Origin: Spartobacteria bacterium
GTDB lineage: Bacteria; Verrucomicrobiota; Verrucomicrobiia; Chthoniobacterales; UBA6821
Direction of reading: 5' to 3'
DNA length: 35,098 bases
Assembly: GCA_947471565.1 (NCBI GenBank)
Contig: CANIVT010000005.1
Span: forward strand, 73,014 to 108,111
Shown: piece after piece, positions 1 to 35,098 of the stretch
How positions within the stretch are numbered: position 1 is the stretch's first letter
Layout of the letters: each line of letters opens with the position of its first letter
Translations under genes and position numbers: made by a program
Notes under the pieces: generated by a model
What the model was told of the DNA's origin: nothing
The model's input: only the letters and a program-made list of their open reading frames with translations
Database searches by the model: none

Positions 1-1153
1 GCTGGGGCAATTCATCGAGACGGGTCTTCCTGAGAATATTCCCGATCCTCGTCACCCGGCTGTCACCCTCACTGGTGTAGCTTTCGCCCTTGTCGCTGCC
101 GACCTTCATCGTGCGAAATTTGTAGAGTGTGAATGGATTGCCGTGCACCCCCACCCTTTGCTGGGAGTAGAAGACAGGGGCGCCGTCGCTCAGGCGGATA
201 ATGACCGTTACCACTGCCATCACGGGTGCCACGACGATCAGGGCGAGCAGGGAAATCAAAACGTCCGATATCCTTTTCAGGGTGGTGAAAACCGAGTGAT
301 TGACCAGGATGAACTCCGTTTCCAGGGGCCATGCGGGACCGACGACCTGCAACGGGATCTTTTCCCAGTATTTCTCGTAAAAGCTCTCCATCGAATAGAC
401 CGGCATCTCCTCGAAGTGGATGGTGCCGAGCCTGGAGAGCAGATTCTCCCCGAGACTGGAAAGATTGGCCGCCAAAATGATCCCCTCGTAGGCGGCGGCC
501 TCCTCTGGGTTCATGGAATCGATCATCGAAGCGGCAAGCCGCCCGAGGATGGGGCTGCCCGTACCGGCAAGCTCTTTTCCCAAGATCGATTGGTCGGCCG
601 CGGCATAGACGATCGGATGGGTGGGACTGTTGAGCAGGTAATCCCGGTAAAAAACCGGACCGAACTTCGCGTCGGCAATGACCAGAAAGGGACGCACTGT
701 CCTGTACTTGGAGCGGATGAACCAGTAACTCCTGCGGATCGCCAGCGTGCAAACAGCTAGAGCCACGTAGGAAATCGTGAAGATTCCACGGCCGGAAGTG
801 GGGTTGGGACCGAAGGAAACCACCACATAGAGCACGAAAGCCGCCAGCGGATAAGTCACGGCAAAGGAGATCAGGTGCTCGCTGGCGTAGCGCAAGGAGG
901 CAAAATCCGTCGCGTAGCGGTATCCACCCACGAGCATCATCCCCAAGATAGCCATGACGACGGGAAGCAGTACCGCGGCGGCCGTCGTGTGACTGTAGAA
1001 GCCGGTCAGCCAGTCGATCAGGTAATAGATCCCAACCCCCAGCAGCAGATCCAGCCCGAGGGAAGCTGCTTTGAAGAAAAACCCCTTCCTCCGCCTCCTT
1101 CTTCTGGGCGGAAGGGCCTTTTGCTGAGGAGATGCTAGATCAGCCGTTTTCAT
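1..1153 (-). CDS. Polyprenyl-phosphate sugar-1-phosphate transferase (WcaJ/WbaP-like), C-terminus beyond the left edge
   Basis: Predicted to transfer a sugar-1-phosphate from a nucleotide sugar to undecaprenyl phosphate at the inner membrane, the first step of repeat-unit assembly. I translated it directly: 384 codons are in the window and the gene runs off position 1. It begins with a strongly basic stretch (six arginines at residues 17-22), has hydrophobic segments near 33-50, 58-77, 94-114 and 123-140, a nucleotide-binding-like central domain, a membrane helix near 296-318, then the start of the bacterial sugar transferase domain with KFRTM (345-349) and RLDELPQ (378-384), both typical of this family. 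Five N-proximal hydrophobic segments plus the catalytic domain match the long WcaJ-type form. The sugar cannot be told from sequence. ATG at 1153 has no Shine-Dalgarno; a promoter-like site lies 35-63 bases upstream. Family call secure, substrate unknown. Confidence 0.93.
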   Translation of the reverse strand, partial: MKTADLASPQQKALPPRRRRRRKGFFFKAASLGLDLLLGVGIYYLIDWLTGFYSHTTAAAVLLPVVMAILGMMLVGGYRYATDFASLRYASEHLISFAVTYPLAAFVLYVVVSFGPNPTSGRGIFTISYVALAVCTLAIRRSYWFIRSKYRTVRPFLVIADAKFGPVFYRDYLLNSPTHPIVYAAADQSILGKELAGTGSPILGRLAASMIDSMNPEEAAAYEGIILAANLSSLGENLLSRLGTIHFEEMPVYSMESFYEKYWEKIPLQVVGPAWPLETEFILVNHSVFTTLKRISDVLISLLALIVVAPVMAVVTVIIRLSDGAPVFYSQQRVGVHGNPFTLYKFRTMKVGSDKGESYTSEGDSRVTRIGNILRKTRLDELPQ

Positions 1154-1187
1154 TGGGGGGAATGAGTCTGACTTGATAATAATTTTC

Positions 1188-1216
1188 TTGATACCAAACA
1201 CTTAGCCAAATGGCAA
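1188..1216 (-). promoter_or_regulatory. Sigma-70-like promoter candidate for the sugar-phosphate transferase
   Basis: On the minus strand TTGCCA (1211-1216) is followed by a 17-base spacer and TATCAA (1188-1193). One mismatch to the -35 and two to the -10 consensus, optimal spacing. It lies in the only gap (73 bases) between this gene and the upstream glycosyltransferase. TATCAAG recurs 15 bases further downstream. It would let the initiating transferase be transcribed independently of the operon; inferred from sequence only. Confidence 0.42.
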
Positions 1217-1226
1217 GGCAACGAAC

Positions 1227-2444
1227 TCACGCAGCCGAGCTCCTGATCCCGCCAATCGCTTCCTCCACACACTCCAGGAATTGACTCCCGGTATCAGACT
1301 GACGCCTCAACCACTGTAACCCACGACTCCCCTCCTCGGGGATACGGTCGGGCTGATCCCTGTAAGACTGGATGGTCGTGGCCAACTTGGCACCCTCGCT
1401 GATGCCGATGACCTCTCCGCAGCCTACCTCACGGATCACCAGGGCCACCTCAGAGTCCAACGGCCCAACGAAAAGACAGGGCCGCTCCGCTGCGAGCACC
1501 CCGTAGAACTTGCTAGGCACCACGAGCCCGGACATTCCTTGCCGCATCGTCACGAGATGAAGATCCGCCGCCCCGAGACTCTCGGAGATCGCTGCCCCGG
1601 GTTGAGATGGCAGGAACCGGACATTTGATAATCCTGCTTCAGCGGCCTCCCGCTCGACGACCGATCGGGAAGGCCCCTCCCCCACAAACAGGAAGAGAAT
1701 CTCCTGCTCACCCTGATCCTGCAGCAAACGCGCCGCTTCCAGGATCGTTTTGAACTCATGGGCTCTGCCCAGATTACCGGAATACATCACCACCAGCGTT
1801 TCGGGAGCGATGCCGTGGCGGATTCTGAAGGAATTGTCCCGTCTCACGCAGGGAACAATGTCCCTCTCCATGCCGATATTGGGAATCAACCGAACTTTCT
1901 CCGATGATATTCCTCGGAGAGAGAGCCTTTCGGACATACATCTCCCCACCGAGACAACCAGATCATGCGACTGCAGTGAGACCGTTGAGAGAGCACGGAT
2001 TACCTCCGCCACCACGCCTCCTTGTTTGAAGACACCTGCCTCCTCCGCCACCTCGGGATAAAGATCCTGCGCCCAGTGCACGAGCTTCGATCCCTTGAGC
2101 ACCTTCAGCATTGGCCCGATCACCGCCAGCATCGGCGGATCGGTCATCGTGACGACCACATCCGCGCGTGGCATGATCAGCGCCTTCAGCAGAAGGGAGG
2201 GAATCATCAGGGCATACCCTGCGGCGCGTGCAGCCAGCGACGATTTGGAAAAGAACCCGCCCGCCCTGATCACTTTGACTCCATCGCGCTCAATGGTGCC
2301 GAGGCCGGGCTGATCGCCTGCCGTCGCCAGTACGGTCACCTCCCATCCGGCCCCCTTCAACGTCACCGCCACCTGCTCCAGCACACGCCCTGTGGCACCG
2401 CTGTCTGGCGGATAGACCCTGTTGACGAAAAGAATCGAGGGCAT
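1227..2444 (-). CDS. GT4 glycosyltransferase, WbuB/WcaI-like
   Basis: A 405-residue GT-B glycosyltransferase that should add a sugar to the lipid-linked repeat unit on the cytoplasmic side. The N-terminal Rossmann domain opens with a nucleotide-sugar-type start (LFVNRVYPPDSGATG, residues 5-19). WAQDLYPE (124-131) is typical of the WbuB/WcaI branch. The C-terminal domain opens at VVMYSGNLGRAHE (218-230) and carries VPSKFYGVLA (309-318) in the donor-binding region. The frame is open upstream to 2693, but that stretch overlaps the next gene and lacks family features, so I chose ATG at 2444. No Shine-Dalgarno; the sequence just upstream is a GGAAAGT-type repeat tract. Acceptor and donor unknown. 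Alternative: another GT4 subfamily member. Confidence 0.9.
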   Translation of the reverse strand: MPSILFVNRVYPPDSGATGRVLEQVAVTLKGAGWEVTVLATAGDQPGLGTIERDGVKVIRAGGFFSKSSLAARAAGYALMIPSLLLKALIMPRADVVVTMTDPPMLAVIGPMLKVLKGSKLVHWAQDLYPEVAEEAGVFKQGGVVAEVIRALSTVSLQSHDLVVSVGRCMSERLSLRGISSEKVRLIPNIGMERDIVPCVRRDNSFRIRHGIAPETLVVMYSGNLGRAHEFKTILEAARLLQDQGEQEILFLFVGEGPSRSVVEREAAEAGLSNVRFLPSQPGAAISESLGAADLHLVTMRQGMSGLVVPSKFYGVLAAERPCLFVGPLDSEVALVIREVGCGEVIGISEGAKLATTIQSYRDQPDRIPEEGSRGLQWLRRQSDTGSQFLECVEEAIGGIRSSAA

Positions 2445-2448
2445 GGGA

Positions 2449-2526
2449 GGAAGTGGGAAAGTGAAAGGTGGGAAGGTGAAGAAGCAGGAGGCGCTTAGGC
2501 TGAAGGCTGAAGGCTGTTGGGAGAAG
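2449..2526. repeat. Heptamer tracts (GGAAAGT type, then GCTGAAG type)
   Basis: Heptads in register at 2449-2483 (GGAAGTG, GGAAAGT, GAAAGGT, GGGAAGG and a degenerate fifth) are followed at 2499-2519 by GCTGAAG twice and GCTGTTG. The second tract encodes the last residues of the DUF218 gene; its stop codon (2495-2497) sits at the tract edge. The first tract fills the gap before the glycosyltransferase start. Confidence 0.75.
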
Positions 2527-3172
2527 CGTTCGAGAGCGAATGCAATCCTTCCGTTCGGATCTTCGGCAGAAGAGGAGACTCTAATGGGTAGGTGAACGGA
2601 GCGATTCCATGGATGAGCCAATAATAGGCGGTCTTTCCAAACTCCGCGATCACGCTGGCATTGAAGCCCCTGATTCCCTGCTTTGTGCTCCAATAATCGC
2701 GTCTGGCATCCACAATGCCGAACCTGATCCCCGGAATCTCGTGCCTGAAAACAGCAAGGGCCCGGCGTGTGTGAAACGGGGAGGTGATGATGAGAGCGGA
2801 CTTGATTCCCGAGGCGGCAAGCATCGGCCGGAGTAAGCGCGCGTTCATGAGCGTCGACCGAGACAGTGGCTCGACCTTAATGACGGAAAGAGGCACCCCC
2901 TGTTCGAGCAGAGCGCGCTTGTTGGCACTCGTATCGCCAAAACCCGTGATGTAGATCAACGGGGCCACACCCTCGGCATACAACCCGGCCGTGACGACGG
3001 GACGGGCATTCTGCTCACCACCCAGCAGGATCAGACAATCGGCCTTTTGCAGAGGAGCTTTCACCATCAGGAGAAGGGGCCACACCATCCCGAGGACGGA
3101 GGAGTGCAGAAGAAGGAATCCCCCTGCCGCCACAGCCAGCAACATCACGGGGAAAAAGACCCTCTTCTTCAT
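2495..3172 (-). CDS. DUF218 (YdcF/SanA/ElyC-like) membrane-anchored protein
   Basis: 225 residues. A hydrophobic N-terminus (about 5-38) should anchor it in the inner membrane with the DUF218 domain following. Visible family marks are DCLILLGG (45-52), the SRSTLMNA segment (104-111) and SPFHTRRA (131-138). DUF218 proteins such as ElyC and SanA are linked to envelope integrity and lipid-carrier metabolism; their biochemistry is poorly defined. Its position inside the polysaccharide operon suggests a role with lipid-linked intermediates (inference). ATG overlaps the upstream gene's stop as ATGA (3169-3172), implying translational coupling. Oddity: the last ~16 residues are encoded by a GCTGAAG heptamer tract and are probably not part of the conserved fold. 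Confidence 0.88.
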   Translation of the reverse strand: MKKRVFFPVMLLAVAAGGFLLLHSSVLGMVWPLLLMVKAPLQKADCLILLGGEQNARPVVTAGLYAEGVAPLIYITGFGDTSANKRALLEQGVPLSVIKVEPLSRSTLMNARLLRPMLAASGIKSALIITSPFHTRRALAVFRHEIPGIRFGIVDARRDYWSTKQGIRGFNASVIAEFGKTAYYWLIHGIAPFTYPLESPLLPKIRTEGLHSLSNASPNSLQPSA

Positions 3173-4506
3173 GACAGGGAGGCAAGCTTCTCCGCGAGAC
3201 GATCAACGGAAAAACGGCTTGCCGTTTCCCGCGCATGGAAGCCCATCTTTTTCAGGAGGTCGGGATCCGAGGCAATGCCACGGAGAATGGCTGTCAGCGC
3301 GGGAACATCACCTGGGGAACAGATCATCCCATTCCATCCATGCTCCACAACGGATCCACAGCATGGGGTCGTAACGACGGGCAATCCGTGCGTCATCGCC
3401 TCAAGCTGGGTGATGGCGAATCCATCCGACCAGGTGGGGAGTACGAAGACATCCGCGAGATCATACCATTGGGAAGCCTCGAGAAGAGATACCCTGCCGT
3501 GGAAACGGATCGAGGAGGGCAAGTCTTCAGGCAAGGGCCTGTGGGGGCCCACCACATCGATGATCACGGGATCGTTGACCAACAACCTCGCGGCTTCCAC
3601 TAGATCATAGATTCCCTTGCGGGCGACAGTCTGACCGAGGAAGAGGACACGCATGGGATGCCGTGAGACAAACCCCGGCGATCCCGGGTTAGTTGCTAAT
3701 GAAATTCCAGATTCGGCTGCGCTCCGAGCACTTAAGTCGCTTACCCTTCCTCTCTCATCCTTCATCCCAGCACCCTCGACTTTGGACTCCTGACCTTTGA
3801 CCACGGCGGCTTCATAGGCCAGCGGGACGACGACGAGTTTACCCGGGTCGATCCCTTCGGTGATCATTGCCTGCTTCGCCCACTCCGAATTCACCATGAT
3901 CGAGTCAGCGAGTGCGCACTCCTCCCTCCAGTTATTCCAATACTCCGGGGGAGGCGATTGGCTCGTTGAGCAGGCCCATTCGGGATGATTTGCGAGAAGC
4001 TGTTTCTCCAACTTGTCCTCGCCCGGACCTAGGTCGATCTGTCCCAGAACCGTGCGCCATCCACGACTCTTGGCGTAACGCAGGATGTCACGGGCGCAAT
4101 AGCTGTAACAGAAAAGGATCGGTGGTTTTTCCCCGGCCACAAGATCAGGCATCGACTGCAGCATCCTGACCGCCTCCTTTTGAAACAGGGTATTCCGGGA
4201 AATTTTTCGGTCCCAGTCGCGCACTCCCCTCAAGCGGGCCATCAACTCGAAGCAAAGATACCTTATGTTGAAGGAGAGAACCCTTGCCTTAGCCAGTTCG
4301 GGATTCCATCGGATGGCAATCTTCCCATGCTGGATGATGCGGGAGAGAAGGGAAGCTGGCGGCATCCAGAGATCAGTGATCAATGTCCGGAGTTTCCCCT
4401 GACGATGCAGCGCCCTAGCCACTGCATATCTCTCTCGCGCTCCTAATTGGCAAACGATCCAGTTGGGCAGCGGGGGTTGCTTCCCCTCAAGTTCATGGAT
4501 GTTCAC
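3169..4506 (-). CDS. GT4 glycosyltransferase with repeat-encoded interdomain linker
   Basis: 445 residues, GT-B fold. The C-terminal domain begins at MRVLFLGQTVARKG (285-298) and has the GT4 donor-site block around DGFAITQLEAM (321-331, E-x7-E-like) followed by GLPVVTT. Between the N- and C-terminal domains, about residues 236-284, lies a charged low-complexity segment with no family counterpart. It is encoded by a repeat-bearing insertion (3655-3801). Without it the protein would be near 396 residues, the usual GT4 size. The start is GTG (4504-4506), overlapping the upstream stop as GTGA; there is no in-frame ATG nearby. Sugar specificity unknown. Confidence 0.88.
   Translation of the reverse strand: MNIHELEGKQPPLPNWIVCQLGARERYAVARALHRQGKLRTLITDLWMPPASLLSRIIQHGKIAIRWNPELAKARVLSFNIRYLCFELMARLRGVRDWDRKISRNTLFQKEAVRMLQSMPDLVAGEKPPILFCYSYCARDILRYAKSRGWRTVLGQIDLGPGEDKLEKQLLANHPEWACSTSQSPPPEYWNNWREECALADSIMVNSEWAKQAMITEGIDPGKLVVVPLAYEAAVVKGQESKVEGAGMKDERGRVSDLSARSAAESGISLATNPGSPGFVSRHPMRVLFLGQTVARKGIYDLVEAARLLVNDPVIIDVVGPHRPLPEDLPSSIRFHGRVSLLEASQWYDLADVFVLPTWSDGFAITQLEAMTHGLPVVTTPCCGSVVEHGWNGMICSPGDVPALTAILRGIASDPDLLKKMGFHARETASRFSVDRLAEKLASLS
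3655..3801. repeat. In-frame repeat-bearing insertion in a GT4 gene
   Basis: The segment ends with four heptads in register at 3774-3801, each ending in GAC (CCTCGAC, TTTGGAC, TCCTGAC, CTTTGAC). The rest holds a different, hairpin-prone sequence including a GATCCCGGGTT run. It encodes about 49 residues exactly at the Rossmann-domain boundary and keeps the frame open. Confidence 0.7.
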
Positions 4507-5378
4507 GCGTCTTGTTTGGGTCCCTTTGGAAGATTTGCATCACTCAACAATCGTTCCTTGATTTTGAGTCGGATATCCTGAAAGTACCGCAATTTTAGCA
4601 GAGCAAACGTCAATCCGGCACGCCCGTCCAGAAAACCCTTTTTTCCGACATAGCTAGCAGCGAAATAAATATAACCAAGCCACAGACGATCAAGGTAGCG
4701 GTATTTGAATTTCTGCCTGTCAGTAAGCTTGTCCCAGCTTGTCCTGTCGGCCGATTGAAGCCACACCCATCGGTTGGCCTCCCAAGTGGAATACTGATTG
4801 TGTTTCGAAATGTAGTGCTCAAATCCCCGAAAGTCATGATGCTCAAGCCTAGATTTGATTTCACCAATACTGCCTCCTAGGACAGGATGCTCATGGACTT
4901 CCATGTCCAGGTGACTCCAGCTGTCCTCTGGGAATCGTTCATATTCCCCGGCTTCATGACGAAAAAGTGCCAGCTTTCTGAACACATCACCATGATGCAG
5001 CGGTTTGTCCATGAACCAATTGGTAAAAGATATCCAATATCCCGAATGGCTGTCGGAGTTTAAAACAACCTTGAGTTCACTCAGGAATGCCGGCGTCACT
5101 CGCTCGTCTCCATCCAGAAAAAGAACCCATGGTGTTTTGAAGTTGTGTGTCCTGAGGAACCAGTTTCTTTTTTTTGGAAAAGTTCCGTCCCATTGGAATT
5201 CCATCACGGTGGCACCTGCAGATCTGGCGATATCGGTGGTTCTGTCTCTGCTTCCGGAATCAACAACTACAATTTCCGTGAATGCATCTCCCAGGGCTTC
5301 GAGACAAGACGGCAGGTTTTTTTCCTCATTCAAAACGGGAAGACATACCGTGACGGGCAACTTTTGCTGAGTCTTCAT
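4503..5378 (-). CDS. GT2 glycosyltransferase, WaaE/KdtX-like
   Basis: 291 residues, GT-A fold. The family-2 core is clear: PVTVCLPVLNEEKNL near the N-terminus, VVDSGSRDRT (38-47) for nucleotide binding and the metal-binding DGDE (89-92). The spacing and the later HHDFRGFEHYISKHNQYS segment resemble the WaaE/KdtX branch, which adds glucose or related sugars to LPS core in enterobacteria; substrate transfer to this organism is inference. The region is more AT-rich by eye than its neighbours. ATG at 5378 overlaps the upstream acetyltransferase stop as ATGA, and its own stop overlaps the next start, so it sits in the middle of a coupled run. Confidence 0.9.
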   Translation of the reverse strand: MKTQQKLPVTVCLPVLNEEKNLPSCLEALGDAFTEIVVVDSGSRDRTTDIARSAGATVMEFQWDGTFPKKRNWFLRTHNFKTPWVLFLDGDERVTPAFLSELKVVLNSDSHSGYWISFTNWFMDKPLHHGDVFRKLALFRHEAGEYERFPEDSWSHLDMEVHEHPVLGGSIGEIKSRLEHHDFRGFEHYISKHNQYSTWEANRWVWLQSADRTSWDKLTDRQKFKYRYLDRLWLGYIYFAASYVGKKGFLDGRAGLTFALLKLRYFQDIRLKIKERLLSDANLPKGPKQDA

Positions 5379-5932
5379 GAACTGGATTTCTCTTTGTCCG
5401 CCACCTTGCGTGCGGGATTACCGGCCATGACGGAATTTCTTTCCACACTCCTCATCACCACCGAGCAGGCCCCCAGGACCGCCCCCTCACCAACATTCAC
5501 GCCGGGTCCCACGAAGGCATCGGCACAGATCCAGGCACCGTCTCCGATAGTGATCGGCGGCTTCAGAAGCAGCATGGCCCTGTCTCGGTAATCATGGCTT
5601 CCAGCGCAGAGATGGGCTCGCTGAGAGATCGTCACCCGTTCACCGATCGTGACCCTCCCCAGATTGTACACCAACGCATCGAACCCGATCGACGACCAGT
5701 CCCCCACCTTCAGATTCCACGGAAGGAAGATCCGGACACTCGGATGGATTTGGACATGACGGCCGATCTTTGCGCCAAAGAGACGCAGCAAGGCAGTCCT
5801 CCATCCCCAGAGAAGCCGAGGACTGAATCGGAACAGGGGCCCTGCCATCCCCCAGAGAACCCTCCCGAGCAGCTCCGTCCGGGAATATTTCCGCGCACTG
5901 CGGTTGGATGAAATATCAAGGACGTCGCTCAT
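5375..5932 (-). CDS. WcaF-like hexapeptide O-acetyltransferase
   Basis: 185 residues. Left-handed beta-helix acetyltransferase that should move acetyl from acetyl-CoA to a sugar hydroxyl in the cytoplasm. After a ~50-residue N-terminal region typical of WcaF-type proteins, hexapeptide repeats run from about 55 to 160 (for example IGRHVQIHPSVRI and VTIGERVTISQ). The catalytic-type histidine is in GSHDY (111-115), and GNPARKV (171-177) is the family's C-terminal coenzyme A loop. Starts at ATG 5932, overlapping the upstream glycosyltransferase by 17 bases. It is the only soluble acetyltransferase beside four membrane acyltransferases. WcaF-like rather than a serine acetyltransferase because of the N-terminal region and context. 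Confidence 0.9.
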   Translation of the reverse strand: MSDVLDISSNRSARKYSRTELLGRVLWGMAGPLFRFSPRLLWGWRTALLRLFGAKIGRHVQIHPSVRIFLPWNLKVGDWSSIGFDALVYNLGRVTIGERVTISQRAHLCAGSHDYRDRAMLLLKPPITIGDGAWICADAFVGPGVNVGEGAVLGACSVVMRSVERNSVMAGNPARKVADKEKSSS

Positions 5933-7061
5933 GGGACTGGTTGATGATCAGATTCTTGTATCCCTTCAGCATCGACTGCGCGATTCCTTTCCAAGAGAAA
6001 TCCCGCGCGACCCATTCCCTGCCCCTCTCTCCCATCAACTTGAGGGAGTGAGACTGGTTGGATGTGGCCTCTTGAAGGGCCCTCGCGAGATCATCGACCG
6101 ACGGATCAACCCACCATCCGGATTGATGCTCCACGAGCCCCCTCCAGGGAGCACCGGTGGTAGTGATCACCGGAAGACCAGAGGCGAGCGCCTCTGCGAC
6201 CGAGATTCCGAAATTCTCGCTATGAGTAGGGAGGATGAAGAGGTCGGACTCCCGGTAGAGTTCCCATTTCCTTATATCTGAAACGGCATCCTCCAGCGAC
6301 CAGACATCTTCCAGTCCAGCTGCCTGAACCATCGAAGCAATCTCGGAGCGATGGCCTGCCTCATCGGGTCCGACCACTCTCATTCTCCATCCCTCGGGAC
6401 GAACTCTGCCCCACGCCTCCACCAGCATCGGCAGCCCTTTCTTTGGATGAATCCGCCCCAAAAAAAGGGCCGTTTTGAGGGATTCCCCTCTCCGCCCTTC
6501 ATCCTGAATCCCGAATCCCGTTTCCTTCCGCTCCTTCGACTTTCGTCCTTCGACTGTCGACTCATCCCAAGGAATCTCCACCCCATTCGGCGCGATGATC
6601 ACCCGCATCTTCAGTCCAAGCTTCCGGAATTGGTTCGCCTCGCTCTCAGCAGTGGCATGCAGTGCCGCCGCATCGAGAAGATCTCTCCTCTGATACAGCC
6701 ACCATGCCAATCGCTTCTTCCACTTCCTATGGGCCATGGCCCATGGCTCCAGCATCCCCCTAGGGCTCACGATCCTGGGTATACCGGCATCCCTGGCCCA
6801 TTTGGCGATGCGATGATTCGAGGGCAACCAGACCCCGTGATCATGGATGAGGGAGACCCCCTTGAGATCGGGAGATTCCGTAAAGAAGACAGAAATCCCT
6901 TTGTCCGTGAGAATACGCGACCACTCTGGGAGAACCCTCGATGCGACCCATAGTGCAACATCCAACCCCTCCTCCTTCAGAGCGATCAGCAACTGCGGCA
7001 CGGATCGCGCAGGCCCACCGCTGACAGGATCAAGAGAGGCGATGGCATGGAGGACTCGCAT
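5916..7061 (-). CDS. GT4 glycosyltransferase with repeat-encoded interdomain linker
   Basis: 381 residues. N-terminal start with GGPARSV (15-21) and a conserved IVSPRGMLEPWAM (98-110) seen in one GT4 branch; C-terminal domain starts at ALFLGRIHPKKG (198-209); donor-site block ENFGISVAEAL (282-292) then GLPVITT. Between the domains, about 167-194, a charged segment is encoded by heptamer repeats (6480-6563). The insertion lies at the same structural point as in the gene ending at 3169. The product should add one sugar to the growing repeat unit. ATG 7061, 38 bases after the upstream gene; no Shine-Dalgarno. Its stop lies inside the acetyltransferase start region. Confidence 0.9.
   Translation of the reverse strand: MRVLHAIASLDPVSGGPARSVPQLLIALKEEGLDVALWVASRVLPEWSRILTDKGISVFFTESPDLKGVSLIHDHGVWLPSNHRIAKWARDAGIPRIVSPRGMLEPWAMAHRKWKKRLAWWLYQRRDLLDAAALHATAESEANQFRKLGLKMRVIIAPNGVEIPWDESTVEGRKSKERKETGFGIQDEGRRGESLKTALFLGRIHPKKGLPMLVEAWGRVRPEGWRMRVVGPDEAGHRSEIASMVQAAGLEDVWSLEDAVSDIRKWELYRESDLFILPTHSENFGISVAEALASGLPVITTTGAPWRGLVEHQSGWWVDPSVDDLARALQEATSNQSHSLKLMGERGREWVARDFSWKGIAQSMLKGYKNLIINQSHERRP
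6480..6563. repeat. In-frame heptamer tract in a GT4 gene
   Basis: Two heptads (TGAATCC, CGAATCC) at 6505-6518, then four in register at 6534-6561: CTTCGAC, TTTCGTC, CTTCGAC, TGTCGAC. It encodes roughly 28 residues at the domain boundary. The CTTCGAC core is shared with tracts in four other genes. Confidence 0.75.
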
Positions 7062-7099
7062 CGTGTCTTATACTTGATCAGATTTTCCAATCCACACAA

Positions 7100-8119
7100 T
7101 CAGGCTTCGGAGGAGAAACGATTCGATGCCAATTCCTCGTACAGGTCGGCATACTTTGATGCCACAGCATTAGGTTGGTATTGGATCACATTCCGGAATC
7201 CCTCTCCGATCATCCGCCCTCTCAGATCTGGATCGCCAAGAAGCTTGCGGACAGATTGATGAAGATCTTCCTGGCTGAGAGGATCCACCAACAGGGCCCC
7301 GGGCCCTGCGGCCTCGGCCATCGCTCCGAAATTGCTTGTGATCACAGGACGCCCTAATGCCTGAGCCTCAATAATTGGAAGTCCGAATCCTTCATAGAGG
7401 GATGCGAATACCACCACATCAGACCTCTTGTATGCATCGAGGACTTCATGATCCGTCAGTTTCCCCAGACTCCTGTAGTTGATTGCATGGATTCTGAGCA
7501 ATTCATGCTGCCGCTCGGTCATCTTACCGATGATCTCAAGCCTGCAAGGAATGCCCCGCAGAGCTGCCGCCACGCCCTCGAGATTCTTGTTCCAGCCAGT
7601 GCCAACCTGCAGGATCACCGGCTCGCCTTCGGGAAAAGGCTTCGTCTCCGGCACGAATTCCCCACGGACGCAGTTGGGTACCACCCGGATCTTATCGACA
7701 TCATTCGGGAAGTGGCTTTCCAACTCCTTCTTCATGGCTACCGAGATGGTCGTGACCACCTCGGCGCTGCGCATGGGACTGGTGAACCAGATTCTTCTGA
7801 AAACCTCGCGCGCTGGCCCCTTGAGCAGATTCAGCAGTGCACAATCGTGGATCGTGAGGACGAGACCACGGGATGGAAGAGCCATTGCCAAATAATGCAC
7901 ATCACCCGTGATATGATTGATGCGTCCAGCATGACGTCTGCCCGCGGCCATGTTCTTTAATCTCGGGACGATACCCGTGCTGGGATGAGGACAGGTCACT
8001 ACCCTGGCATGCCACGGCGCAGGAAGATGACTCCTGATCTCCTCAAAAAGCCTCTCGATCGAGACATGCCCCGGCCCGGGAAGCCGGTGGTGGTGAACAA
8101 GATCGAGGGGGGGAGGCAT
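7100..8119 (-). CDS. GT4 glycosyltransferase
   Basis: 339 residues, a compact GT-B enzyme without repeat insertion. The N-terminal domain includes LVLTIHDCALL (86-96), typical of the GT4 mannosyl/rhamnosyl-type branch; the linker PNCV (148-151) precedes VILQVGTGWNKN (168-179); the donor-site block is EGFGLPIIEAQ (243-253) with GRPVITS after it. Expected to act on the lipid-linked intermediate at the inner membrane. Separated by 38 bases from the downstream GT4 and by 100 bases from the VapC gene upstream, so the VapBC insertion splits it from the polymerase end of the operon. ATG at 8119; donor unknown. Confidence 0.9.
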   Translation of the reverse strand: MPPPLDLVHHHRLPGPGHVSIERLFEEIRSHLPAPWHARVVTCPHPSTGIVPRLKNMAAGRRHAGRINHITGDVHYLAMALPSRGLVLTIHDCALLNLLKGPAREVFRRIWFTSPMRSAEVVTTISVAMKKELESHFPNDVDKIRVVPNCVRGEFVPETKPFPEGEPVILQVGTGWNKNLEGVAAALRGIPCRLEIIGKMTERQHELLRIHAINYRSLGKLTDHEVLDAYKRSDVVVFASLYEGFGLPIIEAQALGRPVITSNFGAMAEAAGPGALLVDPLSQEDLHQSVRKLLGDPDLRGRMIGEGFRNVIQYQPNAVASKYADLYEELASNRFSSEA

Positions 8120-8219
8120 GAGGAAAGGGGGGAGTGAATGTGAAAGGTTACAAAGTGGAAAAGTTGATGTCGAAAAGGCTAAAGCAAATGACGGGAATAG
8201 GGCGGAAAGCCACGGTCGA

Positions 8220-8654
8220 TCAGGGAGCCAAAATCTCCACCCTCAATCCACTTCTCCTGAACCGATCAAAATCTGCGTCCCTTGTTACCCAGGTGCAGCC
8301 ATGTTCCATTGCAACCGCTGCATGCTGGGCATCACCCACCAACTTTCCTTCCGACGTTGTCTCAAGACAGAAGCGACGAACAAGGCTCCAGTGATTATCA
8401 CCGGGTCCCAGGGAAACACACGATGGGACACTAATCAGGGAGTCGATGACACTCACGGCTTGAATGAGCGGCGTTGGATAAGGCCGGAATGACGGATGAG
8501 TCACAATGCGTACAAATGCCGTCGCAACAAGCGACGAAAGCGCAAATTTTTCCTCACCGTTGGCCAGATGTTCTATCCAGGATTTGTAAAACTCATGGGC
8601 AGGATCCTCCCGCCTGTGAGCATAGATGAGGATATTGACATCGGGCATTCTCAT
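8220..8654 (-). CDS. vapC: PIN-domain toxin, VapC family
   Basis: 144 residues, predicted PIN-domain endoribonuclease. Acidic residues fit the family: D5 in MPDVNILIY, D108 in LVGDAQHAA, and D126/D128 in TRDADF. These would coordinate magnesium for RNA cleavage. It follows the antitoxin-like gene by 3 bases (or 9 if the second ATG, at 8648, is used; that start matches family N-termini better). The pair is inserted between two glycosyltransferase genes and has its own promoter. Target RNA unknown; tRNA or rRNA are usual for VapC. Confidence 0.88.
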   Translation of the reverse strand: MRMPDVNILIYAHRREDPAHEFYKSWIEHLANGEEKFALSSLVATAFVRIVTHPSFRPYPTPLIQAVSVIDSLISVPSCVSLGPGDNHWSLVRRFCLETTSEGKLVGDAQHAAVAMEHGCTWVTRDADFDRFRRSGLRVEILAP

Positions 8655-8657
8655 CGC

Positions 8658-8891
8658 TTATCGCCCTTCGTCCCTGAGTCGAGCCAACTCTATGGGAGAT
8701 AAATGGATACCCGAGGCATCACCCACGACCGGCATGAGAAAATGTTTTTTCTTTGTCGTGGAAACACTGCGCGAAATTAAAAAGTCCCTCAGCGCCGTTG
8801 TTGTCAGTTCGCTCAGGGTCACCCCCATCTCGGCCGACTTCTTCTTTGCCTTTTCAAAGATGGGATCATCCAAGACAAGCGTGGTTCTCAT
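8658..8891 (-). CDS. vapB: VapB-like ribbon-helix-helix antitoxin
   Basis: 77 residues. The N-terminus MRTTLVLDDPIFEKAKK has the beta-strand then helix pattern of ribbon-helix-helix DNA-binding antitoxins (VapB or CopG type), and the C-terminal half should wrap the VapC toxin. It probably represses its own promoter. An open frame reaches 8927, but the ATG at 8891 gives a normal family N-terminus and fits the promoter, whose predicted start site is at about 8892, right at the ATG. That would make the message leaderless. Directly upstream of vapC. Confidence 0.85.
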   Translation of the reverse strand: MRTTLVLDDPIFEKAKKKSAEMGVTLSELTTTALRDFLISRSVSTTKKKHFLMPVVGDASGIHLSPIELARLRDEGR

Positions 8892-8898
8892 ACACGCA

Positions 8899-8927
8899 TA
8901 CATACAGATGATTTGCACATTTGTCAA
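8899..8927 (-). promoter_or_regulatory. Strong promoter of vapBC; predicted leaderless
   Basis: On the minus strand a perfect TTGACA (8922-8927), a 17-base spacer and TATGTA (8899-8904). Seven bases on from the -10 lies 8892, next to the vapB ATG at 8891. TTTGACAAA, a small inverted repeat, covers the -35 and TGTATG repeats lie over and after the -10; either could be the antitoxin operator. Confidence 0.65.
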
Positions 8928-8984
8928 ACAGAGAGTGTTTTCTACTCATCTTTTTTCTGCCGCTCGTCCCCGACCTGGGCTTGG

Positions 8985-9129
8985 TTCCCACCTTCCCACC
9001 TTCCCACATTGACGCCACTTCCTCCCGGAAGCTGTGGCGCCCTTGCAGGGCTACCTCCGGCAGTCGTCCGCGCATCTTCCCAGATGCTTGGTTCCCACTT
9101 TTTAACCTTTTAACCTTTCACTTTCTAAC
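8985..9129. repeat. Octamer tracts TTCCCACC and relatives
   Basis: Three octamers at 8985-9008 (TTCCCACC twice, TTCCCACA) and, from 9092 to 9129, a mixed 7/8-base tract (TTCCCAC, TTTTTAAC, CTTTTAAC, CTTTCAC, TTTCTAAC). TTCCCACC is one base from the TTCACACC unit of the large array at 12.8 kb. The second part overlaps the 3' end of the GT4 gene and contains its stop codon (9102-9104). Between them (9009-9091) I see no gene. Confidence 0.7.
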
Positions 9130-10493
9130 TCTCCCCCATCAACCCTTATTTCTTTCACCGCCTCCACCACTTTTTCCGTGGCGGCTTCAAAGGAGAACGC
9201 TGAGATGAGTTCCTTGGCGTTCTCTCCCATCTTGCGCAGGCGGACCGGATCGCTGAGGGCCTCCCGCAGCACACGCCCGAGGTCATCACGTTCCCCTGCC
9301 TTAAAGACCCATCCCGTCTCCCCCTCGCGGATCAGATCGGGCCCGCATCCCACGTGGGAGCTGACGATAGCGGGCAGGCCGAGATTCATCGCCTCGTTCA
9401 CGGCAAGCCCCCAGGTTTCCCCTCTTCCTTGGGAAGGAAGCACCAGCACATCCCCCGTCGCATAGACCCTCGGCATTGCGGACTGATTCTGGAACGGGGC
9501 GAAGAACACCTCCCGACCGAGATGCTCCCCGGCCATGGCGCGCAATTCCGCCTCAAGCGGCCCAGAACCCACAAAGAGGAGGACGGGATTAGATGAGGGT
9601 CGAGAGTCGAAGGTCGAGAGTCGAGGGCTGAAGGATACCGCATCTTGGTTTGTAGCTCCCTGACATGGCTCTGGACATTCGACCTTCAAGGTTCGAGGGC
9701 TGGAGGATATCCCCTCTGCACGCATCTCCCGATGACTTGGCGTTGGACCTTCGACATTCGACGTTCGACTCATGAGCGCCAAAAACGCCTCCAACAGATC
9801 CTGTGGGCGCTTCTTATTTTCTAGCTTGCCAGCAAAGAGGACCACGGTTGCTCCTTCAGGGATTCCGAGTTCCCTCTTCCAGTTCTGCGCCTCTTGACCA
9901 GCCTGAGAAGCCGCAGAGCGGAACCGCTCGTTATCGATGCAGTGAGAAACGATCCGGATCCTCTTCTGCGGAACACCGCTACCACGGAAATACCCCACCG
10001 AGGCCTTTCCCACCGCCAGCACCCGGTCGAACCGACTGAAAATCACCCGGCGGAGGAACCGGGCAAGTTGGGGTTTGATCCCCGTGACGGGAGACAGTTC
10101 GTGCGAGTCTCCCCTGAAAAGAATCGGGATCTTCCGCAGTCTCGGTGAGAAAATCAGTCGCAGGAGACTCTTGTAGTTATAGCCGATCAGCAGGATCGCA
10201 TCGGGCTTCCACTCAGCGATCGCCGCCACCAGTCCCGGATTATCCAGCCCCTTGAAATGATGCGTCCCCGGATCCCTTGAGACATTCGGAACGAAGGTGC
10301 TCTCATACCCCTCCATCAGCGGCACATCCCATTTGAAAGAAGTCCCGAAGACGGGATCCCTTTTCTCAGTCACTCCAAAGTCCCAGAGATAGAAAACTTT
10401 CAGCCTCAGCTCTGGCCGGGACGCCAGATCCCGGAACCATGGGGAGTAATACTGGATCGGGTGGGAGACGACGATGGCCAGACGCGAGGGCAT
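9102..10493 (-). CDS. GT4 glycosyltransferase with long repeat-encoded insertion
   Basis: 463 residues, long for GT4. N-terminal domain opens VVSHPIQYYSPWF (8-20), a start seen in a recognisable GT4 group; the C-terminal domain begins TVVLFAGKLENKKRP (216-230); donor-site block GRGETWGLAVNEAM (356-369) followed by GLPAIVS. Residues about 242-303 are a foreign low-complexity segment between a helix and the next strand (PVLLFVGSGPLE), encoded by a repeat element at 9585-9770. The last dozen residues and the stop are also encoded in a repeat tract. Removing the insertion restores the usual ~400 residues. ATG 10493, 15 bases after the polymerase gene. Confidence 0.88.
   Translation of the reverse strand: MPSRLAIVVSHPIQYYSPWFRDLASRPELRLKVFYLWDFGVTEKRDPVFGTSFKWDVPLMEGYESTFVPNVSRDPGTHHFKGLDNPGLVAAIAEWKPDAILLIGYNYKSLLRLIFSPRLRKIPILFRGDSHELSPVTGIKPQLARFLRRVIFSRFDRVLAVGKASVGYFRGSGVPQKRIRIVSHCIDNERFRSAASQAGQEAQNWKRELGIPEGATVVLFAGKLENKKRPQDLLEAFLALMSRTSNVEGPTPSHREMRAEGISSSPRTLKVECPEPCQGATNQDAVSFSPRLSTFDSRPSSNPVLLFVGSGPLEAELRAMAGEHLGREVFFAPFQNQSAMPRVYATGDVLVLPSQGRGETWGLAVNEAMNLGLPAIVSSHVGCGPDLIREGETGWVFKAGERDDLGRVLREALSDPVRLRKMGENAKELISAFSFEAATEKVVEAVKEIRVDGGELESERLKG
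9585..9770. repeat. Palindromic heptamer element inserted in frame in a GT4 gene
   Basis: Left end 9599-9633: five heptads with GTCGARR/GCTGAAG cores. Right end 9742-9769: GTTGGAC, CTTCGAC, ATTCGAC, GTTCGAC, i.e. the same family in reverse complement. The middle (9670-9704) has five more heptads centred on ACCTTCAAGGT, close to the midpoint of the whole element. The element could fold as one imperfect hairpin. It encodes about 62 residues without a stop. Confidence 0.75.
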
Positions 10494-10508
10494 ACAAACT
10501 ATATGATC

Positions 10509-12056
10509 CTATCTCGATCCGAAAACATTCCGAAGCATCATCCCCCCCATTACCACCACGATCAACATCTGGAAAATCGCCGTGATTAGGACGGAAGAGA
10601 CCATTTCAAAAGCGATCAAAAGTAACAGAAAAAGTGAGATGATGGCAAAGCCCTCCACCGAAAGGAATTTCTTGAACGAAGACCAGACCTCAAGGAATCC
10701 GTATAGGAACCCGGCCACCAGGCCGATGAAGATCGGCCCGATCCAAGGACCGAAGTTACCTACAGCCTCGGCCACCACTCCCCAAGCGATGTTGGTACGA
10801 TCTGTCTGCTCGATTGTCTGACGACCGAAGTGGACATTCAGTAAAATCTGCCCCGCATGAGTCCTGGGCTTGTCTGCCCAAAGAAACCTAGGAATGAAAA
10901 GCGGTGGGATCAGGGCATACGTCTGACCATAGAGCGGGGAAAGATGATTTTGCAGGAGCGCGCGAATGACAAAATCCATGTTTTCAAAATTGTTGATTCT
11001 CTCACCGAAGCTGAGCTCTTGTTCGGCCTTGACCTGTCTGGCGGTCAAGGTCGCCTGATCGGTTCCCGTCGCAAGTGTCTCCAAGCTAACACGGGCCCAC
11101 TCTTGGTAAAATCCCGGAAGGGCTGTCAGAGGGAGGTTTGTCGAATTACTGTCGATCCAGTAGCGTTCGCGCATCGTGTATTTCCCGGCGCTCAGGAAAG
11201 AAATTACGGTGAGAATGATCACGAGCGGTTTCCACGGGATCTTTTTCGAACCGAGGGCCATGCCAAAGATCGAGGCCACGATGAAAATCATTGCGGAGGA
11301 GAGGACAACATCTCGAATGGCGATAAAAAAAAGAAGCACCAGAATTCCCCAGAATCGAGGATTACTCCTCCCGGAAAGCCCTATGGCATAACCGCCCAGC
11401 AACGCACCCAAAGAGGAAGCGGCATTGGAGGCGGCATTTAGCGTCGGGGCCAACCCCCCGATATTAATAAAATAGGGGATCAACTGTATGCAGAGAGCCC
11501 CCTGCAGGAGAAACAGGGAAATTCTCATGCCTATTATTTCCGAGTTTTCTTTGCCCTCGCCTACCGCAAGATCCCATTTTGACGGGAGGGGATGACACGC
11601 AGCGGATCCGATTTTCCATCCCAGAGGAAGAGTGCAGAGAAACAGTCCTACAGAAAGCGCAGCCTGCCGATGAATATCATCCTGAAACGTCATCAGGATT
11701 TTGTTTGAGATCCAGAGTGGCATCAGAAAGACCACTGACTGCTGGATCACCATGAAAGGAAAAAACGGCATCCCTGATCTGGGTTGCGTCCTCCAGAACC
11801 AGAGAGCGATGACCGAGGGGACTGCAATGATCGAGAATTCCACGGCATACACGCTACCCTGATAAAACATCCACACACACCCCGCTGCCATGAGTATTGT
11901 CCAGAATAAGACGATACCCTTGAGGAAAATACTGAGCTGATTAGTGAGTGAAGCGAAGGTAAGGGATGCACCATCACTCTGTTGGTGCTTATTCAAGGAG
12001 CGCACAACTGCCTCTAAGGCAGCAGGACGGGAAAAGTCGGATCGATCTGAATTCAT
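10509..12056 (-). CDS. Wzy-like O-antigen/exopolysaccharide polymerase
   Basis: 515 residues, polytopic inner-membrane protein with about ten to twelve hydrophobic segments (first near 45-65, last near 485-508). The large periplasmic-loop region contains FIPRFLWADKP (387-397) and NIAWGVVAEAVGNFG (422-436), motifs found in Wzy-type oligosaccharide repeat-unit polymerases, which join lipid-linked units by blockwise transfer. Sequence similarity in this family is low, so function rests on topology, these motifs and context. It lies between the GT4 gene and the DUF2442/DUF4160 pair. ATG at 12056; upstream is a 57-base gap with a TATACC/AAAATAG stretch but no convincing promoter. An O-antigen ligase is the main alternative. 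Confidence 0.75.
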   Translation of the reverse strand: MNSDRSDFSRPAALEAVVRSLNKHQQSDGASLTFASLTNQLSIFLKGIVLFWTILMAAGCVWMFYQGSVYAVEFSIIAVPSVIALWFWRTQPRSGMPFFPFMVIQQSVVFLMPLWISNKILMTFQDDIHRQAALSVGLFLCTLPLGWKIGSAACHPLPSKWDLAVGEGKENSEIIGMRISLFLLQGALCIQLIPYFINIGGLAPTLNAASNAASSLGALLGGYAIGLSGRSNPRFWGILVLLFFIAIRDVVLSSAMIFIVASIFGMALGSKKIPWKPLVIILTVISFLSAGKYTMRERYWIDSNSTNLPLTALPGFYQEWARVSLETLATGTDQATLTARQVKAEQELSFGERINNFENMDFVIRALLQNHLSPLYGQTYALIPPLFIPRFLWADKPRTHAGQILLNVHFGRQTIEQTDRTNIAWGVVAEAVGNFGPWIGPIFIGLVAGFLYGFLEVWSSFKKFLSVEGFAIISLFLLLLIAFEMVSSVLITAIFQMLIVVVMGGMMLRNVFGSR

Positions 12057-12113
12057 CAGCGGGAAAAAAGAAGGGAGAGGAAAGGCTATTTTGGTATAAA
12101 AGCGGATCCTCGA

Positions 12114-12374
12114 TCATGGAAGCGGCGCTATCTTTTGTGGCTGTTCCATGGCTGCCGCTTTGATGAAAGCTTCACGCAATTCTTGCTGATGAATTGAAGC
12201 CCATTCAACAACGAGTCCCATTGCTCTAGGAGGCAACCCCCCTTCGATCAAGGCTAGGGTTTCAATATCAATTTTAGCCTTCTGCCCCGAGTAAGTTACA
12301 TGGAAATGCGCAGGTAAATGATCTCCATAGAAGAGCTGGATAACAATTCCGTAAAAACGGGAGACTTCAGGCAT
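12114..12374 (-). CDS. DUF4160 protein
   Basis: 86 residues. Family start MPEVSRFYGIVIQLFYGDH and the HLPAHFHV motif identify DUF4160, a small protein usually encoded with a DUF2442 partner and suspected to form a toxin-antitoxin-like pair; activity unproven. The frame extends to a TTG at 12392, but ATG at 12374 matches family N-termini. It overlaps the DUF2442 stop by eight bases (ATGCCTGA), so translation is coupled. The pair interrupts the polysaccharide operon between the polymerase and a GT4 gene. Confidence 0.85.
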   Translation of the reverse strand: MPEVSRFYGIVIQLFYGDHLPAHFHVTYSGQKAKIDIETLALIEGGLPPRAMGLVVEWASIHQQELREAFIKAAAMEQPQKIAPLP

Positions 12375-12648
12375 GTGCAAGATTTCTGACAATTGAGGGA
12401 AATAGGTCCTCTGCCTTTTTGCCCGTTAACTGTAGGTAAAGTGAGTCTGGACAAAGGTCGAGCTCCCCCGGCCATTCAAGTGCACCAACATCTGTAATTC
12501 GCACCTTATCAAAAAAACCTGCATTCAGCCAGGATGCAAAAACACCCCGACCTGCAATAGAAGAGAGATCGACAATGCCCGCAACTCCGTCATTGAACTT
12601 CAAAAAGAGTCTAAAATCGCTCAATGGTTTTACTACTACAATCTCCAT
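12367..12648 (-). CDS. DUF2442 protein
   Basis: 93 residues. The pattern of an N-terminal VKPLSDFRLFLKFNDG, a central VDLSS and a later ALEWPGELDLCPDSLY is typical of DUF2442 proteins, whose C-terminal helix-turn-helix-like portion suggests a DNA-binding or antitoxin-like role with DUF4160. First gene of the pair, ATG at 12648. Upstream there is no strong promoter; a 20-copy octamer array begins 163 bases away. Function of the family is not established. Confidence 0.84.
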   Translation of the reverse strand: MEIVVVKPLSDFRLFLKFNDGVAGIVDLSSIAGRGVFASWLNAGFFDKVRITDVGALEWPGELDLCPDSLYLQLTGKKAEDLFPSIVRNLAHA

Positions 12649-12810
12649 GTGCTCATCTTACTACTAAAGGCAACATCCGTCTAGCCAGCTTCCTACATGG
12701 ATACCGATTCCCTCCAAGACAACTTAAGTCCCCTGCGAGTTTGCGTCGCAGGCACAGGAGTTCCGTACTCTACTTCCCATGGGATAAGCCCATCGGGGGG
12801 ACTCCAAGCC

Positions 12811-12970
12811 TTCACACCTTCACACCTTCACACCTTCACACCTTCACACCTTCACACCTTCACACCTTCACACCTTCACACCTTCACACCTTCACACCTT
12901 CACAGCTTCACACCTTCACACCTTCACACCTTCACACCTTCACACCTTCACACCTTCACACCTTCACACC
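12811..12970. repeat. 20-copy perfect octamer array (TTCACACC)
   Basis: Units of exactly eight bases from 12811 to 12970: 20 copies, 19 identical and one TTCACAGC at 12899-12906. Its right end overlaps the 3' end of the GT4 gene: the last seven codons or so and the TGA stop (12948-12950) lie in the array. On the minus strand every frame meets TGA within three units; on the plus strand no frame ever stops. The remaining 162 bases (12649-12810) between the array and DUF2442 show no gene. No spacers, so not a CRISPR. Confidence 0.95.
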
Positions 12971-14378
12971 TAAGCACAGATCTGAAGAACTCCGCTAACT
13001 GCCCCGCCTGCGCCCTCGCCGTATACGGGGCAAAGGCTTCCCGATTCAGCGACACATCCCTCTCATACTGACTACCCGCCAACCACTCAGCCCTGATCCG
13101 CTCTGCGATACTCTCCACCCCCTCCCCGGTTGCAAAAGGGATCACCGTGCTACCTCCGACAGAACGGATCAGGCTGACAACCGAGCTGTTCTCATGGAAA
13201 ACGGCGAGAAGCGGCTTCCCGGCCAGCAGATAGGGATAGATCTTGGAGGCCGTGTAGGCGGGATCATTGGAGCCTGGCACCACCAGTGCATCGGCATCGA
13301 GGAGGCATCGGAGTGTCTCGGAGTAGGGAATCCGGTCAGGATGCTCCGAGACGATCTCCCCTAGCCCCTCCTCGATGGCAATCGGCTCAATCGACTTCAC
13401 CCCCCTGCCAGCGGCGGCATACGACGTCCCAATAAAGTGAATCCTTAGATTTTTTAACAATACTTTATCTTGGTCGCCGTATTGTTTGAGGGCTTTAAAA
13501 AGCCCTCTCACCGCCATCTCCATATCCTTGCCGCCGCGCCCGACATAAACCCAGTGACGGAAACCATCCGCCGGATCAAAGACCCGCTGGGTGATGCGCT
13601 CGGAACACACCCGCTCGAAATCACGGTCATCCCCAGGGAATGGAATAATCAAAGAGAGGAGGCTCTTTGATTGAGTCGAGAGTCGACTGTCGATCGTCGA
13701 GAGCTTTTTGAATGATTCGTAGTATTGCTCATCTGATGCTGACTCTCGACCCTCGACCCTCGTCCTTCGACCCCGCGATAGGATTTTCAGAAAATCATAA
13801 CGACCTTCTAACTGCCTTGGATACGCATCCGAGACACTCGTGATCCCACTGCACTCTCGTAGCACTCTGGGCTCATCGCGGCGGCTGAGCCAGCTAGTGA
13901 TGGCATACTTGAGCCTCCCTCCCGGCGGTTTCACCTCGGGATGCTCCCGGTAGTAATCGCTCACCCACGGATCCTGATAATCCATCACGAAGGGGACTCC
14001 GTGACGCTTCTTCCAGTAGGGGCCCAATACATGCACGCCGAACTGCGTCGTGGAGAAATAGACGAGGTCGAAGCCTCCCCTCCGTAGCAGTTCATTCCCC
14101 TTGCGTCGCAGGGCTCCCATCGCCCGGAAGCTCAGAATGCCAAGTCCTGGGATCTTACCCCATTTCAGCCCCAGCGCCTTGACACGATGGATCGGCACCT
14201 CAGATGGAAGACCCGGCACCAGCCAGGGATCGCGCGGAAAAGCGACCTGCCCGGCCTCAACCGCCAGCACCTCCGCCTCCACCCCTGCCTCCTTGAGATA
14301 GGGCAGGATCAGACGTACCCTCTGCATATCCGCCGCATTGGTAGGCGGGAAGTGCGGGGAAACGATCAGGATTTTCAT
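12948..14378 (-). CDS. GT4-like glycosyltransferase with repeat-encoded insertion
   Basis: 476 residues. N-terminus ILIVSPHFPPTNAADMQR (3-20) is a GT4-type acceptor-domain start, with VMDYQDPWVSDYY (131-143) also typical. The C-terminal domain begins near WVYVGRGG and includes LLDADALVVPGSNDPAYTASKIYPYLLAGKP-like donor-side features, with SKIYPYLLAG resembling the WbuB group. Residues about 199-239 are a charged, serine-rich insertion encoded by paired heptamer tracts (13662-13784), placed at the domain boundary. The C-terminal residues and stop codon come from the octamer array. ATG at 14378 overlaps the upstream acyltransferase stop as ATGA. Likely adds a sugar to the repeat unit; specificity unknown. 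Confidence 0.82.
   Translation of the reverse strand: MKILIVSPHFPPTNAADMQRVRLILPYLKEAGVEAEVLAVEAGQVAFPRDPWLVPGLPSEVPIHRVKALGLKWGKIPGLGILSFRAMGALRRKGNELLRRGGFDLVYFSTTQFGVHVLGPYWKKRHGVPFVMDYQDPWVSDYYREHPEVKPPGGRLKYAITSWLSRRDEPRVLRECSGITSVSDAYPRQLEGRYDFLKILSRGRRTRVEGRESASDEQYYESFKKLSTIDSRLSTQSKSLLSLIIPFPGDDRDFERVCSERITQRVFDPADGFRHWVYVGRGGKDMEMAVRGLFKALKQYGDQDKVLLKNLRIHFIGTSYAAAGRGVKSIEPIAIEEGLGEIVSEHPDRIPYSETLRCLLDADALVVPGSNDPAYTASKIYPYLLAGKPLLAVFHENSSVVSLIRSVGGSTVIPFATGEGVESIAERIRAEWLAGSQYERDVSLNREAFAPYTARAQAGQLAEFFRSVLRCEGVKV
13662..13784. repeat. Inverted heptamer element inserted in frame in a GT4 gene
   Basis: Four heptads with GTCGA core at 13675-13702 face four reverse-complement heptads at 13744-13771 (TCTCGAC, CCTCGAC, CCTCGTC, CTTCGAC), separated by 41 bases. 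The arms can pair over most positions. The element encodes about 41 residues at the interdomain boundary. Confidence 0.78.
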
Positions 14379-15472
14379 TGAGACTTAGAAGCCGGTGAAA
14401 AGATTCTTTTACCAAATCCATTTACCCATGACTGGAAAGGTCCCTCGGCCAAAAAAGCCAGTAAGAACGTGATCAGAAAATATCCGATAAGTTGAAGAAG
14501 GACCCCGGGGATGAAATCCAGATAAGTGGATGTGATCAGTAAGGGATAGTGAAATATATAGAGAGCATAAGAGATTGGAGCAATCAGAGCAAAGCCTCCT
14601 AAAAGACGATTAAATCCGACCCAACGGATTTTAGCCCAAGCAAGGGCAAGCAAGATGAATACGAGGGCTGCGGCAAAATGACGCAACTCCAGCACAGGAT
14701 GAATTCCGAAAAGCAGCTTTTTTTTATTCACGAAGGCCGTGAAAACAGGGAATGCAAGGAGAATGCAAAGGACCGTGAGGTAGAGCAATGGAAAGCGTAG
14801 GGATGAAAACTTAACACCGCCAATCGACAAAAATGCTCTGGCCATCTCAGCTCCGCACCACCAGATCAGGAAATACATCAGGAAAAGGGACACCTGATTG
14901 GGAAGAATGTGATACGAGGAGTACCCGATGAGTGCAATCAAGGTAACAAGGTGAAGTTGGGCATTCCGAGGAACAAGTCTCCAGATCGGAAAGAACATCA
15001 TGTAAAACCACCACTCGTAGGAGAGAGACCACAACGGAGCATTCCCTGCAAAAGTAGAAAACCATACACCTGGTTTTCCAGACGAGAAGTCCTGTAAAAA
15101 CAAGAGGTTGGCGGCCAACTCCTTCAAGGAAACTCCTTCAGCGTGTGGTTGTAGATAATACACTGCCGCGCTGATCAGGAGAGATAGCAGAAAAATGGGA
15201 TAGATTCTGAAAAACCTCCGTTGGAAATATCCCATGAAACTTTTATCCGAATGCTTCTCTGTGGAGTAGAACACAACAAATCCTGATAGCAGGAAAAAGA
15301 GAAGAACGGCCTCTTGTCCAAAACTGAAAAGATAGCCGAACCATGTTCCCTGAAGATGGAATCTGGCCAGAGCAAGATGGTGGCACAGGACATAGACCGA
15401 TGCGAAGCCCCTGAGCATTTCCAATTTATAGAGCTTTGACTGCACGCTCTCAGGATTGGGTGATGCGCACAT
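14375..15472 (-). CDS. Acyltransferase 3 family membrane protein (OafA-like)
   Basis: 365 residues, about ten hydrophobic segments. The family's N-terminal signature is present: LEMLRGF (18-24) with the conserved arginine and the HH pair (31-32) in the first helix, then VLLFFLLSGFVV (56-67). Such proteins move acyl groups, usually acetyl, to sugars across or at the inner membrane. The frame extends to a TTG at 15478; the ATG at 15472 is preferred. It overlaps the upstream acyltransferase by 23 bases and the downstream GT4 by four (ATGA). No C-terminal SGNH domain is present. Acceptor sugar unknown. Confidence 0.88.
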   Translation of the reverse strand: MCASPNPESVQSKLYKLEMLRGFASVYVLCHHLALARFHLQGTWFGYLFSFGQEAVLLFFLLSGFVVFYSTEKHSDKSFMGYFQRRFFRIYPIFLLSLLISAAVYYLQPHAEGVSLKELAANLLFLQDFSSGKPGVWFSTFAGNAPLWSLSYEWWFYMMFFPIWRLVPRNAQLHLVTLIALIGYSSYHILPNQVSLFLMYFLIWWCGAEMARAFLSIGGVKFSSLRFPLLYLTVLCILLAFPVFTAFVNKKKLLFGIHPVLELRHFAAALVFILLALAWAKIRWVGFNRLLGGFALIAPISYALYIFHYPLLITSTYLDFIPGVLLQLIGYFLITFLLAFLAEGPFQSWVNGFGKRIFSPASKSQ

Positions 15473-16571
15473 CCACAAAGCGGTTCTTAAAACGCATCAG
15501 CGGAGTTTCCACCAGATAATAGGACAGGCAGGCGGCGACCAAGGCGGCGACCAGCGAAATCGGGAAATATCCCGTCCAGGTATAATTGAGGTTTGTTAGG
15601 AAGAGCTGCTGCCAGAGATAGAGGCTGTAGGAGAGACGCCCTAGCCATTGCAGCGGGGATGCCGTGAGAAGGGTGGTGAGCCCCTTCCCTGCAGATTGAT
15701 TGATCAGCAGGATCAGCAGTGATCCGACACAGAGGGCATCCATCGTCATGCCCAGCGTCACCGAATAGGCTCCACCGAATCGGGCTCTCAACAAGGGACT
15801 GACCACAAGCGGGATAAGAAGAATGAGCGGCAGCAGGCTCTTCAAGGAGCGGAGGACCTTTGGGGTGGAAAGGGATCCAGTCCAGATCGCAAAACCGCAT
15901 CCAATCAGGATGCTGTCAATCGCCGTGTGAAACATCATCCCTAGATACCCTCGCCACTCAGGAACGGCATAGTAAGTCACAATGCGCACCATGGGTAATG
16001 TCAATGCTGCGACGACAGGAATCCACCGGAGAGAAAAAAACGGGATCAGAATGAAAAGTAACGGCCAACAAAGATAGAACTGCTCCTCCAGAGCCAGTGT
16101 CCAGAGGTGCCCCAGAAACCAACTCCCCTCCACCGTTCCGTGATGGATCCAGAGACCATTGTAGTTCCACGTGTAGGTCATGGCGGCCAGAAACTGTGAC
16201 CCAGATATCTTGAGAACACCGAACACCGTCAGAAGCAGGATTGTCCCGACATAGAGGTAGAAGGCTGGAAAGATCCGAAGCGTGCGGCGTAGGTAGAATC
16301 TGGCAAGGGAGACACGCCCGGTCGCTTGTCGCTCTTTTATTAGAAGGGATGTGATCAGAAAACCGCTCAGGACAAAGAAGAGACGAACGCCGAAAGAGGA
16401 ATTGCCAATAATTTCCTCTACCCAGTTGGGTATTCCATCCGATCTGAAATAGTTGTCACAGCAATGTCCTGCCAGCACCAGCAGGATGGCGATGGAACGA
16501 AGCCCATCTAGACTTCCGATGCGATGCCCGCCACCTGCCCTAGCATCACTAGACTTTACGGTAGAATTCAT
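15450..16571 (-). CDS. Acyltransferase 3 family membrane protein (OafA-like)
   Basis: 373 residues, roughly ten membrane helices. Clear acyltransferase 3 marks: SLDGLRSIAILLVLAGH (20-36) with R25 and H36, FGVRLFFVLSGFLIT (60-74), RRTLRIFPAFY (95-105) and LEEQFYL (161-167). Expected to O-acylate the polysaccharide or its precursor in the inner membrane. Start ATG 16571 shares one base with the upstream stop (TAATG), a classic re-initiation arrangement. Similar in motif order to the acyltransferase ending at 17626, suggesting these two are paralogues with different acceptors (inference). Confidence 0.92.
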   Translation of the reverse strand: MNSTVKSSDARAGGGHRIGSLDGLRSIAILLVLAGHCCDNYFRSDGIPNWVEEIIGNSSFGVRLFFVLSGFLITSLLIKERQATGRVSLARFYLRRTLRIFPAFYLYVGTILLLTVFGVLKISGSQFLAAMTYTWNYNGLWIHHGTVEGSWFLGHLWTLALEEQFYLCWPLLFILIPFFSLRWIPVVAALTLPMVRIVTYYAVPEWRGYLGMMFHTAIDSILIGCGFAIWTGSLSTPKVLRSLKSLLPLILLIPLVVSPLLRARFGGAYSVTLGMTMDALCVGSLLILLINQSAGKGLTTLLTASPLQWLGRLSYSLYLWQQLFLTNLNYTWTGYFPISLVAALVAACLSYYLVETPLMRFKNRFVDVRITQS

Positions 16572-17617
16572 TACCGAGTGATCAAATGATTGAAAAGATC
16601 AAGGTACTTAGCGGCCACGATCTCGAGGGTAAAGTTTTCCTCCACCCTTCGACGGCATTCCGCTCTGGAGATCTCTCCGAGTCGTCCAACAGCAGCGACG
16701 CCCTCCTGCACCGAGTTGATCAGGAAACCATGCAGTCCCTGCTCCACGATCTCGGGAAGGGCACCTCTGGGGCATGATATCACCGGAGTTCCGCAGGCTA
16801 GGGCCTCCGCAAAGACCAGCCCGAAGGGCTCCTCCCAGTCGATCGGAACCAGCATCGCGGCGGCCGATCCCAAGAGTTCATTCTTCTGTTCGTCATCCAC
16901 CGTGCCGACATACTCAATGCCGTTATGCCCGAGATGAGGCGCGATCTCTCGGTCCCAATACCCGGCGGCGCTTCCTGTCTCAACTCGATTGCCTGCGATG
17001 AGAAGTCTTCTGCCTGAGGCCTTGGCAATGGCGATGGCCGTGTGACAGCCCTTGATCGGTTCGATCCTACTCAGGAAGACCAACGGGGCATCCGGGGCAA
17101 CCGTGGGACGGAAATTCAGCTTGGCAAGATCGACGAAGTTCGGGATCGCGTGCCAGACGCCGCCACCCCTCACACGGCCTTTCTCAGCGATCTGACGACT
17201 GCAACCTGCAAATTCCAGCCTGGCCCCCATCACCCGTCGGGAGAGCCTCACCGTTCTTCCCGTGGGTTCTCGCCCATACGACATCAGAATGGGAAAGTGA
17301 CCACCGCTTCCTGGAAGAACGAGTGGATAGAGCCAGAGCAGTCTGGAGAAGCAGTGGTGGACATCGGGTCGGAAGGCCTGCACCGCTCGACGCAGGGCCA
17401 GGGCATTTCTCAACCCATCTAGACCGCCTGCATTCGTGGTGCAGGGCCACGGGAAAAACGCCTCGACTGGAGCATTGGATTCCGGATGAGCAACTAGGGC
17501 TAACGTGTGCCCTTGCCTCTGATACTCTTCCGCCAAGGAAGCCACCAACCGCTCCACCCCACCATAGAGTTTCGGAGGGACAGGGATTGTCGCGTCGACA
17601 GAAAAAAGAATTTTCAT
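16571..17617 (-). CDS. GT4 glycosyltransferase
   Basis: 348 residues, without repeat insertion. N-terminal GGVERL (19-24) is the GT4 glycine loop; IPNFVDL (158-164) ends the first domain; LVFLSRIEPIKG (179-190) opens the second; the donor-site block is EEPFGLVFAEAL (262-273) with CGTPVIS. It should transfer a sugar from a nucleotide donor to the lipid-linked acceptor. Flanked on both sides by acyltransferases, suggesting that the sugar it adds may be among those acylated (inference). ATG 17617 is eight bases from the upstream stop; no Shine-Dalgarno. Confidence 0.92.
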   Translation of the reverse strand: MKILFSVDATIPVPPKLYGGVERLVASLAEEYQRQGHTLALVAHPESNAPVEAFFPWPCTTNAGGLDGLRNALALRRAVQAFRPDVHHCFSRLLWLYPLVLPGSGGHFPILMSYGREPTGRTVRLSRRVMGARLEFAGCSRQIAEKGRVRGGGVWHAIPNFVDLAKLNFRPTVAPDAPLVFLSRIEPIKGCHTAIAIAKASGRRLLIAGNRVETGSAAGYWDREIAPHLGHNGIEYVGTVDDEQKNELLGSAAAMLVPIDWEEPFGLVFAEALACGTPVISCPRGALPEIVEQGLHGFLINSVQEGVAAVGRLGEISRAECRRRVEENFTLEIVAAKYLDLFNHLITR

Positions 17618-17625
17618 CGCTCAAA

Positions 17626-18720
17626 TCAGGCCAACCGCGATTTCAAACGTAGAAATGGCTTCTCGATCAACTCATATGAGATGAAGGCCACAACGAAGAC
17701 AGGCACGAGCCAATATGGAAAAATAAAACAAAAAGATGGGTTTTCAATATTTAAAGCACTGGAACCCGTACAGAAAATCTGCTGCCATAAGTAAAGCGAG
17801 TAGGACATTACTCCTATAAAAGTTACGGGTTTCCAATGACACCATCGGAACATTAAATAATCGGGCCTCAACAAACTAAGAAGAATTAATAATGCGATTC
17901 CCAACGACCCAGAAAGCGTAGAAAAAGGTACGGTTAAGAAACCTAAAATAAACAAGCGAGTCGTAACCAGAGGTATAGCAATTAGGATAAGAGCAGCAAT
18001 TAGCAGATAATTAAATTTTTTAAATACATATTCTTCTATGATTGCACCCCAATAATAGAGACTGATGGCAAGAAGACATCCGACAGCCAAAGAGTCGCAT
18101 CGAAGCAAGAAGGAGTATGTATTAAAAGGGAATTTATAATGAATAGCATATCCAATCGTTCTAAAAATCGGCGCTAAAATTACAGGTGCTAGCAGTAACC
18201 ATATAGAAGCTTTAGGGGTTTTTGAACGAATGATCAGAAGGAAAATGATTGGCCACACGAGATAGAATTGTTCCTCTACTGATAGGGACCAGATATGCCC
18301 TACTATGTTTGGAATTATACCATAAGTATAATTTGTAGTATATGTGAGCAGACTCGCCCATCCAACCCAAGACATATTGAAGTGTAAGAATAACTGAAAA
18401 CAAAGAATTACGAAAAGGAATACGGCATATGCAGGCACAATCCTAAACGCCCTGCGTTTATAAAATCCCTTAAGACTTATTGTGCCGTTATTTTTGAATT
18501 CTTTTATAAGAAGAAATGTGATCAGAAAACCGCTGATCACAAAGAAGAATTCCACCCCGAATCCTCCATCAGGGATCCATCGCACCCACTTTGTAGCTGA
18601 TTTCGGGTATCCAGGTGTGAGCTTTGAATGCGAAATAAGAACGAGAAGAATGCTTAAGCACCGCCATCCATCTAGACAAGGAAGTCTTTTGAGAGAACTT
18701 AATGAGGAAGGGAAACCCAT
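17626..18720 (-). CDS. Acyltransferase 3 family membrane protein (OafA-like), AT-rich
   Basis: 364 residues with about ten hydrophobic helices. Signature residues are in CLDGWRCLSILLVLISH (15-31; R20, H31), FGVEFFFVISGFLIT (54-68), RRAFRIVPAY (89-98) and SVEEQFYL (147-154). Role as for the other membrane acyltransferases: O-acylation of surface glycan. The coding sequence is visibly more AT-rich than the flanking glycosyltransferases, with many A/T-ending codons, which suggests separate acquisition. ATG 18720 follows the upstream gene by 26 bases. Acceptor unknown. Confidence 0.92.
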   Translation of the reverse strand: MGFPSSLSSLKRLPCLDGWRCLSILLVLISHSKLTPGYPKSATKWVRWIPDGGFGVEFFFVISGFLITFLLIKEFKNNGTISLKGFYKRRAFRIVPAYAVFLFVILCFQLFLHFNMSWVGWASLLTYTTNYTYGIIPNIVGHIWSLSVEEQFYLVWPIIFLLIIRSKTPKASIWLLLAPVILAPIFRTIGYAIHYKFPFNTYSFLLRCDSLAVGCLLAISLYYWGAIIEEYVFKKFNYLLIAALILIAIPLVTTRLFILGFLTVPFSTLSGSLGIALLILLSLLRPDYLMFRWCHWKPVTFIGVMSYSLYLWQQIFCTGSSALNIENPSFCFIFPYWLVPVFVVAFISYELIEKPFLRLKSRLA

Positions 18721-18746
18721 AATAGTATTTCGGAATTATTCGACAC

Positions 18747-19847
18747 CTATTTAGTAAGGAAATCTCCAAGAATACCCCCCGATTCATTTGGATGATGAGC
18801 CAGTGCAGCAATCTGACTGGCCCCATTGATCCATTCATCAAGATTCTCTGCTAGGGCAACTTTAATACACAGATCCCTTAATTCGTCTGGAGTTGATGTA
18901 AGCGGTAGGATCTCCTTGTTCCAGCGGTATCCACGGGCTCCGATGGTTGTCGTCAGCACTGGCAAACCCCATCCGAGTGCAGTTGCTACCTTGGTACTGG
19001 CCCCTCGTGCATGGCAAAAAATCGGATTAACAAAGGCACACCAAGTGGAGGCTTCTTTCTTTAATTCCTCATCGGAAAGCCGTCCCACGTATTTGATGGT
19101 TTTGAATTCCTTTTGCAGAGAGAGTCCGATTTTCTCCGGTCCTCCAACAACCCTCAACTCTATAGCCGAATCTTTCTCCATCGCCGCCGCAAGCAATCGA
19201 ATCCCGTGAAGATTAGGCCCATGATCCAAAGTAGCCACAGTTCCAACCCTACCCTTGATCGGTGTGATCACCAAGGGATCTTGCCGAATTTGCCTAGGTA
19301 AAAAAAGAGCCCTCTTGGATCCCAGCCACTTCTCAAAGGCAACATCCTCCTCCGAAATACAAACGACTTCATCAAGTGCTTCCCTAATCAGAATCTCAGA
19401 TTTCAGAAGATCACCAATCCATCGGCTTTTATGCTGATAAGCAGGCATCGTCAATGGTGATACCCTCAGATTATTGACGACATCCGTGACCTCCACACCA
19501 TGAGAGAAAAAAATCAGCCTCAAGTCACTACTACGTGCCCTCAACGCAGGCGCTAGGGAAGCCGCATCGGCTGTATTTAAAAATACTAACTTAGTGCCGA
19601 CTTCAATCGCTGTTTTAACAACTGAATCAGCAAGCGCTTCAATATCGATGTCCTGATATGGAAGTGGATAAACCTTGCGTAAAATGCGCTGCACCATGCT
19701 CCGCTTTGTTTCAAACAACACTGGCACAGGATCTATTCCCGCAGCAAGAAGTGTCGCCAGATACTCCCTAGTACACCACTGAACCCCGCCTCCACCTTCT
19801 CCCATGAGGGAGCTGTGACTTACAAAAAGAGCTTTCCCATTTTTCAT
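18747..19847 (-). CDS. GT4-type glycosyltransferase (divergent)
   Basis: 366 residues, GT-B fold expected. Marks: SHSSLMGEGGGGVQWCTREYL near the N-terminus (the glycine loop at 17-21), LIFFSHGVEV (111-120), VGTVATLDHGPNLHG (201-215) at the start of the C-terminal domain, and GASTKVATALGWGLPVL (282-298) followed by TTTIGARG. This last pattern belongs to the branch of GT4-like proteins in which the usual E-x7-E block is replaced by a lysine/threonine-rich loop. Donor and acceptor unknown. ATG 19847, two bases from the upstream stop. Slightly AT-richer than its neighbours. Confidence 0.82.
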   Translation of the reverse strand: MKNGKALFVSHSSLMGEGGGGVQWCTREYLATLLAAGIDPVPVLFETKRSMVQRILRKVYPLPYQDIDIEALADSVVKTAIEVGTKLVFLNTADAASLAPALRARSSDLRLIFFSHGVEVTDVVNNLRVSPLTMPAYQHKSRWIGDLLKSEILIREALDEVVCISEEDVAFEKWLGSKRALFLPRQIRQDPLVITPIKGRVGTVATLDHGPNLHGIRLLAAAMEKDSAIELRVVGGPEKIGLSLQKEFKTIKYVGRLSDEELKKEASTWCAFVNPIFCHARGASTKVATALGWGLPVLTTTIGARGYRWNKEILPLTSTPDELRDLCIKVALAENLDEWINGASQIAALAHHPNESGGILGDFLTK

Positions 19848-19849
19848 CT

Positions 19850-21127
19850 TCAGTCAATTGCCTCCATTTCGCTACTCACGTCTTCCTGTCCCAAACCTCG
19901 CATCGCCTTAGCGATCGCCTTCCGATAATCACTCCATTGCCAGGAGGCAGCGGTTTCACGGGCCGCTTCCCTCATGCTTGGCAACTCATCTCGAACAGAT
20001 AGGCAGCGACGCAGTCCTTCGATGATGGTAACTGTACTGCCTGCCTCAATGATCCAACCATTGATCCCTTCACGGATCAAATCAGCGGCCCCGGCCCGGC
20101 GGGTCGTCAGGACGGGCAGCCCCTGAGCAAGGGCCTCGTTCACTACGAGGCCGAAGCCGTCGCAGAGTGTCGGAAAGACAAGAAGTTCACTGGACTGCAT
20201 CGCGGCAAAGAGCTCGGAACGCGGTACACTTCCACGGAATACGATCGAGGGAGGAGCCTGCTTCAATATCTCCTCGGGGAGGGTGACGGCCCCATACACT
20301 GAAATCTCGACATGACGTGCCTCGTCTCCCATAGCCCGCAGAGCCTCGATCAGATAATGGGCCCCCTTGCGCACCGAGAAGGTCCCGGCCCAGAGGCAAC
20401 GAAGCGGACCCGAAGCCGATAAGGATTGCTTGATATCCGAAACAGGAGGCGCCCCATAGGGAATAACTGCTACGCTCTTTTCCTGCCATCCGGCTGAGCG
20501 CCATGAGTCCGCAGTAAAAGTCGAGTTGGCGACAGCCAGATCAGCCAGTTCCCACTCCATCCGGCGACGATCGGTTCTCTCGCGGTGCTTTCGTTCGGCC
20601 ATCTTACGATAGGAGGTCTTAAGCCCAGGGAAGCGCTCGAACTCCGGTGCGAGCAAGCGCTCCACAAAGTCATGTTCCGGAGAGGGCATATCGTAGATGG
20701 CATGGATTCCCCTCTCCTTGGCGGCTCGGAACATGGCAAGTGATCCATATTCATATCCGTAGATCGCATCAATACCGTGAAGGCGCCGGGCTACCCAGTT
20801 GTCGAAGCCATCCCTCCCCCAATGGAAGACGGCATCCCCGATCACTGGATCCTTGATTCCTCGCACAACCATCATCCGGAGAATCTCCCTCCACGGGTAG
20901 CTCTCCACCCGATCCATGGGGATGACTCCAACCGAGCGGCGTCTGAGATCCTTTGCCAGATCAAATCCCACGGAAGAAGCCAATCCCCTGGCAACCCGTT
21001 GCCATGCGCGATGGGGCTGATCCACCAGCGTGCAGTAGAACTTATCCAACATTCCCGCCTCCATCAGCCCCTCGGTCACTTGAAGCGTGAAAGGAGCCGG
21101 AATGAGATGTGCAACAGAAACCTTCAT
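19850..21127 (-). CDS. GT4 glycosyltransferase
   Basis: 425 residues. N-terminus MKVSVAHLIPAPFTLQ; the C-terminal domain begins LRCLWAGTFSVRKG (242-255), and the donor block is DGFGLVVNEAL (323-333) followed by GLPVLTTRRAG. A charged helical region (about 170-195) lies in the acceptor domain. The frame opens at a TTG (21145), but ATG at 21127 gives the standard start, four bases from the upstream GT2 stop. It should act on lipid-linked oligosaccharide at the cytoplasmic face. No repeat insertion. Donor sugar unknown. Confidence 0.9.
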   Translation of the reverse strand: MKVSVAHLIPAPFTLQVTEGLMEAGMLDKFYCTLVDQPHRAWQRVARGLASSVGFDLAKDLRRRSVGVIPMDRVESYPWREILRMMVVRGIKDPVIGDAVFHWGRDGFDNWVARRLHGIDAIYGYEYGSLAMFRAAKERGIHAIYDMPSPEHDFVERLLAPEFERFPGLKTSYRKMAERKHRERTDRRRMEWELADLAVANSTFTADSWRSAGWQEKSVAVIPYGAPPVSDIKQSLSASGPLRCLWAGTFSVRKGAHYLIEALRAMGDEARHVEISVYGAVTLPEEILKQAPPSIVFRGSVPRSELFAAMQSSELLVFPTLCDGFGLVVNEALAQGLPVLTTRRAGAADLIREGINGWIIEAGSTVTIIEGLRRCLSVRDELPSMREAARETAASWQWSDYRKAIAKAMRGLGQEDVSSEMEAID

Positions 21128-21131
21128 CTCG

Positions 21132-22076
21132 TTATCGTCCCGCAACTTTCTGAACTCTCCGAGCCATTTTCCAGCCCAGGAGACGCCTGAGTTGATGGAA
21201 CCTCGGAGGACCGTCCGGTTTTAATTCAGCGCCCCCAAGTTCCGCGATCCGCTCACTCAGCTTCGCGCAGAGATCGGGGTGATCAGGATAATGGGTAAAG
21301 ATAAAATCCTGCAGCATGTTCGCGCAGGAAAGCCTCGCTGCGGGATCCTCTCGCCTAGCAAGGAGGTGTGCCGTTCCCCTCAGTAGAGAATTATACTGCG
21401 ACTCGATGGCCCTCCTGCTCTTCTGACCCGAGAGGCTTCCCGAAACCCACGAGCGGTAATAGAGCACCGCTCCCGGAGTGAAGAGCACTTCCCGTCCATG
21501 GCAGAGGAGTCGAGCAAAGAACTCGAAGTCATCAATAAGAGTTAAATCCTCATCCCATCCTCCCGTCTTTTCCAGAATTGTCCTGGGGATCAGAAACATC
21601 CCTGGCTGCATCATGGGACGTGCGTTCCTCCATGCCTCAACGAGCCACTCAGTAGACTCCATATCTCGCCAGACGGATTGGGGATTCGACTTAAAGGTCC
21701 CAAGATCCCCATGGAAACGCCCCCATTCCGAGGAGGCGAGGGCATCGGTGCGTCCAGAAAGTCGTTCCATCTGCTTCTCGATCATCTCAGGAGAGAGCAA
21801 GTCATCAGCATCGAAGAACTTGATGTAGTCGCAGGTGGCTTCCTTGAGCGCTCGATTACGAGCTTTGGCAGCACTTCCACACATTTCATGGATCACACGG
21901 ACACCTCGCTCCCTGTATTGCTCCAGAATCTCGGCACTTCCATCGGTCGATCCGTCATTGACCACAATGATCTCTAGATTCTTGTAAGTCTGGGCTAGCA
22001 CGGAATCAAGCGCAGCTCCGACATAAGTAGCCGCATTGTGACATGGAATGCAGATGGAAACGAGAGGTAAACTCAT
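21132..22076 (-). CDS. GT2 glycosyltransferase
   Basis: 314 residues, GT-A fold. LVSICIPCHNAATYVGAALD (5-24) with the DGSTDGS motif (41-47) binds the nucleotide sugar; DADD (89-92) is the metal-binding DXD. The C-terminal half contains GWDEDLTLIDDFEFFARLL, the ED-type acceptor-side acidic region. Inverting enzyme expected to form a beta linkage. ATG 22076 lies seven bases from the upstream stop. No Shine-Dalgarno, no insertion. Acceptor and sugar unknown. Confidence 0.92.
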   Translation of the reverse strand: MSLPLVSICIPCHNAATYVGAALDSVLAQTYKNLEIIVVNDGSTDGSAEILEQYRERGVRVIHEMCGSAAKARNRALKEATCDYIKFFDADDLLSPEMIEKQMERLSGRTDALASSEWGRFHGDLGTFKSNPQSVWRDMESTEWLVEAWRNARPMMQPGMFLIPRTILEKTGGWDEDLTLIDDFEFFARLLCHGREVLFTPGAVLYYRSWVSGSLSGQKSRRAIESQYNSLLRGTAHLLARREDPAARLSCANMLQDFIFTHYPDHPDLCAKLSERIAELGGAELKPDGPPRFHQLRRLLGWKMARRVQKVAGR

Positions 22077-22083
22077 TGAGTTA

Positions 22084-23256
22084 TTACGTTACAGCATACT
22101 TCCATGCCTTTCCGAAATACCATGGCTTGCTGTCGGAGACATAGTGCTGAAGCACTCCCTCTCCATTGACTGTCTGCTGCTCTGTTGGGAAGGTAATGTA
22201 TTCTGAGCGAGGCATGACTGTCGGTGAAAGCTTTGCCGCAAGCATAGCCACAAGAGCCTGCTCAAGAAAGTAACTTGTCCCTTCTCGCGCCAAGAGAGTC
22301 CGGCACCAATGCTCCAGTTCCTCCCAATCGAGGCTTTCACTTCGCAGCCCACAGATCCCAACATTCAGAAGCGGCGGAATCGGGGCTCTAGCCAACTCCT
22401 CCATCAGGGAGCGAGAGTAGCCATAGGATTCCTCACAGTCGGTCATTAATAAAGGTGAATAGGCTGTAGGCTTGAGGCTATTTGGCGATAAGATACCAGA
22501 GTCGTCAGAAGAGAGCACGGACTCTTGCGACTTCTGACTACTTACTACTGATGGCCGGCCGCCTTCCATACCTTCGTACTTTACACCTTTATACCTTTCA
22601 CTTGCAGCGCCATGGGCTGCATCCCACCAATCGAGGATCGCCTGCGGTTTACGGAAGATGAGCATATCCGAGTCGAGCACGAGTTTGACCCCTGTTGAAC
22701 CCAGATGGATGTCCGTAAGCTTCCGGATATTGATATAATCAGCCCAGCGCTGACGTAGAATCGGGAAGCGTTCCACAGGCAGGAGTGCCTCAATGCGTTC
22801 CTGCACATCAGATTTGTGAACGGTCACTCCCTGAGGGAAAAGCCTTCGGAGACCGGCATGATGCTCATCCGAGAGGGTCCCATCATCAACGAGATTGAGG
22901 ATTACCTCCCTCCCCGAGTGCTTCGCAAAGGTCCAAGCACAAAAGGCTGTCTGATACCAGAAGCGCTTACCGGTCAGGAACCAGAGTGCGACCGGAGCAT
23001 TGTCGATGGTCGATGGTCGATGGTCGAAAGACTTTTTCTCATCCCCCAAGATGCTTATTTCAGATTTCAGATTTCTTATTTCAGCTTTTCTTATCGGCTC
23101 TAGCCGATATGCCGCTTCCTCCATTTCCCTCATCCAGGAATCGCAGAGGAAATAAGCTCGCGGCCCCCAGCGACACATCCGGGCGAACTCATCCTTCGGA
23201 CGGCGATAAAGCACTGTCTTGGCATCACTGAGATACTGTCGGAATATCTTACTCAT
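22084..23256 (-). CDS. Putative GT-A (GT8-like) glycosyltransferase with two repeat-encoded insertions
   Basis: 390 residues. Supported by KLVLDSDMLIFRKP (191-204), whose DSDM is a plausible metal-binding DXD, by LNVGICGL in the middle and by HYVSDSKPWYFGKAWKY at the C-terminus, which resembles the HxxxxKPW end of GT8 enzymes. Two stretches look foreign: about 56-87 (GTCGATG and TTTCAGA heptads) and about 221-268 (CTTTACAC-like words), the second shortly after the DXD. Without them the protein would be near 310 residues. The start (ATG 23256) overlaps the upstream gene by eight bases. Less certain than the other glycosyltransferases; it could be a catalytically altered relative. Confidence 0.68.
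   Translation of the reverse strand: MSKIFRQYLSDAKTVLYRRPKDEFARMCRWGPRAYFLCDSWMREMEEAAYRLEPIRKAEIRNLKSEISILGDEKKSFDHRPSTIDNAPVALWFLTGKRFWYQTAFCAWTFAKHSGREVILNLVDDGTLSDEHHAGLRRLFPQGVTVHKSDVQERIEALLPVERFPILRQRWADYINIRKLTDIHLGSTGVKLVLDSDMLIFRKPQAILDWWDAAHGAASERYKGVKYEGMEGGRPSVVSSQKSQESVLSSDDSGILSPNSLKPTAYSPLLMTDCEESYGYSRSLMEELARAPIPPLLNVGICGLRSESLDWEELEHWCRTLLAREGTSYFLEQALVAMLAAKLSPTVMPRSEYITFPTEQQTVNGEGVLQHYVSDSKPWYFGKAWKYAVT
22453..22596. repeat. In-frame repeat-like insertion after the DXD of the GT8-like gene
   Basis: Encodes about 48 residues. It contains a run of related words such as CTTCGTA, CTTTACAC, CTTTATAC and CTTTCAC near 22575-22596, and GACTTCTGACTAC-like words near 22530-22550. 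More degenerate than the other tracts. Confidence 0.5.
22996..23091. repeat. In-frame heptamer tracts (GTCGATG and TTTCAGA) in the GT8-like gene
   Basis: GTCGATG three times plus GTCGAAA at 23002-23029, then TTTCAGA twice, TTTCTTA, TTTCAGC and TTTTCTT at 23058-23092, all in strict seven-base register. It encodes about 32 residues near the N-terminus. Confidence 0.85.
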
Positions 23257-24235
23257 GGTTTTTCAATGAGCCTTTCTCAATATGCTCTCGACGATCGTCC
23301 CTCGACTCTCGACAAAGCATTGCCCTTCCTTCAAATTGCCCGATAGCTCCCTGCCAGCGAATCTGCTCAACGGGGCCGCGCCATGCCTGATTTGTAAACC
23401 ATGCCTTGGCACTCCTTAATGGAACGCTCCATCTTGGAATTGCCGACCAAGGACGGATTCCATGGATATCGAGCACCTTGACGAAGTCTCGGAAAGATGC
23501 GCGGGCGATCCGTTTCTGATAATTAAGCGTGAGCCTTCCGGGAGGGATGATATGAGTCAGGGAAAGCTTAGGGAGATAACCAAGATCCCATCCAGCACCT
23601 AGAGCCACCAGATTGATATCGTTATCCTCTCCAGAAGTTAGAGCCGATCCAGTGCGCCCAAGCGATGTTCTGCGACCGTCTCCCGTCACAAGGTCAGCCC
23701 ACAACTGAATCGCGGATTTACGGGTGACCATCCCTGCGCCAATGGGAGCATGAACCGGATAAGTTCGTTCCTCCACTTCCATCCAACTCATGATCTCTTC
23801 CTCATCCCCATGATCGCGGCATCCCAACGGGGCGAGGTCGGGGCGATACCAATCCTCCGGCGTCTCAAGATACTCGGGAATGGATTTCCCCCCTGCAATA
23901 CCGAGCCTCGGGTATTTCCTAAAGGACTCGATCGCATTCACCAAGTAATCAGGTAATAAGAGATTATCATCATCACACCAGACGAGTAACTCTCCAACTG
24001 CTTCCTTGATGGCACGCAATCGGGCATGTGTCAGTCCCAACTTCTCCTCACGGATCACACGCCCCCTAGGATGCCAGGAAATAAGATCCGATGATAGGGG
24101 GCTAGGGCTCGCATTGTCGATCAGAAGCAGTTCCCACTGGTCAAAGGGAAGTGTTTGAGCCTTCAGTGCATCCAGAGTTCTCTCCAAAATCGTTATCTTT
24201 GGAGAATAGGTGGGTATAATTATAGAAAGGGACAT
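23249..24235 (-). CDS. GT2 glycosyltransferase with repeat-encoded C-terminal tail
   Basis: 328 residues. GT-A core: SLSIIIPTYSPK at the start, LLLIDNASP (36-44), then LLVWCDDDNLLLPDY (83-97) with CDDDN as the metal site, and a later GAGMVTRKSA and SGEDNDINLVALGAGW, the acceptor-side ED motif. Probably an inverting sugar transferase of this pathway. The last ~25 residues are charged and encoded partly by four heptads (23286-23313) of the CTTCGAC family, so they are probably an added tail. ATG 24235; its stop overlaps the downstream gene by eight bases. Confidence 0.9.
   Translation of the reverse strand: MSLSIIIPTYSPKITILERTLDALKAQTLPFDQWELLLIDNASPSPLSSDLISWHPRGRVIREEKLGLTHARLRAIKEAVGELLVWCDDDNLLLPDYLVNAIESFRKYPRLGIAGGKSIPEYLETPEDWYRPDLAPLGCRDHGDEEEIMSWMEVEERTYPVHAPIGAGMVTRKSAIQLWADLVTGDGRRTSLGRTGSALTSGEDNDINLVALGAGWDLGYLPKLSLTHIIPPGRLTLNYQKRIARASFRDFVKVLDIHGIRPWSAIPRWSVPLRSAKAWFTNQAWRGPVEQIRWQGAIGQFEGRAMLCRESRDDRREHIEKGSLKNHE
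23286..23313. repeat. Heptamer tract in the 3' end of a GT2 gene
   Basis: Four heptads in register: TCTCGAC, GATCGTC, CCTCGAC, TCTCGAC. Same family as the insertions in three GT4 genes; here it lies near the gene's end. Confidence 0.78.
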
Positions 24236-24245
24236 TTAATTATTA

Positions 24246-24360
24246 AGAAAGTAGAAAGTAAAAAGTGGGAAAGTAATTATCAGCAATTAGAAATCAGCAT
24301 GGAAAATCTGGATTAATCAGCTTTGTCTGCACATTTCACTTTTCTTCCTTTTTACTTTTC
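24246..24360. repeat. Inverted heptamer element in an intergenic gap
   Basis: AGAAAGT twice, AAAAAGT and GGGAAAGT at 24246-24274 face reverse-complement counterparts at 24331-24360 (ACATTTC, ACTTTTC, then TTTTTACTTTTC). The arm-middle-arm design is that of the intragenic elements, with a different core word. The right arm overlaps the end of the downstream GT4 gene and contains its stop codon (24352-24354). Confidence 0.7.
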
Positions 24361-25578
24361 ACCATTGATTCTTTCTTTAGCTCTCTGAATCGCCCTTTTA
24401 TAGCTAGCGATTTGCAGTGAGAGGATCCGCTCGGGAGCGAGCAGATGAAGAATGCGCTTTCTACCGGCTTCACCCATTTGGGCTACTTTTTCGGGATCAT
24501 TAGCCAGCGAAAGAATAGCCTTCACGATGGACTTCGTAGAGTTTGCTTCTACCAAGAGCCCGTTCACACCTGGTTCGATCACATCAGCCATCCCACCCGA
24601 GGCAGATCCGATCACAGCTCGTCCACTGGCCATAGTCTCCCAGCATGCAAAAGGGAAATTCTCCCATCGGCTAGGAAGGATCATGATGTCACATTTTTGA
24701 AATTCCGCTGCTAGCTGCTCCTTTCCGACTGCTCCAACGAATTCGAGACGATCAAGCACATTCCGGCAATGGTGCTTAATCCATGACTCCATATCTCCTT
24801 GCTTGAAGGGCCAGGATGGACCCAGAAATCGAAAGCGGAGCTCGGGGATTCTTTTCAAAATGTCCGGTATAGCTCTGGCCAACTCCACGACTCCCTTGCG
24901 TGCTTCCAGTCGCCCTAAGAAACCGATGACTTTGCCCTGTGATGGCAAGGGGAGAGCAAGCAGGGATGGCTCTGGGCTGAAGGGATAAGCAAAAGTGGAT
25001 ACCTTGGAAGAATTCAAATGCCAGTCATGAGTTAATACTCCACCGATAGCACGACTCGGTGCAGCAATTTCATCTGCAGATCGAGTAAAGAGACACTCAG
25101 GATCTAATTCCACATTGTAGGAAGGACTGCTCCGTTTTGCCCAGCGCCCCCTCCTCAGACCCCCAAGCGTAAATCGAAGATGCTCGATCAATGTCGGTTG
25201 CTCATATCCCACTTTACCCACGAGATATGAAGGCGTGTGAAGCTTGACGACAAGCGGGAGATCAGGAAATGCCGCTTTGATACCGGCTCCCTCAGCTCCA
25301 ATCTCCGGGCTCTCAAGCACGTCAAAGGGCTTCTCACGATGGCGTTTGGCAAAGACGGGTACCACCGCCTTACTCAACTCCTGTCGATTTTTGACATCGA
25401 AGCGATGGACCCAGACGCCAAACTCGGCAACAGGTTCCTCCCCTACCCCACCGGCGGCAAAGACCTCCACCTCGTGTCCAGCCAAGGCCAACATTCTGGC
25501 GGCCTCATAGGCGTAGGTTCCTATGCCTCCGATCGCCACGGAGGGTGGAAATTCAAAACTGATTAGTGCAATTCGCAT
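24352..25578 (-). CDS. GT4 glycosyltransferase
   Basis: 408 residues. Family start MRIALISFEFPPSVAIGGIG with GGIGTY (17-22); acceptor-side KLHTPSYLV (112-120); second domain begins VIGFLGRLEARKG (217-229); donor block ENFPFACWETM (306-316) with the two glutamates, followed by GGMADVI. The frame extends to 25659, but the added residues overlap the upstream gene, so ATG 25578 is chosen, 13 bases from the upstream stop. The final GEK and stop codon come from a GAAAAGT repeat word. Donor unknown. Confidence 0.92.
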   Translation of the reverse strand: MRIALISFEFPPSVAIGGIGTYAYEAARMLALAGHEVEVFAAGGVGEEPVAEFGVWVHRFDVKNRQELSKAVVPVFAKRHREKPFDVLESPEIGAEGAGIKAAFPDLPLVVKLHTPSYLVGKVGYEQPTLIEHLRFTLGGLRRGRWAKRSSPSYNVELDPECLFTRSADEIAAPSRAIGGVLTHDWHLNSSKVSTFAYPFSPEPSLLALPLPSQGKVIGFLGRLEARKGVVELARAIPDILKRIPELRFRFLGPSWPFKQGDMESWIKHHCRNVLDRLEFVGAVGKEQLAAEFQKCDIMILPSRWENFPFACWETMASGRAVIGSASGGMADVIEPGVNGLLVEANSTKSIVKAILSLANDPEKVAQMGEAGRKRILHLLAPERILSLQIASYKRAIQRAKERINGEK

Positions 25579-25591
25579 TGTTCGAGGATTC

Positions 25592-26734
25592 CTATATTTT
25601 ATCAATCGATTTATCCAGAATCCAACGCGCTCCTCGAATGGGCTCGGCAATCTGATCAAATCGTTGCTGCCGTTTTATTCGGATCTGCTTGTTCTCACAT
25701 CTGGCTGTTTCCAAAGCCTCAGGGATCTCCTCCCACGTACCGCTTCTATGGATAGAGACTCCCACTTCTGAAAAATCATAAATCAACTCAAAGGAAAAGG
25801 GGTCAGAAAACGTGGGCAATCCGAGGAACCATGCCAAGGTCACGATATTCCGACATCCATAGTGGAATCCCGTAGCAAAGACTCCAAGCCGACTCCTCGC
25901 GATCGCTTCCTCGTAATCACCCTGCACTCCTCCCCCGCTGATCATGGGGAAATCGTTTGGATCAGGCTCGGAATGCTCTCCCAGTTCATAGGGTTCTGCT
26001 GAGCGATAATGCAGTTCGCTTCTTATATCATAGCGATCGGCTAGATCGGCCAGCTTGCGGTGGAGAGTTACACGATGACGGGGCCAACCCCAAAGGGAAT
26101 CCTTGAGCACTATATCATGCACAGGCTCCATCTCACGTAGTCTGTGAAGATGCTCCCATCGCGTCTCAAAACGTGCACACTGAATGCCCCAATCAATCCA
26201 GGGAGCGAAGAGTTTGGAGAACTTATGCCGGGCGCCCCATGCCTTGCGCCTGAGAAAATCCAGCTGTTTGCTCCACTCCATCGCCGGCCCTATGGGCATG
26301 AGTGGAACGGCCTTGTGGAGATGCTCCTGATAGTCGCTCTGGAGCTTGCTGTAGAGATCACGGTAGTGGCTAATCTCTTCCTCTGTCTGCCAGGGAAGCT
26401 CGAGATCGAAGGGCTCTCCCTCAAAAAACTTTCTCCTGTAGGTGCAAGAGAAGTAGAGATCGCACCATTGGATGAGGGGGGAGAGTTGAAAGAGGGAGTC
26501 CTCCCCGTCCAGGATCAGGAGACGACTACACCGACCATCACTGATCCGCACCGCAACGGTCCGGCGGTGATGATGCTCCCTGATCTGGCGCGGTAGAAGA
26601 TCTCCGGCCTGATCATTCGGGATCTCACGAAAGCGGATCTCTCCAGCCCCCGCCAACCTCATCAGTCCATACTTGAAGTAGTGAAGCGAATGCTCATGGT
26701 CATTGGTGAACCATGTGACTTCTGGTTTTGGCAT
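25592..26734 (-). CDS. Unrecognised protein, possible glycosyltransferase
   Basis: 380 residues, soluble, no signal peptide. I cannot assign a family with confidence. Visible features: a charged N-terminal half; LLILDGEDSLFQLSPLI (71-87) holds the only DXD-like acidic cluster; a C-terminal region with ISGGGVQGDYEEAIARSRLG and GFHYGCRNIVTLAWFLGLP followed by SFELIYDFSEVGVSI. The latter looks like the nucleotide-sugar-binding end of a GT-B or exostosin-like enzyme, where a helix after a glycine-rich strand precedes the donor site. Its place between UDP-galactopyranose mutase and a GT4 supports a glycosyl-transfer role, perhaps using UDP-galactofuranose; this is inference. ATG 26734, 23 bases from the mutase stop. 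Confidence 0.72.
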   Translation of the reverse strand: MPKPEVTWFTNDHEHSLHYFKYGLMRLAGAGEIRFREIPNDQAGDLLPRQIREHHHRRTVAVRISDGRCSRLLILDGEDSLFQLSPLIQWCDLYFSCTYRRKFFEGEPFDLELPWQTEEEISHYRDLYSKLQSDYQEHLHKAVPLMPIGPAMEWSKQLDFLRRKAWGARHKFSKLFAPWIDWGIQCARFETRWEHLHRLREMEPVHDIVLKDSLWGWPRHRVTLHRKLADLADRYDIRSELHYRSAEPYELGEHSEPDPNDFPMISGGGVQGDYEEAIARSRLGVFATGFHYGCRNIVTLAWFLGLPTFSDPFSFELIYDFSEVGVSIHRSGTWEEIPEALETARCENKQIRIKRQQRFDQIAEPIRGARWILDKSIDKI

Positions 26735-26757
26735 AACGTGGAAAACGTTTCAGGAAG

Positions 26758-27924
26758 TCAGCTTTCCTGATTAGGAAATACAGGTGGCTTTGTTTCAGCT
26801 TGGTTGCATTGAATCCAGGCCTTGGAATATTCCAAAGCTTCACCGATGACATGGTGCATGTCCATGTACCGATATGTGGCAAGACGTCCGAGAAAGGAGA
26901 TGCCGTTCAATTCCTCTGCCAGCGCGCGGTAACGAAGAAGCAGTCCCTTATCCCGATCAAGTCGCTTGGGATAGTAGGGAATATCCTCTGCTCCCGTCTC
27001 TTTGCTGAACTCGGTGAAGACGATCGTCTTCTCATGCTCTTCCCAAGGTGCAAAGTGCTTGTGTTCATGGATCCGGGTATGGGAGACATCCATGCTGGGA
27101 TAGTTGATCACGGCGTTCCCTTGGAAATCACCCTCAGTGGTCTTCTTCTCCCAGAAGACGGTACGATAGCCCAGTCGTCCTTCGGAGAATCCGAAATACT
27201 CATCGATGGGACCCGTGAAAAAGGTGTGCGAAAACTCCGACTGCATGGTCCGCTCAAACGGAGTATTGAGCTTCACCTCGATCATTGGGTGATCGAAGAT
27301 ACTTTCGATTAGCGCCGTGTACCCTTCCTGCGGAATCCCCTGATATTTGCTGGAGTAGTAATTGTCGTCATAGTTGAAGCGAACAGGGAGCCGTTTCAAG
27401 ATGGCAGCCGGAAGTTCACGGGGCTCGCAACCCCATTGCTTCTTCGTATAGCCATAGAAGAAGGCCTCATAGAGATCTCGACCAAGGAACTTGAGCGCCT
27501 GTTCCTCGAAGTTCGCGGGTTCCTTGATCGTCTGATCACCCAGACTCCCCACAAAGGCACGCGCCTCGGAGGGATTGAGGCGTTTCCCGAAGAATTGGTT
27601 GATCGTGTGGAGGTTAATCGGCATCGAGAAGACACCGCGATCGATGTTGGCCTTGACCCTATTGATGTAGGGGCCCATCGTGCAGAAGCGCTGCACGTAG
27701 TCCCAGACCTCCTTGTTGCTGGTATTAAAGATGTGGGGACCATAGACATGCTCCATCACGCCGGTCTCATGATCCCGTGCCGTATGACAGTTGCCACCGA
27801 TGTGATCCCTCTGATCGATAACCAAGGACGATATACCTGCCTTTTCAGCTAGTTCCCGGGCCAGAACGGCACCTGAGAATCCAGCACCAACGATCAGGAC
27901 GTGGGAAGAAGAATTGCGTGTCAT
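26758..27924 (-). CDS. glf: UDP-galactopyranose mutase
   Basis: 388 residues. Converts UDP-galactopyranose to UDP-galactofuranose using reduced FAD in the cytoplasm. Diagnostic parts: FAD-binding GAGFSG (13-18), IGGNCHT (42-48), YGPHIFNT (61-68), GYTKKQWG (158-165), SSKYQGIPQEGYT (191-203), and the C-terminal GRLATYRYMDM (345-355), which closes the FAD site. Length matches the bacterial enzyme. It is the only nucleotide-sugar gene in the window and implies galactofuranose in the glycan; a galactofuranosyltransferase should be among the neighbouring genes. ATG 27924, seven bases from the upstream acyltransferase. Confidence 0.97.
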   Translation of the reverse strand: MTRNSSSHVLIVGAGFSGAVLARELAEKAGISSLVIDQRDHIGGNCHTARDHETGVMEHVYGPHIFNTSNKEVWDYVQRFCTMGPYINRVKANIDRGVFSMPINLHTINQFFGKRLNPSEARAFVGSLGDQTIKEPANFEEQALKFLGRDLYEAFFYGYTKKQWGCEPRELPAAILKRLPVRFNYDDNYYSSKYQGIPQEGYTALIESIFDHPMIEVKLNTPFERTMQSEFSHTFFTGPIDEYFGFSEGRLGYRTVFWEKKTTEGDFQGNAVINYPSMDVSHTRIHEHKHFAPWEEHEKTIVFTEFSKETGAEDIPYYPKRLDRDKGLLLRYRALAEELNGISFLGRLATYRYMDMHHVIGEALEYSKAWIQCNQAETKPPVFPNQES

Positions 27925-27931
27925 AAGGAAG

Positions 27932-29026
27932 TTATAAAACAGGTTTGGGAGAGTGACTAATGAAGCGATGACGAAGAAATAAAGTTAGTGGCTTCTCCAC
28001 AAAATGATGCAGAATCACGCCGGCAATAATAGAAGCGACCAGGAAGATTAGGGAAGAGTATATCATACCAGCTTTAAAAATATAAGGACCGTATCTCTCA
28101 ATACAAGAGTATGCAGGTAAATGGATTAAGTAAATAGCATAAGAGGCATTTCCTAAATAAACGAGCGGTGATAAAATGTGCATGCTGACTCCACGTTTTT
28201 CAAAAAGAATGGAGGATAAAACGATTAGAAAACTGGGTATTCCCCAAATAATTGATCTTATTGCAGAGCGGGATGGACTCTCTCTTGTTATCCAAGCTTC
28301 CCCGAGGGATTCATAGTGAGAAGCTGTATAAATCAGCAATAAAAGGCCCAAGGCCAACATGGAATAGAGAGGAAGAAGATTTGAAGGTGACCATGATTTG
28401 CTAATCTCGTAAGCAATACAGCCCATGGCAAACTCCCAGCAAAACGGATGGAAGGCGAATGCTGGGAAATGCCACGTCCCATTCCATAAAAAAGCAACAG
28501 ACGAGAAAACTAGTAAAATACCAGCAATAGAAAAAGGTACATTTTTTGCTGAAATAAAAATCAATAAAATGGCGAATAAAACATAGAACCACATCTCAAA
28601 ATAAAGACTCCATCCTACAATCAATAATGGATATGCTACTGCAAATTTATCCCATAAAGGAAACAGCAAGATGTTATCCCGGATAAATCTAATATTAAAG
28701 TGCTTTTCTGAAATTGATTTATAAATATATGAAATTAAAAGTGGTGCACTAATGATCCAGTAAAGTGGCAGCACCCTAATCAATCGCTGCTTCATAAAAA
28801 CTCCAGGGCCAGCATTCTGCCGCTCTGCAGTCATTGAAATTACAAATCCACTGAGTACAAAGAATATATCAACCCCACAGGCGAGCCCATTAAAATGGAG
28901 CAAAGGTGGCAATAATATGGGCTTGAAGATCTCTTCAATCGGAAATTTCAAATGAACAAGCACAACACAAATTACTGCTATTCCCCGGAGCGCCTGTAGA
29001 GAAAGAAGAGTTTGGGTAGTTTTCAC
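27932..29026 (-). CDS. Acyltransferase 3 family membrane protein (ExoZ/OafA-like), AT-rich
   Basis: 364 residues with about ten hydrophobic segments. LQALRGIAVICVVLVH (10-25; R14, H25) and GVDIFFVLSGFVIS (51-64) are the family motifs; GWSLYFEMWFYVLFA carries the SLYFE-type segment seen in ExoZ-like enzymes in place of SxEEQFY. Probably O-acetylates the glycan in the membrane. The sequence is clearly AT-richer than the neighbours. The start is GTG (29024-29026); there is no ATG close by, and the gap to the flippase stop is 12 bases. Acceptor unknown. Confidence 0.9.
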   Translation of the reverse strand: MKTTQTLLSLQALRGIAVICVVLVHLKFPIEEIFKPILLPPLLHFNGLACGVDIFFVLSGFVISMTAERQNAGPGVFMKQRLIRVLPLYWIISAPLLISYIYKSISEKHFNIRFIRDNILLFPLWDKFAVAYPLLIVGWSLYFEMWFYVLFAILLIFISAKNVPFSIAGILLVFSSVAFLWNGTWHFPAFAFHPFCWEFAMGCIAYEISKSWSPSNLLPLYSMLALGLLLLIYTASHYESLGEAWITRESPSRSAIRSIIWGIPSFLIVLSSILFEKRGVSMHILSPLVYLGNASYAIYLIHLPAYSCIERYGPYIFKAGMIYSSLIFLVASIIAGVILHHFVEKPLTLFLRHRFISHSPKPVL

Positions 29027-29038
29027 CTGCTAAGAAAG

Positions 29039-30787
29039 CTAACTTGATGACGTAATTCTTCCCTTTTCTAACCTGATGATTCTATCGCAGCGCTCCAAGG
29101 TGCTGAGGCGATGGGCGATCGTGATGATTGTCAGAGTTCCCTGGAGGCTATTGATAGTCTCCATGACAGCAGCCTCGGTATTATGATCCAGGGCACTCGT
29201 GGCCTCATCGAGAATGAGGATCTGGGGATTATGGTACAGAGCCCTGGCAAGTCCAATGCGCTGACGCTGCCCTCCTGAAAGCCGAACGCCTCGCTCTCCT
29301 ACCGCTGTCTGAAATCCCTCGGGCAGTTCCTTCTCGATGAATTCCAAGATCTGCGCCCCTTGTGCAGCTTCCCTTAATCTCAGGGGATCAATCTTCGATG
29401 GATCAATACCGAAGGCGATATTCGCTGCGATGGTGTCATCCATGAGATAGATATCTTGGGGAACATAGCCAATCATGCTACGCCAAGAGCTGATCTCGCT
29501 TTTTGTGATAGGGAGATCATCAAGATGAATCGATCCACTGTCGGGAAGGTGAAGTCCTAACATCAGATCTACTAAGGTTGATTTCCCCGATCCAGATGGC
29601 CCTGCGATTCCTATAGATTCATTTTTTCCAATCTTGAGGCAAAACTCGGAAAGTACCGGCGCCGATGCACCCCCATATCGGAATGTAATATTCTTCAACC
29701 CGATCTCTCGTTCAAAAGGAAGGGTTTGTAGTTTTACAGTTGCTGGCAAAACATCACGATCTTCCAAACCAACTAACTCCCTTTCGATCTTTGTCAGTGT
29801 GTAGTTATAGGAAGCTATGTTGACCAGTTGGCCGTAAAGCATCTGCAGAGCTGGGAGCAATCGGTAGGCAGCCAAGGCCATCACAGACAGATTGGGCAGG
29901 ATATCTGCAAAGGGACGCCCTTGGATGGCCAAAATGATAACGATCGCCACCAAACTGCCAAAGGCAATGGGCTCGATCAGATACCGTGGACCACTTGAAT
30001 AGATTGGCGTCTTACTCTGGTACTTCCCCATCTGTGAGGAGTGAACCATGGCCTCGTCCATGAAATATCTACTCTTATCATGTACGAATACCGTCTTGAT
30101 TCCATTCAGGAATTGGAGCGTATTTTTAGCAAACCCCACCTCGTGCTCCTTCAAGGCCACGCCCACGGCACGGGTACGCGGTCTTAACCAGACAAAGACG
30201 GCGAAATAAAATCCTCCAAAGAGAAGGAATGCCCCCAAGGCGATCCAAGGCTGCACATAAAAGACTCCGGCCAGCAACAGCATGACGAGCACCAACCGAG
30301 AAAGAAACTCTCCGACTGGCATGAGGACGCTTCCAATGAATGTCTGAACATCCCAGAGTTGCTGCGCCATTTCGGCGGAATTCCTTTTTAAGAAATAGGA
30401 ATAAGGCTGCCTAGCATAGGAGGCGAAGATACGCTGCCGAAGCCAATGGCAGAGTCCGAATGCATATTTGATCCTGAGATAATCACTAACCATGCTGCCG
30501 ATGCTGGCAGTAAAGAGCATGAGGATCGCAAAAATACCTGCAATAATCATGAGTTGATTCGTATCCATCGGAGGCAACAGATTTAGCAAAGCAATTCCAA
30601 CAGGAGATCTGCGAATGCGTTCTGGATCCGCCGCCAGAGCAAAGAAGGGGAAAACCGAACTAACTCCGATTAACTGAAGCAGGCCATTAAAGAAAATGAG
30701 GCCAAGAACGGCTAAGAGCTTCACTCGTCCGTAAGGAAGAGCCAATCGGTAACAGCGAGTGAGGAGGAGGAAAAATGATTTGATCAT
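29039..30787 (-). CDS. ABC-type oligosaccharide flippase (PglK/MsbA-like)
   Basis: 582 residues: an N-terminal transmembrane domain (about six helices within 25-330) fused to an ATPase domain. ATPase motifs: Walker A GPSGSGKST (396-404), Q-loop glutamine (444), signature LSGGQRQR (503-510), Walker B ILILDE (523-528), D-loop SALD and switch histidine (559). Half-transporters of this design work as homodimers; PglK flips lipid-linked oligosaccharides and MsbA flips lipid A. In this locus it is the obvious flippase, as no Wzx is present. It is the first structural gene after the regulator. ATG 30787; the upstream 400-base gap holds repeat words but no convincing promoter. Confidence 0.9.
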   Translation of the reverse strand: MIKSFFLLLTRCYRLALPYGRVKLLAVLGLIFFNGLLQLIGVSSVFPFFALAADPERIRRSPVGIALLNLLPPMDTNQLMIIAGIFAILMLFTASIGSMVSDYLRIKYAFGLCHWLRQRIFASYARQPYSYFLKRNSAEMAQQLWDVQTFIGSVLMPVGEFLSRLVLVMLLLAGVFYVQPWIALGAFLLFGGFYFAVFVWLRPRTRAVGVALKEHEVGFAKNTLQFLNGIKTVFVHDKSRYFMDEAMVHSSQMGKYQSKTPIYSSGPRYLIEPIAFGSLVAIVIILAIQGRPFADILPNLSVMALAAYRLLPALQMLYGQLVNIASYNYTLTKIERELVGLEDRDVLPATVKLQTLPFEREIGLKNITFRYGGASAPVLSEFCLKIGKNESIGIAGPSGSGKSTLVDLMLGLHLPDSGSIHLDDLPITKSEISSWRSMIGYVPQDIYLMDDTIAANIAFGIDPSKIDPLRLREAAQGAQILEFIEKELPEGFQTAVGERGVRLSGGQRQRIGLARALYHNPQILILDEATSALDHNTEAAVMETINSLQGTLTIITIAHRLSTLERCDRIIRLEKGRITSSS

Positions 30788-31188
30788 TTTAACGAGGAGT
30801 TGGGAGATGGAATCTAGGAGTTAGGGAATGCATGAGGAAGAGAAGGATTTTAGACTGAAGACTGCTAGGCTGTTAGGAGGATCCTGGAAGCAGTTGAAAA
30901 GTTAGAATGTAGAAAGGTGAAAAGAGGGCAGTGTGAAGGGGAAACTTGAACCGAGGTCGTGAGAAATCCGAGTTGGACTATCGTAGACAGCCCGGTAGGG
31001 GCGAGCTTAGCGAGAACGAACGAGTCAAACTTGAGACCTGATTCTGAGTCCGAGGGGCTGTTAGGTTTTTGGGAGGAAGGGGATTCGGAATTATGGATTC
31101 GGGAGTCAGAAGGGAGAACTGAATCAGGCTCTTGGGAAGGAGTCGGGAGTCAAAAGCCAGGATTAAGGAATAAATAGTGAAAAGTGAG
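30788..31188. other. 401-base gap: repeat words, no gene
   Basis: No supportable coding region. Degenerate 7-base words are scattered through it (AGGAGTT-, GACTGAA- and GAAAAGT-like), including a TAGGCTGTTAGGAGGA segment near 30866-30881 that recurs in part in the gap at 31.7 kb. The stretch at 30942-30962 resembles 34899-34919 (18 of 21 bases). An operon promoter should lie here or above the regulator, but I cannot identify one. Confidence 0.6.
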
Positions 31189-31680
31189 CTAAAACTTTCC
31201 CGCCAAAGTCTTGAAAACGGGGAGGACTCTTGCAAAGAAGCGGTGCCAGGAGGCTAGCTGGTTGATCCGTTTTTCCTGAAACTCGGCCTCCGGGCCGCCC
31301 TCGTCGATGGTCTCCCGGAGTGAGGCGAGTCTCCCCTCCCCCGCTCCCAGATAAGGATCAATCCGGTCGCGGAGATAGCCGCCGGCAAGTTTACGAAGGC
31401 TGGTCTCGGCGGTGAAGTGATCCTTGCGGGAGCCCTCGACGGGAACGAGCTTCACGGCTCCGAGGGATCGGAGCCAGCGGAGGCCTTCGCTAACGGAGCC
31501 TTTGCTAAGCTCCAGCCGAGTCACCAGATCGTCAAAGGCCAGCGGCTCGCGGCTGCTATAGAGCAGACCATAGATCTCACCCAGGGAGCGTGGCAGGGAA
31601 AGGATCGCAAAGGCCCCAACAAAGAGGTCGATGGACTCTCTCTGAAAGGGCGTGAGGGGCTTGGTGGAGGAGGAAGGCAA
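31189..31680 (-). CDS. MarR/GbsR-like winged-helix transcriptional regulator
   Basis: 163 residues. After a short N-terminal extension, residues about 30-78 form a winged helix-turn-helix: LPRSLGEIYGLLYSS then FDDLVTRLELSKGSVSEGL, the recognition-helix region, and a wing ending at VEGSRKDHF. The arrangement is that of the GbsR branch of the MarR family; the C-terminal helices would be the dimer or ligand part. It is the first codirectional gene before the operon, so it is the best candidate for its regulator (inference). The only reasonable start is TTG at 31680, after an in-frame TAG; an 11-unit heptamer array lies 56 bases upstream. Confidence in the start is moderate. Confidence 0.8.
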   Translation of the reverse strand: MPSSSTKPLTPFQRESIDLFVGAFAILSLPRSLGEIYGLLYSSREPLAFDDLVTRLELSKGSVSEGLRWLRSLGAVKLVPVEGSRKDHFTAETSLRKLAGGYLRDRIDPYLGAGEGRLASLRETIDEGGPEAEFQEKRINQLASWHRFFARVLPVFKTLAGKF

Positions 31681-31700
31681 AGGGGGACGCTAGGCTGTTA

Positions 31701-31812
31701 GACTGAAGACTGAAGACTGTTAGGAGGACGCGGAAGCTAGGAGCTAGGAGCTAGGAGCTAGGAGCTAGGAGCTAGGAGCTAGGAGCTAGGAGCTAGGAGC
31801 TAGGAGCTAGGG
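31701..31812. repeat. Heptamer arrays: GACTGAA (short) and GCTAGGA (10 perfect copies plus one variant)
   Basis: GACTGAA twice and a third partial copy at 31701-31719, then GCTAGGA in ten perfect tandem copies from 31736 to 31805 and GCTAGGG at 31806-31812. It lies upstream of the regulator gene, in its promoter or leader region, and all reading frames meet TAG within it. Confidence 0.95.
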
Positions 31813-31970
31813 GATGGGGGATTGGAGAACCCGAAGAGTTAAAATCGTTAGAAAGGTTGAATCGTTACAACGTGGAGATGGGGAGAAAGCGGAGTCGAAA
31901 GCAAAATGAAGAATGATGAATGAGAAACGGGAAGACGCGAAGGCCGTTAAAAAGTCAGAACGTGAAATAA

Positions 31971-32208
31971 GCTCGCGGGAACGAGCGCAAAAGGTGCGTG
32001 GGTACGCAGCTTCATCATACCGAAGGTAATCCTAGTCAAATACGAGGATGCCTGATCCGGGAGGATCGGCAGATAAAAGGCTACCGAAGTTAGCCCAGAG
32101 GAGGCGTCCGCCTAGGCGGATTTGCGGGAGCAAAGTGCCGTCAAAGGCGAAGTCTAGTGCCGATGGGAGGGGTGCTACCATCCCCCGGGCCTCCTTCCCC
32201 GCGAAGGA
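31971..32208. other. Hairpin-rich region, possible structured RNA or dispersed repeat
   Basis: Part of the 566-base gap 31681-32246. At least six perfect short stems: GCTCG/CGAGC (31971-31986), TGCGT/ACGCA (31995-32008), TACC/GGTA (32018-32028), GATCC/GGATC (32054-32067), a 14-base palindrome TCCGCCTAGGCGGA (32107-32120) and TCCTTC/GAAGGA (32192-32208). Composition differs from the A-rich gap before it. An open frame on the minus strand (32032-32220) is only 62 codons with no recognisable motif, so I do not call it a gene. Confidence 0.45.
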
Positions 32209-32246
32209 ACCCAGAAGCATCCACGGAATGTAGCAGGGACGGCTTT

Positions 32247-32525
32247 TTAGGCAGCAACAGGCCGACGAATCGGAACTTCAAGACCGGCTTTTCTTGCTCT
32301 GCGAAGTAAGGAATCCATCTGCCTTACAGCCTTGGTGATCGTTCCTTCAAGGATCAGCGCGTCTGTGGCAATTTCCAGTTGCTTAGAATCCCGGCACTGT
32401 ACGGCACTGTGAGCTTTCAAAAATCCCTCCAACTCTGCACCACCCGCCTTGGCACGACGCAGGAGGGCCGTGTTAGGCTTGGCCTCTTTAGTGAAGAAGG
32501 AAGTCTTGGAAGTAGTTTTGGCCAT
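32247..32525 (-). CDS. Small uncharacterised protein, second gene of an overlapping pair
   Basis: 92 residues from ATG 32525 (the frame opens at GTG 32561). Lysine/arginine-rich, mainly helical, with LLRRARKAGLEVP near the C-terminus. It overlaps the upstream gene by 38 bases. I do not recognise the family. The size, overlap and company of toxin-antitoxin modules suggest it could be the antitoxin-like partner of the upstream gene; there is no direct evidence for that. Confidence 0.6.
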   Translation of the reverse strand: MAKTTSKTSFFTKEAKPNTALLRRAKAGGAELEGFLKAHSAVQCRDSKQLEIATDALILEGTITKAVRQMDSLLRRARKAGLEVPIRRPVAA

Positions 32526-32817
32526 GAGCTTTGAAATCAAGGATAGCATATTGCACAGCACACCGGTAGTCCAATTCCGGATAAAACACCTTGCCCCTCA
32601 AACCAGAATGCAAGCCGAGGATGTCTCGATGAGGAGAATCTTGGAGGTGAGCACTGTCAAAACGGGAAATACAGTGCTTCTTTCCCGCAATTTGGGTCAT
32701 CAGTCGGACCACAAAAGGAACCGGAATCCCCGCAGTGATGGCATACTCCACTTCGATGGCCAGGGCATCAGTGAGTGGAACCGAAAAGAATTTTGAATAT
32801 GGCGTTTTCAACTGCAT
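32488..32817 (-). CDS. Small uncharacterised protein, possible toxin-like partner
   Basis: 109 residues. The most distinctive segment is HCISRFDSAHLQDSPHRDI (48-66): an FDSAH then PHRD pattern, loosely recalling TumE-like (DUF6516) and DUF7718-like small proteins; family not settled. It ends in an aromatic-rich AHGQNYFQDFL tail. It lies first in the pair and overlaps the downstream gene by 38 bases. Immediately upstream (32835-32855) are three CTTCGAC-family heptads. ATG 32817. Function unknown. Confidence 0.6.
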   Translation of the reverse strand: MQLKTPYSKFFSVPLTDALAIEVEYAITAGIPVPFVVRLMTQIAGKKHCISRFDSAHLQDSPHRDILGLHSGLRGKVFYPELDYRCAVQYAILDFKAHGQNYFQDFLLH

Positions 32818-33193
32818 AACAGAGGAGAAACTGAGTCGAAGGTCAAGAGACGAGGGGCTAAAAAAGCTGAAACAGATAAGGCTGCAAAAGGCTCACAAAA
32901 AGGGAGCCACTGACTTGAGGGGAGATGTCCGGATAATGCTGCCGCCCTTGGCAACCGTAAGTGGTTTTACCAGCGGGGGTTCTGGATGGCGGGGCTGTAT
33001 GCTCACGAAAAGCAGGAGGCCGACTTGTTCAAAAATAATCGAACTCCGCGTTTGTTCAACTGGAAATGAACAAGGAGAGCGAATGCCCTAGTGAAAAGAT
33101 GTAACCCAAACCGTAGGCAAAGACCTTGGATGTGGCCGCGAAGCGGGGCGCGCCCGCCACCGCTTCCAGAAGAAAGCGGCGTCAAACCCAGGA
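32818..33193. other. 376-base gap: heptads, no gene
   Basis: At 32835-32855 are GTCGAAG, GTCAAGA and GACGAGG in register, close to the start of the gene at 32817. At 33136-33155 the sequence forms CCGC-GAA-GCGG and the palindrome GGGCGCGCCC. The rest shows no coding signal I can support. Confidence 0.55.
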
Positions 33194-33472
33194 TCAGAGT
33201 CTGCGGATCTGATCGTGATTCATCACATCAAAGAGAATGATCTCTTCCTCGGTGATTCGCATGACTAATCTCCATCTGAGATCTAATCTGGCCTCGAGAA
33301 ACGCACTGCCGTGCAGTCTGCGAAATCCATATCCAGAGTGTGCATGGGGATTACCCATCAGCTCGGGTAGGGCAATGATGATATCTATGATCTGCAGCCG
33401 CTGTTTCGCGGAAAGTGTCCGCCAGGTTTTTCTGAATCGCGTGACTGCAAGGATGGGTCTCTGCCCGCACAT
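33194..33472 (-). CDS. RelE/ParE-superfamily toxin
   Basis: 92 residues. The RelE-fold pattern is visible: an N-terminal helix pair (FRKTWRTLSAKQRLQIIDII), then GFRRLHGSAFLEARLDLRWRLVMRI, the beta-sheet with the conserved arginines, and EEIILFDVMNHDQIRRL, the usual C-terminal strand with HDxIxR. Likely a ribosome-dependent mRNA endonuclease or gyrase inhibitor; which cannot be told. It follows the Phd-like antitoxin by three bases. ATG 33472. Confident on superfamily, not on activity. Confidence 0.82.
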   Translation of the reverse strand: MCGQRPILAVTRFRKTWRTLSAKQRLQIIDIIIALPELMGNPHAHSGYGFRRLHGSAFLEARLDLRWRLVMRITEEEIILFDVMNHDQIRRL

Positions 33473-33475
33473 TCC

Positions 33476-33748
33476 TTACCAGGTCTTTAGTTGGGACGCA
33501 GCTTCAGATCCGGTGGCTCCAAGGTGGAGCAGTTTGGTCTCCTTCCTCTCCTGCTCGATTTCCCTGTCAAATTCGCTCAAGGCATCGGCCGGCACCTCAG
33601 GATGCAAACTTAAATCCTCCTCGGTAACTCTCATAAGCGTTACAGCAGGTCGTGAGCCTCGCATGATGAGTACCTGCTCTCCCAACTCGACCGCCTCTAT
33701 CAAGGAGCTAAGCTGGGCTTTAGCCTGGGAAACATTGACTAGCTTCAT
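33476..33748 (-). CDS. Phd/YefM-family antitoxin
   Basis: 90 residues. MKLVNVSQAKAQLSSLIEAV followed by GEQVLIMRGSRPAVTLM is the standard Phd/YefM DNA-binding fold; the C-terminal half (about 50-90) is acidic and helical and should bind the toxin encoded next. First gene of the pair. A perfect TTGACA promoter is placed so that its start site falls at the ATG (33748). GGTC/GACC half-sites in the promoter are likely operator. Confidence 0.88.
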   Translation of the reverse strand: MKLVNVSQAKAQLSSLIEAVELGEQVLIMRGSRPAVTLMRVTEEDLSLHPEVPADALSEFDREIEQERKETKLLHLGATGSEAASQLKTW

Positions 33749-33754
33749 GGTCTT

Positions 33755-33783
33755 AAAATAGGACCAGGATGGAGGTCTGTCAA
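33755..33783 (-). promoter_or_regulatory. Promoter and operator candidate of the Phd-RelE pair; predicted leaderless
   Basis: Minus strand: TTGACA (33778-33783), 17-base spacer, TATTTT (33755-33760); the predicted start is about 33748, the A of ATG. GGTC at 33749-33752, GACC at 33762-33765 and GGTC at 33774-33777 are alternately inverted half-sites 8-9 bases apart, covering the start site and spacer. Confidence 0.65.
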
Positions 33784-33834
33784 GAAGTCGATAAGAGAAG
33801 ACGGGTAACAGTCGTAAAAGGTGGGAAAACAGAA

Positions 33835-33869
33835 GTCAGCGGTCGGAAGTTAGCGGGCGGAGGGCGGAG
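33835..33869. repeat. Heptamer tract upstream of the Phd-RelE pair
   Basis: Five heptads in register: GTCAGCG, GTCGGAA, GTTAGCG, GGCGGAG, GGCGGAG, about 50 bases upstream of the -35. The surrounding gap (33749-34178, 430 bases) otherwise contains the promoters of the two divergent antitoxin operons and no gene I can support. Confidence 0.7.
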
Positions 33870-34143
33870 GAAAACGTCTCGCTCCCATGTTTGGGAAGCG
33901 TCAGCAATCTCTGTATTTCGGCCATCTGATATTGTGTATTGCATGCAAAACGCAATCTGTAAATACGTTTTATGAATGAGAGACGCGGGGGACAAGGTGG
34001 GGAGGTTGGCTTCAGCCAAAGAGTCTATCGAAATCGTTATGGGATCCTATCCATGCCAACCCTCAGGCAAATCTCCCCTCCCCACTCTCTGCATCACTCT
34101 CGGGATACAGGGTTTGGCTTGTCGGGTGTTAAGTGTCATTAAC

Positions 34144-34178
34144 TTGACGCGTATCACGATTGTGATAGATTATCTATC
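34144..34178 (+). promoter_or_regulatory. Promoter with overlapping inverted repeats before phd-vapC; predicted leaderless
   Basis: TTGACG (34144-34149) and a weaker GATTAT (34168-34173) with 18-base spacing; predicted start at about the ATG (34179). Two overlapping inverted repeats cover it: TATCAC-N4-GTGATA (34152-34167) and GATAGA-N3-TCTATC (34164-34178), ending directly at the start codon. Probably the antitoxin-toxin operator. Confidence 0.6.
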
Positions 34179-34424
34179 ATGAAGACAGCCACGGTTGCCG
34201 ATCTCCGGAACAATTTTGCAACCCTATCCCGCTGGGTGCATGGAGGGGAATCCATCATCATCACAAAGCGCGGCATACCCTTTGCCACGGTCTCCCCCGT
34301 GAAGCACAGAAAGAAGCCCCTTAAATCGGTGAATCGTCTGGAACGTCTGAAGAAACTTTTCCCCTCCGGTCCCGTCAAAGGGGATGTCCGCGAGGTGATC
34401 GATATTGAGCGTGGCAACACATGA
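34179..34424 (+). CDS. Phd/YefM-family antitoxin
   Basis: 81 residues. MKTATVADLRNNFATLSRWV and GGESIIITKRGIPFATVSPV form the Phd/YefM-type DNA-binding fold; the basic and then acidic C-terminal region (about 45-81) would contact the toxin. It overlaps the downstream vapC by four bases (ATGA). It likely represses its own promoter through the two inverted repeats just upstream. Together with the PIN-domain gene it forms a VapBC-type unit with a Phd-like antitoxin. Confidence 0.9.
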   Translation: MKTATVADLRNNFATLSRWVHGGESIIITKRGIPFATVSPVKHRKKPLKSVNRLERLKKLFPSGPVKGDVREVIDIERGNT

Positions 34425-34858
34425 GGATCGGATACGCCGATACTGGAGTGATGGTGAAGGGTTATGTTCTTGAGTCCGACTCGGAAGCGGCAATCGGCAT
34501 CCTGAATTCCCTCGGAGAGTATCTCCTCTATTCCCATCTCCATTCAATAGAGATACCGAACGCCATCCGATTGAAACGCTTCCGGGGCGAGATCACCAAG
34601 CCCCAGGAGATTGCGGCAAACCGCGCCTTTCTTTCCGATATCGAGTCGGGCGTTCTGACTCACTGCGATTACGATCTTGGGGAGGTATTTCTGCTTGCCG
34701 AACGCCTCTCCGCAAAACACTCCGCCACCATAGGAAGCCGTAGTCTTGACCTGCTCCATATCGCCGCAGCCCTTGAATCCGGCGCCACTCACTTTGCCTC
34801 CCTAGACGTACGCCAGAGAAGGGTAGCCACATTGAGCGGACTGAAGCTTCTTCCCTAG
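34421..34858 (+). CDS. vapC: PIN-domain toxin, VapC family
   Basis: 145 residues. PIN-domain acidic residues: D7 in YADTGV, E44 in HSIEIPNA, D110 in SRSLDLLHIAAA and D129 near the C-terminus (FASLDVRQ). Predicted magnesium-dependent endoribonuclease, held by the preceding antitoxin. Start ATG 34421 overlaps the antitoxin stop as ATGA. Only weakly similar to the other VapC at 8.2 kb, so a separate acquisition. The two convergent PIN genes at the right edge are separated by 85 bases without a clear terminator. Confidence 0.9.
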   Translation: MRIGYADTGVMVKGYVLESDSEAAIGILNSLGEYLLYSHLHSIEIPNAIRLKRFRGEITKPQEIAANRAFLSDIESGVLTHCDYDLGEVFLLAERLSAKHSATIGSRSLDLLHIAAALESGATHFASLDVRQRRVATLSGLKLLP

Positions 34859-34943
34859 CGAAGCGCTTTAACGGCTTACAATCAACGGCCGGACAAGCAA
34901 ACCTGAACCGAACTCGTGAATCGAGACCTTGGGAAGTAGCCCA

Positions 34944-35098
34944 TCAATCCTTGAGAATCTCAAGAAATCCCGCAGGAGAATAGACTGTGACTCCTTCGCG
35001 GCGCCGCGCCGGATAATGCTTTTCATTGCCAGTCACAAGCGGGGCTTGGGCAGCCAAAGCAACCTCCCGGTGTCCTTGTGTCACAGGGCGGAACGTTC
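34944..35098 (-). CDS. PIN-domain protein, C-terminal part (continues beyond the right edge)
   Basis: Translated directly; only the last 51 codons are in the window, with TGA at 34944-34946. The sequence runs through REVALAAQAPLVTGNEKHYP and ends VYSPAGFLEILKD. VTGNExHYP with a following SPAEFL-like end is typical of the C-terminus of PIN-domain toxins, in which the TGNxxH segment carries active-site residues. Its antitoxin would lie to the right, outside the window. Confidence 0.85.
   Translation of the reverse strand, partial: TFRPVTQGHREVALAAQAPLVTGNEKHYPARRREGVTVYSPAGFLEILKD

Follow-up and report, generated by a model that had tools for sequence, protein, structure and literature searches.

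A GT4 glycosyltransferase gene of a Spartobacteria bacterium carries, in frame, a stretch of DNA built from seven-base words. We favour the reading, with a probability of about 0.6, that this insert represents one patch of the heptad-repeat DNA dispersed through its genus, grown in place in a tolerant surface loop by slippage and template switching and filtered for reading frame. The window, the whole stretch of DNA that was analysed, spans 35,098 nucleotides, and the features discussed here are collected in Table 1.

The in-frame heptad insertion first described in the initial annotation is borne out by its block structure, by word counts, and by alignment to homologues. Among 58 aligned GT4 homologues, taken from the same genus, other families of the order, other Verrucomicrobiota, Cyanobacteria, and Proteobacteria, none has the full insert segment; outside the genus residues ~245–302 have no counterpart, and no distant homologue carries the segment as a conserved part of the fold. 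The match to PDB entry 2JJM stops at query residue 242 (chain 238) and restarts at 304 (chain 243), reproducing exactly the expected gap at 242–303. The net gain is smaller than the ~62 residues originally proposed, however, being 162 bp (54 codons) relative to the homologue in genome G023 and ~57 codons relative to most homologues. In an AlphaFold2 model built from 44 sequences, the only segment of the chain with pLDDT below 50 lies between helix 230–248 and strand 304–308 of the C-terminal domain, the helix-to-strand position that had been assigned from the letters, and the insert is predicted to be the only disordered stretch of the enzyme. No stop interrupts the coding frame, as had also been noted, whereas each of the other five frames is closed somewhere in the insert; we argue from this that selection, and not composition, maintains the open frame.

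That these residues are an ordinary lineage-specific GT4 linker, with heptads arising by chance of composition, is hardly credible. G004, of the same genus, also has extra residues at this loop, but these are heptads themselves, forming a shorter and different insert with a GTCGAGC...GACTCTCGACT heptad pair; homologues outside the genus are short at the loop, and the words occur far above shuffle expectation. The shuffles and the RibD comparison described below together refute such a linker.

The insert consists of three heptad blocks with two cores between them. The GTCGARR words of the left block and the centring of the middle block near the midpoint are as first described; the right block does consist of reverse-complement heptads, but its word is NTTCGAC (with CTTC, ATTC, and GTTC all present) and not YTTCGAC, and the strict seven-base register claimed for the whole insert is kept within the three blocks and lost in the two cores. 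The arms are 72–83% complementary. With up to two mismatches allowed, the window has 25 occurrences of GTCGARRGTCGARR where 3.3 would be expected, a number reached by no shuffle, and the shuffles rule out chance or composition as the source of the heptads. Self-identity of the insert at a lag of 72 is 0.63 over 110 nt (best shuffle, 0.44), reflecting a 72-bp tandem duplication that the initial annotation did not mention and that, at 24 codons, kept the frame. The predicted fold is not unusually strong compared to shuffles (z of −0.9 as DNA and −0.7 as RNA), so the palindrome is better described as repeated words in both orientations than as a strong hairpin, and a strong hairpin as the basis of the insert is ruled out. 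A known RNA family is also ruled out, there being no Rfam match.

Table 1. Heptad-related features of the window (positions in the window; strand given where assigned)
Feature	Position	Strand	Remarks
GT4 glycosyltransferase gene carrying the insert	9102..10493	-	463 aa; Pfam Glycos_transf_1, E 1e-29; AlphaFold2 mean pLDDT 88.5
In-frame insertion	9588..9770		~residues 245-302; boundaries +/- ~10 bp; missing in homologues; pLDDT <50 at 254-294
Left heptad block	9599..9626	+	GTCGAGA GTCGAAG GTCGAGA GTCGAGG
Middle block	9674..9698 (about)		GACATTC GACCTTC AAGGTTC GAGG; centred on ACCTTCAAGGT at 9682-9692
Right heptad block	9744..9769	-	(G)GACCTTC GACATTC GACGTTC GAC; GTCGAAN on the minus strand
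Tandem duplication, unit of 72 bp (24 codons)	9620..9763		9620-9691 and 9692-9763; 48/72 identical
Second convergent heptad pair	13668..13775		In another glycosyltransferase-like gene (12948-14378, -); GTCGAGA GTCGACT GTCGATC GTCGAGA, 38-nt core, GACTCTC GACCCTC GACCCTC GTCCTTC GAC
AATCCCG heptads and CTTCGAC-type heptads	6501..6566		In a GT4 gene (5916-7061, -); linker between domains
GTCGATG heptads and ATTTCAG heptads	22999..23090		In ORF 22084-23256 (-)
Short CTCTCGA heptad run	23285..23313		Near 3' end of ORF 23249-24235 (-)
Near-perfect tandem array (CCTTCACA)x20	12809..12971		
Near-perfect tandem array (AGCTAGG)x11	31735..31811		
R1 copy	9009..9096	+	
Degenerate R1 copy	30939..31028	-	
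Degenerate R1 copy	31962..32023	-	
Degenerate R1 copy	32047..32144	-	
Degenerate R1 copy	33101..33185	-	

Judged by its words, the GT4 insert belongs to a class of heptad arrays, with words such as GTCGARR and CTTCAGY, that is dispersed in this genus and some relatives. The words are not confined to the insert: GTCGARRGTCGARRGTCGA has 19 exact matches in the bacterium's own genome, compared to three for the reversed control, and CTTCAGYCTTCAGYCTTCAG, which represents CTTCAGY triples, has 15 and none, respectively. In 435 kb of own-genome stretches there are 38 period-7 segments (one in shuffles) and 25 period-8 segments (none in shuffles), although heptad hits guided the choice of about half of these stretches, and of almost the entire first set taken from other genomes, so that the array densities are biased. 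Repeat periods other than 7 and 8–9 are near background, and an excess of period 7 is also seen in arbitrary contigs of G004 and G012. The tandem 7-nt unit is thus over-represented, and the same word recurs at many sites with a fixed core and degenerate positions, the features that define heptads of the Xanthomonas and Nostoc type. Many heptad words coexist in these genomes; GTCGARR words are plentiful in G004, G024, and G092 and most of the order lacks them, CTTCAGY words are almost restricted to the bacterium's own family, and in G024 TCGAAAC constitutes another spacer family with the same core. In the stretches covered, many of the arrays seem to be intergenic or to sit at the ends of genes.

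We also asked whether TCGA might be a special core throughout the phylum and rejected the idea: TCGA arrays are present in 19 of 388 genomes, but AGCT heptads, taken as a control, are roughly as frequent. Another verrucomicrobial genome, G254, is even richer in arrays, with 208 matches to a control pattern of five AGCTNNN heptads, and dispersed words of period 8 occur as well, among them GCGCAGAG and TTTTTAAC. Contigs of several relatives terminate inside or beside heptad arrays (L131, L132, L148, and L189/L193), and the assemblies therefore probably under-count them. Viral spread was considered as well: in viral contigs 114 stretches have the pattern, mainly as isolated hits, with some of them falling in coding steps of 21 nt; one 42-kb viral contig, IMGVR_UViG_3300021437_000038 (L305, L319, L330, and L341), has eight scattered GTCGARR triple-heptad sites.

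On the evidence of sequence comparison, heptads demonstrably enter conserved enzymes in frame, with examples in GT4, RibD, xanthine dehydrogenase, and a second glycosyltransferase. At the second glycosyltransferase site in the window (13668–13775), G023 has a single heptad block and G024 and G040 are empty, and in the xanthine dehydrogenase of G024 ~36 additional residues of heptad-bearing sequence fall between chain positions 724 and 731 of 2CKJ. The bacterium's own RibD has four CTTCAGY heptads, which add 13 residues to a loop; PDB relatives have no such heptads there, and in 11 other families of the order the loop is empty. Across twelve congeners the loop is empty in six (G005, G008, G009, G011, G014, and G015), contains CTTCAGY words in G000, G004, and G010 (+13 aa), CATTCCC/CATCACC words in G001 (+9 aa), and an inverted GATAGGA...ACTCCTA pair in G012 (+19 aa); G013 has the same words as G012, in a gene split there between contigs. 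The RibD tree places G004 and G013 as sisters (support 96/95), yet the two hold different words in one loop, so either the words were replaced or the loop was hit again. Empty sites in relatives, anticipated at the outset, are therefore found both for the GT4 insert and for other loops such as that of RibD. A small hairpin follows the RibD heptads at L118:3190-3260 and in the orthologues (G000, G004, and G010), with a changing stem (GTCCGCTTGCGGAC in G004), and is missing from the empty RibD sites.

These in-gene arrays could conceivably be contingency repeats, in which surface-glycan glycosyltransferases undergo phase variation, each being turned on or off as a 7-nt unit is added or removed. 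A heptad is not a multiple of three, so a change of one unit shifts the frame, several arrays in the window lie within glycosyltransferase genes, and heptanucleotide phase variation has been reported elsewhere. We nonetheless regard this as quite improbable, given that the in-gene arrays here are short (three to four units) and imperfect, which lowers slippage, that every complete RibD variant compared is in frame, and that neither RibD nor xanthine dehydrogenase is a surface contingency gene.

Over 171 units in 38 arrays, ~1.5% of GTCGA cells deviate (98.5% conserved, which is an upper bound because the array search favours conserved cores), and the last two positions of the GTCGARR unit vary in 40%, mostly between A and G. 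Within the genus, 28 of 69 adjacent units have the same spacer, compared to 12.2 when shuffled, as slippage predicts; in G024 the corresponding figure is 6 of 33 against 4.8 by chance, and with no excess of likeness slippage is not visible there. GTCGARR has no stop codon in any of the six frames, but about half of random 7-mers are also stop-free, and this is a help to tolerance, not a signature. The extreme position-specific conservation, with GTCGA fixed and RR free, together with the same core bearing another spacer family in G024, might be taken to mean that the arrays are putative binding sites in which GTCGA and a free two-base spacer are kept for a protein or RNA-binding factor, the coding insertions being by-products. 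We give this little credence, as array size, spacing, strand, and gene context all vary, a 7-bp step places successive sites on different helix faces, and the measured conservation is biased upward.

The palindromic arrangement raises the alternative of a discrete non-autonomous mobile element, of the MITE or Rickettsia palindromic element type, with heptad ends and a transposase acting in trans. Several places do have convergent heptad arms around a core, unrelated genes are hit in frame, empty sites exist, and copies of the structured repeat R1 are flanked by heptads in G004. However, the core of the GT4 insert has no second copy in its own genome, cores differ from site to site, and most arrays are single. 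Among 52 strict arrays there are nine neighbouring pairs within 250 bp (five convergent, none divergent, and four on the same strand), which makes inverted pairing a minority arrangement, and most arrays are unpaired and non-palindromic. We saw no clear target-site duplication, and the own genome, which is 97% complete, has no match to the REP-type Y1 transposase (PF01797), which rules out RAYT-driven REP mobility. A mobile element is thus unlikely. The idea of a discrete palindromic element fails on the unique core, on the non-palindromic form of most arrays, and on the different words in the same loop of related species; of the recurrence envisaged for the palindrome at many unrelated sites, only that of the GTCGARR words is realised.

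R1 is a structured repeat of ~85–92 nt (TTGACG ... GTCnnCCGCG ... CTTGGTT) with covarying stems and conserved linkers, and it has no match in Rfam. There are ~24 good copies in the own genome, it occurs in 15 of 16 species of the genus with at least 74 copies in G007, and it is rare outside the family. The R1 copies flanked by heptads in G004 have TCGA heptads beside them. We suspected from ACGCATCTCCCGATGACTTGGC that the GT4 insert was a degenerate R1 copy, but the R1 covariance model gives no match to it at E ≤10, whereas the copy at 9009–9096 scores 92 bits.

In the preferred reading, that of heptad-repeat DNA grown in place, a heptad seed would reach the site, 7-nt units would be gained and lost by replication slippage, and an inverted copy would be made or corrected through template switching between nearby arms. 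Such arrays would survive in a gene only if their total length were a multiple of three and free of stops, with purifying selection acting on the frame. Template switching is described as creating and maintaining hairpins (PMC8794818) and as underlying quasipalindrome mutations (PMC7202029). The insert most likely has no selected function, and in effect would resemble, by analogy, a Rickettsia palindromic element that adds a floppy loop to an existing protein. Several observations sit poorly with this reading: plain slippage with random mutation would not confine variation to two 40%-variable positions beside a 98.5% conserved GTCGA, the spacers of G024 show no sign of slippage, the fold is no stronger than in shuffles, and slippage does not explain the same word at many sites or the differing words of G004 and G013. 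We speculate that a trans-acting process could write or rewrite seven-base words at many sites, for example by adding units from a template in which GTCGA is fixed and the final two bases wobble; the RibD loop would then receive different words in sisters and the sites of a species would draw on a common vocabulary, but we consider such a process very unlikely.

Heptads are reported to be the most frequent simple repeats of medium length in many bacteria, which raises the questions of why the unit is seven bases and how a single word reaches dozens of sites. Within one genus the RibD loop offers an orthologous position that may be empty, filled, or filled with other words, so that the origin and turnover of heptads, and of new disordered protein loops, can be followed by direct comparison. 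Heptanucleotide STRR repeats and small dispersed repeats are known in cyanobacteria.

The closest precedent is the GGGAATC heptads of Xanthomonas. The Xanthomonas and Nostoc repeats (GGGAATC / GGGGA(C/T)T, or (GGGANTN)n) have a fixed core and degenerate positions at 180-odd dispersed sites, with 70–75 convergent inverted pairs per Xanthomonas genome and lengths that differ between close relatives; the non-intergenic share is 7–11% in Xanthomonas and about a third in Nostoc (PMC4692102). The arrays described here are alike in their seven-base unit, fixed core with degenerate positions, dispersed sites, and convergent inverted pairs, and the suggestion that the insert may be undescribed therefore holds only in part. 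They differ in the TCGA-based word, the verrucomicrobial host, the coexistence of several words, and the in-frame insertions in conserved enzymes at sites that are empty in orthologues. GTCGARR also does not provide G-tracts able to form quadruplexes, having at most GGG across a unit boundary and not in every unit, and without regular quadruplex G-tracts we view these heptads as a related kind but not the same repeat.

More broadly, among long simple sequence repeats with units of 5–11 nt, heptads are the most frequent class in many genomes (Mrazek 2007, as cited in PMC4679880), and the TAACTGA repeats of Beggiatoaceae are mostly intergenic, near start codons (PMC4679880). Both resemble the present arrays in the prominence of period 7, in words common to many sites, and in patchy distribution over species, but inverted in-frame inserts are not among the features given for TAACTGA in the text consulted. 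Rickettsia palindromic elements, palindromes of ~150 bp tolerated in frame in unrelated genes (Ogata 2000, 2002, as summarised in PMC10969869), are a valid precedent for in-frame insertion in unrelated genes with empty sites in relatives, as in GT4, RibD, xanthine dehydrogenase, and the second glycosyltransferase, but not for the sequence as a whole: they form families with shared sequence and peptide, whereas here the core is unique and only the heptad word is shared. Tandem repeats of Borg elements that fall within genes generate new disordered regions and change rapidly (PMC9879509), and the heptads are alike in both respects; in-gene Borg repeats, however, sit on giant extrachromosomal elements and are perfect at the amino-acid level, under strong selection, and those described here are imperfect 7-nt units.
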